NCBI GenBank assembly: GCA_031260665.1
Contig: JAISLD010000022.1
Span: 1 to 64,000 of the forward strand
Source of the DNA: Oscillospiraceae bacterium
Lineage (GTDB): Bacteria > Bacillota > Clostridia > Oscillospirales > Ruminococcaceae
Direction of reading: 5' to 3'
Length of the DNA: 64,000 nt
The notes under the pieces are model-generated. The model did not search any database. It was not told the origin of the DNA and saw only the letters and a list, made by a program, of their open reading frames with translations. Of this stretch, positions 1 through 64,000 are shown one piece after another. Position 1 is the stretch's first letter; each line of letters begins with the position of its first letter. The translations under genes were made by a program, and so were the position numbers.

Positions 1-149
1 GCTTTACAATGCGGTTTGTTGCCTTTACTTGCCATCCCGTTTTTTCGGCGGCTTGATTATTATAGCACAACCGCGAACACTTGTCAAGCCTTTTTGCATA
101 TTTTCTTGAAGTTTTTTGAAAGTTTTTTGTCGGCACGTGTCTTTCTCGC

Positions 150-178
150 TTGACAATCCCCGCCAATTGCTATATAAT
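150..178 (+). promoter_or_regulatory. Sigma-A-like promoter upstream of polysaccharide deacetylase gene
   Basis: TTGACA-17 bp-TATAAT. Confidence 0.75.
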
Positions 179-237
179 GGTGTATACGGCGTTTGTTGCG
201 CCCATGTAAGCCCAACAAGCCGTGAGGAGGTGATGCC

Positions 238-1188
238 GTGTATTTTGGAAGCGTCAGATTCTTCAAGCACATTCTTCTTTTGCTGGTCGCCGTTGTTGTC
301 GCGGGGCTAATCGCTCTTGTGGTGTGGCAATCCGCCGAAGTCAAACGCTTATCGGCTGAACTTGACGGGCTGAAGGTCGAAGTCGCCACCGAATCGGACA
401 AGCCCGACACGGAAACCGAAGCGGAAACTTCAGCCAACGGGTTCATCACAACGACGCCAACCGAAACCGAAGCCGAAACCACGACCGCTGAACCCGAGCC
501 TGTGTCAATCGGGAAGTACGACCTGCTCTACCCCGAACTCTACGCCGACCTGCCAAACAACGCGGCATACGACAGCGACGACAACCATATCTACCTGACG
601 TTCGACGACGGGCCAAGCGACAACACAATGTCGATTTTAAGTATTCTCGACAAATATAACGTGAAAGCGACGTTCTTCGTGGTGCCGCAAGACACCGACG
701 AGGACGCCGAACTGATGAAAGCAATCGTCGGCCGCGGTCACACAATCGGCGTTCACAGCCTAACCCACAACTACAACACTATATATAAGGACACAGAAAG
801 TTTTCTTGAAGATTTCAACGCGGCATACGAGATTATCTATCGCCGCACAGGAGTTAAGCCCGTGCTCTTTCGCTTCCCCGGCGGCAGCATCAACGACTTC
901 AACACCACGACAATCGACGATATAATCACCGAGATGACACGCCGCGGTTTCATCTACTTTGACTGGAACTGCCAAAGCAACGACTCTGACGGAGCAAACT
1001 GGACGAGTATGTACTACGGGGTCACGTCGCAAATTGACGTAAACAAACGCTCGGTCGTTTTGTTCCACGACCGCAACGACTGCGACAACACCGTGTTTGT
1101 CCTCGAGGACATTGTTTTGTACTTTATAAATAACAAAGATTACGTATTCAGCGAACTGAAACCCACAACAACGCCGCTTCACTTTTAA
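238..1188 (+). CDS. Polysaccharide deacetylase (NodB-homology), membrane-anchored
   Basis: N-terminal TM segment; LTFDDGPSDNT, HSLTHNY, RFPGG motifs of polysaccharide deacetylase family. Confidence 0.85.
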   Translation: MYFGSVRFFKHILLLLVAVVVAGLIALVVWQSAEVKRLSAELDGLKVEVATESDKPDTETEAETSANGFITTTPTETEAETTTAEPEPVSIGKYDLLYPELYADLPNNAAYDSDDNHIYLTFDDGPSDNTMSILSILDKYNVKATFFVVPQDTDEDAELMKAIVGRGHTIGVHSLTHNYNTIYKDTESFLEDFNAAYEIIYRRTGVKPVLFRFPGGSINDFNTTTIDDIITEMTRRGFIYFDWNCQSNDSDGANWTSMYYGVTSQIDVNKRSVVLFHDRNDCDNTVFVLEDIVLYFINNKDYVFSELKPTTTPLHF

Positions 1189-1224
1189 CATAAACAACAA
1201 AACTTCTATTTCCGTGAGGACGAT

Positions 1225-2385
1225 ATGGGATTGAAAGAAAATTTCGCGCAAGCTGTGCGCGAGCTGACAGGCGCACCGAACACACAAGATAAGAAGCCGA
1301 CGGACGCGGCAAGCGCGGAAGGTTACAACGTGAACGCCGCTCCACCGCAAAAGCTGTCGACCGCGACCGCCCCCCTCCCGAACCTTAAAGCGGGACTGGC
1401 TGAACAAGCGACTCAGTCGCAAACGGCAATTCAACCGACTGCCGAGCCGCAAACTCCGCTTGTGTCGCTCCCGAATGTGTCGCCCGACACACATCAGCAA
1501 GCGGTTCAATCGCAGGTTGCACAGTCGCAACTCTCCGCAGCGCAGCCGCCACTCGGCGCAAACCCCGACCGACTCGCGCAACTTCGCGAACAAGAAGAAG
1601 CCGCACGCGCCGCCGCTTATATTCAAGCGGCAGAACGCGCCGCGCGTTCGCTGCCTCAGGCGCCACCACCGCCACAGCCTGTTTACCAACAACCACAGCC
1701 TGTCTATCAGCAGCAGTATGTTCAGCCGCAGCCTGTTTATCAGCAGCAATATGTTCAGGCACAACCTGTCTATCAACAGCAATATCAGCAGCCTGTCTAC
1801 CAACAGCCGCTTTATCAGCAACCGCAACCGAGTCACGGGCAAACTCCGCCCCCCCAACCGCCTCACGGCACCGGAGGCACGGGCGGCGGCAACAGGGGCG
1901 GCGGTGAACCGCAAGGCGAGCCTGTTGAACTGACGATTATCTCAAAAAGCACGGTGATAGACGGCAACGTCCGCTCGTTCTCGAACGTCGACGTTGAGGG
2001 CGACATAAAAGGCGACGTTGAAACCACCAAGGACGTTGGGCTAAACGGCAGGATAGTCGGCAACCTTACCTGCAACAACGCGGTTATGGGCGTGGCGCAG
2101 GTGCAAGGCAACGTGCGGCTTAAAGGCAAGCTCGATATGGGGCGCGACACGCTCCTTATCGGCGACATTATGTCGAGTTACGCGGTGCTTGACGGCAAAG
2201 TAAAAGGCAACGTCGACATCGCGGGCAAGATGGAACTAAGAAGCGATTCCGTGGTGTTCGGCGATATCAGCGCATCGACAATCACAGTTGACGACGGCGC
2301 GATAATCCAAGGCTATGTCAGCACAACCTATCTCAGCAAAGAGGACAGCGTCAATATGTTCCCCGACCAGATTGTCGTGAACTGA
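1225..2385 (+). CDS. Bactofilin (polymer-forming cytoskeletal) protein with Gln/Pro/Tyr-rich N-terminal region
   Basis: C-terminal beta-helix repeats (VIDGNVRSFSNVDVEGDIKGDV...GNVRLKGKLDMGRDTLLIGDI); repeated PVYQQ/QPVYQQQY in the N-terminal half. Confidence 0.8.
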   Translation: MGLKENFAQAVRELTGAPNTQDKKPTDAASAEGYNVNAAPPQKLSTATAPLPNLKAGLAEQATQSQTAIQPTAEPQTPLVSLPNVSPDTHQQAVQSQVAQSQLSAAQPPLGANPDRLAQLREQEEAARAAAYIQAAERAARSLPQAPPPPQPVYQQPQPVYQQQYVQPQPVYQQQYVQAQPVYQQQYQQPVYQQPLYQQPQPSHGQTPPPQPPHGTGGTGGGNRGGGEPQGEPVELTIISKSTVIDGNVRSFSNVDVEGDIKGDVETTKDVGLNGRIVGNLTCNNAVMGVAQVQGNVRLKGKLDMGRDTLLIGDIMSSYAVLDGKVKGNVDIAGKMELRSDSVVFGDISASTITVDDGAIIQGYVSTTYLSKEDSVNMFPDQIVVN

Positions 2386-2397
2386 ACTTATAAACAC

Positions 2398-2438
2398 AAA
2401 CCACCTTCTTATGACAAGAAGGTGGTTTTGTTTAATTT
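2398..2438 (+). terminator. Rho-independent terminator after bactofilin gene
   Basis: accaccttctt-atgac-aagaaggtggt then ttttgttt. Confidence 0.85.
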
Positions 2439-2500
2439 AAGCAAGTTATCCCATTAACTTATCGCCAACCCCGGCAGGGGCTTGCGTGTCCGGCACAGAC

Positions 2501-4168
2501 TTATTTATCGTCTTGAAGCGCTTCGTATCCTATCTCACCTGTACGAATCTTCACGGCATTCTCGACATTGTAGACAAAGATTTTTCCGTCGCCTATCTGC
2601 CCCGTGTGCAGCGCCGACTTCGCCGCTTTCACCACGGTTTCAACAGGCACCTTGCAGACCACAACGTCCACCTGTATCTTCGGGAGCAGCCGCGCCTTGA
2701 CCTCAACGCCACGATAAAACTCGCTGTTGCCGCTTTGCATACCAAAGCCGTTCACGTTGCTCACGGTCATTCCCGTTATGCCCACCTCGGTGAGCGCGTT
2801 CTTCAACGCCTCAAACCGCTCTGTTCGTGTGATAATGCTGATACGATTCATCTTCACGCCGTCAGCAGGCGCATACGGCGTGTCGTTCACGATTGCCGTC
2901 GTTGCGGACGAGGTTTCAGCCGCGTATGTCACGGGGATAAAGTCAGCGTACGAGCTTTCAAGTCCGTGTTCAGCCGTGTCAAGCCCCTGTATCTCGTCCT
3001 CTCTGCTTGCGCGCAGTCCGATTGTTTTCTTTATGCAGAAGAACGTGAGCGACATCGTGACAGTCACCCAGACCGCTACGGCAAGAAGCCCGAGCGCCTG
3101 AACACCAAGCAGTTTCGCTCCCCCACCGTAGAACAAGCCGCCGTCTGTAGCGAAAAGCCCCACGCAAATTGTGCCGAACAAACCGCAGAAGCAGTGAACA
3201 CCAACCGCACCCACGGGGTCGTCTATCTTCAGCACCTTGTCGACAAACTCGATACCGAGAACGACTATCACGCCCGCAACCAACCCGATAACGCACGCTG
3301 CCCACGGTTCAACGATGTCGCAGCCCGCCGTTATGCCGACAAGCCCGGCAAGCGCGCCGTTCAGCGTCATTGATATATCGGGCTTTTTGTATCTCGCCCA
3401 AGTAAAAAGCATAGCGGCTAATGTGCCTGTTGCGGCGGCAAGGTTCGTCGTGATGAATATGTCGGACGCAAGCAGCACGCTGTCGCCGTCAAACGCCGCG
3501 GTTGACGCACCGTTGAACCCGAACCAGCCAAACCACAAGAGAAACACGCCGAGTGCCCCGAGTGTGAGCGAGTGACCGGGTATCGCGTTCGGTTTGCCTT
3601 TTGTGTATTTGCCGATACGCGGTCCGATTATCGCCGCACCGATTAACGCGGACAATCCGCCGACAAAGTGAACGGCAGTTGACCCCGCGAAGTCGTGGAA
3701 CCCAAGTTCAGCGAGCCAACCGCCGCCCCATATCCAGTGACCGCTGACGGGATAGACGGCAAGCGAGATAATCGCCGAGTAAAGGCAGTACGCGCCGAAC
3801 TTTGTTCGTTCAGCCATTGCCCCCGCAACGATTGTAGCGGCTGTGGCGCAGAACACGGTTTGAAAGATGAGCCACGCAGACGGCGCGACCCCGTCGGGCG
3901 TGATGTACGCACCTGTGCCGAGTTGACCCGTAAAAAGGTCGAAAATCCCGACAAACCCGTTGTTTATGCCGAACATTATGCCAAACCCGACCAACCAGTA
4001 GGATATAGAACCTATCGCGAAGTCAAGCGAGTTCTTCATAATAATGTTGCCGGCATTCTTTGCTCTTGTAAAACCTGTTTCAAGCATACAGAACCCTGCT
4101 TGCATAACAAACACAAGCACCGCGCCGAGAAGCACCCACAAGGTGCTTGTTGAAATGATTTCTTCCAT
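2501..4168 (-). CDS. amt: Ammonium transporter (Amt) with C-terminal fused P-II (GlnB/GlnK-like) domain
   Basis: Amt signatures (MQAGFCMLETGFTRAKNAGNIIMKN, AVHFVGG, LLWFGWFGFNGAS, VHCFCGLFG), then ~116-aa P-II domain (VSNVNGFGMQSGNSEFYRGVE...TGQIGDGKIFV..VKIRTGE). Start taken at MEEIIS inside the longer ORF (ends 4249). Confidence 0.92.
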   Translation of the reverse strand: MEEIISTSTLWVLLGAVLVFVMQAGFCMLETGFTRAKNAGNIIMKNSLDFAIGSISYWLVGFGIMFGINNGFVGIFDLFTGQLGTGAYITPDGVAPSAWLIFQTVFCATAATIVAGAMAERTKFGAYCLYSAIISLAVYPVSGHWIWGGGWLAELGFHDFAGSTAVHFVGGLSALIGAAIIGPRIGKYTKGKPNAIPGHSLTLGALGVFLLWFGWFGFNGASTAAFDGDSVLLASDIFITTNLAAATGTLAAMLFTWARYKKPDISMTLNGALAGLVGITAGCDIVEPWAACVIGLVAGVIVVLGIEFVDKVLKIDDPVGAVGVHCFCGLFGTICVGLFATDGGLFYGGGAKLLGVQALGLLAVAVWVTVTMSLTFFCIKKTIGLRASREDEIQGLDTAEHGLESSYADFIPVTYAAETSSATTAIVNDTPYAPADGVKMNRISIITRTERFEALKNALTEVGITGMTVSNVNGFGMQSGNSEFYRGVEVKARLLPKIQVDVVVCKVPVETVVKAAKSALHTGQIGDGKIFVYNVENAVKIRTGEIGYEALQDDK

Positions 4169-4303
4169 TGAAATTCTCCTTTTGTTCGGTGCGTGACAGA
4201 GTTTAAGCAACCGCCGATTAACTCCACTTTTCATTCGTTGACAGAACAAACATCAGTTAATCGGTGTTCTTAATATTCTATCCACACCTTGTATATATAT
4301 GCA

Positions 4304-4343
4304 AAGGCAAAGCCGCCGTAAAAACATACGGCGGCTTTGCCTT
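4304..4343 (-). other. Perfect 17-bp stem-loop at the predicted 5' end of the amt transcript (may also terminate pdxY)
   Basis: aaggcaaagccgccgta-aaaaca-tacggcggctttgcctt; no strong T-tract on either side. Confidence 0.7.
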
Positions 4344-4352
4344 ATGTGCGAT

Positions 4353-4381
4353 ATTATATCACACGGCTTTCACTTTGTCAA
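4353..4381 (-). promoter_or_regulatory. Sigma-A-like promoter for amt
   Basis: Minus strand TTGACA-17 bp-TATAAT, reading toward amt. Confidence 0.75.
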
Positions 4382-4400
4382 GTGTTTTTGAAAGATTCTT

Positions 4401-5240
4401 TTACAAACTTGCAAATTCACTTAATCCTTCTTCAAAGTTGACGCCGAAACGAATGTCTGTCTTATCGCGAATCGTGCGAGAAATGGCACGTTTGGTGAAC
4501 TCAGCGGCTGCGGTTAATGAATCTTCTTCCGATTTTCCTTGCAAAATCTTTGCAAGCAAAGCCGAACCAAACACGTCGCCCGTTCCGTGAAACGCACCCG
4601 GCAATTTCTCCGCGAAACCATAGGCGATGTTTCCGTCTTTGTCAAGTATCGCCGCACCAAGTTTGTCGCCGCCGAAGTCAACGCCGGTGAGGACTGCCGC
4701 GCCTTTTGTTATCCCCGACAACCGCTTCAAGAACGCCTCGACAAACGCCTCGTCATACGGCGGCTCTTTGTAGACCTCGCCAAGCAGGAACGCCGCCTCG
4801 GTGAAGTTCGGCACAATGACGTCGGCACGTTCGCAAAGACGAAGCATTTGTTTCGGGAAATCCTCGGAGAAACCCGGGTAGAGCTTGCCACCGTCAGCCA
4901 TCACGGGGTCGACAAAGACAAGCGGCGAGTTGCCGCGTTTTGTCTGGAAGTCAATCAGCTGAAGCACAAGTTCTATCTGTTCGATTGAGCCGAGATATCC
5001 CGTGTATATCGCGTCAAACTCCAGCCCAAGCGTGTCCCAGTGCTGTGCTATCGGCAAAACATCGCTGGTCAAATCACGAAACGTGTACCCCGTGAACCCG
5101 CCCGTGTGTGTTGACAACACGGCGGTGGGCAGGACTGTGCACTCAAAGCCTGCCGCCGAGATAATCGGCAGAGCGACCGTGAGTGAGCAGCGACCGAAGC
5201 AGGATATATCGTGAACCGCGAGTACTCTTTGTTGTGACAT
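4401..5240 (-). CDS. pdxY: Pyridoxamine/pyridoxal kinase
   Basis: Ribokinase-like fold; VLAVHDISCFGRCSLTVALPIISAAG..., FHGTGDVFGSALLA. Confidence 0.85.
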   Translation of the reverse strand: MSQQRVLAVHDISCFGRCSLTVALPIISAAGFECTVLPTAVLSTHTGGFTGYTFRDLTSDVLPIAQHWDTLGLEFDAIYTGYLGSIEQIELVLQLIDFQTKRGNSPLVFVDPVMADGGKLYPGFSEDFPKQMLRLCERADVIVPNFTEAAFLLGEVYKEPPYDEAFVEAFLKRLSGITKGAAVLTGVDFGGDKLGAAILDKDGNIAYGFAEKLPGAFHGTGDVFGSALLAKILQGKSEEDSLTAAAEFTKRAISRTIRDKTDIRFGVNFEEGLSEFASL

Positions 5241-5317
5241 TGTTTTTCTCCTTTTTGTATTCATATAGGTTTAGTTATTACGTTGACACGGCTTTGCGGT
5301 AATTCCGAATAGGTGGG

Positions 5318-7456
5318 TTATATCTTGAGAAAGTTCTTTTCAATCATCGCCGCTGTCATCGGTTTGCCGCAATAATACCCTTGAAAATCTTTCACACCGA
5401 GGTCACAAAGCAAATCGGCTTGCTCCTCGGTTTCGATTCCCTCGCACAGCACGGTTATGTCAAACGCTTTTGCCGTTTCGTTTATGCTGACTATCTTTTC
5501 AAGTGCCTCGCTGTTTGCCACGATGCCGCTTGTAAGGCTGCGGTCAATCTTGAGGTGGTCAAACGGCAGCTCCTCAAGGATATGATACGAGTTATATCCC
5601 GCGCCAAAGTTGTCAAACACGAGGGTTATCCCCAGTTCTTTCACCCGTGAGAGCACGCCTTTCAGCCCCTCAAGATTCCCCTCAATGAATGTTTCGGCTA
5701 TCTCAAACTCAATCATCTCGGGTCGAACGCCCGTTTCATCGAGTGTGTGCTTCACTATATCGAAGAAGCCGCGTTGCAGAAGAAAGTCAACCGACAAGTT
5801 TATCGAAACACGAAGCCGAGAGAAACCCTTTTTCTCCCACGCTTTTGCTTGAAGAAACGCCGATTTCAAGCTCCAGCGGTCGATACGCGCCAACATTCCG
5901 CAGTGCTGTGCTTCGGGGAGGAACGCCGCAGGGAACAAAAGCCCGCGAGTCGGGTGCTTCCACCGAATCAGCGCTTCAACAGCAAACATCTTCCAGGTGT
6001 CAAAGTTTATCTTCGGTTGAAACCAAAGCATATATTCATTTTCACGCAGTGCCACCGTTATCTCTTTCGCGGTCTTTTCTCTCTCGTAGAACTCGCGTTC
6101 AATGTTCTCCTCATAGAAGCGGCAGAGTTGTTCTTCTCTGCTGTCGCCTATGTAAAGCATAACGGACGCGCTGCTGTAGAACGTCGGCACATCGTCGCTC
6201 CCGTCTAAAGAGCGGAAGCAAGCGCCGACATTGAAGTCGATGTAGTTAATCAACTCGGAGTTGACAGACGTGTTTGCGCAAAACTCGTGAATCACGTCTT
6301 TCAGCAACTCGGCGTACTCCTCGACCCTGTCTTTTGACGAAAACGACGCGAGCACGCCTATCGTGTCATATCCCATTCTTCCTGCAACGTATCGGCCGTG
6401 CAGGGTTTTGGTCACGGCGTTAGAGAAACAGCCGAGCAGTTGCCCTGCCGCCCCTGTGCCGAACAGCGACTGCACCTGTGACAGTTTGTTTATCCGCACA
6501 GCGAGCATTGTGGCGTGCGACAGCTCCGCTAAAGCGGCGTTTGCCCCCGATATAAAACCTTTTTGGTTCAACAGCCCTGTTTCTTTGTCAATTACATCGC
6601 CGAACATTCCGCTATAGCGTTCACGCTGATACTCCGTGTCGATAAGCAGGAACGAGATTTCTTCGGGTGTGGTGAACGGCGTTTCAAGAGCGGCGGCCTT
6701 GAGGAGAAACTGACGCGATTCGCCTCTGCGGCTGACATAAAGTTCGGTTTCCATATTGAAGCCGTCTTTTTCGCCGCTTGTCACCGACGCTATCTTTGCC
6801 ACTATATCGGTGTAATATCTCTCGACGATTCGGCTGCTGAAAGCGGCGAGCGGCAGGTGGTTGCCCTCGCTGAACCCAAGTGCACTCTTTGTTTCAAACG
6901 GCATCTGAACAAGCCAGTTGTCGCCGTCTTTTGTCAGTGACAGCGTGTATATGTCGATATCCGCGAGAAGTTTTATGTGATTCGCCGTGTTTTCGCGGTA
7001 ATATCGTTCTTTTCTTTCAAGTTCGTTCTCGCTGTCGTCGTTGTCCTCGGCGTCTGTGACGAACGTGAGAAGCAAGGGCTTGTCGTTCCTGCTGTCGGCA
7101 ATAGACGTTGACAGCGTGAGCGAACGCCCGTGAAACGAAACCACACGCGTCCCTACGGCACAAAGCGACGTGATTGCCACGGTCTGTCCCGATTGCCAAA
7201 AGTGTTCTCGAAGAAACCGCTCTGTGTCGCCCTTCATTTGGAGAGAAGCCAGCAGTTCGTTCGCCTTTGCGTTCGCTGTGACGTAAGAGAAATCCCCGCG
7301 CCAAACAAACGCCGCCACGTGCGTATCTTCGAATATCGGCGCACCAAAACTAACCGCCTGTTTCTTGCGGCGAAAAACACCGATGAGCCACGTCCCGTAA
7401 CCGCCAAGCACAAACGCCGCTAACGCGACAACAAAGACAGCGATATAATCATTCAT
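5318..7456 (-). CDS. GGDEF-EAL domain protein with N-terminal TM segment; both signalling motifs look degenerate
   Basis: EALIRWKHPTRG, VSINLS, LPFDHLKIDRSL (EAL); GRMGYDTIGVL at the GGDEF position. Confidence 0.88.
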   Translation of the reverse strand: MNDYIAVFVVALAAFVLGGYGTWLIGVFRRKKQAVSFGAPIFEDTHVAAFVWRGDFSYVTANAKANELLASLQMKGDTERFLREHFWQSGQTVAITSLCAVGTRVVSFHGRSLTLSTSIADSRNDKPLLLTFVTDAEDNDDSENELERKERYYRENTANHIKLLADIDIYTLSLTKDGDNWLVQMPFETKSALGFSEGNHLPLAAFSSRIVERYYTDIVAKIASVTSGEKDGFNMETELYVSRRGESRQFLLKAAALETPFTTPEEISFLLIDTEYQRERYSGMFGDVIDKETGLLNQKGFISGANAALAELSHATMLAVRINKLSQVQSLFGTGAAGQLLGCFSNAVTKTLHGRYVAGRMGYDTIGVLASFSSKDRVEEYAELLKDVIHEFCANTSVNSELINYIDFNVGACFRSLDGSDDVPTFYSSASVMLYIGDSREEQLCRFYEENIEREFYEREKTAKEITVALRENEYMLWFQPKINFDTWKMFAVEALIRWKHPTRGLLFPAAFLPEAQHCGMLARIDRWSLKSAFLQAKAWEKKGFSRLRVSINLSVDFLLQRGFFDIVKHTLDETGVRPEMIEFEIAETFIEGNLEGLKGVLSRVKELGITLVFDNFGAGYNSYHILEELPFDHLKIDRSLTSGIVANSEALEKIVSINETAKAFDITVLCEGIETEEQADLLCDLGVKDFQGYYCGKPMTAAMIEKNFLKI

Positions 7457-7484
7457 CGCTTTGCTCGCTCACGTTGATTACCGA

Positions 7485-7715
7485 TTAGTTATCGACGTGG
7501 TTTTCGATGAACTTAACGAAATCGCCGACGTTCTTGATTTTATCCGCATGCTCGTCGGGTATTTCTATGTCGAACTTCTCTTCAAAGCTTTCAATCATAT
7601 CGTACATATCGAAAGAGTCGGCTCCCAAACCCTCCATATCGGAATCAAGCCTTATCTTCGAGGCTTCAAGCCCTAAATGCTCCGCTATGATTTGCTGTAC
7701 CTGTTCAAATACCAT
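7485..7715 (-). CDS. acpP: Acyl carrier protein
   Basis: Short acidic protein with GADSFDMYDMI phosphopantetheine site; length and composition of ACP. Confidence 0.92.
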   Translation of the reverse strand: MVFEQVQQIIAEHLGLEASKIRLDSDMEGLGADSFDMYDMIESFEEKFDIEIPDEHADKIKNVGDFVKFIENHVDN

Positions 7716-7764
7716 TGTCTGTTCCCCCAAAATAAATTCGTCGTCTTTCGGCGTGTCGTTACGT

Positions 7765-7793
7765 ATTATAAATCATAATGAATCATTAGTCAA
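7765..7793 (-). promoter_or_regulatory. Sigma-A-like promoter for acpP
   Basis: Minus strand TTGACT-17 bp-TATAAT. Confidence 0.65.
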
Positions 7794-7855
7794 GTCTTTG
7801 ACAAAATTTTCTCTCCCGACTTTACTTTGTTCGCCAAATAAGTTATAATAGTCGG

Positions 7856-8572
7856 GTGAAACATTTTGCTTTGATAGGTTACCCCCTCGGACACTCGCTC
7901 TCTCCTCAAATCCACGGCGAGTTGTTCAAACAGCGGGGCATAGAGGCGACGTACACGCTTTGCCCGATTGAACCGAACGAGTTGCGGTCGTATTACGACA
8001 AACTTGACAAGTTTGACGGGTTCAACGTCACGATACCTTATAAAAAAGAAATTCTCGACTACTGCGCCTCGTTGTCAAGCGACGCGGCGTACTTTGGCGC
8101 GGTCAACTGCGTGAAAGACCGCGTTGGATACAACACGGACGTGATTGGGCTTCGTTTGTCGGTTGAAGCACTCGGCGCAAACCTTAAAGGTCGTGTGCTT
8201 CTTCTCGGATACGGCGGCGCGGGAGTTATGGCGGCAAAAGAAACCCTGCGTCAAGGCGGCGACCTCACGGTCGCGGTTCGCGACGCCACGAAGGTGCCGC
8301 ACGACCTAAACGCCGTGACATTTGACCAAGCGCGCGGCGAATACGACCTCATCATCAACACAACGCCGGCGGGTATGTCGCCGAACATCAATCTGCTTCC
8401 CGACGGACTACTGCTGACACAAGTAGAAGCGGCGCACGTCCTCGATATCATCTACAACCCGAAAGAAACCCTGCTTCTTCAAAAAATGCGCGAGAGAGGA
8501 AGCAAGACGCTGAACGGCGAGCTTATGTTGCTGGAGCAAGCGAAAGAGTCGCAGCGGCTCTGGCTTGATTGA
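7856..8572 (+). CDS. aroE: Shikimate dehydrogenase
   Basis: FALIGYPLGHSLSPQIH, FNVTIPYK, NTDVIG, LLLGYGGAG motifs. Confidence 0.95.
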   Translation: MKHFALIGYPLGHSLSPQIHGELFKQRGIEATYTLCPIEPNELRSYYDKLDKFDGFNVTIPYKKEILDYCASLSSDAAYFGAVNCVKDRVGYNTDVIGLRLSVEALGANLKGRVLLLGYGGAGVMAAKETLRQGGDLTVAVRDATKVPHDLNAVTFDQARGEYDLIINTTPAGMSPNINLLPDGLLLTQVEAAHVLDIIYNPKETLLLQKMRERGSKTLNGELMLLEQAKESQRLWLD

Positions 8573-8584
8573 CAAGGTTACGCA

Positions 8585-8642
8585 GTGCCAACGCCGCGAA
8601 GCGGCAGCGGTTAAACTGAAAGTTTAACCGGTTAAGGAGTAT
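8585..8642. repeat. Composite palindromic intergenic repeat upstream of aroK
   Basis: gccgcgaagcggcagcggttaaactgaaagtttaaccggttaaggagtata. Confidence 0.8.
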
Positions 8643-9125
8643 ATGAACATCTACTTAATTGGATTTATGGGCAGCGGCAAGTCCTACACGGCGAGGAAAC
8701 TCTCAAAGTCAATGCGGCTCCCCGTGGTCGACACCGACCGCGTAATCGAGGACGACACGGGAATGTCAATCGCCGAGTTGTTTGCGCAATACGGCGAAGA
8801 ATATTTTCGCGAGCTTGAACTCAGCGCGATAAGCGAAGCCGAGGGCATAGTGTCGTGTGGGGGCGGTGCGCCGACCTACGCGCCCACCGCCGAGTTTCTG
8901 TCAAAGAACCTCACGATATTCCTTGACACCGACTTCGACACTTGTTACCGCCGTATAGCGAACGACCCGTATCGACCGAACGCAAAGGGCAAGACTTACG
9001 AAGAGCTGAAGTCGCTTTACGACTCGCGCCGACCGCTCTACCTCAAGACGGCAATCTTGGCGGCAAAGCCTGCCGACATAGAAAATCTGTCCAAGAACAA
9101 ACTATTCAACGACAAGGCTATATAG
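8643..9125 (+). CDS. aroK: Shikimate kinase
   Basis: IYLIGFMGSGKSYTARKLS P-loop; DTDRVIE; VSCGGGAP. Confidence 0.95.
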   Translation: MNIYLIGFMGSGKSYTARKLSKSMRLPVVDTDRVIEDDTGMSIAELFAQYGEEYFRELELSAISEAEGIVSCGGGAPTYAPTAEFLSKNLTIFLDTDFDTCYRRIANDPYRPNAKGKTYEELKSLYDSRRPLYLKTAILAAKPADIENLSKNKLFNDKAI

Positions 9126-9235
9126 TCAATTAACTTAAGAAACAGCAAGCTGTTTCTTCGGACGGTAAGCCGCCCGTCGCTGTTTCGCTATGCTCACAAC
9201 TTAAAAACTTTCAAGTTTTTAAGTTCAACAACTAT

Positions 9236-10066
9236 ATGACATTTAACTTTGGTAAATGGCAAGGCGTATTCGCGGTGCCGAACAAACTCGCCGACGAACT
9301 TCTGCCGCAGACAGACGGCTCTTCGCTTAAAGTCCTGCTTTATCTTATGAGGCACGGCGGCACGGAACTTTCCGCCGCTGATATTGCCAAGGCGACAGGC
9401 TTGTCGGCAGAGTCGGTCAAGACCGCCGAGATGTTTTGGCGTGAAAACGGTTTTCTCACAGAGCTTCCCCCTGAACGGAACCGCACAGGGCTTACTCACT
9501 ATGACCCCGGTGAAATCTCCGACTCCATTGAAGAATCGCCTGAAGAGAAAGCGTTGTTTGTTTACGCGGAGAAGCTGTTTGCCCGCCCGCTGAGGCACAG
9601 CGAGAAGAACACGCTGCACAATCTGACGCAGGACTTCTCCCTCACGACCGACATTCTGCAAATGCTTTTGTTCTACTGCAAAGAGCAAGGCAGAGTGACC
9701 GCAAAGTTTATCCTCGACACAGCCGCCGAGTGGGAACAACGCGGTGTTGACACGGTGAAGAAAGCGGAAGAACGGATAACATTGTCAGATGAGCTGAAGC
9801 TCTCGGAGATACGGCGCATGTTCAAAATGCAGGACATAAGCACAGAACAAGAGAAGCTGATATTCAAGTGGAGAAAAGAGTGGGGCGTGTCACTTGAAGC
9901 GCTGAAAGAAGCCTACAACACAATGCTTGACGGCACAGGCGGCAAAAAAAACTTCAAGTATCTTGACAAAGTGTTGGGCACAGGGCGAGAAAAGACAGCG
10001 GATTCTGATGAAGAATACGGCGATACATACAAACAACTTAGAGAGATGTGGTACGGTAGTGGCTGA
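9236..10066 (+). CDS. DnaD-domain protein
   Basis: N-terminal winged-helix-like region and C-terminal DnaD-type domain (LTTDILQMLLFYCKEQGRVTAKFILDTAAEW). Confidence 0.7.
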   Translation: MTFNFGKWQGVFAVPNKLADELLPQTDGSSLKVLLYLMRHGGTELSAADIAKATGLSAESVKTAEMFWRENGFLTELPPERNRTGLTHYDPGEISDSIEESPEEKALFVYAEKLFARPLRHSEKNTLHNLTQDFSLTTDILQMLLFYCKEQGRVTAKFILDTAAEWEQRGVDTVKKAEERITLSDELKLSEIRRMFKMQDISTEQEKLIFKWRKEWGVSLEALKEAYNTMLDGTGGKKNFKYLDKVLGTGREKTADSDEEYGDTYKQLREMWYGSG

Positions 10067-11162
10067 ATACAACTTGGTTTCCCCCTGCTCGTTCGGGCTG
10101 GAAAAGACCCTTTGCTATGAGATACGGCGGGCGGGCGGCAAAGATGAAACGCCGACTGACGGCAGAGTGGAATACAAAGGCGATGAACGGGTTATCGCGA
10201 GTATGAACCTCTCGTCGTCGGTCGCCGAACGTGTCGGCGTTGTTATCGGCAAGTTCAAAGCCGAAACTTTCGACGATGTATACAACAATCTGCTGAAAGC
10301 CGATTGCTCGTTTATCCCGCGTGACGGGAAGTTCCCGATTGTGAAAGGGCAAAGCGTCAAGTCAAAGCTGACAAGTGTGCCCGCTCTTCAGCGAACCGTG
10401 AAGAAAGCCCTCGCAAACAATCTCACCGCTTTTCACGGGACCGACTTGCCCGAAACAGGCGCGGAGTTCCCCGTTCGGTTTTTCCTGTTCAAAGACGTAA
10501 TCACGGTGCTTGCCGACGCGTCGGGAATTATGCTGCACAAACGCGGCTATCGCGCCGAAAGCGGACAAGCGCCGCTGAAGGAAACTCTCGCGGCAGGTAT
10601 CGCCGACCTCGCACACCTTCGGTCAGGGGATATCGTCGTTGACCCGTTTTGCGGCAGCGGAACAATCCTGATTGAAGCGGCGCTGAAGCTTCGTCGTATG
10701 CCGCCCGGTTTCAACCGCCGATTTTCAAGCGAGTTTTGGGGCGATAGGTTTGAGTCGGCTTACAGTGAAGCCAAAGCTGAGTTATCTCAAGATGTTATCA
10801 AGACAAACGAAGTCTTTTGTTATGGCTACGACATCGACGCTGATTCGCTTCGTGTTGCTCGGCAAAACGCCGAGAAAGCGGGCGTCGCCTCAAACATCGT
10901 GTTCTCAAAGCGAAGCATTGCCGACTTCGTTCCTCCAACCGAGAAGTTCAAGGTCGTCACCAACCCGCCATATGGCGAACGAATGGGCGAGGAAGCAGAA
11001 GCGGCGGAGCTTACGCGGTTGACGGGAGAGGTCTTGTCGGGATACGAAGCGCATATCATATCTTCTGTGTCCAACTTTGAACTCTATTACGGCAAAAAAG
11101 CCGTTAGAAACCGAAAACTCTACAACGGAATGATAATGTGCAGGCTTTACTCGATGATGTAG
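10059..11162 (+). CDS. THUMP-domain class I SAM-dependent RNA methyltransferase (RlmL/YpsC-like)
   Basis: VVDPFCGSGTILIEAAL, VVTNPPYGERM; GTG start overlaps upstream stop; the ORF track extends further 5'. Confidence 0.88.
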   Translation: MAEYNLVSPCSFGLEKTLCYEIRRAGGKDETPTDGRVEYKGDERVIASMNLSSSVAERVGVVIGKFKAETFDDVYNNLLKADCSFIPRDGKFPIVKGQSVKSKLTSVPALQRTVKKALANNLTAFHGTDLPETGAEFPVRFFLFKDVITVLADASGIMLHKRGYRAESGQAPLKETLAAGIADLAHLRSGDIVVDPFCGSGTILIEAALKLRRMPPGFNRRFSSEFWGDRFESAYSEAKAELSQDVIKTNEVFCYGYDIDADSLRVARQNAEKAGVASNIVFSKRSIADFVPPTEKFKVVTNPPYGERMGEEAEAAELTRLTGEVLSGYEAHIISSVSNFELYYGKKAVRNRKLYNGMIMCRLYSMM

Positions 11163-11394
11163 ACTGTCGTTTACATCATCGTCTATAGTAATCGTTGATT
11201 TTAGCGTTCTTCCCCTCCACCCTAAGGGGGAGGAGAGAACACTACTATAGTGGGTCAAATCAAAAGCACAAAGCGTTTTTGTAGCCGCAGAGCGGCTGCC
11301 GCACCGTTGGTACGGATTTAACCGGCTATACTTCGTTCACCGGCAAAGCAAAGAATTGATAATCTATGTTTTTATAATTTAAGGTGTCACTCTG

Positions 11395-11423
11395 TTGACA
11401 CAAGCATGATTTTATGGTACAAT
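11395..11423 (+). promoter_or_regulatory. Sigma-A-like promoter for the two diguanylate cyclases
   Basis: TTGACA-17 bp-TACAAT. Confidence 0.65.
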
Positions 11424-11477
11424 AAGGGTGCAAAATTGTACTAAGCAAACAGCTACATACTTAAACGGTGACTTTAT

Positions 11478-12950
11478 ATGCCACACACAATAGAAGGAAT
11501 CCTCTCGCTTCTTGCCCTCGTTATGGCGGGCGGCGCGATTTGGCTGTCGTGCAGACATTACGGCGTGCATAATTTCAGCCAGTATGGGCTTCTTGCCACC
11601 ATCACGTTCTTCCTGTCCGTGTCACACTATTTCCACACGATGACTGAAACAGGCAACTACGAGGTGACCTATCGGTTCTCGCTGTTTATGCTGTCCTACC
11701 TCGGTATGGCTCTGCTCCTCTTCGCCTGTGACTACGGCGGCATAAAGCGACCGCACCTGTTCTTCTGCTGGCTTTATTTCGGTGTGGTGGGTATCTACAC
11801 TGTGATAATGACGCTGATTGGCGACAACTTGGCGTATGTGCCGAATCGCTTCAGCTTAGAGCCGGGGCAAAACTTTCCGCTTGCGGTTTCCGCTATTTGC
11901 AGTTTCTTCCTCGCTGTGTTCGCCGCGATACTGATTGCCGCAAATATGTTCAGGCGCGGCGGCGCAAAACACGGGCTTGTGTTCTTCTTCCTCACCCTTG
12001 CCCTGCTGATTGCAGGCGGCTTTGACATACAAAACGACAACGCGTGGAAGATAACCCCGTTTGTCGCGGCTGTCGCGGTGCTGATTCTCGGCGGATACAC
12101 CGTGTTGTTTCGCTTCAAAGAATGGGTTCTGTCGGGTCGCAGCTTCGCCGCCGACCATATGCCGCTTGCCTTTGCCTTCGTTGACGGCGACGGAATACTT
12201 ATCGACAAAAACTCTGTGTTTGACGATTTCTTCCCCGAACAAAAGACGGTTCGCCTTGGTGAGCCTGTGTCGCGTTCCGCTTTGTTTGAAGCGGTTATCC
12301 TAAACGCCGACCTTGAAGAATATCAGCGGAACAACACGTCGCCTTTCCTCAAGCTGACGCGTTCCGTCACAATGTGCGACGGTTTGCCCGGAACCAAGAT
12401 TCTTGCCGAAGACGTGAGCGAACACCGTGCCGCAAAACGCACGCTTGACCTGCTGCTCCGTTGCGACACCCTTTGCGGCGTTCTCAAACGCCAAGCGTTC
12501 TTTGAAGACGCGCTCCGTGCGTTCGACCTGTCGGTGCAGAATGGCACGCGTTGCTCTATTCTTATGATAGACGTCGACCACTTCAAGACAATCAACGACA
12601 CCTACGGGCACGCGTTCGGCGATACGGTGCTTGCCAGCTCCGCGAAAGCGGCGGCGGCACGGCTTCGTACCACCGACATTATCGGGAGATACGGCGGCGA
12701 AGAGTTCGTCATCTTCCTGCCCGACACCGACGCAAAAGGCGCGGAGATTGTCGCCGAGAGTTTACGCAAACAAATGAAAGCGCTGAAGTTTGTCATAGAA
12801 AAGCAAGACATCGCCTGCTCAATCAGCGTCGGCATTGCCGACGACGAACCGGGCGGCACACTCGAACAAATGGTGAATCAAGCGGACATAGCACTTTATG
12901 ACGCGAAGCACGCGGGTCGCGACTGCGTAAGGATATTCAGCCGTATCTGA
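11478..12950 (+). CDS. Membrane diguanylate cyclase (N-terminal multi-TM sensor + GGDEF)
   Basis: Hydrophobic 7TM-like N-terminus; RTTDIIGRYGGEEFVIF with intact GGEEF and RxxD I-site. Confidence 0.9.
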   Translation: MPHTIEGILSLLALVMAGGAIWLSCRHYGVHNFSQYGLLATITFFLSVSHYFHTMTETGNYEVTYRFSLFMLSYLGMALLLFACDYGGIKRPHLFFCWLYFGVVGIYTVIMTLIGDNLAYVPNRFSLEPGQNFPLAVSAICSFFLAVFAAILIAANMFRRGGAKHGLVFFFLTLALLIAGGFDIQNDNAWKITPFVAAVAVLILGGYTVLFRFKEWVLSGRSFAADHMPLAFAFVDGDGILIDKNSVFDDFFPEQKTVRLGEPVSRSALFEAVILNADLEEYQRNNTSPFLKLTRSVTMCDGLPGTKILAEDVSEHRAAKRTLDLLLRCDTLCGVLKRQAFFEDALRAFDLSVQNGTRCSILMIDVDHFKTINDTYGHAFGDTVLASSAKAAAARLRTTDIIGRYGGEEFVIFLPDTDAKGAEIVAESLRKQMKALKFVIEKQDIACSISVGIADDEPGGTLEQMVNQADIALYDAKHAGRDCVRIFSRI

Positions 12951-12963
12951 AAAGGGATTTATT

Positions 12964-14532
12964 ATGCCGATAACTTTTTTCAGCGCAGTTCAGGCGACAG
13001 CCACCGTGCTGAGTGCCGCGATACTGATGATTACAATCACGACGCACCGCAACAAGAACCTGCGTTATTACTATTTGTTCTGCGTGGTTGCTCTTTGTAT
13101 GTCTATAGGCGGGTTTTTAGAGGTCACGGCGGTTTCAACCGAAGCCGTGCAGTTCGCCTATAAAATAGACTGGCTCGGCTTGCCGTTCGTAGGGCTGAGT
13201 CTGTTCTTGTTTGGGCAAGAGTTCTCGGGCGTTAAGCCGAAAGCACCGTGGCTGAAGTACATTCTTTGGGCGGTGTCGCTGTTTGCGTGTGGTTCGGTGC
13301 TTCTTTTCCCCGACATCACCGTCATCTACAAAAGCATTGAGTTAGCTGCGGACGCAATCCCGCCTCACGGCATCTCGACTTCAGGGATATTCTACTATCC
13401 TGTCTTTGCAATCAATGTTTTCTTCGGCCTTTACGGCATAATCCAGTTGCTTCGCGCAACAAAAGCGACGTCAACGAAAGACCGTCTCATACATACGGCG
13501 GTGTTCTCCTCCCTCATCATTCTGCCGCTGACAGGCGTTGTCTTGGGGCTGACCGTCCTCAAAAGCGCGTATGACCCGGTGCCGCCGCTAATCGGTATGT
13601 CGGCGTTTATCATCGGCATATATCTGATTGGTTTTGAGAAAATCAGCCGCACCACGGTGTCGCGAAGCGACATTGTGCTTGAAATGAACGCGGGCTTCGT
13701 TCTCTTGGAGGGCAACCGCATATCCGACATCAACCCACGTGCGCGTGAGCTTGTGAAGGAGTTCGCCGATATCCTGCCGAACACTCTCGTTGACTCGCTG
13801 AAAGACATTCCCGCCGGAATATTCGACGGCACAGGCGACCACGTGACGCTTTATCCTCTCTCTGAGCTGACCGACGATGAGCTGAACAGCTTGTCGCCCG
13901 ATATTCCGCTCTCGCTTCGCGTGTCACGCAGCTTTCTGCCCAACGGACAGAACCGCAGGCTTTGCGTTATCTTGACAGACGACAGCGAGGACTATCTGAC
14001 CAACGAAAAGCTTCGACGTGCCGCCCGAACCGACTCGCTGACAAAGATGTTCAATCGCGGCGCGTTCTTTGAGATTGCCGGCCGCGGCTTCAGCCTTATG
14101 CGCCGCCGCCACTCCGACGGTTGCGCGATGATGCTTGACCTCGACTTTTTCAAGAACGTGAACGACGCGTACGGTCACCGCACAGGCGACACTGTGCTTA
14201 GTATGGTGTCGGACACAATTAAAGGTTCTATTCGTTCGATTGACACCTGCGGACGTTACGGCGGCGAGGAGTTTGCCGTTTGGCTTCCCGGGTGCAGGCT
14301 AATCGGAGCGATGATTATCGCCGAGGATATCCGCAAAAAAGTGTCGGAGCTGAAGTTCAACGATGACCGCAACTTCAACATAACTGTTTCAATCGGCGTC
14401 GCCGATATGGGCGACTCCGTGTCGCTGACCGAGATACTTCATCGTGCCGACAAAGCGTTGTACGAAGCAAAGCGGAGCGGACGCAACAAGGCGTTGCCAT
14501 TTGAAAAAGACGAAAGGTCGCGGAATATATGA
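12964..14532 (+). CDS. Membrane diguanylate cyclase (N-terminal multi-TM sensor + GGDEF)
   Basis: Hydrophobic N-terminus; RSIDTCGRYGGEEFAVW with intact GGEEF and RxxD I-site; adjacent paralogue of the preceding gene. Confidence 0.9.
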   Translation: MPITFFSAVQATATVLSAAILMITITTHRNKNLRYYYLFCVVALCMSIGGFLEVTAVSTEAVQFAYKIDWLGLPFVGLSLFLFGQEFSGVKPKAPWLKYILWAVSLFACGSVLLFPDITVIYKSIELAADAIPPHGISTSGIFYYPVFAINVFFGLYGIIQLLRATKATSTKDRLIHTAVFSSLIILPLTGVVLGLTVLKSAYDPVPPLIGMSAFIIGIYLIGFEKISRTTVSRSDIVLEMNAGFVLLEGNRISDINPRARELVKEFADILPNTLVDSLKDIPAGIFDGTGDHVTLYPLSELTDDELNSLSPDIPLSLRVSRSFLPNGQNRRLCVILTDDSEDYLTNEKLRRAARTDSLTKMFNRGAFFEIAGRGFSLMRRRHSDGCAMMLDLDFFKNVNDAYGHRTGDTVLSMVSDTIKGSIRSIDTCGRYGGEEFAVWLPGCRLIGAMIIAEDIRKKVSELKFNDDRNFNITVSIGVADMGDSVSLTEILHRADKALYEAKRSGRNKALPFEKDERSRNI

Positions 14533-15770
14533 GCATACTGATTCGCAAGCCGACTTATGACGACCTGCTATCCTGCGACAAACTTGCGACACTCTGCTTT
14601 GAAAACACCACGGATTGCCGTGACGAGCCGCTCGACTTTGACAAGCAGACACCGCAAAGCTACGGCGAGAAGATGAAAGCCCGTGCCGCCGACAACACCC
14701 AGCGTTGCTGCACCAACCCACTCGAACGATATGTTGCGTTTGACGGAGACGAGGCGGTGGCGCAAGTGTCGCGGACACCGCTGTCAATGCGCTTTGACGG
14801 AAACAACGTGTCGTGTTCGGGTATCGGGTACGTCTGCACATCGCCGCCTTATCGTAGGCGCGGTCTGATTGAGCAGATTATGCGCCGCCACCTTGAGGAT
14901 ATGACAGCCGAGGGCGTGGTCCTATCGCACCTCTATCCTTTCTCAGAGCGATTCTACGGAATGTTCGGCTACGCGTTGTCGCGCCCGCTCATCGCCGTGA
15001 CGTTCGACACATCGTTTATCAATGTCGATAAAGAGAAGTGGCAAGGCACGTTTGAGCTGTTTGAAGGCACAAACCTTGAAGGTTTCGAGCAAGCCTACGC
15101 CGCAATGCCACACTACAACCTCTCGCTTCAGCGCACCTCCCCCGACTTTCTTAAGCTGAAAGACGCGCAGCCGTGGAAGAACTCAAAGTTCGGCTATCTG
15201 TTCCGCGACAACGGAGGTAAACCGCGTGGATACCTCGTGTTCAGCAAGAAAAACATTGACGGGCAGTCAACGCTTGACTGCGACGAGTTTATCTTTGACA
15301 ACAGCGACACGTTCAAGGCACTGCTGAAATTCGTCAAAACGTTCGCTTCCGACTACCCGCGAACAAAGCTGCTGCTTCCGCGTGAGTTATCCGAAGCACG
15401 AATCGTCACCGACACAGTTGCCGCGAATTATAAACGCGAGTCGCTGACTTCGGGAATGACACGCGTGGTGTCGCCGCTTGCCGTGCTTCAAAAAGCAAGG
15501 TACATCGGAAGCGGGAGCATTACTATACGCATAACAGACAAGTTTTTAGACAAAGAGTATAATATATCCGCCGAATACACGAGCGGACAGGCTACTCGTG
15601 TCACAAACAGCGATTTGCCACCTGATGTTACGTTTGATATCGCGGGGTTTTCACAAGCGATAACAGGCGTGTATGACGCGGACACCCTCGAGTTTCTCGG
15701 CTATGAGGGTGCGGCAAAATACCCAAGTGTGTTCTACAAGAAACCAACTTTCTTGAGCGACTATTTTTAA
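14529..15770 (+). CDS. GNAT acetyltransferase, Eis-like with C-terminal sterol-carrier-like domain
   Basis: VCTSPPYRRRGLIEQIMRRHLEDM acetyl-CoA motif; overall Eis-like length; overlaps upstream stop by 4 bp. Confidence 0.78.
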   Translation: MSILIRKPTYDDLLSCDKLATLCFENTTDCRDEPLDFDKQTPQSYGEKMKARAADNTQRCCTNPLERYVAFDGDEAVAQVSRTPLSMRFDGNNVSCSGIGYVCTSPPYRRRGLIEQIMRRHLEDMTAEGVVLSHLYPFSERFYGMFGYALSRPLIAVTFDTSFINVDKEKWQGTFELFEGTNLEGFEQAYAAMPHYNLSLQRTSPDFLKLKDAQPWKNSKFGYLFRDNGGKPRGYLVFSKKNIDGQSTLDCDEFIFDNSDTFKALLKFVKTFASDYPRTKLLLPRELSEARIVTDTVAANYKRESLTSGMTRVVSPLAVLQKARYIGSGSITIRITDKFLDKEYNISAEYTSGQATRVTNSDLPPDVTFDIAGFSQAITGVYDADTLEFLGYEGAAKYPSVFYKKPTFLSDYF

Positions 15771-15785
15771 GGAGATATAAAGTAG

Positions 15786-17042
15786 ATGTACGCAAACCTG
15801 CTTGACACAATCGGTTTTGTTTCAAACTATGACCCCGAGGTGGGCGACGCAATGCACGGCGAGCTTGTCCGCGAGCAACGCGGGCTTGAGCTTATCGCGA
15901 GCGAAAACATCGTAAGCCCCGCTGTAATGGCGGCAATGGGCAGCGTTCTCACCAACAAATACGCGGAAGGTTATCCCGAGAAAAGGTATTACGGCGGTTG
16001 CGAGTGCGTGGACCGCGTGGAGAACATCGCGATTGAGCGTGTGAACCGACTGTTCGGCTCAAAATTCGCTAACGTGCAGCCCCACAGCGGCGCGCAAGCG
16101 AACACTGCGGTCTACTTCGCGTTGCTTAAACCCGGCGACACAGTCCTCGGTATGAGCCTTGCGCACGGCGGTCACCTGACGCACGGTTCACCCGTCAACA
16201 TATCGGGCAAATACTTCAACTTTATATCCTACGGCGTGTCAGACCTCGACGGCCGTATCGATTACGACGCGCTTCAGCAAGCAGCCGAGGAACACAAGCC
16301 GAAGATGTTAGTCGCGGGAGCAAGCGCATATCCCCGCAGTATTGACTTTCCGCGTCTTTCCGCGATAGCGAAGTCGGTCGGCGCGTATCTTATGGTTGAT
16401 ATGGCACACATCGCGGGGCTTGTCGCGGCAGGCGCACACCCCTCGCCCGTGCCTTATGCCGACGTCACAACCTCAACCACGCACAAGACGCTTCGCGGTC
16501 CTCGCGGCGGCATTATCCTAAGCAACGATGAAGTAATCGCAAAGAAAATCAACAGCGCGGTCTTTCCCGGCACACAAGGCGGTCCGCTTGAACACGTCAT
16601 CGCGGCGAAAGCCGTCTGCTTCGGTGAGGCACTGCAAGACAGCTTCAAAGAATACGGCAAACAGATTGTGCTGAACGCCAAGGTCTTGTCGGAAGAGCTT
16701 TTGGCACACGGGTTCGACTTGGTGTCGGGCGGCACAGACAACCACCTTATGCTCGTCGACCTGCGTCCGTTCAAGACGACGGGCAAGCTGCTTGAGCACA
16801 ACCTTGATGAAGTCTACATCACAGTCAACAAGAACGCAATCCCCGGCGACCCCGAGAAGCCGACGATAACAAGCGGCGTTCGTATCGGAACGGCGGCAGT
16901 CACCTCACGCGGACTCGGCGCGACAGAGATGAAAGAAATAGCAAGACTGATTAAGCTGACAGCAACGGAGTTCGACACCAAGGCCGACGAAATTCGCGCC
17001 TCTGTTACAGAAATAGTAAAGAAGTATCCACTTTATAAATAA
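15786..17042 (+). CDS. glyA: Serine hydroxymethyltransferase
   Basis: [49 protein letters not shown]-lysine motif. Confidence 0.97.
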
Positions 17043-17051
17043 AGGCAGACA

Positions 17052-18140
17052 ATGGCTAAACGAAGAATAGGTATCCTGACGGGCGGCGGCGACTGCCCGG
17101 GACTTAACGCGGCGATTCGCGGCGTTGTCAAGGCGTGTTACAACCTGCTTGGTGAGGACAACGTAGAATTTGTCGGCATCGCCGAGGGGTATTACGGGCT
17201 GATAAACAACGACACACGCGAGATGAAACCGCGTGAGTTCTCAGGGATTTTGACACTTGGCGGCACGATTCTCGGCTCAAAGCGTACGCCGTTCAAGATG
17301 ATGAAAGTCATTGAAGCCGATGATGTTGACAAAGTAGCTCAAATGAAAAAGACCTACCGCGACAACAGACTCGATTGCCTGCTGACCCTCGGCGGCAACG
17401 GCACGCACAAAACGGCAAACCTGCTGTCGGAACAAGGGCTGAACGTGATAGGTTTGCCCAAAACGATTGACAACGATATCTGGGGCACATCGGTGACGTT
17501 CGGGTTTCACACCGCGGTCGATATTGCGACCGACGTGCTTGACCGTATCCACACAACGGCGCACTCTCACTCGCGGATAATGTTGGTTGAGATAATGGGC
17601 AACAAAACAGGCTGGCTGACGCTTTACGCGGGAGTGGCGGGCGGCGCCGACGTCATTATCCTCCCCGAAATCCCCTACGATTTTGACAAACTGATTGAAA
17701 GCGTCAACCGCCGTATCGACGATGGCAAGTCGTCGTTCTCGGTCATTGCAATCGCCGAGGGCGCGTTGTCGGTGGAAGAAGCCGCATTGAAGAAGAAAGA
17801 GCGTGCCAAACGACGTGCCGAAGAAGGCATAACCACCGCGACACCTCGCCTTGTTAAGCAAATCCAAGCGGCGACAGGCTTTGAAACACGCGCCGTTGTG
17901 CCGGGGCATATGCTTCGCGGCGGAAGCCCGTCTGCTTATGACCGCGTGTTGGCGACAAAGTTTGGCGCACGTGCCGCGAACCTCATCATCAAAGAGAAGT
18001 ACGGCTACTCGGTGGCGTTGGTCGGTGAGGTAATTACCGAGAATCCGCTTGCTGACGCGGCTTCGCAGACAAAATTTGTTCCCGAGGACGACAAGGTGCT
18101 GAAAACAGCACGAGATATCGGGGTATCACTCGGCGTTTGA
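17052..18140 (+). CDS. pfkA: 6-phosphofructokinase
   Basis: GILTGGGDCPGLNAAIRG, LTLGGNGTHKTANLL, GLPKTIDNDIWGT, VEIMGNKTGW. Confidence 0.93.
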   Translation: MAKRRIGILTGGGDCPGLNAAIRGVVKACYNLLGEDNVEFVGIAEGYYGLINNDTREMKPREFSGILTLGGTILGSKRTPFKMMKVIEADDVDKVAQMKKTYRDNRLDCLLTLGGNGTHKTANLLSEQGLNVIGLPKTIDNDIWGTSVTFGFHTAVDIATDVLDRIHTTAHSHSRIMLVEIMGNKTGWLTLYAGVAGGADVIILPEIPYDFDKLIESVNRRIDDGKSSFSVIAIAEGALSVEEAALKKKERAKRRAEEGITTATPRLVKQIQAATGFETRAVVPGHMLRGGSPSAYDRVLATKFGARAANLIIKEKYGYSVALVGEVITENPLADAASQTKFVPEDDKVLKTARDIGVSLGV

Positions 18141-18150
18141 TTAGCTATAA

Positions 18151-18185
18151 CAAACCCTCTCCATAAGGAGAGGGTTTTGTTTTGT
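18151..18185 (+). terminator. Rho-independent terminator after pfkA
   Basis: aaaccctctcc-ataa-ggagagggttt then tgttttg. Confidence 0.8.
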
Positions 18186-18191
18186 TGTCGC

Positions 18192-19847
18192 TCACATTCG
18201 TTCAGGTGCTGTGACTTTCAGCAGCTTCAGCGTACAGCGAAGCACAACCGCAGTGGCTTCCGCGAGGGCAAGCCGCGACGAAAAGACAGGCTCGTCCGCA
18301 CCGATAATGCGGCAGCTGTCGTAAAACTTGTGGAACGCCGCCGCAACTTCTCCCGCGTATCGGGTCAGCCCCGAGGGGTTCAGCTCCCGTGCCGACTCGT
18401 TTATTTGAAGCGGAAACGCCGCCAACTTTCGTATCAACGAAAGCTCCGCAGGTTCGGTGAACAGACGCTCTGCTGTCTTTGCCTTGCCGTTCTTCTCAAG
18501 TATGCGGCAAATCCTTGCGTGGGCATACTGCACATAATAGACGGGGTTCTTGCTGCTCTCCTCAACGGCAAGCCCAAGGTCAAACTCAAGGTGAGTGTCG
18601 GCGTTCCGCAGGTTAAAGAAGAACCTCGCGGCGTCAAGCGGAACTTCGTCAAGCAGTGTGGCAAGGGTTATCGCTTTGCCGCTTCTCTTTGAGAGTTTGA
18701 CGGGGGTTTTGACACCATTCTCTAATGTGACAAGCGATACCATTTGCATAATGACGGCGTGCAGTTTGTCGTGACCGATACCGAGTGCGTCAAGCGCCGC
18801 GTTCATTCGCGGAACGTAGCCGTGGTGGTCCGCACCGAGAACATCGATTGCAAGGTCAAATCCGCGTGTGACGAGCTTGTCAAAGTGATACGCGATATCC
18901 GGCACAATATATGTCGGAAAGCCGTTGGCTCTCACCAACACAATGTCTTTCTCCGCGCCATACTCCGCCGCCTTGAACCACAGCGCACCGTCACTCTCGT
19001 AAGTCGCGCCGCGTTCTTTCAGCAAGTCGATTATCTTTTGAACCGCACCGCTGTCAAACACTTCGCTCTCCTTGAACCACCTGTCATAAGCGATACGATA
19101 TCGCTTGAGGTCTGTTTCAAGCGTCGCGAGGTTCTTCGGCAAAGCGTAAGCGACAAGTGCCGCTTTTCGTTCTTCTTCGGTGAGAAGCGACAATGTGTCG
19201 CCGTTTTCTTTGATGAAGTTCACAACGTGTTCGGTTATGTCGGTGCCGAGGTACGAATCCTCGGGCATCTCCACATCTTTGCCTGTTTGCTGAAGATAAC
19301 GCGCGTTCAGGCTGACCGCGAACTTCTCAATCTGATTGCCGCCGTCATTGACGTAAAACTCACGCTGAACCGAGTACCCCGCGAAGTCAAGCAGTGACGC
19401 GAGCGTGTCGCCGAGTGCGCCGCCCCTTGCGTTGCCGATGTGCATTGGTCCCGTGGGATTCGCCGAAACAAATTCGACCAACACGCGTTTTCCCTCACCG
19501 AGAGCCGTCCTCCCGAAGTCCTCGCCTTGTAAAAGCACGGCGTTCACCTGCTGATTGTACCATTCCGAATTCATATAAAAGTTGATGAACCCCGCACCCG
19601 CAACTTCTGTTTTCTCCACGCCGACAGCCGAGAAGTCCGCCCCGTCAAGCAGCAAAGTCGCCACGTCACGCGGCGATTTCCTAAACACACGGGCAAACAC
19701 CATTGCGGCGTTCGCGGAGAAGTCGCCGTGGGTGTCGTCAGCGGGTATCTCAACGGCAAATGGCGGCAACTCCGCTCCGTTTGCCGCTTGTGCCGCTTTA
19801 GTCAGCAGAATGTTATAAATAGTTTCTTTTGTTTCGATAAAATTCAC
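18192..19847 (-). CDS. argS: Arginyl-tRNA synthetase
   Basis: VEFVSANPTGPMHIGNARGGALGD, SKRSGKAITL, C-terminal anticodon-binding region. Confidence 0.96.
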   Translation of the reverse strand: MNFIETKETIYNILLTKAAQAANGAELPPFAVEIPADDTHGDFSANAAMVFARVFRKSPRDVATLLLDGADFSAVGVEKTEVAGAGFINFYMNSEWYNQQVNAVLLQGEDFGRTALGEGKRVLVEFVSANPTGPMHIGNARGGALGDTLASLLDFAGYSVQREFYVNDGGNQIEKFAVSLNARYLQQTGKDVEMPEDSYLGTDITEHVVNFIKENGDTLSLLTEEERKAALVAYALPKNLATLETDLKRYRIAYDRWFKESEVFDSGAVQKIIDLLKERGATYESDGALWFKAAEYGAEKDIVLVRANGFPTYIVPDIAYHFDKLVTRGFDLAIDVLGADHHGYVPRMNAALDALGIGHDKLHAVIMQMVSLVTLENGVKTPVKLSKRSGKAITLATLLDEVPLDAARFFFNLRNADTHLEFDLGLAVEESSKNPVYYVQYAHARICRILEKNGKAKTAERLFTEPAELSLIRKLAAFPLQINESARELNPSGLTRYAGEVAAAFHKFYDSCRIIGADEPVFSSRLALAEATAVVLRCTLKLLKVTAPERM

Positions 19848-20282
19848 TTAGTTTTTCCTCACGTTTATCTGAAGTTCGTTTTCGTATATGAATCCCGAGT
19901 TGATATCAACCGTGTACCGCAGGAACACGCTGCCGCCGTTGTCGCCGATGTCGGAACGTATGTCGTTTGCGGTTATCCCAACCATAAACTCACCGTAAGG
20001 CGTGCCATAATAGCAGTGGTGACGTTTGCCTCGTTCAATCACAAGGTTTGCCGACACCGCTTTCTTGCCGCCCGACATACGGTTCATCACAACCGTGTCG
20101 CCGCTGACGTTAAGCACAACAACGTCGCCCGGAAAGCCCGTGGCTCCGCTCTCTTCATAGCTCAGCTGATAGCCGCCGTTCTTGTCGCTGTCCATTGTCC
20201 CCACCGTGAACATCTCAACCGTGTCGCGGCCTTCTTCTGAACTCTGTGTGCTTTTTATATCAATGCTGACGTTTTCTTTCAT
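19848..20282 (-). CDS. DUF1934 (YwiB-like) small beta-barrel protein
   Basis: 144 aa; VNVSGDTVVMNRMS, YYGTPYGEFMVGI; immediately upstream of argS as in other Firmicutes. Confidence 0.7.
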   Translation of the reverse strand: MKENVSIDIKSTQSSEEGRDTVEMFTVGTMDSDKNGGYQLSYEESGATGFPGDVVVLNVSGDTVVMNRMSGGKKAVSANLVIERGKRHHCYYGTPYGEFMVGITANDIRSDIGDNGGSVFLRYTVDINSGFIYENELQINVRKN

Positions 20283-20426
20283 GGGTTTACCTCACAAACT
20301 ATTCAACAACACGCGTTTCGCTTGGCTTTATTAAGTAAACCTTTAGTGTTCTCTATTCGCCGATACAAGCATCTGTGTTTACTTAAGCGATGTTCTTATT
20401 ATACCACGGACTATAGCGTCAAGTCA

Positions 20427-20468
20427 ACAAAAAGAACGCCTGCCGTGAAGGGCGAGCGTTCTTTTATG
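20427..20468 (-). terminator. Terminator downstream of the spoIIIA operon
   Basis: Minus strand AAAGAACGC...GCGTTCTTT followed by T-rich tract. Confidence 0.65.
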
Positions 20469-20518
20469 TATGTTCACCGAATGTCAACAACTTCAACAAT
20501 TTCTTCGCGAAGATTTCG

Positions 20519-20586
20519 CTCCTGCGGGAGCAACAAGGGCTTTCCGGTCGCCCGCCTGTGCCCCGAAGGGTATGACCTTCGGCAGT
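20519..20586. repeat. Intergenic repeat module 2
   Basis: ggtcgcccgcctgtgccccgaagggtatgaccttcgg, near-identical to 50229-50265. Confidence 0.8.
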
Positions 20587-20604
20587 TGAATGGCAAACAT
20601 TCTA

Positions 20605-21183
20605 TTACCTGATTTCCACAACCGTGATGTTCTCCGCGCTCACGTCCACCTCGGTAAGCAAGGCGTTCTTTATCTTCGCCGCTCCCTCGGGTGTCAGCCC
20701 GTCTGTCTTGACGATTATGTTCGCTCCCCCGTTTGACAAATAGCACAGCACATCGTCAAAGCCTTGCGCCTTAAGCACCGTTTCTATCCGCGTTTCGCTT
20801 TCCATATACCCCGACAGCACCTCGGCGTTCGCCGCAAACACCGCCATCTCCTCGCCTGTCGCGTCGCCGCCGCCATACATCGTGCTTAAAAACTCCTTCG
20901 CTTCGTCCCTGCTTGCCTGCTTGTCAATACGAGCCTGTGCGAAGTACGCGTCCGCTGTTGACAGATTCGCCTCGATTTTGCCGCCCGACACCAACTTTTC
21001 TTCCCCATAGGAAGCCGCCGCTTTGCCCTTATCCTCGGTCAAGCCGCTGCTGTTTGCGTAAAGGTAGTTGATATAAACCGCGCCACCCAGCACCACCACC
21101 AACGCGCCGATTATGATTTGCTTTTTACCGAGAACAAACGAGAACCTCGGCAACCTTTTGAAGAATCGTTTCACTTTGTTCAT
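20605..21183 (-). CDS. spoIIIAH: Stage III sporulation protein AH
   Basis: One TM N-terminus; ARIDKQASRDEAKEFLSTM, AKGFDDVLCYL-type ring-building domain; last gene of spoIIIA operon. Confidence 0.88.
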   Translation of the reverse strand: MNKVKRFFKRLPRFSFVLGKKQIIIGALVVVLGGAVYINYLYANSSGLTEDKGKAAASYGEEKLVSGGKIEANLSTADAYFAQARIDKQASRDEAKEFLSTMYGGGDATGEEMAVFAANAEVLSGYMESETRIETVLKAQGFDDVLCYLSNGGANIIVKTDGLTPEGAAKIKNALLTEVDVSAENITVVEIR

Positions 21184-21207
21184 AACTTTACCCCTTTTTA
21201 GTTAAGT

Positions 21208-21609
21208 TTAATTTACTACAGACACTCTCGCGCTTGATATGCCGAGTGCCTTTGAAACCGTTTCAATCACGCGTTGACGCACCGTCACATTGCCGCCGCC
21301 GTCACATATAACCGCAACGCCGCGGACCACAGGCGGCGTTTCTCCGCCGCTAAGCGTCACCATAACACGCACGTGTCCCACGCCGCTGATAAGCGGCAGC
21401 AGTTCCTCAAGCTCCGCCTCCAACGAATCTGCGTAGGCGGAGAGTTCAGGCACGGTTTGCTTTTCGGCAAACACATCACCTATCCCGCCAAAATCACTGA
21501 CGAATATCAGCAGCATAAGCGCGCCACCGACAATCAGCATTGCCGTTATCGCCTTGTCACTCTTAACAAACTCTTTCAGGCGGTCTTTCGTCGTTTTGTT
21601 ATCCGCCAT
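21208..21609 (-). CDS. spoIIIAG: Stage III sporulation protein AG (short form)
   Basis: LEELLPLISGVGHVRVMVTLSGGE; RGVAVICDGGGNVTVRQRVIETVSKALGISSARVSV. Confidence 0.88.
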   Translation of the reverse strand: MADNKTTKDRLKEFVKSDKAITAMLIVGGALMLLIFVSDFGGIGDVFAEKQTVPELSAYADSLEAELEELLPLISGVGHVRVMVTLSGGETPPVVRGVAVICDGGGNVTVRQRVIETVSKALGISSARVSVVN

Positions 21610-22072
21610 TATTTACGTCCTCCACCACAACCTTTACTGTCGGACCAAGCTCCGCTTTCGCAATCCGAAGCAGTTCGGCAGAATCCTCGGCGCGTTCGCA
21701 AACGAGCCTCACTTCACTAACAGATATGCCGTACAGCCCCGTAATATTCACCACCACATAGATTTTCTTTACCTCAAGCCCGTTGCTTGCAAACTCGCCA
21801 CGAAGCCGCCCCGAAACCTCGGCGGCAATCGCCCGCTTTCGCTCCTCCGTGATTTCCTCGGTGAAGTCAACGTACTCGCCGCCGTTCTTCAGTGAAGCCG
21901 TCAGTTCCGCGATATCAAATTTCCCCGCTCCTATAAAATACATCACACTGACAAGGAAGAAACTCGCGGACAAAAAACTCGCTTGCTTCTTGAACGTGCC
22001 GTCAGGCACAAGCATACGAAACAAACCGCCAAGCATCGCGACTATGCATAGATTAAGCAGGGCTTCTTTCAT
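21599..22072 (-). CDS. spoIIIAF: Stage III sporulation protein AF
   Basis: Two TM segments at N-terminus; position between spoIIIAE and spoIIIAG. Confidence 0.78.
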   Translation of the reverse strand: MKEALLNLCIVAMLGGLFRMLVPDGTFKKQASFLSASFFLVSVMYFIGAGKFDIAELTASLKNGGEYVDFTEEITEERKRAIAAEVSGRLRGEFASNGLEVKKIYVVVNITGLYGISVSEVRLVCERAEDSAELLRIAKAELGPTVKVVVEDVNNGG

Positions 22073-22109
22073 TGTTTACGTCCTTTGTGGGTTTGTTTGC
22101 TATAGTGGG

Positions 22110-23225
22110 TTACTGCACAGTAGAGGAAACCGCAAGCGTAACCGCAATGCTTACGACAGCAAGCACCAAAAACGCCGACATCATAGCAAAGATGACCGAC
22201 ATCACGCTCTCTCCGCACTTGATAAGCGAAGTCAGCTTGTCGGTGCCGAACATCTCGCTTACAGCGGCGGCAAGTGTGAGTGAAAACCTCACGCAAACAG
22301 CCGAGATAAGCGGCGGCGCAATCAGCATAAGAGCGGCGATTATGCCAAACGTGCCCGTAGAAGCGCGAACCACCGACACACTGCCTTTCACCGCCGCGAG
22401 CGCGTCGCCCACAGCGCCGCCGATAAACGGCACGCCCCCCGACACGACGAACTTCGCGGCTTTCATCGCGACGGAATCGGCTGACGAAGTGACGAAGCTT
22501 TGAAGCGACAACAGCCCGACAAACACGGTGGTCATAAGCCCAAGCACCCACACCGCGATTTTCTTCACCGCTTCCGCTAATCGTTCGACCTTGAGGTCGG
22601 GGTTCACCGCACCCGCGACTGACACACCAAGCACACAGGTGGTGAGAGGAACAAGCACCGTCGTCATCACCACCGAGAATGTTTCGGCTGCCGCCACAAG
22701 CACGCCCGCAAACGCGGTCGCACCCGACAGCTGCCCCGTTATCGCCATTATCCCCGCGAACACAGGGATAAAAGTGAGAAGAAACGAGCTTCCTGCCGAC
22801 AACGCGTCAGCGGCACGTGACGCCGCTTCAGACACGCCGACCGTCATTATCCCCGCCCCCGACAACACCGCAACCATACCGAACACATCAGAAGCACGCG
22901 TGCTTCTCGCCGAATCACGAAGCGTTTCGGCAAGGGAACATATAAGAATAATCACGGTCAAAGACGTGAACATCTTGACAGGAGCGGTCCACTCATCTTT
23001 GAACGTCTTGATGATGTAATCAAACACGCTCCCTGCCGACAACGACATTGCACCGCCGCTTTCGGGGGTTATGCCCTCGTCTATCAGCTCCTCGCGCACC
23101 TCGTCGGGCAACGCCCCGGCTATCTCTTCGCCGCCGTAGTCGGCATAAGACGAGAACAAAGAGAAAACAACAAACATCAAAGCAAACATTAAACGTCCGA
23201 CTGATTTCATTCTATCACCCGACAA
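22110..23225 (-). CDS. spoIIIAE: Stage III sporulation protein AE
   Basis: Multi-TM protein; VSGGVPFIGGAVGDALAAVKGSVSVVRASTGTFGI. Confidence 0.9.
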   Translation of the reverse strand: MSGDRMKSVGRLMFALMFVVFSLFSSYADYGGEEIAGALPDEVREELIDEGITPESGGAMSLSAGSVFDYIIKTFKDEWTAPVKMFTSLTVIILICSLAETLRDSARSTRASDVFGMVAVLSGAGIMTVGVSEAASRAADALSAGSSFLLTFIPVFAGIMAITGQLSGATAFAGVLVAAAETFSVVMTTVLVPLTTCVLGVSVAGAVNPDLKVERLAEAVKKIAVWVLGLMTTVFVGLLSLQSFVTSSADSVAMKAAKFVVSGGVPFIGGAVGDALAAVKGSVSVVRASTGTFGIIAALMLIAPPLISAVCVRFSLTLAAAVSEMFGTDKLTSLIKCGESVMSVIFAMMSAFLVLAVVSIAVTLAVSSTVQ

Positions 23226-23616
23226 GCCCCGTCACAAGTTCAACCAGTTCATTAAAAAGCGGAAGCGCGATTATCACCACCGCGAATTTGCCTGCCGTTT
23301 CGATTTTCGCCGCGATTGCGTTCTCTCCCGCGTCTTTGCAGGTGTCGGCGGCAAGCTGAACGACATAGCATACAGCAAGGCTTTTCAGCAGTGCCGCCGT
23401 GTAAACAGACGATATCTCAACTTTGTCGGACAAACCGCTCATGACGTCAAGCACGGGGCGCACCGCCGATATCGCCGCAATCAAGATTATTACGCCTGCG
23501 GTCAGCGAAATGTATATGCTGAACTCAGGCTTGTACTGCCGTATGACGATGGACAGCACAGCGGCGATAAGCCCCATAGCGGCAAGCGAGAGGATATTCA
23601 TATCAATATAAACCAA
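23215..23616 (-). CDS. spoIIIAD: Stage III sporulation protein AD
   Basis: Multi-TM ~130 aa; AVCYVVQLAADTCKDAGENAIAAKIETAGKFAVV. Confidence 0.9.
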   Translation of the reverse strand: MVYIDMNILSLAAMGLIAAVLSIVIRQYKPEFSIYISLTAGVIILIAAISAVRPVLDVMSGLSDKVEISSVYTAALLKSLAVCYVVQLAADTCKDAGENAIAAKIETAGKFAVVIIALPLFNELVELVTGLVG

Positions 23617-23800
23617 ACACCGACTTTATGGTGTCAAACAAAATGGCAATCTCGTTTATCACCATAAGAAGCACCACGACAAGCCCCGCAATCGTCGTCA
23701 TCATCGCTTGCTCCTCTCGCCCCGAGTGCTTCAGCAGTTGAGTCAGCACAGCGACTATTATGCCGATAGCGGCTATCTTGAAGATTAAATCCACTTCCAC
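23603..23800 (-). CDS. spoIIIAC: Stage III sporulation protein AC
   Basis: 65 aa, two TM; VDLIFKIAAIGIIVAVLTQLLKHSGREEQAMM. Confidence 0.92.
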   Translation of the reverse strand: MEVDLIFKIAAIGIIVAVLTQLLKHSGREEQAMMTTIAGLVVVLLMVINEIAILFDTIKSVFGLY

Positions 23801-23812
23801 GCTTTGCCCCCG

Positions 23813-24298
23813 TCACAGTATCACAATCCCTATCGCCGCCCCGACATACAGCCCCATGCTTCGGTATACGCCGCCCTTTTTGTCGCTCTCCTCGGTTGCG
23901 CGCGACAAGTTTTGCGAAAGCAAAGCGATGTTTGCCTCAATCACCGCCGACTGTCCCGCGCTGTCTGACGAGCCGAGTGCCGCCCCCACCGACAGCAGTA
24001 TATCGCGGTCACTTGCCGCAAACCCACGATACTCTCGCACCGCTTTGTTCCAACCGTCACGCCAGAGTTCACGCGTCGCCACGTTCTCTTCGGCGGCGGC
24101 AAGCAGGTCGTGCCGCTTTGCTCCATCTTTGATGAAGTCGGCAATCGGCAGCTGCAAGTAAGCGATGTATGACTTCGCTTCTTCAAGAATGATTATCGCG
24201 TCCTTAAGCGACGAAGCACGGCGTGACAACGCCCTCGCTTTGACAAAGCCGACCACTGCCGACACCGCAACCACCGACACCGCCGATAATATCCGCAT
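23813..24298 (-). CDS. spoIIIAB: Stage III sporulation protein AB
   Basis: Size, N-terminal TM and C-terminal YRSMGLYVGAAIGIVIL motif. Confidence 0.85.
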   Translation of the reverse strand: MRILSAVSVVAVSAVVGFVKARALSRRASSLKDAIIILEEAKSYIAYLQLPIADFIKDGAKRHDLLAAAEENVATRELWRDGWNKAVREYRGFAASDRDILLSVGAALGSSDSAGQSAVIEANIALLSQNLSRATEESDKKGGVYRSMGLYVGAAIGIVIL

Positions 24299-24302
24299 AT
24301 CC

Positions 24303-25181
24303 TCACCTGACCTTATAGATTCCTTTTACTTTGCCGATATCAAAGCCGCAGTCAAGGCTCACAATGTGGGTTATCCCTCCCGCGTAAACGGCGCGGCGGA
24401 GCGCCTCACTCTTTGAAGCGGTTTCAATGTCAGGGCAATGCGCCGTCAGAAACAGCCCAACCCCTTGACCCGAACATCTCTCAAGCATTTCTGTATCAAA
24501 ACCAAGCTCATCGCAGGCGACAAAGTCGGGCGAGAGGGCACGAAGCGCACGAATAAAGCCCGCTTCTTTCGGAAACGAGTCAAGCACGTCGGTGTTTTGC
24601 CCCAAGTCAAAGTAAAGCGTGCCCTCGCCTTTGCCGCTTATCTCACCTCGTTCGTCAATCACCGCTATCTTCTTAAACTCAGCGGCACTGCGCACATAGT
24701 CGCGAAGCACAGTCGTTTTGCCGCTCATCGGCTTACCTATAAACAGTATCCCGCCGACTTCCGTGCCGAGTGCGCGAAACACATCGGCGGCGGAACCGCG
24801 ATATTCTTTCGCGACACGTATGTTGACAGAGGTGACGCCGCGTACTCCCTCAAGTTTGCCGTCACGAAACACCGCGGTTGCGGCAATCCCCACACGGTGA
24901 CCGCCCGACAACGTGACAAAGCACTCCGACAACTGACGCGCGTAACTATGGACGCTGTTCTCGCAAAACAGCTTGACCAAGTTGTCAAGTCGTTCAGTCG
25001 AGATAACAACGTCCGTGATTATGCGCCGACCCGGTGTTTCAAGAACGACAGGCTTGCCAGCGCGTATTCGTATCTCCGCTGTCTTGTCGCGTTCAAAGCG
25101 GGGCAGTTTGTCCGTAAACTCGCGTATCTCCGGGATATATCGCAGACAGCCGTCAAGCGGCGCGTGCTTTGCTTCAACCAT
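24303..25181 (-). CDS. spoIIIAA: Stage III sporulation protein AA (ATPase)
   Basis: FIGKPMSGKTTVLRDYVR Walker A; AVIDERGEI Walker B; EIRIRAGKPV. Confidence 0.93.
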   Translation of the reverse strand: MVEAKHAPLDGCLRYIPEIREFTDKLPRFERDKTAEIRIRAGKPVVLETPGRRIITDVVISTERLDNLVKLFCENSVHSYARQLSECFVTLSGGHRVGIAATAVFRDGKLEGVRGVTSVNIRVAKEYRGSAADVFRALGTEVGGILFIGKPMSGKTTVLRDYVRSAAEFKKIAVIDERGEISGKGEGTLYFDLGQNTDVLDSFPKEAGFIRALRALSPDFVACDELGFDTEMLERCSGQGVGLFLTAHCPDIETASKSEALRRAVYAGGITHIVSLDCGFDIGKVKGIYKVR

Positions 25182-25336
25182 AATTTGCCTTTCCTCATTG
25201 TAAGTTTGTCCGTATATCTATATGACGGCAAAAGATTGATTATAACAAACGCCGTCCATATCGGACAGGCAATATGATATAGCAAAAGCCTGTTCTCAAA
25301 GGAGAACAGGCTTTTGCTATAAATAACTGACTTAAG

Positions 25337-25470
25337 CCACAACCTATTGCCCGTCCGGCAGAGACACGCGCCCGCATGTGCCCCGAGGGGTATGGCCTTC
25401 GGTTATGCGGCAACTTCTGTGTATACAAAACTTGTCGCATTAGCTTATTTGCCGCTCGGGCACCGAGTTT
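25337..25470. repeat. Composite of intergenic repeat modules 1 and 2
   Basis: attgcccgtccggcagagacacgcgcccgcatgtgccccgaggggtatggccttcgg; tagcttatttgccgctcgggcaccga. Confidence 0.7.
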
Positions 25471-25484
25471 GTTTTATTAAATCG

Positions 25485-28400
25485 TCATTCTATTAAAAGA
25501 TTAAGCGCGTCAATGGGGCTTTCCCCGTTGTCGAGCGTTATTTTCGCCGCTGTTTTGCCGCCGAAGTCAAACGACAGCTTGCGGCCAAGCTTCTTTGCTC
25601 CGTTTCCCCACTTTTCTTTCTCAAATCGGTCGAATTTGCAGGTCAGCGTGTTCCCGTGCTGGATAATATCGTTGATTCCAAAAGCGCACGCCTTTGCTCG
25701 TATCAAAGCAACGCTTATCAGCCCGCGAACAGGTCGCGGCGGCTCGCCGTAACGGTCAATCAGCTCGTCAGTCACGTCAAACGCGTCGTCGTCGCTTGTT
25801 ATCTCCGCTATCCGTTTATAGCAGGCTATCCGCTGCGCTTGGTTCCCGATGTACTCCTCGGGGATAAACGCGTTGACTTTGATGTCAACCAAACATTCGG
25901 CTTCATTGTCGCTTTTCTCGCCGCCGTTTTGCTTCTCACTCACGGATTCCGACAACATCTTGAGATACAAGTCGTACCCGATTGCCGATAAATGCCCCGA
26001 CTGCCGCTCCCCAAGGATTGAACCCGCTCCCCTTATCTCAAGGTCTTTCATTGCAATACGAAAGCCGGAACCAAACCTTGTGAACTCTTTCACCGCTTCC
26101 AGTCGTTTGGTCGCGATTTCTGTCAGCAGTTTGCCCCGTTTGTAGGTGAAATAAGCGAAAGCGCGGCGGTTTGTGCGCCCAACTCTGCCGCGCAGCTGAT
26201 GAAGTTGCGCAAGTCCCATATAATCAGCGTTTTCAATCACGAGAGTGTTGGCGTTCGGCACATCGACGCCTGTTTCAATCAGCGTGGTGCAGACGAGAAC
26301 ATCTATCTCGCGGTCAAGAAGCCGCCGCCAGACTTCAAGCAAATCTTCTTCGCCCATTTTCCCGTGAGCCACACCGATTCTTGCGGTCGGGACGGCACGG
26401 TTCAGCGAAGCGGCACAGTCGAAAATCGTTTCTATCCGATTGTGAATGTAGTAAACCTGACCGTTTCGCCGCAGTTCTTTCTCGATTGCCGATGCGATAA
26501 CACCGAGGTCGTGTTCCACAACATAGGTTGTTATCGGCATACGGTCCTGTGGGGGCGTTTCGATTACGCTCATATCGCGGACGCCGCTCATCGCCATATT
26601 CAGTGTACGCGGGATTGGCGTCGCCGAGAGCGTCAGCAGGTCAACCCCCGCGAATATCTTCTTGAACCGTTCTTTATGCGTAACACCGAACCGCTGCTCC
26701 TCATCGATTATCGCAAGCCCAAGGTTTCGCCACTTCACGTCCTCTTGTATCAACCTGTGCGTCCCGATAACAAAGTCGGCTATCCCACGCTCCGCTCTTT
26801 CGATGGTTTCTTTTATTTCTTTGGGGGAACGAAAGCGGGATAACAGCTCGATGTTGAAGTTAAACCCCTCGAAGCGTTTGACCGCGGTTTGATAGTGTTG
26901 CCACGCAAGCACGGTGGTCGGGCAAAGAAGCGCAACCTGCTTGCCGTCTTGCAGCGCCTTGAACGCGGCGCGAAACGCAACCTCGGTCTTGCCGAAGCCA
27001 ACGTCGCCGCAAAGCAGTCGTTCCATTGGTCGCGGCGTTTCCATATCACGCTTGATTTCAAACGCCGAACGCATTTGGTCGTCCGTTTCGATGAATTGGA
27101 ATCGGTTTTCAAACTCGTTTTGCGCCGCTCCGTCTTTAGCAAACGCGTAACCTTTGCTTGCCATTCGTTGTTTGTAAAGCGCAATCAACTCATCGGCGAG
27201 TTCGTCAGCCGCCGCTTTCGCTCGCGACTTCGCTTTGGTCCACTGGTCAGTGTGAAGCTTCGACAGCTTGAAGCTGCCGCCGTCGGTGTTGCCGATGTAC
27301 CGCGAGAGCATATCGAGTTGCGTCACAGGCGTGTAAAGCACGTCGGTGCCTGCGTACTTCAGCTTGATATAGTCGCGGCTCACTCCGTCGTCCGTCAACT
27401 TCACCACTCCCTCAAACACGGCAATCCCGTGCGTGCGGTGGACCACGTAGTCGCCTTGGTTTATCTCGGTCAGGTTCTTTATCTCGCCCCGCTTTGCCGA
27501 GGCATGCGCCGCGTGTTCTTTCGGTTTTGGGGAATCACGCTCCGCTGTTCGTTCAGCGGCGGCGCGTGACGGCGCAAGCGCCAAGAAAGCGCACTTCGCG
27601 GTTGGGTAGTCATACCCCGACGTCGCTGTGCCGGGGATAACGTAGGCACGTTTGGCATACGCCTTGCCCGGGTTGCCGGCTGAAAAGTCGGCGGCGAACC
27701 CGTCTGTCCGCAAGTCGTCGGCAAGTTGCTTTGCCGCCTTGGTCGTCCCCCCCGCGATAATCACCGCGTACCCACGGGACAAAAGCCCCGACAGCTCCTC
27801 AGTGAGCAGCTTATATTCGCCGCTCCACGCCGAAAGCGACAACGCGTGCGTTTCGACAATCGCCGCGAGTTTCAGCTCGCCACCTCTCGCAAATATCTCA
27901 AGATAGGCACGGCAAAGAGAGGAAACCTTGTCGGCATACTCGCTCTTCGTCAGCATTTGCCGCTCAAGTCCTCGGCAGATTTCCCCTGCCTCAAGTTGCA
28001 GACGCAGATCTTCGTCAAACCGCGACAAAGCGGTGCGGTGCCCCTCTTCGGCGGCGATATGCTCGCAGATAATCACATCGGCCACATAATCAAACGCGGT
28101 AGCCACGGCGTCGTAACAAATCGCGTGGTACTTCGACGGGTTCTTCGGCGGCAACCCGCCCTCAAGCCGGTCGAGGTCAGCAAGGAGTTTCTCGCGCACC
28201 TGTGTGGCTTTGACCCCACGTGCTTTTGCTGTCAATGCGTTTAGGTTAACGGCAAGTTTGTCGTGGTCAAACACGAACTCCATTGCAGGCACGATTTCGC
28301 AAAACTTCACCGTGTCGATTCGCCGCTGTGTTTCGGTGTCAAACACCGACACCGTGTCCACCTCATCGCCGTACAGCTCAATCCGCACGGGGTTCTCGCC

Positions 28401-28958
28401 CTGAACCGCAAACACATCGATGATATCGCCGCGAATTGAAAACTGCCCCGCACCACTCACCAAGTCGGCGCGTTCATAACCCAGCCGCGTCAGCTGTTCG
28501 GCAAAGCCCGTGGTCGTCAACGAGTCGTTCGGGCTGACTTTTATCGTCTTTTCACGGAGTAAACCTTTTGGGATTGTCACCTGCGAAGCCGATTCTGCGG
28601 TAGCGACGGCAATCGCGAGTTTGCCGCCGAGAAGCCCGTGCAGAACCGTCAGCCGCCGCCGTTCGTACTCATCTGCCACGGTTTCGATGTTGCCGAGGTT
28701 GATGTCACGTGCGGGAAGCACCGCCGACACGACACCACCGCTGAAGAAGTTGATGTCGTCAACAAGGCGCGACGCTTCGCTTTCGGTCGACACAATCACC
28801 AGTAAAGGCTTATGGGTTGACACCAAACCCGACAGGAAATGCGCCTTGTGTATGTGCGAAAGCCCCGTCACCATGACAGGGTAGGGCTCGTCGCCAAACG
28901 TCGTGTTTAAGCGCACAAATTCGGGCAAAAGGCCTGCTATATTAGTGAAATACTGCAT
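25485..28958 (-). CDS. mfd: Transcription-repair coupling factor
   Basis: 1157 aa; GDYVVHRTHGIAVFEG, LLCGDVGFGKTEVAFRAAFKA, DEEQRFGV, QLRGRVGR. Confidence 0.97.
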   Translation of the reverse strand: MQYFTNIAGLLPEFVRLNTTFGDEPYPVMVTGLSHIHKAHFLSGLVSTHKPLLVIVSTESEASRLVDDINFFSGGVVSAVLPARDINLGNIETVADEYERRRLTVLHGLLGGKLAIAVATAESASQVTIPKGLLREKTIKVSPNDSLTTTGFAEQLTRLGYERADLVSGAGQFSIRGDIIDVFAVQGENPVRIELYGDEVDTVSVFDTETQRRIDTVKFCEIVPAMEFVFDHDKLAVNLNALTAKARGVKATQVREKLLADLDRLEGGLPPKNPSKYHAICYDAVATAFDYVADVIICEHIAAEEGHRTALSRFDEDLRLQLEAGEICRGLERQMLTKSEYADKVSSLCRAYLEIFARGGELKLAAIVETHALSLSAWSGEYKLLTEELSGLLSRGYAVIIAGGTTKAAKQLADDLRTDGFAADFSAGNPGKAYAKRAYVIPGTATSGYDYPTAKCAFLALAPSRAAAERTAERDSPKPKEHAAHASAKRGEIKNLTEINQGDYVVHRTHGIAVFEGVVKLTDDGVSRDYIKLKYAGTDVLYTPVTQLDMLSRYIGNTDGGSFKLSKLHTDQWTKAKSRAKAAADELADELIALYKQRMASKGYAFAKDGAAQNEFENRFQFIETDDQMRSAFEIKRDMETPRPMERLLCGDVGFGKTEVAFRAAFKALQDGKQVALLCPTTVLAWQHYQTAVKRFEGFNFNIELLSRFRSPKEIKETIERAERGIADFVIGTHRLIQEDVKWRNLGLAIIDEEQRFGVTHKERFKKIFAGVDLLTLSATPIPRTLNMAMSGVRDMSVIETPPQDRMPITTYVVEHDLGVIASAIEKELRRNGQVYYIHNRIETIFDCAASLNRAVPTARIGVAHGKMGEEDLLEVWRRLLDREIDVLVCTTLIETGVDVPNANTLVIENADYMGLAQLHQLRGRVGRTNRRAFAYFTYKRGKLLTEIATKRLEAVKEFTRFGSGFRIAMKDLEIRGAGSILGERQSGHLSAIGYDLYLKMLSESVSEKQNGGEKSDNEAECLVDIKVNAFIPEEYIGNQAQRIACYKRIAEITSDDDAFDVTDELIDRYGEPPRPVRGLISVALIRAKACAFGINDIIQHGNTLTCKFDRFEKEKWGNGAKKLGRKLSFDFGGKTAAKITLDNGESPIDALNLLIE

Positions 28959-28989
28959 TAAATAAGGCTTTCATACGTGTAAAGTTATA

Positions 28990-30234
28990 TCAGTTTACAT
29001 ATAAATTGGCGATTGCTTTGAGCAGAGCATACCGTGCGGAGTGGAACTCCACGCCCCCTTGGACGTAAACCGCGTAAGGTTTACACATCGGTGCGTCTGC
29101 TGAAATGTCGGCGGAACTCCCTGCCGCGAACGCGCCTGCCGCCATAATTATCTCCCGGTCGTAGCCCGGCATCGCCCACGGTTCGGGCGTGAGGTGCGAG
29201 TCAATGAAGCACCCCGACTGCACACCGCGGCAAAACGCGCAGAGTTTCTCGGGCGTGCCGAGCGTAATCCGCGAAATCACAGGCTCATTCTCGCCGTGGT
29301 CAACGTGATAGCCGAGTAAACCCATTGTGGTTGACAGCCACAGGCGCGTCCGCATAATGTTGGCGGTTGCGGCGGCTGCCTTCGACAGACCGAGCAGTAT
29401 GTTTTTCGTTTGCCCGAGAGAACAGCCGGCTTCTTTGCCGATACCCACTGAAGTCAAGCGGTTCGCGGCAAACTGCACCGCAATTTTTGTCCCGCAGATG
29501 TACGCGCCCGTGTCGGCAATCCCGGCCCCCGCGTTCTTGATTAGGCTGCCGACAACGAGGTCGGCACGCGGCTCGGTGGCTTCGGTGAACTCGCCGTAGC
29601 AATTGTCAACAACCGTAAACACATCGGGGTTGACAGCCTTAACCGTGTCTGCTATGCGGTTTATCTCATCAACCGTGAGCGTTCGGCGGCTTTGGTATCC
29701 ACACGAACGCTGAATGTAAACCACTTTGGCTTTACGGCACTCTTGTCGGATTAAATCGTAGTTCGGCTCACCCTCAGATGTCAACTGAATTTGGTTGTAA
29801 GCAATGCCGTACTCTTTCAGCGAGCCGCCGCTTTCGCCGCTTATAACGTCGCTTAATGTGTCATAAGGTGCGCCCGTAACCGCAAGAAGCGTGTCACCGC
29901 CACGCAAACAGGCAAACAACGCGGTCGAGAGGGCGTGCGTTCCGCTGACAAAGTTGTGCCGCACCAACGCGTCCTCCGTGCCAAACACCCTCGCGAAAAC
30001 GCGGTCGGTCTTATCTCGTCCCGCGTCGCCGTAGCCGTAGCCGTTTGTCCCACACAAATCAGCGGCGGACACAGCCTCGGCGATAAACGCCTCGAGAACC
30101 TTTATGCTGTTTTGTTCGCAAATATTCTCTATCGTTTCAAGTCGCCGATTAGAGGTGTAAACCTCGTTTGCTTTACAGATGTGCGCGGTCACTTCCGCAG
30201 GGATTTTCAGTTTTTCGCAGATGTTTTTCAGCAT
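28990..30234 (-). CDS. PLP-dependent methionine gamma-lyase / aluminium-resistance family protein
   Basis: NGYGYGDAGRDKTDRVFARVFGTEDALVRHNFVSGTHALSTALF; VVGSLIKNAGAGIADTGAYICG. Confidence 0.87.
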   Translation of the reverse strand: MLKNICEKLKIPAEVTAHICKANEVYTSNRRLETIENICEQNSIKVLEAFIAEAVSAADLCGTNGYGYGDAGRDKTDRVFARVFGTEDALVRHNFVSGTHALSTALFACLRGGDTLLAVTGAPYDTLSDVISGESGGSLKEYGIAYNQIQLTSEGEPNYDLIRQECRKAKVVYIQRSCGYQSRRTLTVDEINRIADTVKAVNPDVFTVVDNCYGEFTEATEPRADLVVGSLIKNAGAGIADTGAYICGTKIAVQFAANRLTSVGIGKEAGCSLGQTKNILLGLSKAAAATANIMRTRLWLSTTMGLLGYHVDHGENEPVISRITLGTPEKLCAFCRGVQSGCFIDSHLTPEPWAMPGYDREIIMAAGAFAAGSSADISADAPMCKPYAVYVQGGVEFHSARYALLKAIANLYVN

Positions 30235-30236
30235 AA

Positions 30237-30971
30237 TTATGTAAACCTATATATATTTACAGCTTGTCCGATTTTTTCAAAACCGTTTTTTTGATAGAAA
30301 GTCAGCCGTTCGTCACGGCAAATCAGCAACACACGTTTGCGTTTTCTTCGATAAAACTCGCAGACATTGTTCAGCATTTTGCTTGCGTAACCTTTGCCGC
30401 GATACGCCGTTTCGGTGGCGACTTGCGTCAAGAAAACGCTCGTTTCGTTCTCAAAAAGCGCAGTAACCGTGGCGTGGTTTTCATAAAGAAACGTTGTGGT
30501 AATGCCCTTTTCCACGCGACTCGTCACATCAGAAAGCCACGGTTCGCGGTTGACAGCAAAATCATTTTCCAAAATGTCAAATACTTTTTCAAGCCCCGAA
30601 TTAACTGTAAACTCATGTAGATTTACATTTATTTCGGGGTTATTCGCGGTATAAACCATTAAATGATTATAAAGTCTTTTTGGTTTACAGTACGGTTCAA
30701 GCGCAAGCATAACCGCAGGCTCGCAGAGTCCCGTGCCCGCGTTTATTTCCGTCAAAAACGCCACCGTTTCTTCCGCGTCAAACTCGCCGCCCAAATGCTC
30801 CAGTACAAAGTCCGTGCCGACCGTAGCAATGAGAAGCGCGCCGTCTTGGATATAAAAGTGCGCAAGTCGTGACGACACGCCGTAGGTTGCAAACAGCGCG
30901 TTTATCTTGCCGCCGAACAACTCGGTGCGTGTCTTTGCAAAGTCTGCGACGTCCTCTATCAGTCTAACCAT
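30237..30971 (-). CDS. GNAT family N-acetyltransferase
   Basis: VATETAYRGKGYASKMLNNVC acetyl-CoA motif; ATG at 30971 overlaps upstream stop. Confidence 0.75.
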   Translation of the reverse strand: MVRLIEDVADFAKTRTELFGGKINALFATYGVSSRLAHFYIQDGALLIATVGTDFVLEHLGGEFDAEETVAFLTEINAGTGLCEPAVMLALEPYCKPKRLYNHLMVYTANNPEINVNLHEFTVNSGLEKVFDILENDFAVNREPWLSDVTSRVEKGITTTFLYENHATVTALFENETSVFLTQVATETAYRGKGYASKMLNNVCEFYRRKRKRVLLICRDERLTFYQKNGFEKIGQAVNIYRFT

Positions 30972-31983
30972 AGACGGGCAGTTCCTCCGCAAGGGCACAG
31001 GCAAGCCGTTTTGTCGCTGTAAAGTCGTCAAGGTTGACAACGCAGCTCGGTGTGTGCAGGTACCTGCAAGGTGCTGACAACGCGATGACCTTTACACCAC
31101 TTGCGCTCTCTTGAATCACCCCTGCATCATTCCCGCCCGCAATCTTCGTCTTGGTCTGGTTTGGAATCGACAGCTTGTCGGCAAGCCGCCTTGTGTAGGC
31201 GTAAAGCTCGCGGTCATACACCGTGCGCCCGTCCGCAAACGACACGACAACCCCCTCGCCGAGCCGCGTTATCTGCTCCGCGCCCTTCGTGTCGGGGATA
31301 TCGCACGCCGTGGTCGTTTCAAGCACCACGGCGATGTCCGGCTTCAGGGTGAACGCCGCTGTCGTCGCACCACGCGTGCCGATTTCCTCTTGCGTGGTGA
31401 ACGCGCAGGTTATGCCGTAGGGCAACTCGCTGTTCAGCAGTCCGATTAAAATCGCACAACCAAGCCTATCGTCCACCGCTTTCCCGCAGAACGCGTGTTC
31501 ACCAAACTCTGCCGCGTCGTTATCAAACACCGCCGTATCGCCAAGCGCAACCTGTAAATCTTCTTTGGTTGACACGCCGGTATCACACCAAAGGTCTGTC
31601 AACTTCGGTTGCTTGTCAGCTTCGTCTTTGCCGCGCAAGAGGTGAACAGGCTTGCCACCGATTACACCGCGCACCCCGTTGCCAAACCGCACGCGCCTCC
31701 CGAAGCAAACATCATCGTTGATTCCGCCGACTGCAGATAGTTTAATGAATCCCGTTTTGTCAATATATCGCGCCACAAAGCCAACCTCGTCCATGTGAGC
31801 GGCAAACATAACGCGATTCTTCGCTTGTTCACGCCCTTTTTTCTCGACAAGCAGGTTGCCGAGAGGGTCAACGCGGTAGGTCACGTCTGTTGCGGTCAGC
31901 TTCGATATAATCAGCTGACGCACAGCCGCTTCGTCGCCCGACGTGCCGTCGGCGGCGCACAACTCTTTAAGTAAATCTGTCAT
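30964..31983 (-). CDS. M42 family metallopeptidase
   Basis: FAAHMDEVGFVARYID, GKAVDDRLGCAIL, FTTQEEIGTRGATTAAF, GGNDAGVIQ. Confidence 0.88.
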   Translation of the reverse strand: MTDLLKELCAADGTSGDEAAVRQLIISKLTATDVTYRVDPLGNLLVEKKGREQAKNRVMFAAHMDEVGFVARYIDKTGFIKLSAVGGINDDVCFGRRVRFGNGVRGVIGGKPVHLLRGKDEADKQPKLTDLWCDTGVSTKEDLQVALGDTAVFDNDAAEFGEHAFCGKAVDDRLGCAILIGLLNSELPYGITCAFTTQEEIGTRGATTAAFTLKPDIAVVLETTTACDIPDTKGAEQITRLGEGVVVSFADGRTVYDRELYAYTRRLADKLSIPNQTKTKIAGGNDAGVIQESASGVKVIALSAPCRYLHTPSCVVNLDDFTATKRLACALAEELPVYG

Positions 31984-31984
31984 T

Positions 31985-32971
31985 TTATCCCTCAATGAAC
32001 GCCGCGATACATCTCGCCGTGTTTTCAATGTCGGTCACGTCCGCCACCTCAACCGCCGTGTGCATATTGCGAATCGGGATTGACAACAGCGCGGTGCGGA
32101 TTCCCCCGCGTGACTTGTTGATGTCGTCGGCGTTTGTCCCCGTTTTCCCCGACATAACCTCAACATTGAACGGAATTTGTTCACGTTCACAGGTTGCTTT
32201 CATTTCAGAAAACAACGCGGCGTCAAGCACAGGCGACCGCCCCAGCATGACTCCGCTGCCAAGTGGCGCGGTTTCTTCTTCGCTTGTGGCGGGGCATTTG
32301 CCGAAACTCACGTCCACCGCAACAGCGAAGTCCGCTTTTGAACGAAACGCCGCGACTGTCGCTCCCGCGCCGCCTGTTTCTTCCATGACGCTGAAGCAAA
32401 CGCGCAGATTATACTTAATGTGTTTTTCTTTAAGTAAATACATCGCGTATAACACCGCCACAACTCCCGCACGGTCGTCAATCGCTTTCCCCGTGTAAAC
32501 ATTCCCCGTCAACCGAACAAACGAAACATCAGGCGTGATAAAATCGCCGAGTGACACACGCTTCTCAAGTTCCGCTTTGCTGTATCCCGTGTCGATAAAC
32601 AGGTCGTCAAGTGAAACCGACTTGCCCGTGTCTTTCTTCACGTGGGGCGGCTGTGTGCAAACCACGCCGCGAATGTTCTCGCTTCCGTGGATTGTCACTG
32701 CTGAAGCGGGCAGGGTGCGCGTGTCAACACCGCCGCGTTTGCCCGGCTTGACAAAGCCGTTCTCATCGATATACGTTACCACCAAGCCTATCTCGTCTAT
32801 ATGCGCGTCAAGCAGCAGCGTTGGCTTGTCCTCTCCGCTGAAGAACGTACCGCAGACACTGCCGAGCGGGTCAATATCAACGTCAGAGCCAAGCAAGCGA
32901 AGCTGATTTGCCGCAATGTCAGCGGGGTTGTCAGCTTCGCAAAGTGATTTAAGAAGTTCGCTTATATTCAT
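31985..32971 (-). CDS. M42 family metallopeptidase (tandem paralogue)
   Basis: LLDAHIDEIGLVVTYID, GKAIDDRAGVVAVL, SVMEETGGAGATVAAF, KTGTNADDI. Confidence 0.88.
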   Translation of the reverse strand: MNISELLKSLCEADNPADIAANQLRLLGSDVDIDPLGSVCGTFFSGEDKPTLLLDAHIDEIGLVVTYIDENGFVKPGKRGGVDTRTLPASAVTIHGSENIRGVVCTQPPHVKKDTGKSVSLDDLFIDTGYSKAELEKRVSLGDFITPDVSFVRLTGNVYTGKAIDDRAGVVAVLYAMYLLKEKHIKYNLRVCFSVMEETGGAGATVAAFRSKADFAVAVDVSFGKCPATSEEETAPLGSGVMLGRSPVLDAALFSEMKATCEREQIPFNVEVMSGKTGTNADDINKSRGGIRTALLSIPIRNMHTAVEVADVTDIENTARCIAAFIEG

Positions 32972-32975
32972 TGAT

Positions 32976-34223
32976 TTACTCCATCAAAAAGCCGTTCAGT
33001 CCAAGCGACTTCGCCGCTTCAGCGAAGCTCGCAAGCTCCGCGTTGGTGAACTGCGTGTGGTTGACAGCGGCAAGGAGGGTGTACCCTGCGGCATTCTTCT
33101 TTGCCGCCTTGAAGTACGCCTCGACTCGTTCTTTCGTACCATTTGGCAAAGCAAATGTGCCACCCCCCGATATGCTCACTTCTTCAGCCGAACCGTTGTT
33201 CTGAAACTTCAGCAGTAACGCGGCGATTTCAAGCGACTTGTCACGCCGCGAGAGAATCTCGGCGGTGTCGGGCAGCGCCGGGTTTGCCGCGTCAGCCGCC
33301 GACATTTCTATATAGATATCGGCGCCGTTTGCCGCCGCTTTTATGCTCTTGCAGACTTCCGTCAACGCGGCGGCACGCTTTGCCTTGTCCGCTATTTCAG
33401 GTCGGAGAACCTTGTAGTCATACGGGATAAACTCGGGATACTGAAGCCCCGTCAGCACAACGTGCTTGAACCCTGCGGCCGTCACTTCCGCCGTGATATC
33501 GGCGAGATACGCTTTCGTTCCGTCACGGAACGGGTCGTTCCAGAGTTTGCCGCCGTTTGCCGCCGTGTCGTCCAACCAGTTGCTGTCCTCGCTTTCAAAG
33601 CGATAGCAGGTGTCGTCAACATCACGGCCCGCTCCGCTGTCTTTCAGCGTGCTGATTGCCGCCACAGCGACAAGCCCGCTCTCCTCGATTGCCGCCCGTA
33701 TCTCATCAAGCGGCATTGTGCTTTTGACAAGCTGCGTGCCTTTTGCGTACTTGCTGTTCGTCAGATACCAAAGCGAGCCGTCAGCGGACTTCAGCTCCGC
33801 CACAGCGTAGTCATAGCCGCTTTGTTTCGCCTGAAGCGCATAAGACGTGAGCGACGTGCGGTTTGACAGCACGCTTGACGGAAGCAGCAGTCCCATTCCC
33901 CCAAGCGTTTGCTTCTCCGGCTTGTCTTTAGATTCAGGGCTTGTTGTGCCGACAGAATCGCTATTATCTGCGGGTTCTTCACTCGGAACTATATCTTCAA
34001 GGTCAGGTGGCGGTGACCACACAAGCTCTTGGTCGTCCACACCTTGCTCGTCCTCGATTACAAACCTCTGAATCACCTTCGCGGCTAAAAATCCGCCCAC
34101 ACCAAGCGCACTCACTAAAATCACAGTGAGTGCTATCTCAAGAAATACCCTGCCTTTGCTCTTTCGTTTAGGGTAAAGGCTGTACTTTCTTCGTTTGACG
34201 TGAAGTCCTCGCTTTTGTTTCAT
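32976..34223 (-). CDS. Membrane-anchored putative glycoside hydrolase (DUF4015-like TIM barrel)
   Basis: Basic N-terminus + TM + Ser/Pro/acidic linker; barrel-like region with GYDYAVAELKSADGSLWY..., AVAAISTLKD, YLADITAEVTAAGFKHVVLTGLQYPEF; ATGA overlap with upstream rnfA-like gene. Confidence 0.6.
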   Translation of the reverse strand: MKQKRGLHVKRRKYSLYPKRKSKGRVFLEIALTVILVSALGVGGFLAAKVIQRFVIEDEQGVDDQELVWSPPPDLEDIVPSEEPADNSDSVGTTSPESKDKPEKQTLGGMGLLLPSSVLSNRTSLTSYALQAKQSGYDYAVAELKSADGSLWYLTNSKYAKGTQLVKSTMPLDEIRAAIEESGLVAVAAISTLKDSGAGRDVDDTCYRFESEDSNWLDDTAANGGKLWNDPFRDGTKAYLADITAEVTAAGFKHVVLTGLQYPEFIPYDYKVLRPEIADKAKRAAALTEVCKSIKAAANGADIYIEMSAADAANPALPDTAEILSRRDKSLEIAALLLKFQNNGSAEEVSISGGGTFALPNGTKERVEAYFKAAKKNAAGYTLLAAVNHTQFTNAELASFAEAAKSLGLNGFLME

Positions 34224-34804
34224 ATAGTAGTTGAATATCCTATAAACGCATAAAGTGCAAGCGACACGCACCCAATGTACAGCATACTTATCGGGAAACC
34301 GCGAAACGCTTTCGGCACAAGCTCACTGTGCAGGCGCGAGTACGCGATTCTAAGCATAAACCCCGCGAACAAGAAGCCAACGCCTGTGCCGAAGCCATAA
34401 GCTGCCGCCGCGTACCAAGTGTCGGTCAGCCGAGGCGCAAGAAACATCGCGCCTATCACCGCACAGTTGAACACCGAGAGGTGCGCGTAGGGGCGTATCC
34501 GCTTGAACAGCGACGGCGACACGCGCCATATCGTAAAAAGCGACGCCATATACAGCACCGATACTATAATTATAAACAACAGCGGCTGAAATATGCTGTA
34601 ATACTTTTCTGTCCCAAAGTGTTGCCGCAGAAAAAATGCCCCGACTGCCCCAAGCGACGAAGCGGCGGTGATAACGAGGGCGAACACAGCGGTTTTCTTC
34701 ATATCACGTGCGGAATAAATCAGCACGTTTATGCCGAGCGCACGTTCAAACACGGAGTTCTGCAGAAGTATCGCGACGAGGGAAGCGGTGATTATCTCGG
34801 TCAA
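34220..34804 (-). CDS. RnfA-like membrane subunit (divergent)
   Basis: RnfA/NqrE-like topology; LLQNSVFERALGINVLIYSARDMKKT, HLSVFNCAVIGAMFLAP, AYGFGTGVGFLFAGFML. Confidence 0.8.
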   Translation of the reverse strand: MTEIITASLVAILLQNSVFERALGINVLIYSARDMKKTAVFALVITAASSLGAVGAFFLRQHFGTEKYYSIFQPLLFIIIVSVLYMASLFTIWRVSPSLFKRIRPYAHLSVFNCAVIGAMFLAPRLTDTWYAAAAYGFGTGVGFLFAGFMLRIAYSRLHSELVPKAFRGFPISMLYIGCVSLALYAFIGYSTTI

Positions 34805-34818
34805 AGGTTTACCTCAAG

Positions 34819-35463
34819 TTACTTTTTTCTCTCAGCTGTTTCTCTCACTTTTGCAAGGCGGGCAAGCCCGGCATAACCGGCGCGAAACGTCGCTGCAAGG
34901 AATCCGATAAGCAAAAATCCGCCGAACGCGGTTTCAAGTGCCGGGACCTGAAAAGGCGGCGACAGAGGAAGCCAGCCTATGCTGAAGTTGACAAGAGCGT
35001 CACGAAGAGCGCCCAGCAGGATACAAACTGCGGCAAACCCGACGATATACCCAAGCAGAACCCGAAGCATACGAAGCGGCGGGTCGTGGACAAACCGCGT
35101 TTGCGTTTTCGACAAGATGAGCGGATTGACGACCAAGACAGGGAGGAACACCCCGACAGCGTCAGTCGCGGACGCGCCGAGCAGCTTGTTTGTGAGCAGG
35201 AGAGCAGGCGCGTAAAGCAGAGCGGCGACAATCGCGTAGATAGGCACACGAACCGCATACGACAGCCTTGTCGATATAAAACGGCAGAGAATGACAGACG
35301 GCGCGGTTATCAGCGCAAACATCAGCGAGATGACTAAAGCGTTGCTGAAGTCGGTCGCTCCTGCCGCAACAGGACCGACAAGCCAGCCACTCGACAGCAC
35401 CAAGTTCTTTCGGACATAGCCCTCGCTTGTTTTCAGCGAAAGCTGATAGTTGTTGTTATCCAT
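34819..35463 (-). CDS. RnfE-like membrane subunit (divergent)
   Basis: RnfE/NqrD-like topology; RKNLVLSSGWLVGPVAAGATDFSNALVISL, LPVLVVNPLILSKTQTRF, LLGYIVGFAAVCILLGALRDAL. Confidence 0.75.
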   Translation of the reverse strand: MDNNNYQLSLKTSEGYVRKNLVLSSGWLVGPVAAGATDFSNALVISLMFALITAPSVILCRFISTRLSYAVRVPIYAIVAALLYAPALLLTNKLLGASATDAVGVFLPVLVVNPLILSKTQTRFVHDPPLRMLRVLLGYIVGFAAVCILLGALRDALVNFSIGWLPLSPPFQVPALETAFGGFLLIGFLAATFRAGYAGLARLAKVRETAERKK

Positions 35464-36855
35464 TTACTTTAACTCGTCAAACTCATCAATCTGTATGCTG
35501 TGGTCAACCAAATGCGTCGCCGCTTCTTCGGGGAGAAGCAGAGTCGGTACAGGTGGGGTTTCACTTGTGGGAAGCATTTCAGTCGGCAGTTCCGCTTGAG
35601 GGATAACAGGCGGCTTCCGCTTTAGTTTCTTGACAAACGTCACGGCTTCGCCGACAGTCGTCTTAAACGGGGAACGCAGTGCTTCGGGTATCGGTATCTC
35701 TGTGTGAAGCAGTTTGTTGTCGGCAAACTTCTTGCTGACCGCTCTCATCTTCAGCTTAAACGAGAATCTTCGCTTAAACTTCGTCACCTTACCGTTTTGC
35801 GGCGGCATAACGAACGCCGCTATCTCCTCGCTGTCAAGTTCGGTCGTCTTGTCGAGTTCGGCGGCGGCGCCACCTGAACGAAGCTTCTCGCGTGTTCTCT
35901 CATAGGCGTGTATTCTCGCGGAGAGTCGGGCAAAGAGAGGCGGCACGGTGTGATGAACCCGTTCGGCAAAGCTGTCGCAACCAAGGGCAAGGACGTTTGA
36001 AATCAGCAAAGCAAACAAGTATGGTCCCTCGGTTTTGCCAAAACCGTGGAACAAGATGATTATAAACCCAAAAACCACACCATAATATACTCTGCCTGCT
36101 TTTGTTTTCGGCAATGTCTGCGGGTCAGACGAGAGAAACACAGTGCCAAAGAGGAGATACCCGTTGGTGAGCGACGCTTTGATGATGTCGGTCGGCTGAT
36201 AGAGTTCATTCGGCGGAAAGAGCAGCGAGTAGGCAAGGTATATCGCGGCAGGAAGCACCGATGCCGAAACCTTCAACGCGCCACTCGCGGCAAGGCAGAC
36301 ACCACAGACAATCAGCACCAACACCTGCACGTTGCCGGGCGCACCAACAAAGCCGCCTGTCAGCAGTTCGGTGGGCGACAAATTCTGCACCGCTTCGAGT
36401 CGCCGCGCGAGGGTTTCGGCACCACTCGACAAGGCACCTTGGTATTCGCCCCACACAGGGACTTTTTCCCACGGCGGGGGGTATAGGAGAGTGTCACTCG
36501 GGTAGCATATAATTAAGAAAGTGACGGCAAGAGCGGCGGGACAAAAGATATAGTTTTCTTTGCCGCCGAACGCGTGCTTCAGCGATATGGCAAGCACCAC
36601 ACCAAAGATAATGATGAAGAAACTCGTGGTCGCGGGGAGCATAAGAGCGATACAAAGGGCGGTCAGCACGTTGGTGAGGTCTTTCGCCGAATGTTCTTTC
36701 CCCGACAACACGCACCCAAGGAAGTCCGTCACCACCGCCGCAACCAACGCAATCACCGCTGAAACAACAATACGCCACCCATGAGCGAACACGGCGGTAA
36801 CTATAACGGACAGCAGGCAGAGAAGCTGTAGATTGTATACGGATTTTTTCTTCAT
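35464..36855 (-). CDS. RnfD-like membrane subunit with long C-terminal cytoplasmic extension (divergent)
   Basis: NqrB/RnfD-like: SAKDLTNVLTALCIALMLPATTSFF, HAFGGKENYIFCPAALAVTFL; expected SGAT motif reads SGAE. Confidence 0.8.
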   Translation of the reverse strand: MKKKSVYNLQLLCLLSVIVTAVFAHGWRIVVSAVIALVAAVVTDFLGCVLSGKEHSAKDLTNVLTALCIALMLPATTSFFIIIFGVVLAISLKHAFGGKENYIFCPAALAVTFLIICYPSDTLLYPPPWEKVPVWGEYQGALSSGAETLARRLEAVQNLSPTELLTGGFVGAPGNVQVLVLIVCGVCLAASGALKVSASVLPAAIYLAYSLLFPPNELYQPTDIIKASLTNGYLLFGTVFLSSDPQTLPKTKAGRVYYGVVFGFIIILFHGFGKTEGPYLFALLISNVLALGCDSFAERVHHTVPPLFARLSARIHAYERTREKLRSGGAAAELDKTTELDSEEIAAFVMPPQNGKVTKFKRRFSFKLKMRAVSKKFADNKLLHTEIPIPEALRSPFKTTVGEAVTFVKKLKRKPPVIPQAELPTEMLPTSETPPVPTLLLPEEAATHLVDHSIQIDEFDELK

Positions 36856-36918
36856 TATATCAACAGTATATTACGCAAAGTATATTTATAGGCAGATTCG
36901 CCACTTGGAGAACAGCAG

Positions 36919-37485
36919 ATGAAAATCGACGTAATCTCACCGGGTACACTGAAACTTACATTGTCGCGACCCGATATGGACGACCTTGATATCAAGTATG
37001 AACATCTTTCGGGGAAAACACCCGCCGCAAAGCGGCTGCTTGCGCACGTTCTCGGTCGGGTAAAGACAGAGGGGGGCGGTAAGATTGATTTATCGGGAGA
37101 CAGGCTGTTTGTTGAGGCGTTTCCGAGGACTGACGGAGGTTGTATGCTTTACATCTCAAGCCTTGAAAGTTCTCAAGACGCGGATAACGGCTGGCTTGCC
37201 CCGTCTGATTACTCGGCGATGTCGGCGTTTCGCACCGAGGTGTTTCAGCTTCCGAGCGGTATGTCGAAGTGCGCTTCTGTCGTTGAGTTTGACGATGTTG
37301 ACGCGTTCCTTGAGTTCTACAATGCGTGTCGCGGCACTTCCTCACCCGAAACCTACAGTTATTATGGCAAGATTCGTGCGATAATAGTCGGCAAGGCGGC
37401 AAGGCTTGCGAGGGAATACGGCAAAGTGTTCACTTCCACAAGCGAGCTGAACAAAACGATGGAACACGGCAGACGTTTAGGTTAG
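36919..37485 (+). CDS. mecA: MecA-like adaptor protein
   Basis: N-terminal MKIDVISPGTLKLTLSRPDMDDLDI and C-terminal adaptor-like domain (EYGKVFTSTSELNKTMEHG). Confidence 0.65.
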   Translation: MKIDVISPGTLKLTLSRPDMDDLDIKYEHLSGKTPAAKRLLAHVLGRVKTEGGGKIDLSGDRLFVEAFPRTDGGCMLYISSLESSQDADNGWLAPSDYSAMSAFRTEVFQLPSGMSKCASVVEFDDVDAFLEFYNACRGTSSPETYSYYGKIRAIIVGKAARLAREYGKVFTSTSELNKTMEHGRRLG

Positions 37486-38129
37486 GCGTTTTGCAGCCCC
37501 GTCATAACCCCGTTCAAGTCGCCCGACTTGAACAGGCAGCTCCCCGCGACAAGCCAGTCAGCGCCTGCGGCTATCGCCGAAGCGGCGTTTGTCGGGTTCA
37601 CACCGCCGTCAATGCTGACGACCAAGTTCTCTTTGCCGCGCAAGTGCGCGGCGTTTTTTATTGCGGAAACCTTGGCAAGCATATCAGGCATAAACGCCTG
37701 CCCTCCCTTGCCGGGTTCGACCGTCATAATAAGCGCCAGCCCGACTTCATCTAAAAACTGCAGGATAGCGTCAAATGGTGTGTTCGGCTTGACCGACAGG
37801 CCTGCGGTCAAGCCAAGGCGGTTTATCTCACGAATAGCGGCGAGCGGCTCATCTGATTCAGCGTGAACCGTGATGTAGTCGGCACCCGCGTCAGCAAAAC
37901 CTTGAATGAAGTTCAGCGGCTTCTGCACCATAAGATGTACGTCAAGCGGCAAGTCGGTCACACGGTTTGCGGCGGCACATATGCGGTCGCCGAACGTCAT
38001 CGCCGGGACAAACACACCGTCCATTATGTCGAGGTGGATAACAAACGCACCTGCTTGCTCCACGCGTCGCAGTTCCTCACCAAGGCGCGTAAAGTCGCAG
38101 TCAAGCATAGAGGGGGCAATTTTGTTCAT
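37482..38129 (-). CDS. rpe: Ribulose-phosphate 3-epimerase
   Basis: KIAPSMLDCDFTRLGEEL, HLDIMDGVFVPAMTFG, MTVEPGKGGQAF, SIDGGVNP. Confidence 0.96.
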   Translation of the reverse strand: MNKIAPSMLDCDFTRLGEELRRVEQAGAFVIHLDIMDGVFVPAMTFGDRICAAANRVTDLPLDVHLMVQKPLNFIQGFADAGADYITVHAESDEPLAAIREINRLGLTAGLSVKPNTPFDAILQFLDEVGLALIMTVEPGKGGQAFMPDMLAKVSAIKNAAHLRGKENLVVSIDGGVNPTNAASAIAAGADWLVAGSCLFKSGDLNGVMTGLQNA

Positions 38130-38257
38130 TTATAAAAATCCTATGAACATATTTGTTTATGACGACATTGTTTTTTGTTCACATAAAAAATCTTTATGAA
38201 CAAATTTAACGCCGTTATTTAATAACACGGCGTGAGATTTGCGTCGTTTCTTAAAGT

Positions 38258-38286
38258 ATTATATCACGTTACCCACATCAAGTCAA
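38258..38286 (-). promoter_or_regulatory. Sigma-A-like promoter for rpe
   Basis: Minus strand TTGACT-17 bp-TATAAT. Confidence 0.65.
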
Positions 38287-38348
38287 GCCCACGCAGAGAG
38301 CGTCACATTCGGCCAACGCAACAAGTTTGTTATGTCAAACCAACATTA

Positions 38349-38400
38349 GAATAACGGCTTAACTTGACAGAATAACGGCTTAACTTGACAGAATAACAGC
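38349..38400. repeat. 21-bp tandem repeat, about 2.5 units
   Basis: gaataacggcttaacttgaca x2 + gaataacagcg. Confidence 0.9.
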
Positions 38401-38547
38401 GTATTCTTATTAAAACAAGTTGATTCGTCACGACAGGGTGGCTCTGTAAAGCGAAAATCAAACGACTTTGTTTTATTTTAACATTGTTTCAGTGAATAAA
38501 AACATCGTCAACAAGATAACAGACTTCTCTGTCAAAGCACAGGCGGC

Positions 38548-38576
38548 TTGACATTGGACGGATAATCTGATATGAT
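38548..38576 (+). promoter_or_regulatory. Orphan sigma-A-like promoter, no + strand gene downstream
   Basis: TTGACA-17 bp-TATGAT between two minus-strand genes. Confidence 0.5.
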
Positions 38577-38670
38577 TCATTAAGTTTGCGGCTTCATTTG
38601 CTTTGCCGTGAGATTATTCATTAGGTTAAGTAAATACTGATTAACTTATTTTTTATATTCATTAAGTTAA

Positions 38671-38800
38671 TATACTCCTCAAACCGGTTAAACTTTTAGT
38701 TTAACCCCCGCCGCTTCGCGGCGGTCGCGGCTACGCCGCCGAGTTAATCCGCACACAAGCGTAACACGCCGCTTCGCGGCATTGGCACTTCGTACCACAC
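38671..38800. repeat. Composite palindromic intergenic repeat (inverted orientation)
   Basis: atactcctcaaaccggttaaacttttagtttaacccccgccgcttcgcggcgg...ccgcttcgcggcattggcactt. Confidence 0.8.
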
Positions 38801-38840
38801 ATAAAAACTCGATGAGTTTTTATGTGGTTGCGCAGTATAA

Positions 38841-40289
38841 TCAGTATGCGTTGCCCCAGATGACCATATCTGTCGCGGGTTTGCCGCAACAAACACAGGT
38901 GTCGGCGATATGCTCGCCGTCAAACGGTATGCACCGCGAACCCACGCCCGTTTGCTCTTTCACTTTGTCCTCACAGTCGGGTGAGCCGCACCACATCGCC
39001 TTGACAAAGCCGTCGCCGTTTGCTTTGATTGCCTCGGTTATCTCGTCAAGGCTCTTGCACCTGTAAGTATGCTGTTCACGGTTGTCAAGCGCTTTCTTGT
39101 AGATAGCGGCGGCATAGTCGCCGAGTATCCGCTCTGCTTCAGCGGCGATGTTCTCTATCGGGACAAACGCTTTCTCACGGTTATCACGGCGCACAATGAC
39201 GCACTTGCCCTCCGCCGCGTCACGCGGACCTATCTCAACACGAAGCGGAACTCCTTTCATCTCGTATTCGGCGTATTTGCTGCCGACTGACGAGTCGCTG
39301 TCGTCAAGCTTCACACGGAGTCCGCTTGATTGCAGGGCCGCCTTTATCTCCTCGGTTTTCTCAAGCACGCCGCCCTTGTGGAACGCGACAGGTATAACCA
39401 CCACTTGAACAGGAGCGACAGCAGGCGGAAGCACAAGCCCCTCGTTGTCCCCGTGCGACATAATTATGCCGCCGATTAGCCTCGTTGACACGCCCCACGA
39501 TGTTTGGTGCGGATACTCGGGCTTGTTGTCGCGGCTTTGATACCGAATATCAAAAGCACGAGCGAATCCGTCGCCGAAATAGTGCGACGTTCCTGCTTGC
39601 AACGCCTTGCCGTCATGCATAAGCGCCTCAATCGCGTAGGTTGACACAGCCCCCGCGAACTTGTCGCTCTCAGTTTTTCGCCCCTTGATAACGGGGATAC
39701 AAAGCGATTCTTCACAAAACTTCGCGTAGATGTTCAGCATTTGCAGCGTTTCCGCCTCGGCTTCTTCCTTTGTGGCGTGGATTGTGTGACCTTCTTGCCA
39801 CAAGAACTCACGCGTACGTAAAAACGGACGCGTTGTCTTTTCCCAACGAACAACCGAACACCACTGGTTATACAGCTTAGGCAGGTCGCGGTGCGAGTGA
39901 ATGATGTCGGCATAATGCGTACAAAACAGCGTTTCGCTGGTTGGTCGGATACAAAGCCGCTCCGTCAGCTCCTCTTTACCGCCGTGCGTCACCCACGCAA
40001 CCTCGGGGGCAAACCCCTCAACGTGGTCTTTCTCTTTGTTAAGGAGCGACTCGGGGATAAGCAGCGGCATATAGACGTTTTCGTGACCTGTGTCGCGGAA
40101 CATTTGGTTCAAGATAAGCTGAATGTTCTCCCACACGGCGTAACCATACGGGCGAATGACCGTGAAGCCTTTGACTCCCCCGTAAGCCACCAAGTCCGCT
40201 TTGATAACTATGTCGGTGTACCACTTAGCGAAGTCCTCGTCCATTGAAGTTATCGCTTCAACCAATTTTTCTTTGTTGTCCTTTGCCAT
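38841..40289 (-). CDS. proS: Prolyl-tRNA synthetase (short, archaeal/eukaryal-type form)
   Basis: [75 protein letters not shown]. Confidence 0.96.
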
Positions 40290-40333
40290 TGTTATATCTT
40301 CCTTATGATGTCAAGTTAGTTTCATAGACTTTT

Positions 40334-40363
40334 ATTATAACACAAACAAGAAACTGTTGTCAA
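40334..40363 (-). promoter_or_regulatory. Sigma-A-like promoter for proS
   Basis: Minus strand TTGACA-18 bp-TATAAT. Confidence 0.65.
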
Positions 40364-40412
40364 TAAACAAACAGCGGCGTGTGATAACGCCGCTTTTGTG
40401 GTGTAAATCTTA

Positions 40413-40800
40413 GTGTTCTCTCCCCACGGGGGGAGAACACTAAAGTAGTTAGTTAATCGGTGATGACTTAATTATAGTAGGCTATATCAGCAAAGTTATC
40501 CCGTTAGCTTATTGCCCGTCCGACACGGACACAGCGGCGTGTGATATAGCCAGTTAAACTCAAAACACTACAGTGTTTTGAGTTTTCGCCGCGAAGCGGC
40601 GGCGCGGCTTTGCCGCGCACTGGCGTATCAGGACGGTTAAAAACGCTCCAGCGGAGCGATAGCCTCATAAAGCGGCTATAAAAACGCTTTATCGTTTTTA
40701 ATTTAACCTACTATACTGCGAAGCGGCGGGGGTTAAACTAAAAGTTTAACCGGTTAAGGAGCATATTGCCTATCGGGCACTGACCCGCTCCCGCAGGAGC
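40413..40800. repeat. Mosaic of several intergenic repeat modules
   Basis: atcccgttagcttattgcccgtccgacacggac; aaacgctttatcgtttttaatttaacctactata; ggttaaactaaaagtttaaccggttaaggagcatattgcctatcgggcactgac. Confidence 0.8.
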
Positions 40801-40946
40801 GGAAGAACACTAAACGCTTACTTAGATTATATGAGCGCGGGGGCAACCGTGACACCGCAACTTGTTCTAATCAAAAGGCTGTCTACATACAATCAAGTAC
40901 AAACCGCACAGCTTCTCAGCCATTACAGAAAGGAGTATGTAAACCA

Positions 40947-42152
40947 ATGTTTGTTTACACACTGAACAGGAAACGCGCGTTCCGAATTGGGCTTATCGCT
41001 CTCGCAGGGGTGTCGGCAGTCGCCGTGGGAGTCGCCGCTATTTTCACGGCGATAAACGCGAACGCCGCCGAAAAGAAACTGCCCATCTATTCCGTTGAAC
41101 GCGGGGATAATAAAATCGCTCTCTCATTTGACGTGGCGGGAGGAAATTCAAATACGGACGAATTGATAAAGCTTCTCGGGGACAACGGTGTAAAGGCGAC
41201 GTTCTTTGTGACGGGCGAGTTTGCCGACAAGTATCCCGACGACGTACGGAAGTTATATGACGGCGGACACGAAATAGCGAATCATTCTGACGCACACCAG
41301 CACCTCAAGGGAATGAACCTCAACGCGTTCATTGCCGACACCAAGAACGCGGAAACGAAACTCCGCTTGATTACGGGGCAAAAGCCCGCGCTTTATCGTG
41401 CGCCTTATGGCGAGTTTGACGAGAATATCCTCACGACACTTGAGGGAATGGGCTATCTCCCCATTCAGTATTCCGTTGACAGCACCGACGCGAAAGAAAC
41501 AAAGGCTTCTGCAATCGTAAAGAAAGTGCTTGACAAAGCAACCAGCGGGAGCATACTCCTGTTCCACAACGACCTTGCCAACACAGCGGAAGCGCTCCCC
41601 GACATCATCAATCAGCTGAAGAAGAAAGGCTATTCGTTTGTGACGGTGGGCGACCTTGTATACAGCACCGACTATCACGTGGACAGCAGCGGCAAGCAGA
41701 TATACGATGTGACTGTCGGCGGCAGTGAACCGACGTTCAGTGCGAACCGTCAAGTGAACGGCGCGTTTGCGGCGGTGAGAGCAAACCTCTCTGACGGAGA
41801 GATTGCGTCAATCAGAAACGGCATAACAGGCGATGTTGCGGTGAAACTCTCGAAAGTGTTGAGTAGCGAGCAGATTGCCGCACTGAAGGGACTTTCAGCT
41901 AAAGAATACACCGAGGCGTGGAGCGCGTTGGCTTCAACAGCAGAGGGCGTGCTGCAAGTGGACGCCGACGTGGAAACCGAACGTGAAATCGACGACGACG
42001 GCGTGGTTGACGAAGAGGACGACGTTGACGTGCCCGAGATACCCGGCAACTACGCTGAGTTTGAGGGCGTGGACATAGAGGACGACGGCAACGACCTTGA
42101 CAATCTCCCTGAAGCAGGCAGAACAAACACGGAAATCTTCGGGAATAAGTAA
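40947..42152 (+). CDS. PdaB-like polysaccharide deacetylase, membrane-anchored, acidic C-terminus
   Basis: IALSFDVAGGNSNTDELIKLL, ATFFVTGEFADKYP, EIANHSDAHQHL, YRAPYGEFD; Asp/Glu-rich tail. Confidence 0.85.
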   Translation: MFVYTLNRKRAFRIGLIALAGVSAVAVGVAAIFTAINANAAEKKLPIYSVERGDNKIALSFDVAGGNSNTDELIKLLGDNGVKATFFVTGEFADKYPDDVRKLYDGGHEIANHSDAHQHLKGMNLNAFIADTKNAETKLRLITGQKPALYRAPYGEFDENILTTLEGMGYLPIQYSVDSTDAKETKASAIVKKVLDKATSGSILLFHNDLANTAEALPDIINQLKKKGYSFVTVGDLVYSTDYHVDSSGKQIYDVTVGGSEPTFSANRQVNGAFAAVRANLSDGEIASIRNGITGDVAVKLSKVLSSEQIAALKGLSAKEYTEAWSALASTAEGVLQVDADVETEREIDDDGVVDEEDDVDVPEIPGNYAEFEGVDIEDDGNDLDNLPEAGRTNTEIFGNK

Positions 42153-42163
42153 ACTATAGACAT

Positions 42164-42203
42164 AACAAACACCCTCTCCCGTTTGGGAGGGGGTGTTTGT
42201 TGT
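42164..42203 (+). terminator. Terminator after PdaB-like gene
   Basis: aacaaacaccctctcccgtttgggagggggtgtttgtt hairpin. Confidence 0.7.
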
Positions 42204-42350
42204 AAGCATTATATCAACGTATCCCGTTGGCTTATTGCCTGTCGGGCACCGACCCTCTCTCATCGGGAGGGGGGTTCGTTGTAAAAATTATATCAACGTA
42301 TTCCGTTAGCTTATTGCCTGTCGGGCACCGACCTCTCCCATTGGGAGAGG
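42165..42350. repeat. ~80-bp tandem repeat (about 2.5 units) made of terminator-like hairpin + intergenic repeat core
   Basis: Two copies of [ccctctc..gggaggggg-tt-gttgtaa..attatatcaacgtatYccgttRgcttattgcctgtcgggcaccga], then a third hairpin. Confidence 0.85.
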
Positions 42351-42367
42351 TTGTTTGCTTATATGTT

Positions 42368-42805
42368 CTATATCACGTAGTTGTCGGTGCCGATGTTCTG
42401 CGACTGAAGTATCAAGTCCTCAAGGGTCACACCGTCAATGTAATCGGCAATCGTTTTGTCAAGTCCTTGCCAAAAGGGCAGGGTTTGGCAATAAGCGGCA
42501 CGGTCGCAACCGCCGAGGTTGTTATCGAGACAGGCTATCGGCGACATACTGCCTTCTGCTGCGCGAAGAATCTCACCCACGGTGTATTCTCCCGTTCTGC
42601 GAGCCAAACGATAGCCGCCGCTGCTGCCCCGCGTGCTTTGAATCAGCCCGTCTTTGACGAGAAGCGGCACTATCTGTTCAAGATACTTGACGCTTATGGC
42701 TTGCCTTGCCGAGATTTCTTTGAGGCTGATATGTTCGCCGCTGGAAAACTGTGCTAAGTCGAGCATTAGCCGCAAGGCATAACGCCCCTTTGTTGATACT
42801 TTCAT
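42368..42805 (-). CDS. Rrf2-family transcriptional regulator
   Basis: MKVSTKGRYALRLMLDLAQ HTH, STRGSSGGYRLAR, Cys-containing CLDNNLGGCDRAAYC segment. Confidence 0.9.
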   Translation of the reverse strand: MKVSTKGRYALRLMLDLAQFSSGEHISLKEISARQAISVKYLEQIVPLLVKDGLIQSTRGSSGGYRLARRTGEYTVGEILRAAEGSMSPIACLDNNLGGCDRAAYCQTLPFWQGLDKTIADYIDGVTLEDLILQSQNIGTDNYVI

Positions 42806-42816
42806 TTGAAACCTAA

Positions 42817-43038
42817 TTATTCTTTGGTGTCACTGTCTGAATCGGAAACGTCGTCATCTTCTTCGTCAATTGTGCCGAACAAATCGTCAAAGTTCTCGTC
42901 CGAGAGTTCGTCTACTTCGTCCCAATCAATATCATCGTCGTTCTCAAACTTCCGCTTCAGCAGAATAATCGCGCAGACTGCCGCACCAAGCAGGGCGATA
43001 ATGCCAACGATTACAAACCCAAGTCCTTTGCCTCTGTA
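42817..43038 (-). CDS. Small single-TM protein with acidic C-terminus, unknown function
   Basis: ~73 aa: TM segment LGFVIVGIIALLGAAVCAIILL followed by Asp/Glu-rich tail; -10-like element upstream. Confidence 0.5.
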   Translation of the reverse strand, partial: YRGKGLGFVIVGIIALLGAAVCAIILLKRKFENDDDIDWDEVDELSDENFDDLFGTIDEEDDDVSDSDSDTKE

Positions 43039-43154
43039 CATAATAGCCTCCTCACAAAGTGGTTTCGCTTTATATACCTCAATTATACACGATTTTAGTA
43101 TGAAAAGCAAGTGGTTTTGCTAAATTTGCCAAATAATTCACAAGTGACTTTTGC

Positions 43155-43898
43155 CTAAGAAATACAGTCGGCGATAACCGCAAGTGCGGCGATGGGGGCG
43201 GTTTCACACCGCAGAATACGATTGCCAAGGGTACAAGTCCGCCAACCTTTTGAGGTTGCCAGCTGTACTTCTTCGTCGGAGAAGCCGCCTTCACAACCGA
43301 TGAACACGTCGATGTTTCGTCCCGCCGTGATAACCGCCGAGGGTTTTTCACCGCCGCCCTCGTAGAAGAACAGCCCGTCTGTTTCGGCGTTCAGCATAGC
43401 CGCCGCTTCACTGAAAGCAATCAGCGGCAGAACACGCGGCACGACACCGCGACCGCTTTGCTTCGCCGCCTCATAAGCAACCCTGTTAAGCCGAACAAGT
43501 TTACACCGCATTGACTTGTCGTCGGGGCGTGACACGCACCGCTTTGACAGCACGGGTATAATCTCGGTCACACCGAGTTCAGTCGCTTTTTGTGTAATGA
43601 AGTCGAGTTTATCGCCTTTGGGCAGGCACTGAAACAGCCGCACACGTGTCGGGAGTTCCGCTTTGTTGGGGGTTTGGCGTATCACTTCAAGTTCAACAGA
43701 ACCGCTTGATATCGCGATTATCTCCGCTGTAAAGTCAACAAGGTTGTCACAGATAATCACGCGTTTTCCGGCTGTCAACCGCAATACGTTTACAATGTGT
43801 TTGCAGTCGTCGCCTGTCAATGTCGCTCTGTCGGCGGTCACATCGCCGAAAAATCGCGGCAACCGAAAATACTTTTCGTCGTTTCCGTTTTGAATCAT
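43155..43898 (-). CDS. rsmE: 16S rRNA (uracil1498-N3)-methyltransferase
   Basis: LFQCLPKGDKLDFITQKATELGVTEIIPV, IGCEGGFSDEEV, LGNRILRCETAPIAAL. Confidence 0.95.
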   Translation of the reverse strand: MIQNGNDEKYFRLPRFFGDVTADRATLTGDDCKHIVNVLRLTAGKRVIICDNLVDFTAEIIAISSGSVELEVIRQTPNKAELPTRVRLFQCLPKGDKLDFITQKATELGVTEIIPVLSKRCVSRPDDKSMRCKLVRLNRVAYEAAKQSGRGVVPRVLPLIAFSEAAAMLNAETDGLFFYEGGGEKPSAVITAGRNIDVFIGCEGGFSDEEVQLATSKGWRTCTLGNRILRCETAPIAALAVIADCIS

Positions 43899-44893
43899 AT
43901 TGCAAGTTCTGCGAACGCATCGGTGTTCGCTCCTCCGATGTTCCCCGCCAAGTATTCAAAGTAACCTGCCGCCCCGACCATAGCCGCGTTGTCGCCGCAA
44001 AGCGAGAGCGGCGGATAGTAGAGCCTGTAGCCGCGAGAGCCGCACTCTGCCGACAACTTTGAGCGCAATAGCTCGTTTGCCGCGACTCCACCCGACAGCA
44101 CGATAGTTGTGGAGCCGAGTTTCCGCGCCGCTTCAAGCAGCTTGGCGGTCAGGCTGGCGACCGCCGTTTTTCTGAACGAAGCCGCGAGTGACGGCACGTC
44201 CAATGTGTCGCCGCGTTGCTTTGCGGTGTTGATTGTGTTAAGCACAGCGGTTTTCAGCCCTGAGAAGCTGAAGTCAAACTCGCCGCTCGTGTGAGGAATC
44301 GGCAGCTTGTACTTGTCGGGGTCGCCGTCTTTTGCCGCACTGTCAATGAAAACGCCGCCGGGATACGGAAAGCCCATTGCACGCGCCGCCTTGTCGAACG
44401 CTTCGCCTGCCGCGTCATCGATAGTTGTGCCGATTAGCTGTAAATCAGTATAGGTTGACACGTTTAACACAAGCGTGTGCCCCCCCGAAGCGGTGAGGCA
44501 GAGAAACGGCGGCGTGAGGTCAGGGTGAGCGAGGTAGTTTGCCGCGACGTGCGCCTTGACGTGGTGGACAGGAATCAGAGGTAAACCCGTTGAGGTTGAC
44601 ACGCCTTTCGCGAAGTTCACTCCGACGAGAAGCGCGCCAATCAGCCCCGGTCCTACTGTCACGGCTATCGCGTCAACGCCGGCGAGGGCGACGTTGGCTT
44701 CAGATAATGCGGTGTCGCAGACCTGCGTGATTGCTTCAACGTGTCGCCGTGAGGCAATCTCAGGGACAACGCCGCCGTATAACCTGTGCTCGTCCACCTG
44801 TGAAGCGGTGACAACCGATAGAAGTTTACGCCCGTTTTCCGTTACGGCGGCTGACGTTTCGTCGCAAGATGTTTCAATAGAAAGGATTTTCAT
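43895..44893 (-). CDS. tsaD: tRNA N6-adenosine threonylcarbamoyltransferase
   Basis: ILSIETSCDETSAAV, PVHHVKAHVAANYL, LTASGGHT, VLSGGVAANELLR. Confidence 0.96.
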   Translation of the reverse strand: MKILSIETSCDETSAAVTENGRKLLSVVTASQVDEHRLYGGVVPEIASRRHVEAITQVCDTALSEANVALAGVDAIAVTVGPGLIGALLVGVNFAKGVSTSTGLPLIPVHHVKAHVAANYLAHPDLTPPFLCLTASGGHTLVLNVSTYTDLQLIGTTIDDAAGEAFDKAARAMGFPYPGGVFIDSAAKDGDPDKYKLPIPHTSGEFDFSFSGLKTAVLNTINTAKQRGDTLDVPSLAASFRKTAVASLTAKLLEAARKLGSTTIVLSGGVAANELLRSKLSAECGSRGYRLYYPPLSLCGDNAAMVGAAGYFEYLAGNIGGANTDAFAELAI

Positions 44894-44932
44894 ATGTAAA
44901 CCTAAATATATTTACACGATAACTCTGTAAAC

Positions 44933-45760
44933 TTAAACAAGTTTACAGAGTTCGTTTGAGATAAAAACGAGTTCTTCAATCGTCAAGTTCTCTGCCCTTG
45001 CCTTCGGGTTTTTCAGCAGTGACTGCGCCTGCTCTCGGCTGACCGCGAAGTCACGCGCGATAAGTCCTGCCGCTTGCTTTCGCCGCTCTGAAAACACGGA
45101 CTTCACCAATTTGAAGTAAACTTTGCTGTCAACCTCAAAAGGTTTAGTCCTTGGTGCTAGCTTAATCACGGTGCTGTCGACATTCGGCGCGGGGAAGAAA
45201 CTGCCGCGCCCCACCGCAAACAACCGCTCACACTCGGCGTAAAACGCGACTGCCGCACTGATTGCGCCGCAGGTGCGGGTGCCGGGTGGCGAGGTTATCC
45301 GTTCGGCGGCTTCACGTTGCGCCATAACGGTTATGCTTTCAAATCGGGTGTCGCCCTCAAGCAGCTTCATTATTATCGGAGTGGTGACGTAGTACGGCAG
45401 GTTGGCGGCGAACACGAGCGGCGTGTTCGGGGGGAGCAGCGCGTGCAGGTCGGCGGACAAAAAGTCGGCGTAGATTATCTCGACGTTGGGGCAGTCGGCG
45501 AGGGATTCTTCGTGAACCGCACGCAGTTTTTCGTCCAACTCAAACGAGATTACGCGTTCGTGTCGGAGTGACAGCTCTTTGGTCAGCACACCGAGTCCCG
45601 TTCCGACTTCCACCGCTACTTTTGCTGCGTCTGCTCCCGCCTCGGCGATTCGCGGACAGACAGTCGGGTTAATAAGAAAGTTTTGTCCAAGCGACTTGTT
45701 GGGGTGCAGACCGTGGCGTTCGCAGAGGTCACGCACCACCGAAAGGTTAGTTAAAATCAT
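44933..45760 (-). CDS. rsmA: 16S rRNA (adenine1518/1519-N6)-dimethyltransferase
   Basis: NKSLGQNFLINPTV, VEVGTGLGVLTKEL, FAANLPYYVTTPIIMKLL. Confidence 0.95.
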   Translation of the reverse strand: MILTNLSVVRDLCERHGLHPNKSLGQNFLINPTVCPRIAEAGADAAKVAVEVGTGLGVLTKELSLRHERVISFELDEKLRAVHEESLADCPNVEIIYADFLSADLHALLPPNTPLVFAANLPYYVTTPIIMKLLEGDTRFESITVMAQREAAERITSPPGTRTCGAISAAVAFYAECERLFAVGRGSFFPAPNVDSTVIKLAPRTKPFEVDSKVYFKLVKSVFSERRKQAAGLIARDFAVSREQAQSLLKNPKARAENLTIEELVFISNELCKLV

Positions 45761-45813
45761 TGCACAAGTATAACGCATTTGACGGCGTTTTGTCAAGCCG
45801 GTTCAACCGCTGA

Positions 45814-45842
45814 TTGACAATTAAGAGCGGTTGTGATATAAT
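45814..45842 (+). promoter_or_regulatory. Sigma-A-like promoter for deaminase-darA-holB-ricT operon
   Basis: TTGACA-17 bp-TATAAT, start codon at 45880. Confidence 0.75.
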
Positions 45843-45879
45843 AACAGTAAGTGTAAGTGTGTTGTTGCGCGGAGGGGTT

Positions 45880-46377
45880 ATGGCAAGACGTGATAAGATA
45901 AATTATTATCTTGATATCGCCGAGGTTGTCGGCGAACGCTCGACTTGCCTGCGACGTCGTTATGGCGCGGTGCTTGTGTCGTCAGACCGAATCGTGTCAA
46001 CAGGGTTCAACGGTTCGCCGCGAGGTCGAAAGAACTGCTGTGACGAAGGCGTCTGTTACCGCAAGAAACTCGGCGTTCCAAGCGGCGAACGCTATGAACT
46101 TTGCCGTTCTATTCACGCGGAAGCCAACTGCATTTTGTCGGCGAACCGAGAGGATATGGCAGGCGCTACGCTCTATCTTGCCGCGATGTCCGCTGAAAGC
46201 GGCGAGCTTGTCCCAAATACCGAGCCTTGCCTGATGTGCAAGCGGCTGATAATCAACGCGGGAATCTCGTCGGTTATCGTCAGAGAAACGAGAGATACAT
46301 ACAGGTGCTTTGACACCGTGAAGTGGGTCGAGCAGGACGACTTTTCAGAAGTAATGCCGAGGGGATACAGCGGTTAG
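45880..46377 (+). CDS. dCMP/cytidine deaminase family protein
   Basis: SIHAEANCIL and PCLMCKRLIINAGI zinc motifs; TGFNGSPRG. Confidence 0.88.
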   Translation: MARRDKINYYLDIAEVVGERSTCLRRRYGAVLVSSDRIVSTGFNGSPRGRKNCCDEGVCYRKKLGVPSGERYELCRSIHAEANCILSANREDMAGATLYLAAMSAESGELVPNTEPCLMCKRLIINAGISSVIVRETRDTYRCFDTVKWVEQDDFSEVMPRGYSG

Positions 46378-46400
46378 CTTATAACGGGGAGATGATTTGA

Positions 46401-46727
46401 ATGAAACTTATATACGCAATCGTCAATGACGACGACGCGGTGACCGTGCAAAAGCAGTTGACGAAGAACTCGTTCTTCGCAACGAAACTGTCGTCTACAG
46501 GTGGTTTTCTTATGTCGGGGAACACGACGTTTCTTATCTGCACCGACGACGAAAAGACCGATGCCGCAATCAATATAATAAAAGAACATTCACGGCGCAG
46601 ACGGCAGTATGTCCCCGCTGTGACCGCGCCGTATGCCGATGGCTCTGTCGCGGGGTTGCCCTTTGAGGTGACAGTCGGCGGGGCGACAATCTTTGTGACA
46701 GACATCGAAAGGTTCGAGAAGTGCTGA
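46401..46727 (+). CDS. darA: P-II-like cyclic-di-AMP receptor
   Basis: MKLIYAIVNDDDAVTVQKQLTKNSFFATKLSSTGGFLMSGNTTFLI; length and motifs of DarA/PstA family. Confidence 0.88.
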   Translation: MKLIYAIVNDDDAVTVQKQLTKNSFFATKLSSTGGFLMSGNTTFLICTDDEKTDAAINIIKEHSRRRRQYVPAVTAPYADGSVAGLPFEVTVGGATIFVTDIERFEKC

Positions 46728-47467
46728 CCGACCGACTTGTCGCCTTGAACCGCGAAAACCGCCTGCCTTCATCGCTGCTTATCACTGCCGCGAGTAAAGA
46801 GCAGGCGATAGAAGCGGCAAAAGTTTTCCTCTGTGAACACGGCACTGCTTGCGGCGAGTGCTTGTCCTGCCACAAGGCGACGGGGCGTATCCACCCCGAC
46901 CTGATTGACATAGCGGCAATGCTGACAGCGGCGAAGAAGCCACCCGAAGCGTTTCGCGAAGCGATAAACCGCGCCGTGTTTCTCCCGAATGACGGTGAAC
47001 TGAAAGTCTATCTCTTTTTGGGGGCTGACGAGCTGAAGCCGCTTTATCAAAACGCGTTGCTGAAGTTCCTTGAAGAACCGCCCTCATATGTGCGAATCAT
47101 TGTGACGGCGGAGTCAAAGGACAAGTTGCCCGCCACACTTCAAAGCCGATTGACCGAAGTGCGTTCTGACAATGAAGAACAGCGGCAGAGTGGCAAAGCG
47201 GAAGAAACAGCGGCGGCGATAATGAACGCGATAAAAGATAACAGCGAGTACCGTGTCGCTTCTTTGTTCTACAAGGTTGCGATTGACCGCGACCGACTTC
47301 TTTATAAAGATATTCTCGACATACTGATAGAGCAAACGCCGGAGCTTGACGATACAGACAAGCGCGTTCTGCTGACCGAACGCCTGCTGAAACTTCGTGC
47401 TGACGGGGAACTTAACCCACAGCTGAAACTCTGCGCGGCAGAGTCTGCGGCACTTCTGCATATTTAA
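46721..47467 (+). CDS. holB: DNA polymerase III delta' subunit-like protein
   Basis: CGECLSCHKATGRIHPDLI, NALLKFLEEPPSYVRIIVTAESKDKLPATLQSR. Confidence 0.85.
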   Translation: MLTDRLVALNRENRLPSSLLITAASKEQAIEAAKVFLCEHGTACGECLSCHKATGRIHPDLIDIAAMLTAAKKPPEAFREAINRAVFLPNDGELKVYLFLGADELKPLYQNALLKFLEEPPSYVRIIVTAESKDKLPATLQSRLTEVRSDNEEQRQSGKAEETAAAIMNAIKDNSEYRVASLFYKVAIDRDRLLYKDILDILIEQTPELDDTDKRVLLTERLLKLRADGELNPQLKLCAAESAALLHI

Positions 47468-47480
47468 GTTAAAGGACATA

Positions 47481-48403
47481 ATGAAAGAAAACCATATAAG
47501 CAAGCCCTCGGGTGTGCCGGTGCCGACCGAGATAGTCGGCGTGCGCTTCAAGGAAGGCGGCAAGGTCTATCACTTTGCGCCAAGCGGCAAGTTTTATCCG
47601 CTTGGACTTCGTGTCGTTGTTGACACCGCGTCGGGTGAACAGATAGGCGATGTGGCAAGCGAGAACAAGGTGTCGCCTCGCAGCCCCGAGCCACCGCTGA
47701 AGCCCGTGCTTCGTGAAGCGACCGCCGACGATATCAAACGCGACAACCAAAACCGACTGCGTATTGCCGACTTGCGCCGTATCTTCAACGAAAAGATTGC
47801 CAAACACAACTTGCCGATGACCCCAACCGAAATCGAAGTGGCTTTTGATGGCAATAAGGTGACATTTTATTTCTCGTCGCCCACCGTGTTGACTTTCGGC
47901 TGCTGGTTCGCGACCTCGCCGCCGCGTGTGGCGCAAGAATTGAACTGCGGCAAATCGGTGTTCGTGATGAAGCAAAGCGAATCGGCGGACTTGGCGCGTG
48001 TGGTCGTGGGCTTTGCTGCAAAGATTTTCTGTCTGACTTCCAGCCCGTGTCAATCAAAATGGCAAAGGAACAGTCGCTCTCGCTGAACCCCGTCAAAATC
48101 TCGGGATACTGCGGTCGGCTGATGTGTTGCCTTAAGTACGAGCAAGACAGCTATGAAGAGCTGATAAAGCTGACGCCACCTCAAGGCTCGCTTGTTGAAA
48201 CCCCCGAGGGGCGGGGAATGGTGGTGGACGCGAACCTGCTGACAGGCAAGATGAAGGTGCGGCTTGACGACAGACGCGACACCGCACCGTTTGAGTGCCT
48301 GCGTGACGATGTAAAGGTGATTCGTCGTGCCGAGATTCGCTTGTCTAAAGAAGAACTTGAGCAAGCAAAGCAGATATCAGACCCCCTCGTGTTGGGACGA
48401 TAA
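47481..48403 (+). pseudogene. ricT: PSP1-domain protein RicT/YaaT, split by a single -1 frameshift at ~47873-47882
   Basis: ORF 47481..48086 starts like YaaT. From ~47879 the other frame reads AHRVDFRLLVRDLAAACGARIELRQIGVRDEAKRIGGLGACGRGLCCKDFLSDFQPVSIKMAKEQSLSLNPVKISGYCGRLMCCLKYE, continuous with ORF 48047..48403. Confidence 0.85.
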
Positions 48404-48407
48404 ATCT

Positions 48408-48443
48408 AAAACAACAGCCTGTTTGCAAGAACTGGCTGTTGTT
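48408..48443 (+). terminator. Terminator after ricT
   Basis: aaacaacagcc...ggctgttgttt hairpin. Confidence 0.7.
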
Positions 48444-48453
48444 TATTGTCAAG

Positions 48454-48540
48454 TTTGCCCATTAGCTTATTGCCCGTCCGGCACGGACTTGCCCGTTAGC
48501 TTATTGCCCGTCCGGCACGGACTTGGCTGTTGTTTATTGT
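48454..48540. repeat. Two tandem copies of the intergenic core repeat flanked by duplicated ggctgttgtttattgt
   Basis: tgcccRttagcttattgcccgtccggcacggact x2; 16-bp ggctgttgtttattgt on both sides. Confidence 0.85.
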
Positions 48541-49556
48541 TAGGATAGAACAATTGACTTCAGTTTAGCAAACGTACCAACAGCAAGCGAGAACTCCGTG
48601 CTGTCGGCAGTGTCGCTGTCGCTTGACGGGTTGGTGTGACTGAGCGAGAGCGCATCGCGGTCGTTGATAAACAAGTAAACGTTGTTCATGTTTTCATCTT
48701 CCAGCTGAAACAGCAAGCAAGACGTATCGCGTGTCGTGAACAACGCGGAGTTGACCTCGACATCGCGGTTTTGCGCAAGCACATCAGCTACAGCGGGCGC
48801 CACGACTGAACTCTGAAAGTCGTTCGGGTATGAATAGAACTGCCACATTGCTTCACCGTTTGCCCCAAACTCGGCGTAAGAGAGAAACGTGGTCGTGACC
48901 TTTGCTCCGCCGTAATACGCGGTCAAGTACGCGGACAGCGTGACCTCGGCTATATTGTCAGCCGCGACTTCCCCGTTGTATTCGTAGTCGATATCGGGTA
49001 TGTCGGTTTCGGCTATGTCGTCGCCACGCGGCACGAACATTCGCGATTTGGGAATGTCGGTTGTGCCGTCTGTTTCGCCGCTATTTGCTTCATCGTCAAC
49101 GTAGTTGAAGCTCGCTCCCTCATCTTCCGCGATGTCGCCATTTATGTTGGCTGAGCCGGTGTCAATCGGAGTAAACGCCATCTTTCCCTTGGGAACATCG
49201 GGTTCTTCATTGGTCGTGTCGGCTGAGCCGTCGTTGGCTGTGTCGTTGGCTGAGCCAACGATTACCGCACCCGCAGCAGATGCCGTGTCGTCAACCGCTT
49301 CATCAGTCGCTTCTGATTCAGGGGAAGCAAGGTCGCTTGTTTGAAGCAAATTTGGCAGGGCAACCGCACCGACTATGAGGACGATAAGGCAAACCGCACC
49401 CACCGCAACTCGTTTGCTGTACGGCAGGAATCGTTGCCACGGTGTCAGGTTCTCGCGTTCGCGAAGTCGGCGCGTCACCTCGATATACAAGTCGGGGCGA
49501 TGACTTTGGTCACGCATAGCTTCGCTGTAAAGTTGACTAAACTTCATCAAAATCAA
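48540..49556 (-). CDS. Putative anti-sigma factor / single-TM regulatory protein
   Basis: Cytoplasmic N-terminus, one TM (VAVGAVCLIVLIVGAVAL), long acidic extracytoplasmic region; start overlaps the ECF sigma gene. Confidence 0.6.
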   Translation of the reverse strand: MILMKFSQLYSEAMRDQSHRPDLYIEVTRRLRERENLTPWQRFLPYSKRVAVGAVCLIVLIVGAVALPNLLQTSDLASPESEATDEAVDDTASAAGAVIVGSANDTANDGSADTTNEEPDVPKGKMAFTPIDTGSANINGDIAEDEGASFNYVDDEANSGETDGTTDIPKSRMFVPRGDDIAETDIPDIDYEYNGEVAADNIAEVTLSAYLTAYYGGAKVTTTFLSYAEFGANGEAMWQFYSYPNDFQSSVVAPAVADVLAQNRDVEVNSALFTTRDTSCLLFQLEDENMNNVYLFINDRDALSLSHTNPSSDSDTADSTEFSLAVGTFAKLKSIVLS

Positions 49557-50052
49557 CGCCTTTCAGTTTAGTTTGCAGCAGTGAACGGGCACGCCGCAGG
49601 TGCGACTTGACGGTGTTTTCGGGCACACCGAGTACCGCCGCTATCTGGTTTGTCTGCATATCTTCGTAATAAAACAGATGAATCGCGGTGCGATACTTGA
49701 CGGGGAGCGACATCACAGCGTCAAGCACCGTGCTTTTCGCTTCGGCGTTTTCGATATCGGGGTTGCCCGCGCCTAATGTGTCGGGCAGCTCGTCAGCGGA
49801 ACGGTGCCTGTTCCAAGCGGAGGTGACGAACGTCTTGCTCGTATTCACCGCGGCACGTATAAGCCACGCCTTTCGGTGTTCCTCGTCATTGTATATCTTT
49901 TTGTGCGACACGTACTTCAGAAACAAGTCTTGCGTGATATCGTCGGCGTCAGCCGGGTTGCGAACACGCGCAAGCACAAGTCGGTAGACCATCTGACTAT
50001 ATCGCTCGAACACGCCGGGGAAATCTTCGGCGGAATTCAGTGAAAGTGACAT
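49537..50052 (-). CDS. ECF-type RNA polymerase sigma factor
   Basis: YSQMVYRLVLARVRNPADADDITQDLFLKY (region 2), LPVKYRTAIHLFYYEDMQTNQIAAVLGVPENTVKSHLRRAR (region 4). Confidence 0.92.
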   Translation of the reverse strand: MSLSLNSAEDFPGVFERYSQMVYRLVLARVRNPADADDITQDLFLKYVSHKKIYNDEEHRKAWLIRAAVNTSKTFVTSAWNRHRSADELPDTLGAGNPDIENAEAKSTVLDAVMSLPVKYRTAIHLFYYEDMQTNQIAAVLGVPENTVKSHLRRARSLLQTKLKGVDFDEV

Positions 50053-50104
50053 AGATGTTCCCTTTCGGTAATAAAACTCTTTTGGCAGCGAATTAGTTGC
50101 GATA

Positions 50105-50275
50105 TATAGCCGGTTAAACTAAAAGTTTCACCGGTTAAGGGGTATAACCGGCAACGTATCCCATCAGTCATATTGCCCGTCCGGCACAGACTCGCTCCTG
50201 CGGGAGCGGCAAGGGCGTTGAGTCATTCCGGTCGCCCGCCTGCGCCCCGAGGGGTATGACCTTCGGTTATATGCG
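50105..50275. repeat. Mosaic of intergenic repeat modules
   Basis: ccggttaaactaaaagtttcaccggttaaggggtata; catattgcccgtccggcacagac; gctcctgcgggagc; ggtcgcccgcctgcgccccgaggggtatgaccttcgg. Confidence 0.85.
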
Positions 50276-50411
50276 CCAAGCTGTTGACATTAGTTGGTTA
50301 GGTTAAACGACCACATACGCAAATAGTGAACAGCCTGCACTTTGGTTGCCGACTATCCACTATTGTAATCATATATGTTTGGGCGACATTGGTGCTGATG
50401 AACAGAAGTTT

Positions 50412-52817
50412 TCACAGCTTCGTTATCTTCGCGAAGTTCGCCATAAGTTTTTTGGTGCCCACACTGTCAAAGGCAATCTCAAGAAGCAAGTCGCCCCCCA
50501 TTGCCTCGCCTGTCAGCACCGTGCCGTCTCCAAATATTCTGTGCTTTACCCTTTCACCCGCCGAATAATCGCCGTCTCCGTTTGTGCCGGGTTTGGTGCT
50601 TTCAACCAGTTTCTCGTGGCTTTCCTTTTCTTTTTGGAGGTAGCCTGTACGTATACGGTTCTTCGGGTTAGCGAAGTTTATCCCTTGGTGAGGGCTTTTG
50701 ACAAGTGACTTGTCGATTGATTCAACGTATTCTTCGGGGATATCGCGGACAAACCGCGATAATTTATTCCGCTGTGTCTGCCCAAAATAAAGCCGCTGTC
50801 TTGCGTGCGTGATGAAAAGTTTGGTTTTGGCGCGCGTTATCGCGACATAAGCAAGGCGGCGTTCTTCCTCAAGCTCGTCTGTGTCGCCCATTGAACGATA
50901 CGACGGGAACAGGTTATCCTCCGCGCCAATAAGGTAGACTGTGTTGAATTCAAGACCTTTCGCCCCGTGAATCGTCATCAAAGTGACGCGGTCGTCCCCG
51001 TTGTCGTCATCGGCTTCAGCCCAAAGTGCCGCCTGTTCAAGGTATTCTTCGAGTCCCGACTCGGGGTTGGCTTCCGTAAACGACAGCACCGCCGACTTCA
51101 GCTCCTCGATGTTTTCGAGTCGCGATATGCCGCTAAGCCCCTGCGCTTCTTCTTCCTCAAGCATTGCCCGATAGCCCGTGGAATCAAGTACGTGGTCAAT
51201 AAGCTCTGTCAGCGAGATATGCTCGTTATATGCGGCAAGCAAACCGTTGAACATCTCGGCGAGGGGAACCAGCAGCTTTGCTGACTTTGCAAGCGTTTGG
51301 TATCCGCCCGAACGAGTCATCACGTCAATCGGTGTCTGACCTGTCGCAAGGGCAACGTGTTCAATCTCCGCTTGTGTCGCGTCGCCGATACGACGTTTAG
51401 GCACGTTCGCGATTCGGCGAAAGCGGACGATATCAAACGGGTTGGCGATGACGCTGAGATACGCCAAGATATCTTTGATTTCTTTTCTGTCGTAGAACTT
51501 TGTGCCGCCGATAACACGATAAGGCACTTCGTCACGGACGAGCGCTTGCTCAATGCTTCGCGACTGTGCGTGGCTCCGGTAGAGCAGGGCATAGTCTTTA
51601 TAGTTGCCGCCTGCCGCAACCTCGGTCTTGATGTTGTCGGAGATGTACGAGCTTTCTTCGGTTTCGTTCGTGAAGCAAACCACGTCAATCTTGTGCCCCT
51701 CGCCTTTGTCTGACCACAGGGTTTTGCCTTTGCGTGACGTGTTCTTCGCGATGACGGAGTTCGCCGCGTTCAAGATGTTTGAGGTGCTGCGATAGTTTTG
51801 CTCAAGCTTTATCACCGTGGCACTGAACTGATTCTCAAACGAGAGGATATTCTCAATTGTGGCGCCGCGGAACTTGTAGATACTCTGGTCCTCGTCGCCC
51901 ACGGCGCAAAGGTTGCCGTGCTTTGCCGACAACATCGACACAAGCCGAAACTGCGCCTCGTTTGTGTCTTGGTATTCGTCGACCATTACGTACTGAAACT
52001 TGTCTTGCCAATATGCCAGCACATCGGGGAAGCGGTCAAACAACTCGACAGTCAGCGCAATAATATCGTCAAAGTCGAGAGCATTGGCGTTCTTCAGCCT
52101 CCGTTGATACTCGCTGTATATCTTCGACACGGTTTCAAGTGTGTAGTCGCGTTTGCCATACTTGGTTGTTTCAAAGTTGTCGGCATTTATAAGTTTATCT
52201 TTGGCACGGGATATCGCGGTCTGCACCATCTTCGGCTGAATCTGCGACTCATCGGTGCCGAGGTCTTTCATTATCGCTTTTATCATTCGCTGGCTGTCGT
52301 CCGCGTCATAAATCGCGAAGTTCGGCGTGAAGCCAAGGCGGTTGATGTCGCGGCGAAGCATACGAACGCAACAAGAGTGAAACGTCATTGCCCAGATATC
52401 AGAAGCGTGGAGGAACGAGCCGATACGCTCGATACGTTCGCGTAGTTCTTTCGCCGCTTTGTTGGTGAATGTGACGGCGAGGATTCTCCACGGGGCGACA
52501 CGCTGTTTGCCGCCGATTATATCGGAAAGCCGCTCCGTGTTTTCAGCCGAACGCGTTTCTTCACCGTTTGCAAACCGCTCAAGGAACGCCGCGTCGTCAG
52601 CCGACAGGTTCTTGTCGTCGCTTTGGTTCGCGGCGTCGCCGAAGAGAAGCATATTGGCGATACGGTTGACGAGAACCGTCGTTTTTCCGCTTCCCGCGCC
52701 CGCAATGATAAGAAGCGGCCCGGCGACAGTGAAAATCGCTTCTCGTTGTGCCGGGTTGCTTCTCGCAAAGAATGTGTTAAGCGCCTGCATCTTAATTTCG
52801 TTATAATTCATTGACAA
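50412..52817 (-). CDS. pcrA: UvrD/PcrA-type ATP-dependent DNA helicase
   Basis: NPAQREAIFTVAGPLLIIAGAGSGKTTVL, VDEYQDTNEAQF, VTLMTIHGAKGLEF, RRLAYVAITRAK. Confidence 0.95.
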   Translation of the reverse strand: MSMNYNEIKMQALNTFFARSNPAQREAIFTVAGPLLIIAGAGSGKTTVLVNRIANMLLFGDAANQSDDKNLSADDAAFLERFANGEETRSAENTERLSDIIGGKQRVAPWRILAVTFTNKAAKELRERIERIGSFLHASDIWAMTFHSCCVRMLRRDINRLGFTPNFAIYDADDSQRMIKAIMKDLGTDESQIQPKMVQTAISRAKDKLINADNFETTKYGKRDYTLETVSKIYSEYQRRLKNANALDFDDIIALTVELFDRFPDVLAYWQDKFQYVMVDEYQDTNEAQFRLVSMLSAKHGNLCAVGDEDQSIYKFRGATIENILSFENQFSATVIKLEQNYRSTSNILNAANSVIAKNTSRKGKTLWSDKGEGHKIDVVCFTNETEESSYISDNIKTEVAAGGNYKDYALLYRSHAQSRSIEQALVRDEVPYRVIGGTKFYDRKEIKDILAYLSVIANPFDIVRFRRIANVPKRRIGDATQAEIEHVALATGQTPIDVMTRSGGYQTLAKSAKLLVPLAEMFNGLLAAYNEHISLTELIDHVLDSTGYRAMLEEEEAQGLSGISRLENIEELKSAVLSFTEANPESGLEEYLEQAALWAEADDDNGDDRVTLMTIHGAKGLEFNTVYLIGAEDNLFPSYRSMGDTDELEEERRLAYVAITRAKTKLFITHARQRLYFGQTQRNKLSRFVRDIPEEYVESIDKSLVKSPHQGINFANPKNRIRTGYLQKEKESHEKLVESTKPGTNGDGDYSAGERVKHRIFGDGTVLTGEAMGGDLLLEIAFDSVGTKKLMANFAKITKL

Positions 52818-52839
52818 GATTTCCTGTTTAAGCGTCTGA

Positions 52840-53799
52840 TTAGTTTGCGCTTGTCGTGGTTGCGGTAGGAACTACGGTCGTTGCGTTGGTGCCCGTGGCT
52901 TTCGGTGTGGAGTTGTAAGACGAACTTTCAAGGACGACAAACGGGTTCACCCCGTCGCCGATAACTTGAGGAAGCACGCCGTTCCAACCGATAATCTTGA
53001 GATAATCTATATAGCCGGGGCTTTTTGCCAGTTGTGTTTGAATCAGCTCAATCGCTTTGGCGTCCGCTTCAGCTGATATCTTCTTGCTGTCGGCGTCCGC
53101 TTGCGCCGCAATGACCTTTTGCTTCGCTTCTTCCTCACGCTCCGCTGTCTTGTTCTTCATACGAAGCGCGTCTTGCGCCGCGATAACTTTCGCTTGAATC
53201 GACGACTCAAACGCCGAATCAAACTTCAAGTTCTCGATAGCGAATGCCGTGACGATGATGCCGTTTGGTTGAAGCACCTCGGACAACTCGCGCTGAATGG
53301 CGGTCTGTACCTCGGCGCGCGACTGAACGAGTTCTTCAGCTTTGATTTTACCGATTGCGTTCTTTGAAATCTTGGCGACGTTAGGCACAAGCAGACGCGC
53401 TTCGACGTTGACGACACCTGTGTTTCGTATAATATCGCTCATCTCGCCTTGGTCATAGCGATAAGTAAGTTTCAGCCGCAGTTCATCGACGTTTTGCGTG
53501 TCGCTTGTGTATGCGTCTGTTATTACTTCGTATTGCTGTTCACGTGTGTCGATTTGCTGAATCTGGTCGATGAAGGGAATCTTGAGGTTCAGCCCCGCGG
53601 ATAACCCCGAGTTGACTATTTTGCCGAAACGATACTGCACCCCGACATACCCCTCATTCACTATCGTGAACGCGTTGAACAACACGGTGAGAAGAACCAC
53701 CGCGATGACCACCCAGAGTGTCAGTCGACCTGCTTTTTTGCCGTCAAAGTTGCCGCCGCTTGCTCGCGGCTTTTCGGTAGAGAAATGTATTTCGCTCAT
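52840..53799 (-). CDS. SPFH/Band 7 (prohibitin/HflC-like) membrane protein
   Basis: N-terminal TM; VNEGYVGVQYRFGKIV, IQRELSEVLQPNGIIVTAFAIENLKF, AEREEEAKQKVIAAQADADSKKISAEADAKAI. Confidence 0.88.
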   Translation of the reverse strand: MSEIHFSTEKPRASGGNFDGKKAGRLTLWVVIAVVLLTVLFNAFTIVNEGYVGVQYRFGKIVNSGLSAGLNLKIPFIDQIQQIDTREQQYEVITDAYTSDTQNVDELRLKLTYRYDQGEMSDIIRNTGVVNVEARLLVPNVAKISKNAIGKIKAEELVQSRAEVQTAIQRELSEVLQPNGIIVTAFAIENLKFDSAFESSIQAKVIAAQDALRMKNKTAEREEEAKQKVIAAQADADSKKISAEADAKAIELIQTQLAKSPGYIDYLKIIGWNGVLPQVIGDGVNPFVVLESSSYNSTPKATGTNATTVVPTATTTSAN

Positions 53800-53877
53800 A
53801 GGTTTTTTCTCCTTATATTATAATAGTATACCACGGATATGATATGACCACGCATAGATATCACCAATACCACGCCT

Positions 53878-53906
53878 ATTATAGCACATTTCCGCTTAAA
53901 AGTCAA
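53878..53906 (-). promoter_or_regulatory. Sigma-A-like promoter for SPFH protein gene
   Basis: Minus strand TTGACT-17 bp-TATAAT. Confidence 0.6.
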
Positions 53907-53989
53907 CGCACACCTTGGTCGGCGCCGAACCGGCAATATAGTTAATGCGATATGTTATTTGGCTTGCAATGTTAACAACTTGGGTGCAT

Positions 53990-54285
53990 ATGCCGCTCCT
54001 GCGGAGCGGTAGCCGCTGAAAGCGGCTATAAAAACGCTTTAGCGTTTTTAATTTAACCTACTATAACACGCAGAATGATTAGTTAGCAAACGTATTGTCC
54101 ACACCTGCAAGGGGTCGTTGACAATGATTGTGGCTTGTGGTATAATGCCAAGTGATATATATTCCTTAACTGGTTAAACTTTCAGTTTAACTCCGCCGCT
54201 TCGCGGCAATTGGTGGCTACGCCGCCAAGCGCTAAAAGCGACTGCAAAAACGCTTTAGCGTTTTTAATTTAGCCTACTATAATAT
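53990..54285. repeat. Mosaic of intergenic repeat modules flanking the scp operon promoter
   Basis: aaaacgctttagcgtttttaatttaacctactataa (twice); cttaactggttaaactttcagtttaactccgccgcttcgcggc. Confidence 0.85.
54118..54146 (+). promoter_or_regulatory. Sigma-A-like promoter for M50 protease-scpA-scpB operon
   Basis: TTGACA-17 bp-TATAAT; two repeat modules lie between it and the start codon. Confidence 0.75.
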
Positions 54286-54305
54286 CTTTTTGGAGCAAAA
54301 CGTAG

Positions 54306-55007
54306 ATGACAGGACCTCTAATCAAGCTTTTCACGGGTGCCGACCCGTTTGACATCGCAATCTCTTTCTTTGCCGTGGCTGTGCTTCTCCTTATAGTGCT
54401 TCCGCTTCACGAATGTGCCCACGGATATATGGCGAAGTACCTCGGCGACGATACCGCCGAACGTGCAGGCAGACTGACGCTGAACCCTCTCGCTCACCTT
54501 GAACCTATGGGTGCGCTCTTTATGCTGTTTATCCCGATTGGTTGGGGCAAACCCGTGCCTGTTGACGAACGCCGCTGTGACAAGGTGAAACCACGCACTG
54601 CCGCCGCTCTCATTGCCGCAGCAGGTCCGCTGTCAAACCTCGTTATGGCTTATGTTTTTGTCGTGCTGTATAAACTTGCATTTGTTATACTGATTGGCGA
54701 CGGAAGTCAAGGCATTGATATGTCGAGCGGCATTGTTTACCTCCCCACCGCGTTTTATTATATCGCAATGCTTAACATCTATCTCGCTGTGTTCAACCTG
54801 TTCCCGATTCCGCCGTTTGACGGTTGGAACATCATTCAGCTTCTTCTCAAACCGAGACAGATTATCTGGGTAGCGGAGCGGCAGAACATCATCTCGCTTC
54901 TGTTTCTCGCGGTGCTGTTTATCACGCCTGTCGTCATCGGGATAATATCGTTCGTGTCCGGTGGCGTAATGAACGCGCTTGATTTCTTGACTGGCTTTAT
55001 TCACTGA
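54306..55007 (+). CDS. Site-2 protease (M50) family membrane protein
   Basis: LPLHECAHGYMAKYLGDDTAERAGRLTLNPLAHLEPMG, AAAGPLSNL, FNLFPIPPFDGWNI. Confidence 0.9.
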   Translation: MTGPLIKLFTGADPFDIAISFFAVAVLLLIVLPLHECAHGYMAKYLGDDTAERAGRLTLNPLAHLEPMGALFMLFIPIGWGKPVPVDERRCDKVKPRTAAALIAAAGPLSNLVMAYVFVVLYKLAFVILIGDGSQGIDMSSGIVYLPTAFYYIAMLNIYLAVFNLFPIPPFDGWNIIQLLLKPRQIIWVAERQNIISLLFLAVLFITPVVIGIISFVSGGVMNALDFLTGFIH

Positions 55008-55735
55008 TGACAGACTTTAACTACAAAAGCCCCGTCTATGAGGGACCGCTTGACCTTATGCTCGCGTTGGTGGAGAAGCAAAAGCTTGATATCCGCGACA
55101 TTGAGATATCGATACTGCTTGAGCAGTTTCTTCTCTATCTTGAGGAGATGCGCGCCCGTGATATCGAGTTGGCAGGCGAGTTCATCGCGATGGCGGCGCA
55201 CCTCATCTATATCAAAACCGCTGTTCTGCTGCCGAAGCACGAAGTTGAAGAACTAAAAAAAGAATTGTCGGGTGCGCTGATTGAATACGCTTTGCTTAAA
55301 GAAGCGGCGACGGCACTCGCGAAGCTCTTCAACGGAGGCGCGTACTTCACGCGCAAACCCGCGGAACTCGAGGGGGCGGCGGAGTATCGGTTGCCACATC
55401 AATCAAGCGAACTCGTAAGTGCGGCGATTGAGGCGGTGAAGTCCGGTGTGAAGCCCCCCGAGGTGCAAACAGCCCTTGAAATCGTGCCACACAAAGAATA
55501 CGCCAGCATTTACGCGAAGTTTATATACGTTATGCGGCGGCTGACGAAGCACAAGGTTTATCCGATTCGCGAGCTGTATTTTCAGCAGAGCCGAAGCGAG
55601 CAAGCGGCGGTGTTCATCGTGCTTCTCGAATTGGCAAGGCGTGGCGTGATAAACTTTGTCGATAACGACAGGTTCATCGAGTTGACAAGAAGCGACGGCG
55701 TGAAGGTCGATGAAGTTCCCGTGGGTGCAATGTGA
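55007..55735 (+). CDS. scpA: Segregation and condensation protein A
   Basis: YEGPLDLMLALVEKQKLDIRDIEISILLEQFL; C-terminal VFIVLLELARRGVINF. Confidence 0.94.
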   Translation: MTDFNYKSPVYEGPLDLMLALVEKQKLDIRDIEISILLEQFLLYLEEMRARDIELAGEFIAMAAHLIYIKTAVLLPKHEVEELKKELSGALIEYALLKEAATALAKLFNGGAYFTRKPAELEGAAEYRLPHQSSELVSAAIEAVKSGVKPPEVQTALEIVPHKEYASIYAKFIYVMRRLTKHKVYPIRELYFQQSRSEQAAVFIVLLELARRGVINFVDNDRFIELTRSDGVKVDEVPVGAM

Positions 55736-56496
55736 TGAGAACAAAACAAACTAAACTCCCGAAGATAACAGCAGACGTGAGCGAGAGAATGGCGGCGGTT
55801 GAAGCCGTTTTGTTCGCTAATGGTGAGCCTGTGCCGCTGACACGGCTTGCCGCCTCGCTTCTTTGCGGTGCCGACGAAGCGCGTGAAGCGGTGGCGCAAC
55901 TTGAACGCCGCTATGACATATCGGGCGGTGGAATCTGCCTGCTTCGGCTTGGCAACTCGTTTCAGCTGGCGACTCGCCCCGAACACGCGGACGAAGTGCG
56001 CCGCGCGCTCGAAACGCGCAAGCAACAGCCGTTGTCACAAGCGGCGATTGAAGTGCTGTCGCTTATTGCGTATAATCAACCTGTGACCAAGGCGTTCATT
56101 GAAACGGTGCGCGGTGTTGACTCGGGCAGCGTGGTCAACACGTTAGCGGAACGCGGTTTGGTGGAGGAGGCGGGTCGGCTTGACTTGCCGGGCAGACCTG
56201 TCGCGTTTCGTACCACCGAAACTTTTCTTCGTTGCTTCGGGTTAGAGTCAATTGCCGATTTGCCGCCGCTTCCCGGCACTCCGCAACAAAAAACCTTTGA
56301 TGAAATAGAAGAAGATTATACAGATGATGTAATAAACGAAGAATTATATACAGAAAGTATAAAAGATGAAGAAGTTGTGGAAAATAGAGACGAAGATTTT
56401 TATACAAATGCTGCGACAAATGAAGAAGTTGCGGAAGATAATTATACAGAAAGTGTAATCAGCGAAGATATATCCGAACAGGAATATATCGAATGA
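55732..56496 (+). CDS. scpB: Segregation and condensation protein B with acidic low-complexity tail
   Basis: QAAIEVLSLIAYNQPVTKAFIETVRGVDSGSVVNTLAERGLVEEAGRLDLPGRPVAFRTTETFLRCFGL. Confidence 0.95.
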   Translation: MMRTKQTKLPKITADVSERMAAVEAVLFANGEPVPLTRLAASLLCGADEAREAVAQLERRYDISGGGICLLRLGNSFQLATRPEHADEVRRALETRKQQPLSQAAIEVLSLIAYNQPVTKAFIETVRGVDSGSVVNTLAERGLVEEAGRLDLPGRPVAFRTTETFLRCFGLESIADLPPLPGTPQQKTFDEIEEDYTDDVINEELYTESIKDEEVVENRDEDFYTNAATNEEVAEDNYTESVISEDISEQEYIE

Positions 56497-57275
56497 CCGC
56501 GTTAGTTGTCGTCGGGGTTATTGTCGCGGTTTTTGCCCTAATAATATGGTCGCCGCTGAAAATCACGCTCATCTTTGAAAACAACGTCGATGTTCGGCTT
56601 GATTTTTTGTTTTTCAAAATCTATCCGTTCTCAAAAAAGAAAGAGCGTGAACGCTGGTGGCAACTGTGGCGGCAAAAACCGAAACGCCGAGTCCACCCGT
56701 TCCTTCAGGACAGGCTTGACCGTGAAGCCAAGGAGAAAGCGGAACAGGACAAAGCGAACGCTCTGCTTAAAGCTGAACAAGACAAGCAAAAGCGCAAGAT
56801 TGAGCGGTTGAAAGCGGAGCAGAAGCCGAAAGTCAGCTTTGACAGCGAGCAAATTGGTGAGATGATTGAACTTGTTTCATTTGTGCTGAAAAAGCTGAAC
56901 GAATTTTTCCACAAAGTATATATTCGCAACTTTTATGCTGACTGTATAGCGGGTGGCGAGGACGCGATGTCTGTCGCGATGAACTACGGCAAACTGTGCA
57001 TTGGCTTAAATGCAGGGCTTGCGGTGATTATGTCGCAGTTTGACACGCAGGTGAAGGAGGTCCACATCGAGGCTGATTTCCAGCGAGAGCGCACCGACTT
57101 CTTCCTCTACGCCGAGATTAACATTCGATTGGCGGCTTTCGGGCACCTTGCTTTTATACTTGTAGTAAAAGCAATCAAGTTTATTTCTAAAAGTAAAACA
57201 GGTCAAATGATTATTTCAATGCGAAGCGGCAAGCCAAAGCAAAAGGCAAAGATCAAGCACAAAACCGGCAAATAG
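56493..57275 (+). CDS. DUF2953-domain membrane protein
   Basis: N-terminal TM, Lys/Glu-rich middle; position between scpB and ytfJ as in other spore formers. Confidence 0.65.
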   Translation: MTALVVVGVIVAVFALIIWSPLKITLIFENNVDVRLDFLFFKIYPFSKKKERERWWQLWRQKPKRRVHPFLQDRLDREAKEKAEQDKANALLKAEQDKQKRKIERLKAEQKPKVSFDSEQIGEMIELVSFVLKKLNEFFHKVYIRNFYADCIAGGEDAMSVAMNYGKLCIGLNAGLAVIMSQFDTQVKEVHIEADFQRERTDFFLYAEINIRLAAFGHLAFILVVKAIKFISKSKTGQMIISMRSGKPKQKAKIKHKTGK

Positions 57276-57398
57276 GCGCAAAGCCGCATCTGCACTGACA
57301 AAGCTCGGCGTTCATTACAAGCAAGAAAAGCGAACGATTGTAAACAAATGGTATAACTAACAAATAATTTACTTATAGTATATCTACAGGAGGACATT

Positions 57399-57785
57399 AT
57401 GGCAGGTAATCTTCAGGGGCTTATGAACGACAGCCTTGACAAAATCAAGCAACTTGTGGACGTGAACACGATAGTCGGCACGCCAATCATCTCGCCCGAC
57501 GGCACGGTTGTTATTCCCGTGTCAAAGGTCAGCTTCGGGTTTGTGTCGGGTGGCACCGACTTGCCGACCAAAGTGCCGCAGGATATATTCGCAGGTGGTT
57601 CGGGTGCGGGCGTAACAATCAAGCCCGAGGCGTTCATCGTCATCAAGTCGTCGGGCGACGTGGCTTTGCTCGAACTGAACCGCGATTCCACGACAATCGA
57701 GTCGCTAATCGAGGGTGCGCCCGAGTTGTTCGCAAAAATCAAAGGAATGTTCGCAAAGAAAGACACAGAAAAATCAGATGATTGA
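57399..57785 (+). CDS. ytfJ: GerW/YtfJ family sporulation protein
   Basis: LVDVNTIVGTPIISPDGTVVIPVSKVSFGFVSGGTD, GGSGAGVTIKPEAFIVI. Confidence 0.93.
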   Translation: MAGNLQGLMNDSLDKIKQLVDVNTIVGTPIISPDGTVVIPVSKVSFGFVSGGTDLPTKVPQDIFAGGSGAGVTIKPEAFIVIKSSGDVALLELNRDSTTIESLIEGAPELFAKIKGMFAKKDTEKSDD

Positions 57786-57824
57786 TATACTTTAAGTATA
57801 AATATCGTTTTGTTAAACTTAAAG

Positions 57825-58946
57825 TTAACTGGTGTAACCAAACAGTTTTTCTAAGAAAGTCTTTTTCTTTATAGGCGTGGTGTCATCAACTGCCGCGACA
57901 AGGTTGACTGAGTGTAGCGGCTTCCCCTTGAACGTCACAGTCACGGTGCCCGCGTAGTCGCCCTTTTTATACCCGGCGTATAAAAAGGACTTGAGTTTAT
58001 ACTGATAGGCGATATACGGCATCTCGGATTCGGCAAGCGGAAGAATTATCGGTTCGGTGAGGCTTACAGGCACGTTTGTTTTTCCGTCCGCTGATTTCGC
58101 GAATATGTCGCGTGTGTCAAACCAGACCTCACGGGGCTTCACCACCTCGAACCCGTAGTCGAACATTTTTCGCTGGTCCTCCCAGTCGTCGGGTGCGTTA
58201 AGCGTCACGGCAATCAGCCGCACGCCGTCACGCTCCGCCGCACCGACCAGCGTTCGCCTTGCGTCGTCAGTGAACCCTGTTTTCACGCCCACCGCCCCGT
58301 CATAGAGCGACAACAGCTTGTTGTTATTCTTTAACTTACGGGTGTAAGGTGGGTTGCCGTACTTCAGCGTCGCGGTTTTCGCTGAAACAATCTCGCGGAA
58401 GTCCGCGTTCTTCATCGCCGCAACTGTGAGCAAAGCCAAGTCGTACGCACTTGAATAATGCCCCTCCTCATCTAATCCGTGAGGGTTTGCAAAGTGCGTG
58501 TTCTCCAGCCCAAGCTCCGCGGCTCGCTTGTTCATCAGCTTCACAAACAGCTTTTCGCTACCGCTGACACTGACCGCGGCAGCAGAAGCCGCGTCATTCC
58601 CCGACGGCAGCAGTATACCATATAAAAGGGCGCGCCGCGTCACGATGTCGCCCTCACGCAGACCCATTGACGTGCCGCCTATCTTGATAGCGAGTGCGTC
58701 CACCACGAACGGCAAGTCAAGGTTGCCAGCTTCAAGCAGAAGCAGAGCGGTCATTATTTTTGTCACCGAAGCGATAGAACGCCGCTCATGTTCGTTCTTT
58801 CCGCCGATTATTGTCCCTGTGACGGTGTTAATCAGCACTGCGGACTTCGCCGAAAGACTCGGCACAGTCGCCTCCGCTCCACAGTTAAACAGCGAGCCGA
58901 CAAAAACTGAACAAGCGACAAGCAAAGCGATACATCTTCTTATTAT
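57825..58946 (-). CDS. D-alanyl-D-alanine carboxypeptidase (DacF/DacB-like)
   Basis: RRSIASVTKIMTALLLLE (SxxK), PSGNDAA (SxN), VKTGFT (KTG). Confidence 0.94.
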   Translation of the reverse strand: MIRRCIALLVACSVFVGSLFNCGAEATVPSLSAKSAVLINTVTGTIIGGKNEHERRSIASVTKIMTALLLLEAGNLDLPFVVDALAIKIGGTSMGLREGDIVTRRALLYGILLPSGNDAASAAAVSVSGSEKLFVKLMNKRAAELGLENTHFANPHGLDEEGHYSSAYDLALLTVAAMKNADFREIVSAKTATLKYGNPPYTRKLKNNNKLLSLYDGAVGVKTGFTDDARRTLVGAAERDGVRLIAVTLNAPDDWEDQRKMFDYGFEVVKPREVWFDTRDIFAKSADGKTNVPVSLTEPIILPLAESEMPYIAYQYKLKSFLYAGYKKGDYAGTVTVTFKGKPLHSVNLVAAVDDTTPIKKKTFLEKLFGYTS

Positions 58947-59024
58947 CATAGCAATCTCACGCACTCCCACATTCTCTGACAAGGACGAGTTCACATTTAA
59001 TTATATAGAAAGTGCAGCCCGATT

Positions 59025-59768
59025 ATGAAAACAAGAATACAAAAACTGATTGCCGAAAGCGGCTACTGCTCGCGTCGACACGCCGAGGATTATATCGCGG
59101 CGGGTGCGGTGAAAGTGAACGGCAAGGTCGTGACGGTCGGCGATAAAGCCGAGCAATCAGATGTGATTACAGTTAATGGCGAGCGTATCGCCAAGGCGCC
59201 GACCGTGAAGCGATACATCAAACTTTACAAGCCACGCGGCTATGTCACAGCGTTGTCTGACCCGAACGGACAAGCAAAGAAGTTAATAACAGAACTAATC
59301 AAAGATGTGCCAGAACGCGTCTTTCCTGTCGGCAGGCTCGACAAAAACAGCGAGGGGCTTCTCCTCCTCACCAATGACGGCGAGTTTGAAAACAACATAA
59401 CCCACCCGTCACGCAAGGTGAAGAAAACTTATCGCGTCACTGTCCCGTCCGATGTCCCCGACAGTTTGATTGACAAGCTGTCGGCAGGTGTTGACATAGG
59501 CGGCGATATCACCGCTCCCTGCGAAGTCACGAAGCTGTCTGCTGAATCGGGTCGTTCGGTGCTTCGCTTTGTCATCACCGAGGGGAAGAACCGACAGATT
59601 CGCCGAATGTGCGAGGCGGTTGGTCTTGAGGTGTCGCGGCTCAAGCGAACGTCAGTCGGCGGTGTCAAACTTGGTATGCTGCAACCGGGCAAATACGTCG
59701 ATTTAACCAAAGAAGAGCTGCGTTTGCTCGGCGTTTTCACGGCAGGAAACAAAAAAACAAGACGATAA
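59025..59768 (+). CDS. rluB: RluB-like 23S rRNA pseudouridine synthase
   Basis: S4 domain RIQKLIAESGYCSRRHAEDYI; VGRLDKNSEGLLLLTNDGE; EGKNRQIRRMCEAVGLEV. Confidence 0.93.
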   Translation: MKTRIQKLIAESGYCSRRHAEDYIAAGAVKVNGKVVTVGDKAEQSDVITVNGERIAKAPTVKRYIKLYKPRGYVTALSDPNGQAKKLITELIKDVPERVFPVGRLDKNSEGLLLLTNDGEFENNITHPSRKVKKTYRVTVPSDVPDSLIDKLSAGVDIGGDITAPCEVTKLSAESGRSVLRFVITEGKNRQIRRMCEAVGLEVSRLKRTSVGGVKLGMLQPGKYVDLTKEELRLLGVFTAGNKKTRR

Positions 59769-59815
59769 TGTTTTTTCAGAAACAACAAAGCCAAAGCAAC
59801 AAAGAGGTGCCATAA

Positions 59816-60376
59816 TTGCTGATATTAGCGAGCCAGTCGCCGCGACGCCGCGAACTGCTTAAGATAATCACCGACAAATTCTCGGTGATTCCGTCAGACG
59901 CCGACGAGTCGTTCCCACCGGGTTCGCCGCCCTCAATGGCTGCCGAACTCATCGCAATGGCAAAAGCCGACAAGATAGCGGCGAGTTTCCCGTCCGACAC
60001 CGTGATAGGCGCGGACACCCTTGTCGTAATTGACGGACAGATTCTCGGCAAACCGAAAGACACAAAAGACGCCATGCGTATGCTTCAGCTGCTTTCGGGC
60101 AAGACACACGAGGTCGTGACGGGTGTCGCTGTCCTTGTCGCGTGCAAGAGAACCGTGTTCTACGAAAGCACACTTGTGACGTTTCGCAAGTTGTCGGCAA
60201 GTGACATCGACGAATACACGGCTACAGGCGACCCGCTTGACAAGGCGGGAGCGTATGGAATCCAAGGACCGGGCGCACTGCTCGTCAAGGGAATCAACGG
60301 CGATTTCTACAATGTTATGGGCTTGCCGATTGCTCGGCTTTCTGTTGAACTCCGTCAACTCGGCGTGAAGTTTTGA
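59816..60376 (+). CDS. maf: Maf-family nucleotide pyrophosphatase
   Basis: LILASQSPRRRELLKI, IGADTLVVIDGQILGKPKD, DKAGAYGIQG; TTG start. Confidence 0.94.
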   Translation: MLILASQSPRRRELLKIITDKFSVIPSDADESFPPGSPPSMAAELIAMAKADKIAASFPSDTVIGADTLVVIDGQILGKPKDTKDAMRMLQLLSGKTHEVVTGVAVLVACKRTVFYESTLVTFRKLSASDIDEYTATGDPLDKAGAYGIQGPGALLVKGINGDFYNVMGLPIARLSVELRQLGVKF

Positions 60377-60416
60377 AAACATTGTGACGTTGTTATTCAT
60401 AATTTGTTCATATTTA

Positions 60417-60442
60417 GGCGGGTATATCCCGCCTTTTGTTCA
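60417..60442 (+). terminator. Terminator after maf
   Basis: ggcgggtatatcccgccttttgtt. Confidence 0.75.
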
Positions 60443-60669
60443 CTAAGTTGATGTTTTTCGCTAAAACATAAACAAAACCGCACTATTTTGCTGACTGTGA
60501 ACAATAATAAATAAGTCCAAGCCAATCACGCTCTGCGCCGTGTTTTGATGATGATTTCGCGGGAAATAAATAGTTTCATCACAACCTAAAGATTGAGATA
60601 ACTAATTTCACATCAGAGGAACGAAGAAACATTGTCAAAATGTTATTCAGAAAACGAAGTCAGCGCAAT

Positions 60670-60710
60670 ATAAAAACCTCTCTTGAGATTAAGAGAGGTT
60701 TTTATATTTG
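60670..60710 (-). terminator. Terminator after hybrid histidine kinase
   Basis: aaaaacctctctt-gagatt-aagagaggttttt. Confidence 0.8.
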
Positions 60711-60763
60711 GTTCGCGGAGATTCCGCTACCGCGGTAGCGGCAAGGGCTTGGATACGTTGAAG

Positions 60764-62368
60764 TTATTTCATTGTTCCACGGGCACCGAGGCCCCATTTG
60801 AACAACGCGGCTTTCATCTTCACGTCCTCAATCGGCTTCAGCAGAATGTCGTTGCACCCCGCGTTTCGCAGTTGCTTGTGTGATTCAGGCGTGACGTTCG
60901 CGGTCAAGGCGATTATCGGGATATTCTTGTAATGCTCTGATATGTGGCGCAGGTGCATTGTCGTTTCAAGCCCGTCCATTATCGGCATCATCTGGTCCAT
61001 AAACACGATGTCATAGTCTTTCTCGGCTGCCATATCAAGCGACTTTTGCCCCGAAGCGGCAAGGTCCGGCGTGATACCGTATTCCCCGAGAACAGCCTCC
61101 GCTACAATCAAGTTGACGTCAACATCGTCAACCACAAGCACACGAAGCCCCGTCAAGTCAAGCGGCGTGTCAAAATCAAAATCGTCCTCAACTTCGGGAG
61201 GCTCGGCTTCTTTGTACGGTATATAGACGCTGAACGCCGAGCCTTCGTTGTAAACGCTCTCCACACAAGCAAAGCCGCCCATTCCGCTTGCCATCTTGCC
61301 TGTAATAGCAAGTCCAAGCCCCGTGCCGACTACATTCTTGTTGCGGCGAAGGTCAAGCTGCTCAAACGGAGAGAAGAGCTTGCTCATATCCTCTTTCTTG
61401 ATGCCGATTCCTGTGTCGGTCACCGTGAAAGCGAGCATATCCTGTCGCAGGTAACGCTTGCCCGGCGCTTTTGCTCCCTTTGGCTCTTTACGCACACGCA
61501 GTTCGACAAAGCCGCAGGGCGTATACTTGACGGAATTTGACAACAAGTTGTTGAGGATTTGCCGCAGCTTATTCTCATCTGAGAAGAAGTATTTAGGCAG
61601 ATTTGCCGAGAAACGCGGCACAAGGATAAGCCCCTTTTGTTTCGCGGTCCACATCGATGTTTCGTAGATACCGCGAAGAAACTCGGGCAAATCAAACCCC
61701 GCAAAATCAAACTGCAACTTGCCCGACTCTATCTTAGAGAAGTCGAGTATATCGTTGATGATTGACAGCAGCGACTGTGACGAACGGCGCATATTCTCAA
61801 GATAGTTTTGCTGTCTTGCTGTCAGCGGCTCTTGCTTCACGGCGTTTTGCAGCCCGATAATCGCGTTCATCGGGGTGCGTATCTCGTGTGACATCGTGGC
61901 AAGAAACGCGGTCTTGGCGTTCGCAGCTTCCTCGGCTTTAAGTACAGCGGAATACATCGCGGTGACGTCGGTCAGCTTCACAAGTATCTCGCCGCCATTG
62001 AAGTCCTCGCTCAGCTTGATAAGCACGCACTCAAAGCGTTTGCCGCCGCGTCTCGCGTTTATCTCCATACGTGGCGAAAACGCGCCTTCGTTCAGCTTGG
62101 TCAGCAGTTCGGCGGTGCCGACCACCGATTGCTTGCCGAAAAACGTGGCAAGCACACTTGAGAAGTGTTTGCCGACAAGTTTGGTCGGGTCAACGATACC
62201 AAAGTGAGTTACGTAGCTTCGCGATACATACTGCACCGTGCCTTCTCTGTCGACAGTGAGGAAAAGAATGGCAAACGAGCTGATTAGTGAGCGAAGCCGA
62301 TTGTTTTCATCGCGCAGATGTTCAAGTTCTTCTGAATCCACTTGTGTGACCCTTTCTTTCAGGCACAA
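60764..62368 (-). CDS. Hybrid sensor histidine kinase (PAS + HisKA/HATPase + receiver)
   Basis: MSHEIRTPMNAIIGL (H-box), VTDTGIGIKKEDM, GTGLGLAIT, receiver VLVVDDVDVN...IVFMDQMMPIMDG...IIALTAN; soluble, no TM seen. Confidence 0.92.
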   Translation of the reverse strand: MCLKERVTQVDSEELEHLRDENNRLRSLISSFAILFLTVDREGTVQYVSRSYVTHFGIVDPTKLVGKHFSSVLATFFGKQSVVGTAELLTKLNEGAFSPRMEINARRGGKRFECVLIKLSEDFNGGEILVKLTDVTAMYSAVLKAEEAANAKTAFLATMSHEIRTPMNAIIGLQNAVKQEPLTARQQNYLENMRRSSQSLLSIINDILDFSKIESGKLQFDFAGFDLPEFLRGIYETSMWTAKQKGLILVPRFSANLPKYFFSDENKLRQILNNLLSNSVKYTPCGFVELRVRKEPKGAKAPGKRYLRQDMLAFTVTDTGIGIKKEDMSKLFSPFEQLDLRRNKNVVGTGLGLAITGKMASGMGGFACVESVYNEGSAFSVYIPYKEAEPPEVEDDFDFDTPLDLTGLRVLVVDDVDVNLIVAEAVLGEYGITPDLAASGQKSLDMAAEKDYDIVFMDQMMPIMDGLETTMHLRHISEHYKNIPIIALTANVTPESHKQLRNAGCNDILLKPIEDVKMKAALFKWGLGARGTMK

Positions 62369-62607
62369 AAGTTATACGAAATGGTTTTGCTTGTTATATC
62401 ACCGGTTAAACTCAAAGCGACTGCAAAAACGCTTTAGCGTTTATACTACATATTATTACAACTTCACGGGGAGTTACGTCTTGGCATAGGCACAAGTTGT
62501 TGATATTGTTTACAGCCTGTAAAGTTTGCCCCGTGGTTGCCGATATAAATTACATAGAGTCGAAACGGGGCGTGTTTTGACAAAACACATCTAAATAGGG
62601 GACTTAA

Positions 62608-62991
62608 ATGGTAACCACAGCGAAACCTAACATAAAGAATATAAAGAACGCTTACGTTGATTTTGAGAACAAGATTAGCTGTTGTGGGCGCGACTGCACG
62701 AAGTGCACGCATTTTCCGCACGATTGCACAGGGTGCAACACTCAACACGGCAGGGTGTTTTGGCTTGAATTCGTTGACGAAGTAATCTGCTCGATATACA
62801 ACTGCTGCCTTAACGGCAAAAACTTGCCCGACTGCGGTCTGTGTGACAAGCACCCGTGCTATCGTTATGACGAGAGCCAAGGGACAGACGGAATGAGCGG
62901 CGAGTTCAGCGGCAATGAGCTTGTCGTGGTGACGCCGTGTCAGATTGAAATTGTCGATACCGTGCCGTTTGAAAACAGCAAAGGCGCGTGA
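62608..62991 (+). CDS. Cys-rich DUF3795-like protein
   Basis: CCGRDCTKCTHFPHDCTGCN...CSIYNCCLNGKNLPDCGLCDKHPC. Confidence 0.7.
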   Translation: MVTTAKPNIKNIKNAYVDFENKISCCGRDCTKCTHFPHDCTGCNTQHGRVFWLEFVDEVICSIYNCCLNGKNLPDCGLCDKHPCYRYDESQGTDGMSGEFSGNELVVVTPCQIEIVDTVPFENSKGA

Positions 62992-63012
62992 CTTCGTAGT
63001 TTGATTTAATAG

Positions 63013-63088
63013 TGGTCTGCCCGGTCGGGGTCGAACCGACAGTCTTTGGAGTCGGAGTCCAATGCATTATCCATTGTGCTACAGGCAG
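63013..63088 (-). tRNA. tRNA-Arg (CCG anticodon)
   Basis: Minus strand CTGCCTG...TTGGA-CTCCGAC-TCCAA...GTCGG-TTCGACC-CCGAC-CGGGCAG-A-CCA; acceptor, anticodon and T stems pair; CCA encoded. Confidence 0.93.
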
Positions 63089-63180
63089 AAATGAGATGAC
63101 ATTTATATACTCGCAGTATACAACGTGCCCGACAAAACTCTCACGAATTTTGTCGGGCTGTTTGTTTTGATTTTGGTTCG

Positions 63181-63453
63181 TCAATCAGACGAATACGGGA
63201 TAAGCGCAAGTTGACGCGCACGTTTCACCGCAACGGTGAGTTCACGTTGGTGATAGGCGCAGGTGCCTGTCACACGGCGCGGCAGAATCTTCGAGCGTTC
63301 GCTCAAGCACTTGCGAAGCTTCGCGGTGTCTTTATAGTCGATAAACTCGGCACGGTCAGCGCAAAACTGGCAAACTTTTTTTCTTGCTCTCTTTATGGGG
63401 CGACCGCCCTGTGCACCATCGCTGCGAGAACGCGAATAAGATTTCTTTTCCAA
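63181..63453 (-). CDS. rpsR: 30S ribosomal protein S18
   Basis: [60 protein letters not shown]. Confidence 0.97.
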
Positions 63454-63490
63454 TGTAGGTTCCTCCGAAAATAGTTAGAAGTTTTGAAGT

Positions 63491-64000
63491 TTAGAACGGA
63501 TAATCGTCGTCGTTACTGTCGGCTGCCGCCGCGAACGGCGTTGCGGGCGCGGCAGGCGAAGCGGGTGCCGCAGGTTCGGCGGGTGCGCCGCCATACGGGG
63601 CGTTCTGTCCGTAAAGCTGGCTTTGTTGAACAGGCGGCGCGGAAGCGGCGGCAGGTTGTGAGTTATAGCGGTTGTAGCCGCCATACGGTTGTTGTTGCTG
63701 TGACTGCTCACGGTTCGGCGTGTAACCGCCCGGTTCGTATCCGGCGGCGCGTTCCCCCGTGAACGACACGTTGTCGGCGACAATCTCAACGACGTCGCGT
63801 GTCATACCGTTTTTGTCGGTGTATTGCCGTGTAAGAAGTTCACCTTCGACAAGAATCATACGCCCTTTGCTGAAATACTTCGCAACAAACTCGGCGCGCT
63901 CACGCCAAACAACCACACTGAAGAAGTCGGCCTTTCTCTCCTCGCCTTTCGCTTGGAACTTTCTGTCCACGGCGATACGAAACGAGATAACGGCGACGCC
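63491..64000 (-). CDS. ssb: Single-stranded DNA-binding protein (5' end outside window)
   Basis: VDRKFQ...ADFFSVVVWRERAEFVAKYFSKGRMILVEGELLTRQYTDKNG; Gln/Pro/Gly linker and terminal DDDYPF tip; frame open to the window edge. Confidence 0.95.
   Translation of the reverse strand, partial: GVAVISFRIAVDRKFQAKGEERKADFFSVVVWRERAEFVAKYFSKGRMILVEGELLTRQYTDKNGMTRDVVEIVADNVSFTGERAAGYEPGGYTPNREQSQQQQPYGGYNRYNSQPAAASAPPVQQSQLYGQNAPYGGAPAEPAAPASPAAPATPFAAAADSNDDDYPF

Follow-up and report, generated by a model that had tools for sequence, protein, structure and literature searches.

A clade of Rnf membrane-core paralogs in Clostridia has lost nearly all of its FMN and [2Fe-2S] ligands

What could a set of Rnf membrane subunits do without the electron carriers of the complex? 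The Rnf complex is a Na+/H+-translocating ferredoxin:NAD+ oxidoreductase in which RnfB is the entry point for ferredoxin electrons, RnfG is an FMN carrier, and RnfC binds NAD and contains FMN and two [4Fe-4S] clusters. RnfD has FMN attached covalently to the Thr of an (S/T)GAT motif, and four cysteines of RnfA and RnfE hold a [2Fe-2S] cluster. Structural studies disagree on the ion route, RnfA/E versus RnfD/NqrB, and on the extent to which transport depends on electrons (PMC11889175, PMC9588780). An RnfA/E/D set without electron carriers would be a natural test system, since ion movement by such a set would mean that transport and redox chemistry are separable. Here, we analyzed a candidate locus in a 64,000-nucleotide stretch of clostridial DNA (the window).

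An initial annotation had described RnfD-, RnfE-, and RnfA-like minus-strand genes at this locus in canonical relative order, with rnfC, rnfG, and rnfB missing. We found three intact, co-directional open reading frames in the order D-E-A, here called D2, E2, and A2 (Table 1), with the E2 start directly abutting the D2 stop. All three Pfam scores are well above cut-off, and the best NCBIfam models are rnfD, rnfE, and rnfA, respectively, with scores far under their cut-offs. Both identities and order held. No rnfB, rnfC, or rnfG adjoins the D-E-A block in the window; the claimed absence thus holds at the locus and is refined by the presence of rnfC, rnfD, the start of rnfG, and rnfB on other contigs. 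The commonest upstream neighbor is the rpe homolog cluster (48/60 loci, plus most named loci). The MecA-like gene is also a conserved neighbor, and a role for it in cassette function is unlikely.

Table 1. Genes of the D-E-A locus and diagnostic residues, in window positions
Feature	Position	Strand	Evidence
D2, RnfD/NqrB-like membrane protein, 463 aa	35464..36855	-	PF03116, 153 bits, 1.3e-44
E2, RnfE/NqrD-like membrane protein, 214 aa	34819..35463	-	PF02508, 58 bits, 2e-15
A2, RnfA/NqrE-like membrane protein, 194 aa, TTG start	34220..34804	-	PF02508, 65 bits, 1.4e-17
DUF4015-like protein, N-terminal membrane helix and TIM barrel	32976..34223	-	PF13200, 3e-8
MecA-like gene, divergent	36919..37485	+	PF05389, 1.2e-8; same place in 26/60 loci
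Ribulose-phosphate 3-epimerase-like (rpe) gene, syntenic marker	37482..38129	-	Identified by eye
D2 residues 144-147, SGAE versus canonical RnfD (S/T)GAT	36415..36426	-	Alignment column
E2 Gly30, at RnfE Cys26 position	35374..35376	-	Cys in 0/136 paralogs versus 33/33 canonical
E2 Pro114, at RnfE Cys109 position; preceding Asn113 kept	35122..35124	-	Cys in 0/136 paralogs versus 31/33 canonical
A2 Asn26, at RnfA Cys25 position	34727..34729	-	Cys in 0/137 paralogs versus 31/33 canonical
A2 Cys114, at RnfA Cys113 position, sole Fe-S ligand kept	34463..34465	-	Cys in 95/137 paralogs
E2 Arg72, equivalent of Na+-gate Arg67 of A. woodii RnfE	35248..35250	-	Arg in 122/136 paralogs, 33/33 canonical

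We compared residues across about 137 cassettes (137 RnfD and RnfA, 136 RnfE sequences) with canonical sets of 31 RnfD and 33 RnfA/E; neighbor counts refer to the first 60 loci. In a MAFFT alignment, Gly145 of D2 falls on the column of the FMN-bearing Thr (Thr153) of C. tetanomorphum RnfD. This column is Thr in 31/31 canonical sequences versus 6/137 paralogs, and the [ST]GA[ST] motif occurs in 13/31 canonical versus 1/137 paralog linkers. The polar residues N90, R130, E185, and S284 of the FMN site are mostly replaced by apolar or small ones in the paralogs (N90 by Leu/Met, R130 by Phe/Val/Tyr). Judged from sequence alone, the FMN cavity of D2 is likely filled with apolar residues. Ser occupies the FMN-Thr column in 94/137 paralogs. 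We considered this Ser as an alternative flavinylation site and rejected it, given the loss of the motif, the substitutions in the pocket, and the lack of ApbE in several genomes with the cassette, although it cannot be excluded everywhere.

The predicted fold of D2 best matches the RnfD structures 8ahx_D, 9eri_D, and 7zc6_D, with weak similarity to the urea transporter UT-A and to Rh/Amt proteins; a relation of the RnfD fold to the urea/ammonium channel class has been stated previously (PMC9588780). Together with the replacement of the polar FMN-site residues, these similarities could point to D2 itself as a small-solute or ion channel from which flavin has gone. We regard this as unlikely: the cavity seems packed with apolar side chains, RnfD was dry and without an ion path in work on A. 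woodii (PMC11889175), and the proposal leaves no reason for keeping E2 and A2. Beyond the core, the C-terminal tail has a median length of 41 aa in D2 versus 12 in canonical RnfD, and the D2 tail, from about residue 330, is of low confidence in the predicted structure.

Family profiles of E2 and A2 align to RnfE 7zc6_E (E = 3.4e-33) and RnfA 9eri_A (E = 2.7e-37), respectively. The alignment confirmed each ligand change proposed in the initial annotation, namely the altered RnfD motif, the cysteine replacements at RnfE G30 and P114 and RnfA N26, and the retained RnfA C114. That annotation would have been refuted by Thr and Cys at canonical positions elsewhere in the proteins, or by rnfB, rnfC, or rnfG nearby and co-transcribed. 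The three Cys columns contain no Cys in any paralog (0/136–137), the flavinylation motif is nearly absent, and no such genes occur at the window locus. The further inference in that annotation, an intact membrane core in which the normal electron path cannot operate, finds support across the ~137 cassettes.

Most of the residues proposed to line or gate the ion path of RnfA/E are retained. Na+ transport has been attributed to RnfA/E and to the R67–E115 pair (PMC11889175). Paralogs keep RnfE N16 (129/136), R68 (122/136), N108 (114/136), E116 (106/136), and R149 (136/136), as well as RnfA N15 (136/137) and N112 (131/137). In RnfA, R154, placed near RnfB in the study of A. woodii (PMC11889175), drops from 33/33 canonical sequences to 17/137 paralogs. 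The window copy is among the more divergent cassettes, with Gln at E116 and Cys at RnfD N124.

Of the first 60 loci, 19 have a gene for a truncated RnfC-like Fe-S protein upstream of D2; the window locus has none. This is the only extra Rnf-set gene identified in the cassettes of relatives; rnfB and rnfG are not among the identified neighbors. All eight [4Fe-4S] cysteines are invariant in 14 aligned proteins, and the Gly-rich nucleotide/FMN motif has disappeared along with most of the N-terminal domain. Lineages with this gene retain the riboflavin-site residues N124 (22/22) and D248 (Asp/Glu, 22/22) and have often lost R68 and E116. Cassettes without it, the window copy among them, have R68 in 111/~115 and E116 in 103/~115, and N124 in only 64/115. 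The cysteines and riboflavin-site residues would fit a residual redox device, in which non-covalent riboflavin in D2 and the RnfC-like protein move electrons at the cytoplasmic face. We doubt this explanation, because the window and most other cassettes have no RnfC-like gene, N124 is poorly kept there, the RnfC-like proteins lack their nucleotide/FMN motif, and there is neither an Fe-S ligand set in E2/A2 nor an RnfG.

Is the cassette simply decaying? The absent subunits and ligands would suit a functionless remnant of a duplicated rnf operon. Our survey of related genomes recovered the D-E-A block as a conserved paralog clade. Among 149 genomes sampled from the family, about 114 contain it, and it also occurs in other families of the order. 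Its genes mostly form a single operon. It usually sits beside rpe and ahead of a gene for a membrane-anchored, glycosidase-like (DUF4015-like) protein. D2 sequences form one group, separated from canonical RnfD by a single split (support 100/99). The reading frames are open in nearly all of the ~114 cassette-bearing genomes, dN/dS is 0.06–0.15 for D, E, and A, and gene order is fixed. Genomes of only 0.7–0.9 Mb still keep D2 and E2; in the two smallest, these lie at separate places and A was not found. Such conservation across many genomes is not the decay of one genome, and with the signal of selection it all but excludes the remnant. D-E-A is thus homologous to the Rnf core, is nearly devoid of the FMN and [2Fe-2S] ligands, and keeps its order under purifying selection. 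The three genes belong to a redox-center-poor clade that is old in the order (probably GTDB Oscillospirales). Outside-order sequences among the 30 best matches of a class-wide search carry the canonical cysteines, and to judge from these matches only, the cassette is likely confined to the order. A link to sporulation was rejected: SpoIVA is missing from some near-complete genomes with the cassette (G017, G041, and the reduced G068 and G088) and present in many genomes without the cassette.

In the window genome, canonical rnfC, rnfD, and the start of rnfG lie at the end of contig C11, with a stand-alone rnfB on C41 and apbE on C23. Searches of this assembly did not find canonical rnfE or rnfA. 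Their absence probably reflects an assembly gap, because C11 breaks off within rnfG and the two genes are present in both of the same-genus relatives examined. Most cassette-bearing genomes of the family also have canonical RnfD, and this co-occurrence, like the genes of the window genome, might suggest that D2-E2-A2 helps the canonical Rnf of the same cell in assembly or regulation. We consider this very unlikely, since genomes in which canonical RnfA/E were not found still carry the cassette or some of its genes (G103, G076, G079, G121, G043, G001, G122, G134, and the reduced G068 and G088). For many of the genomes without canonical Rnf, completeness is just 72–89%. In G103 (94% complete), where D, E, and A were found, and in G068 and G088 (97%), where D and E were found, searches detected no canonical RnfA/E, FMN_bind, or ApbE; without an RnfG-type flavoprotein or ApbE, covalent FMN seems impossible in such near-complete genomes. 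We also examined the cassette as a complement of the cell's own canonical Rnf. This is unlikely, as the replaced ligands are the very ones needed and the same-genus relatives carry both sets.

The downstream DUF4015-like gene offers a possible partner. In the window, the A2 stop codon overlaps the ATG of this gene (ATGA). Of the first 60 loci, 44 have the gene after A2, as do most named loci; against PF13200, a relative in L112 reaches 132 bits. The predicted fold (AlphaFold/Foldseek) is nearest to C. difficile Cwp19, followed by the PgaB C-terminal domain and GH20, with TM-scores of ~0.5 and 12% identity to the nearest solved folds. The Asp at residue 211 of the window protein is invariant, and other candidate catalytic acids vary. 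The TIM barrel probably lies outside the membrane. By hand count, the gene occurs in 97/114 genomes with D2 versus 20/35 without (odds ratio 4.3, p 0.0009, uncorrected for relatedness), and 17 genomes have D2 without it; the tie between the two is only a loose one. It remains possible that D2-E2-A2 is an inert scaffold that positions this wall protein or other envelope proteins without any transport. The loss of redox features with retention of the fold, the frequent overlapping downstream gene, and the long D2 tails favor such a scaffold. Against it, the conserved buried Asn, Arg, and Glu of the ion path would be unneeded, and D2 and the glycosidase-like gene often occur separately (17 and 20 genomes).

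The best explanation that we can offer, tentatively and short of calling it probable, is that the cassette descends from the Rnf core, is redox-free, and works either as a translocator of Na+ (or H+) independent of redox chemistry or as a conformational switch. The function is inferred, with no transport, expression, or complex data. In this proposal, E2 and A2 would still form an inverted pair opening alternately to either membrane side, run by an ion gradient or by partner binding and no longer by an electron on the [2Fe-2S] cluster. D2 would remain as a structural component, its FMN cavity closed off by apolar side chains, and the three might be linked to the glycosidase-like membrane protein. 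A bolder reading, also inferred and no more than possible, is that a single ancient conversion of an Rnf/Nqr redox pump produced an ion translocator (or gradient-driven motor) that needs no electrons and serves the cell envelope. It would have been retained throughout an order of mostly gut Clostridia, in part even in reduced genomes where canonical Rnf was not found. The suggestion in the initial annotation of repurposing as an ion channel, scaffold, or transporter likewise remains inference.

Two caveats should be noted. The conserved Arg and Asn may merely hold the fold, which bears on the ion-path reading. One Fe-S ligand, RnfA C113, is left in 95/137, which bears on the redox-free reading.

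These paralogs also matter for annotation, as they may pass for partial energy-conserving Rnf. At least one (in L112) exceeds the rnfD cut-off of NCBIfam, and annotation may therefore assign to Clostridia a partial Rnf that is unusable for energy.

In the literature searched, we found no description of a cofactor-free Rnf. Several known systems are related in part. The downstream product shares its predicted fold with DUF4015/GHL10 glycosidase-like TIM barrels. The partial NQR/RNF-like systems of Meheust et al. 2021 (PMC8238504) are likewise built on the NqrB/RnfD membrane domain, fused there to the NAD-binding domain of NqrF (PF00175) and encoded in flavinylation clusters. D2, in contrast, carries PF03116 only, with neither a fused NAD-binding domain nor a flavinylation site, and apbE lies elsewhere in the genome. 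Na+-NQR (NqrB, NqrD, NqrE) belongs to the same superfamily and is itself an Rnf duplication with changed subunits (PMC12174285). It retains both the FMN and the [2Fe-2S] sites and has acquired NqrF, whereas the cassette lost both sites and gained no electron-input gene; neither NqrF nor NqrA is among its identified neighbors. Relative to the Rnf complex (7zc6, 8ahx, 9eri), the cassette lacks the FMN-Thr, three of the four [2Fe-2S] cysteines, rnfG, rnfB, and, at the window locus, rnfC, and has the additional glycosidase-like gene, but it shares the D-(G)-E-A relative order, homologous subunits, the same predicted D2 fold, and most of the RnfA/E gate residues.

The divergent D-E-A block (the cassette; D2, E2, and A2 denote its RnfD-, RnfE-, and RnfA-like proteins) comprises three intact minus-strand homologues of RnfD, RnfE, and RnfA, as the initial annotation had proposed. 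D abuts E, 14 bases separate E from A, and the stop codon of A is overlapped by the ATG of the next gene, as ATGA. On the basis of this spacing, D, E, A, and the DUF4015-like membrane protein gene likely form a single four-gene operon. Upstream are an rpe-like gene and a MecA-like gene, the latter divergent. Elsewhere, the window encodes an ammonium transporter and P-II regulator domain in a single protein (PF00909 + PF00543) and what by eye looks like a spoIIIA-type sporulation operon; SpoIVA is present in the genome as well.

Coordinates of features in the window, elsewhere in its genome (G000), and at a related locus
Feature	Position	Strand	Remark
D-E-A block	34220-36855	minus	
DUF4015-like membrane protein	32976-34223	minus	downstream of A
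Ammonium transporter/P-II protein	2501-4249	minus	
spoIIIA-type operon	20605-25181	minus	
Canonical rnfB	G000:C41:115254-116048 (L279:3255-4049)	minus	stand-alone, adjoins nrdR
Lipoprotein-like gene	L147:5418-6191		between D2 and E2

Residues are numbered as in the C. tetanomorphum and A. woodii Rnf structures. The FMN-bearing RnfD Thr153 is Thr in 31/31 canonical versus 6/137 divergent sequences, and the FMN-pocket residues Arg130, Glu185, and Ser284, together with nearby Asn90 (PMC9588780), are all replaced in divergent RnfD. RnfA Cys25, RnfE Cys26, and RnfE Cys109 are missing in all divergent sequences (sets of 136-137). The claimed absence of FMN and Fe-S sites is supported across this set, although RnfA Cys113 is kept in 95/137 proteins. 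Phe replaces RnfA Thr111 in 119/137, and most have lost RnfA Arg154, which lies near RnfB. Two loci from order relatives outside the family, L147 (VGLCP) and L149 (VGVCP), still have the first RnfE cysteine and could be evolutionary intermediates; the L147 cassette also contains a lipoprotein-like gene resembling a CAP-domain protein. Another partial loss, outside the cassette, is an RnfE-like protein (L256, G166:C9) with LGLCP and without the second NC motif.

The window genome (1.46 Mb) also carries canonical Rnf parts. Contig C11 contains rnfC, an rnfD whose VTGAT motif is intact, and the beginning of rnfG (identified by eye), which is cut off by the contig end; apbE is on contig C23. The rnfB gene is separate from rnfC-D; it follows rnfA in two same-genus genomes. 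No canonical rnfE or rnfA was found in the assembly (48 contigs, about 95.6% complete). Two same-genus relatives have canonical rnfE/rnfA beside rnfC-D plus the paralogous pair, so the D-E-A block represents an additional, divergent set.

This set is old and widespread. An RnfD-type protein occurs in 139/149 genomes of the family, inferred from the named loci and PMC10579323 to be GTDB Acutalibacteraceae, order Oscillospirales; most of these carry both a canonical and a divergent version. A search with the window protein placed the divergent kind in about 114/149 (hand count). The 60 loci examined whole mostly read rpe, (mecA divergent), D, E, A, glycosidase-like gene, an order matched by 80 named GTDB-collection loci, including Massilioclostridium coli, Massiliimalia timonensis, Massiliimalia massiliensis, Clostridium methylpentosum DSM 5476, and Merdimmobilis hominis. 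Outside the family but within the order, ten loci carry the cassette too, mostly adjoining rpe or a MecA-like gene, and best matches outside the order in a class-wide search were all canonical. When 112 RnfD sequences are placed in a tree, whose rooting is not established, a single branch (100/99) splits divergent from canonical.

Neither canonical RnfA/E, an RnfG-type FMN_bind protein, nor ApbE was seen in six genomes, of which G103, G068, and G088 are 94-97% complete and G076, G121, and G122 only 72-83%. Four further genomes (G079, G043, G001, and G134) have ApbE without canonical RnfA/E. In the reduced genomes G068 and G088 (0.7 and 0.9 Mb), D2 and E2 lie at separate places (L245, L246, L100, and L101), with E2 close to EF-P and shikimate dehydrogenase genes; A2 was not recognised in either.

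Na+ translocation is assigned to the RnfA/E pair, in which RnfE Arg67 is reported to be needed for activity and RnfE Glu115 and RnfA Asn112 to lie near the ion (PMC11889175). The divergent proteins keep the equivalent residues in 122/136, 106/136, and 131/137 cases, respectively. Cassettes without the truncated RnfC-like gene, like that of the window, keep the gate Arg in 111/~115 and the gate Glu in 103/~115; where this gene is present, the gate is often lost and riboflavin-site RnfD Asn124 is kept (22/22). These lineages are mutually related and provide few independent data points. The window copy has the gate Arg and Asn, with Glu replaced by Gln and RnfD Asn124 by Cys. The RnfC-like proteins themselves (19/60 loci, L064-L123) keep eight Fe-S cysteines and lack the Gly-rich nucleotide/FMN motif.

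The loss of electron-carrier sites is seen in the sequences, while the function of the complex is inferred. Because ion-path residues are mostly kept where electron carriers are lost, the cassette would best be explained by E2/A2 translocating ions or switching independently of redox chemistry, D2 being a structural partner; the main rival is that it serves as a scaffold. Pairwise dN/dS values of 0.06-0.15 show that D, E, and A are under selection, although these are rough since dS is high (about 1-2). The glycosidase-like gene occurs in 97/114 genomes with the cassette versus 20/35 without (p 0.0009; hand-counted, relatedness uncorrected), so these counts tie the downstream protein only loosely to the cassette.

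No comparable cofactor-free Rnf core was found in the literature searched; a strain reported to have yielded just four Rnf genes (PMC7764203) is possibly an unrecognised case. The D2 AlphaFold model (mean pLDDT 79, low confidence past about residue 330) is predicted to fold like RnfD of the Rnf complex, with RnfD structures as its best match (TM by target about 0.7-0.8). The downstream protein is modelled (pLDDT 83) as a membrane helix and a TIM barrel, to which the nearest folds are Cwp19, PgaB, and GH20.
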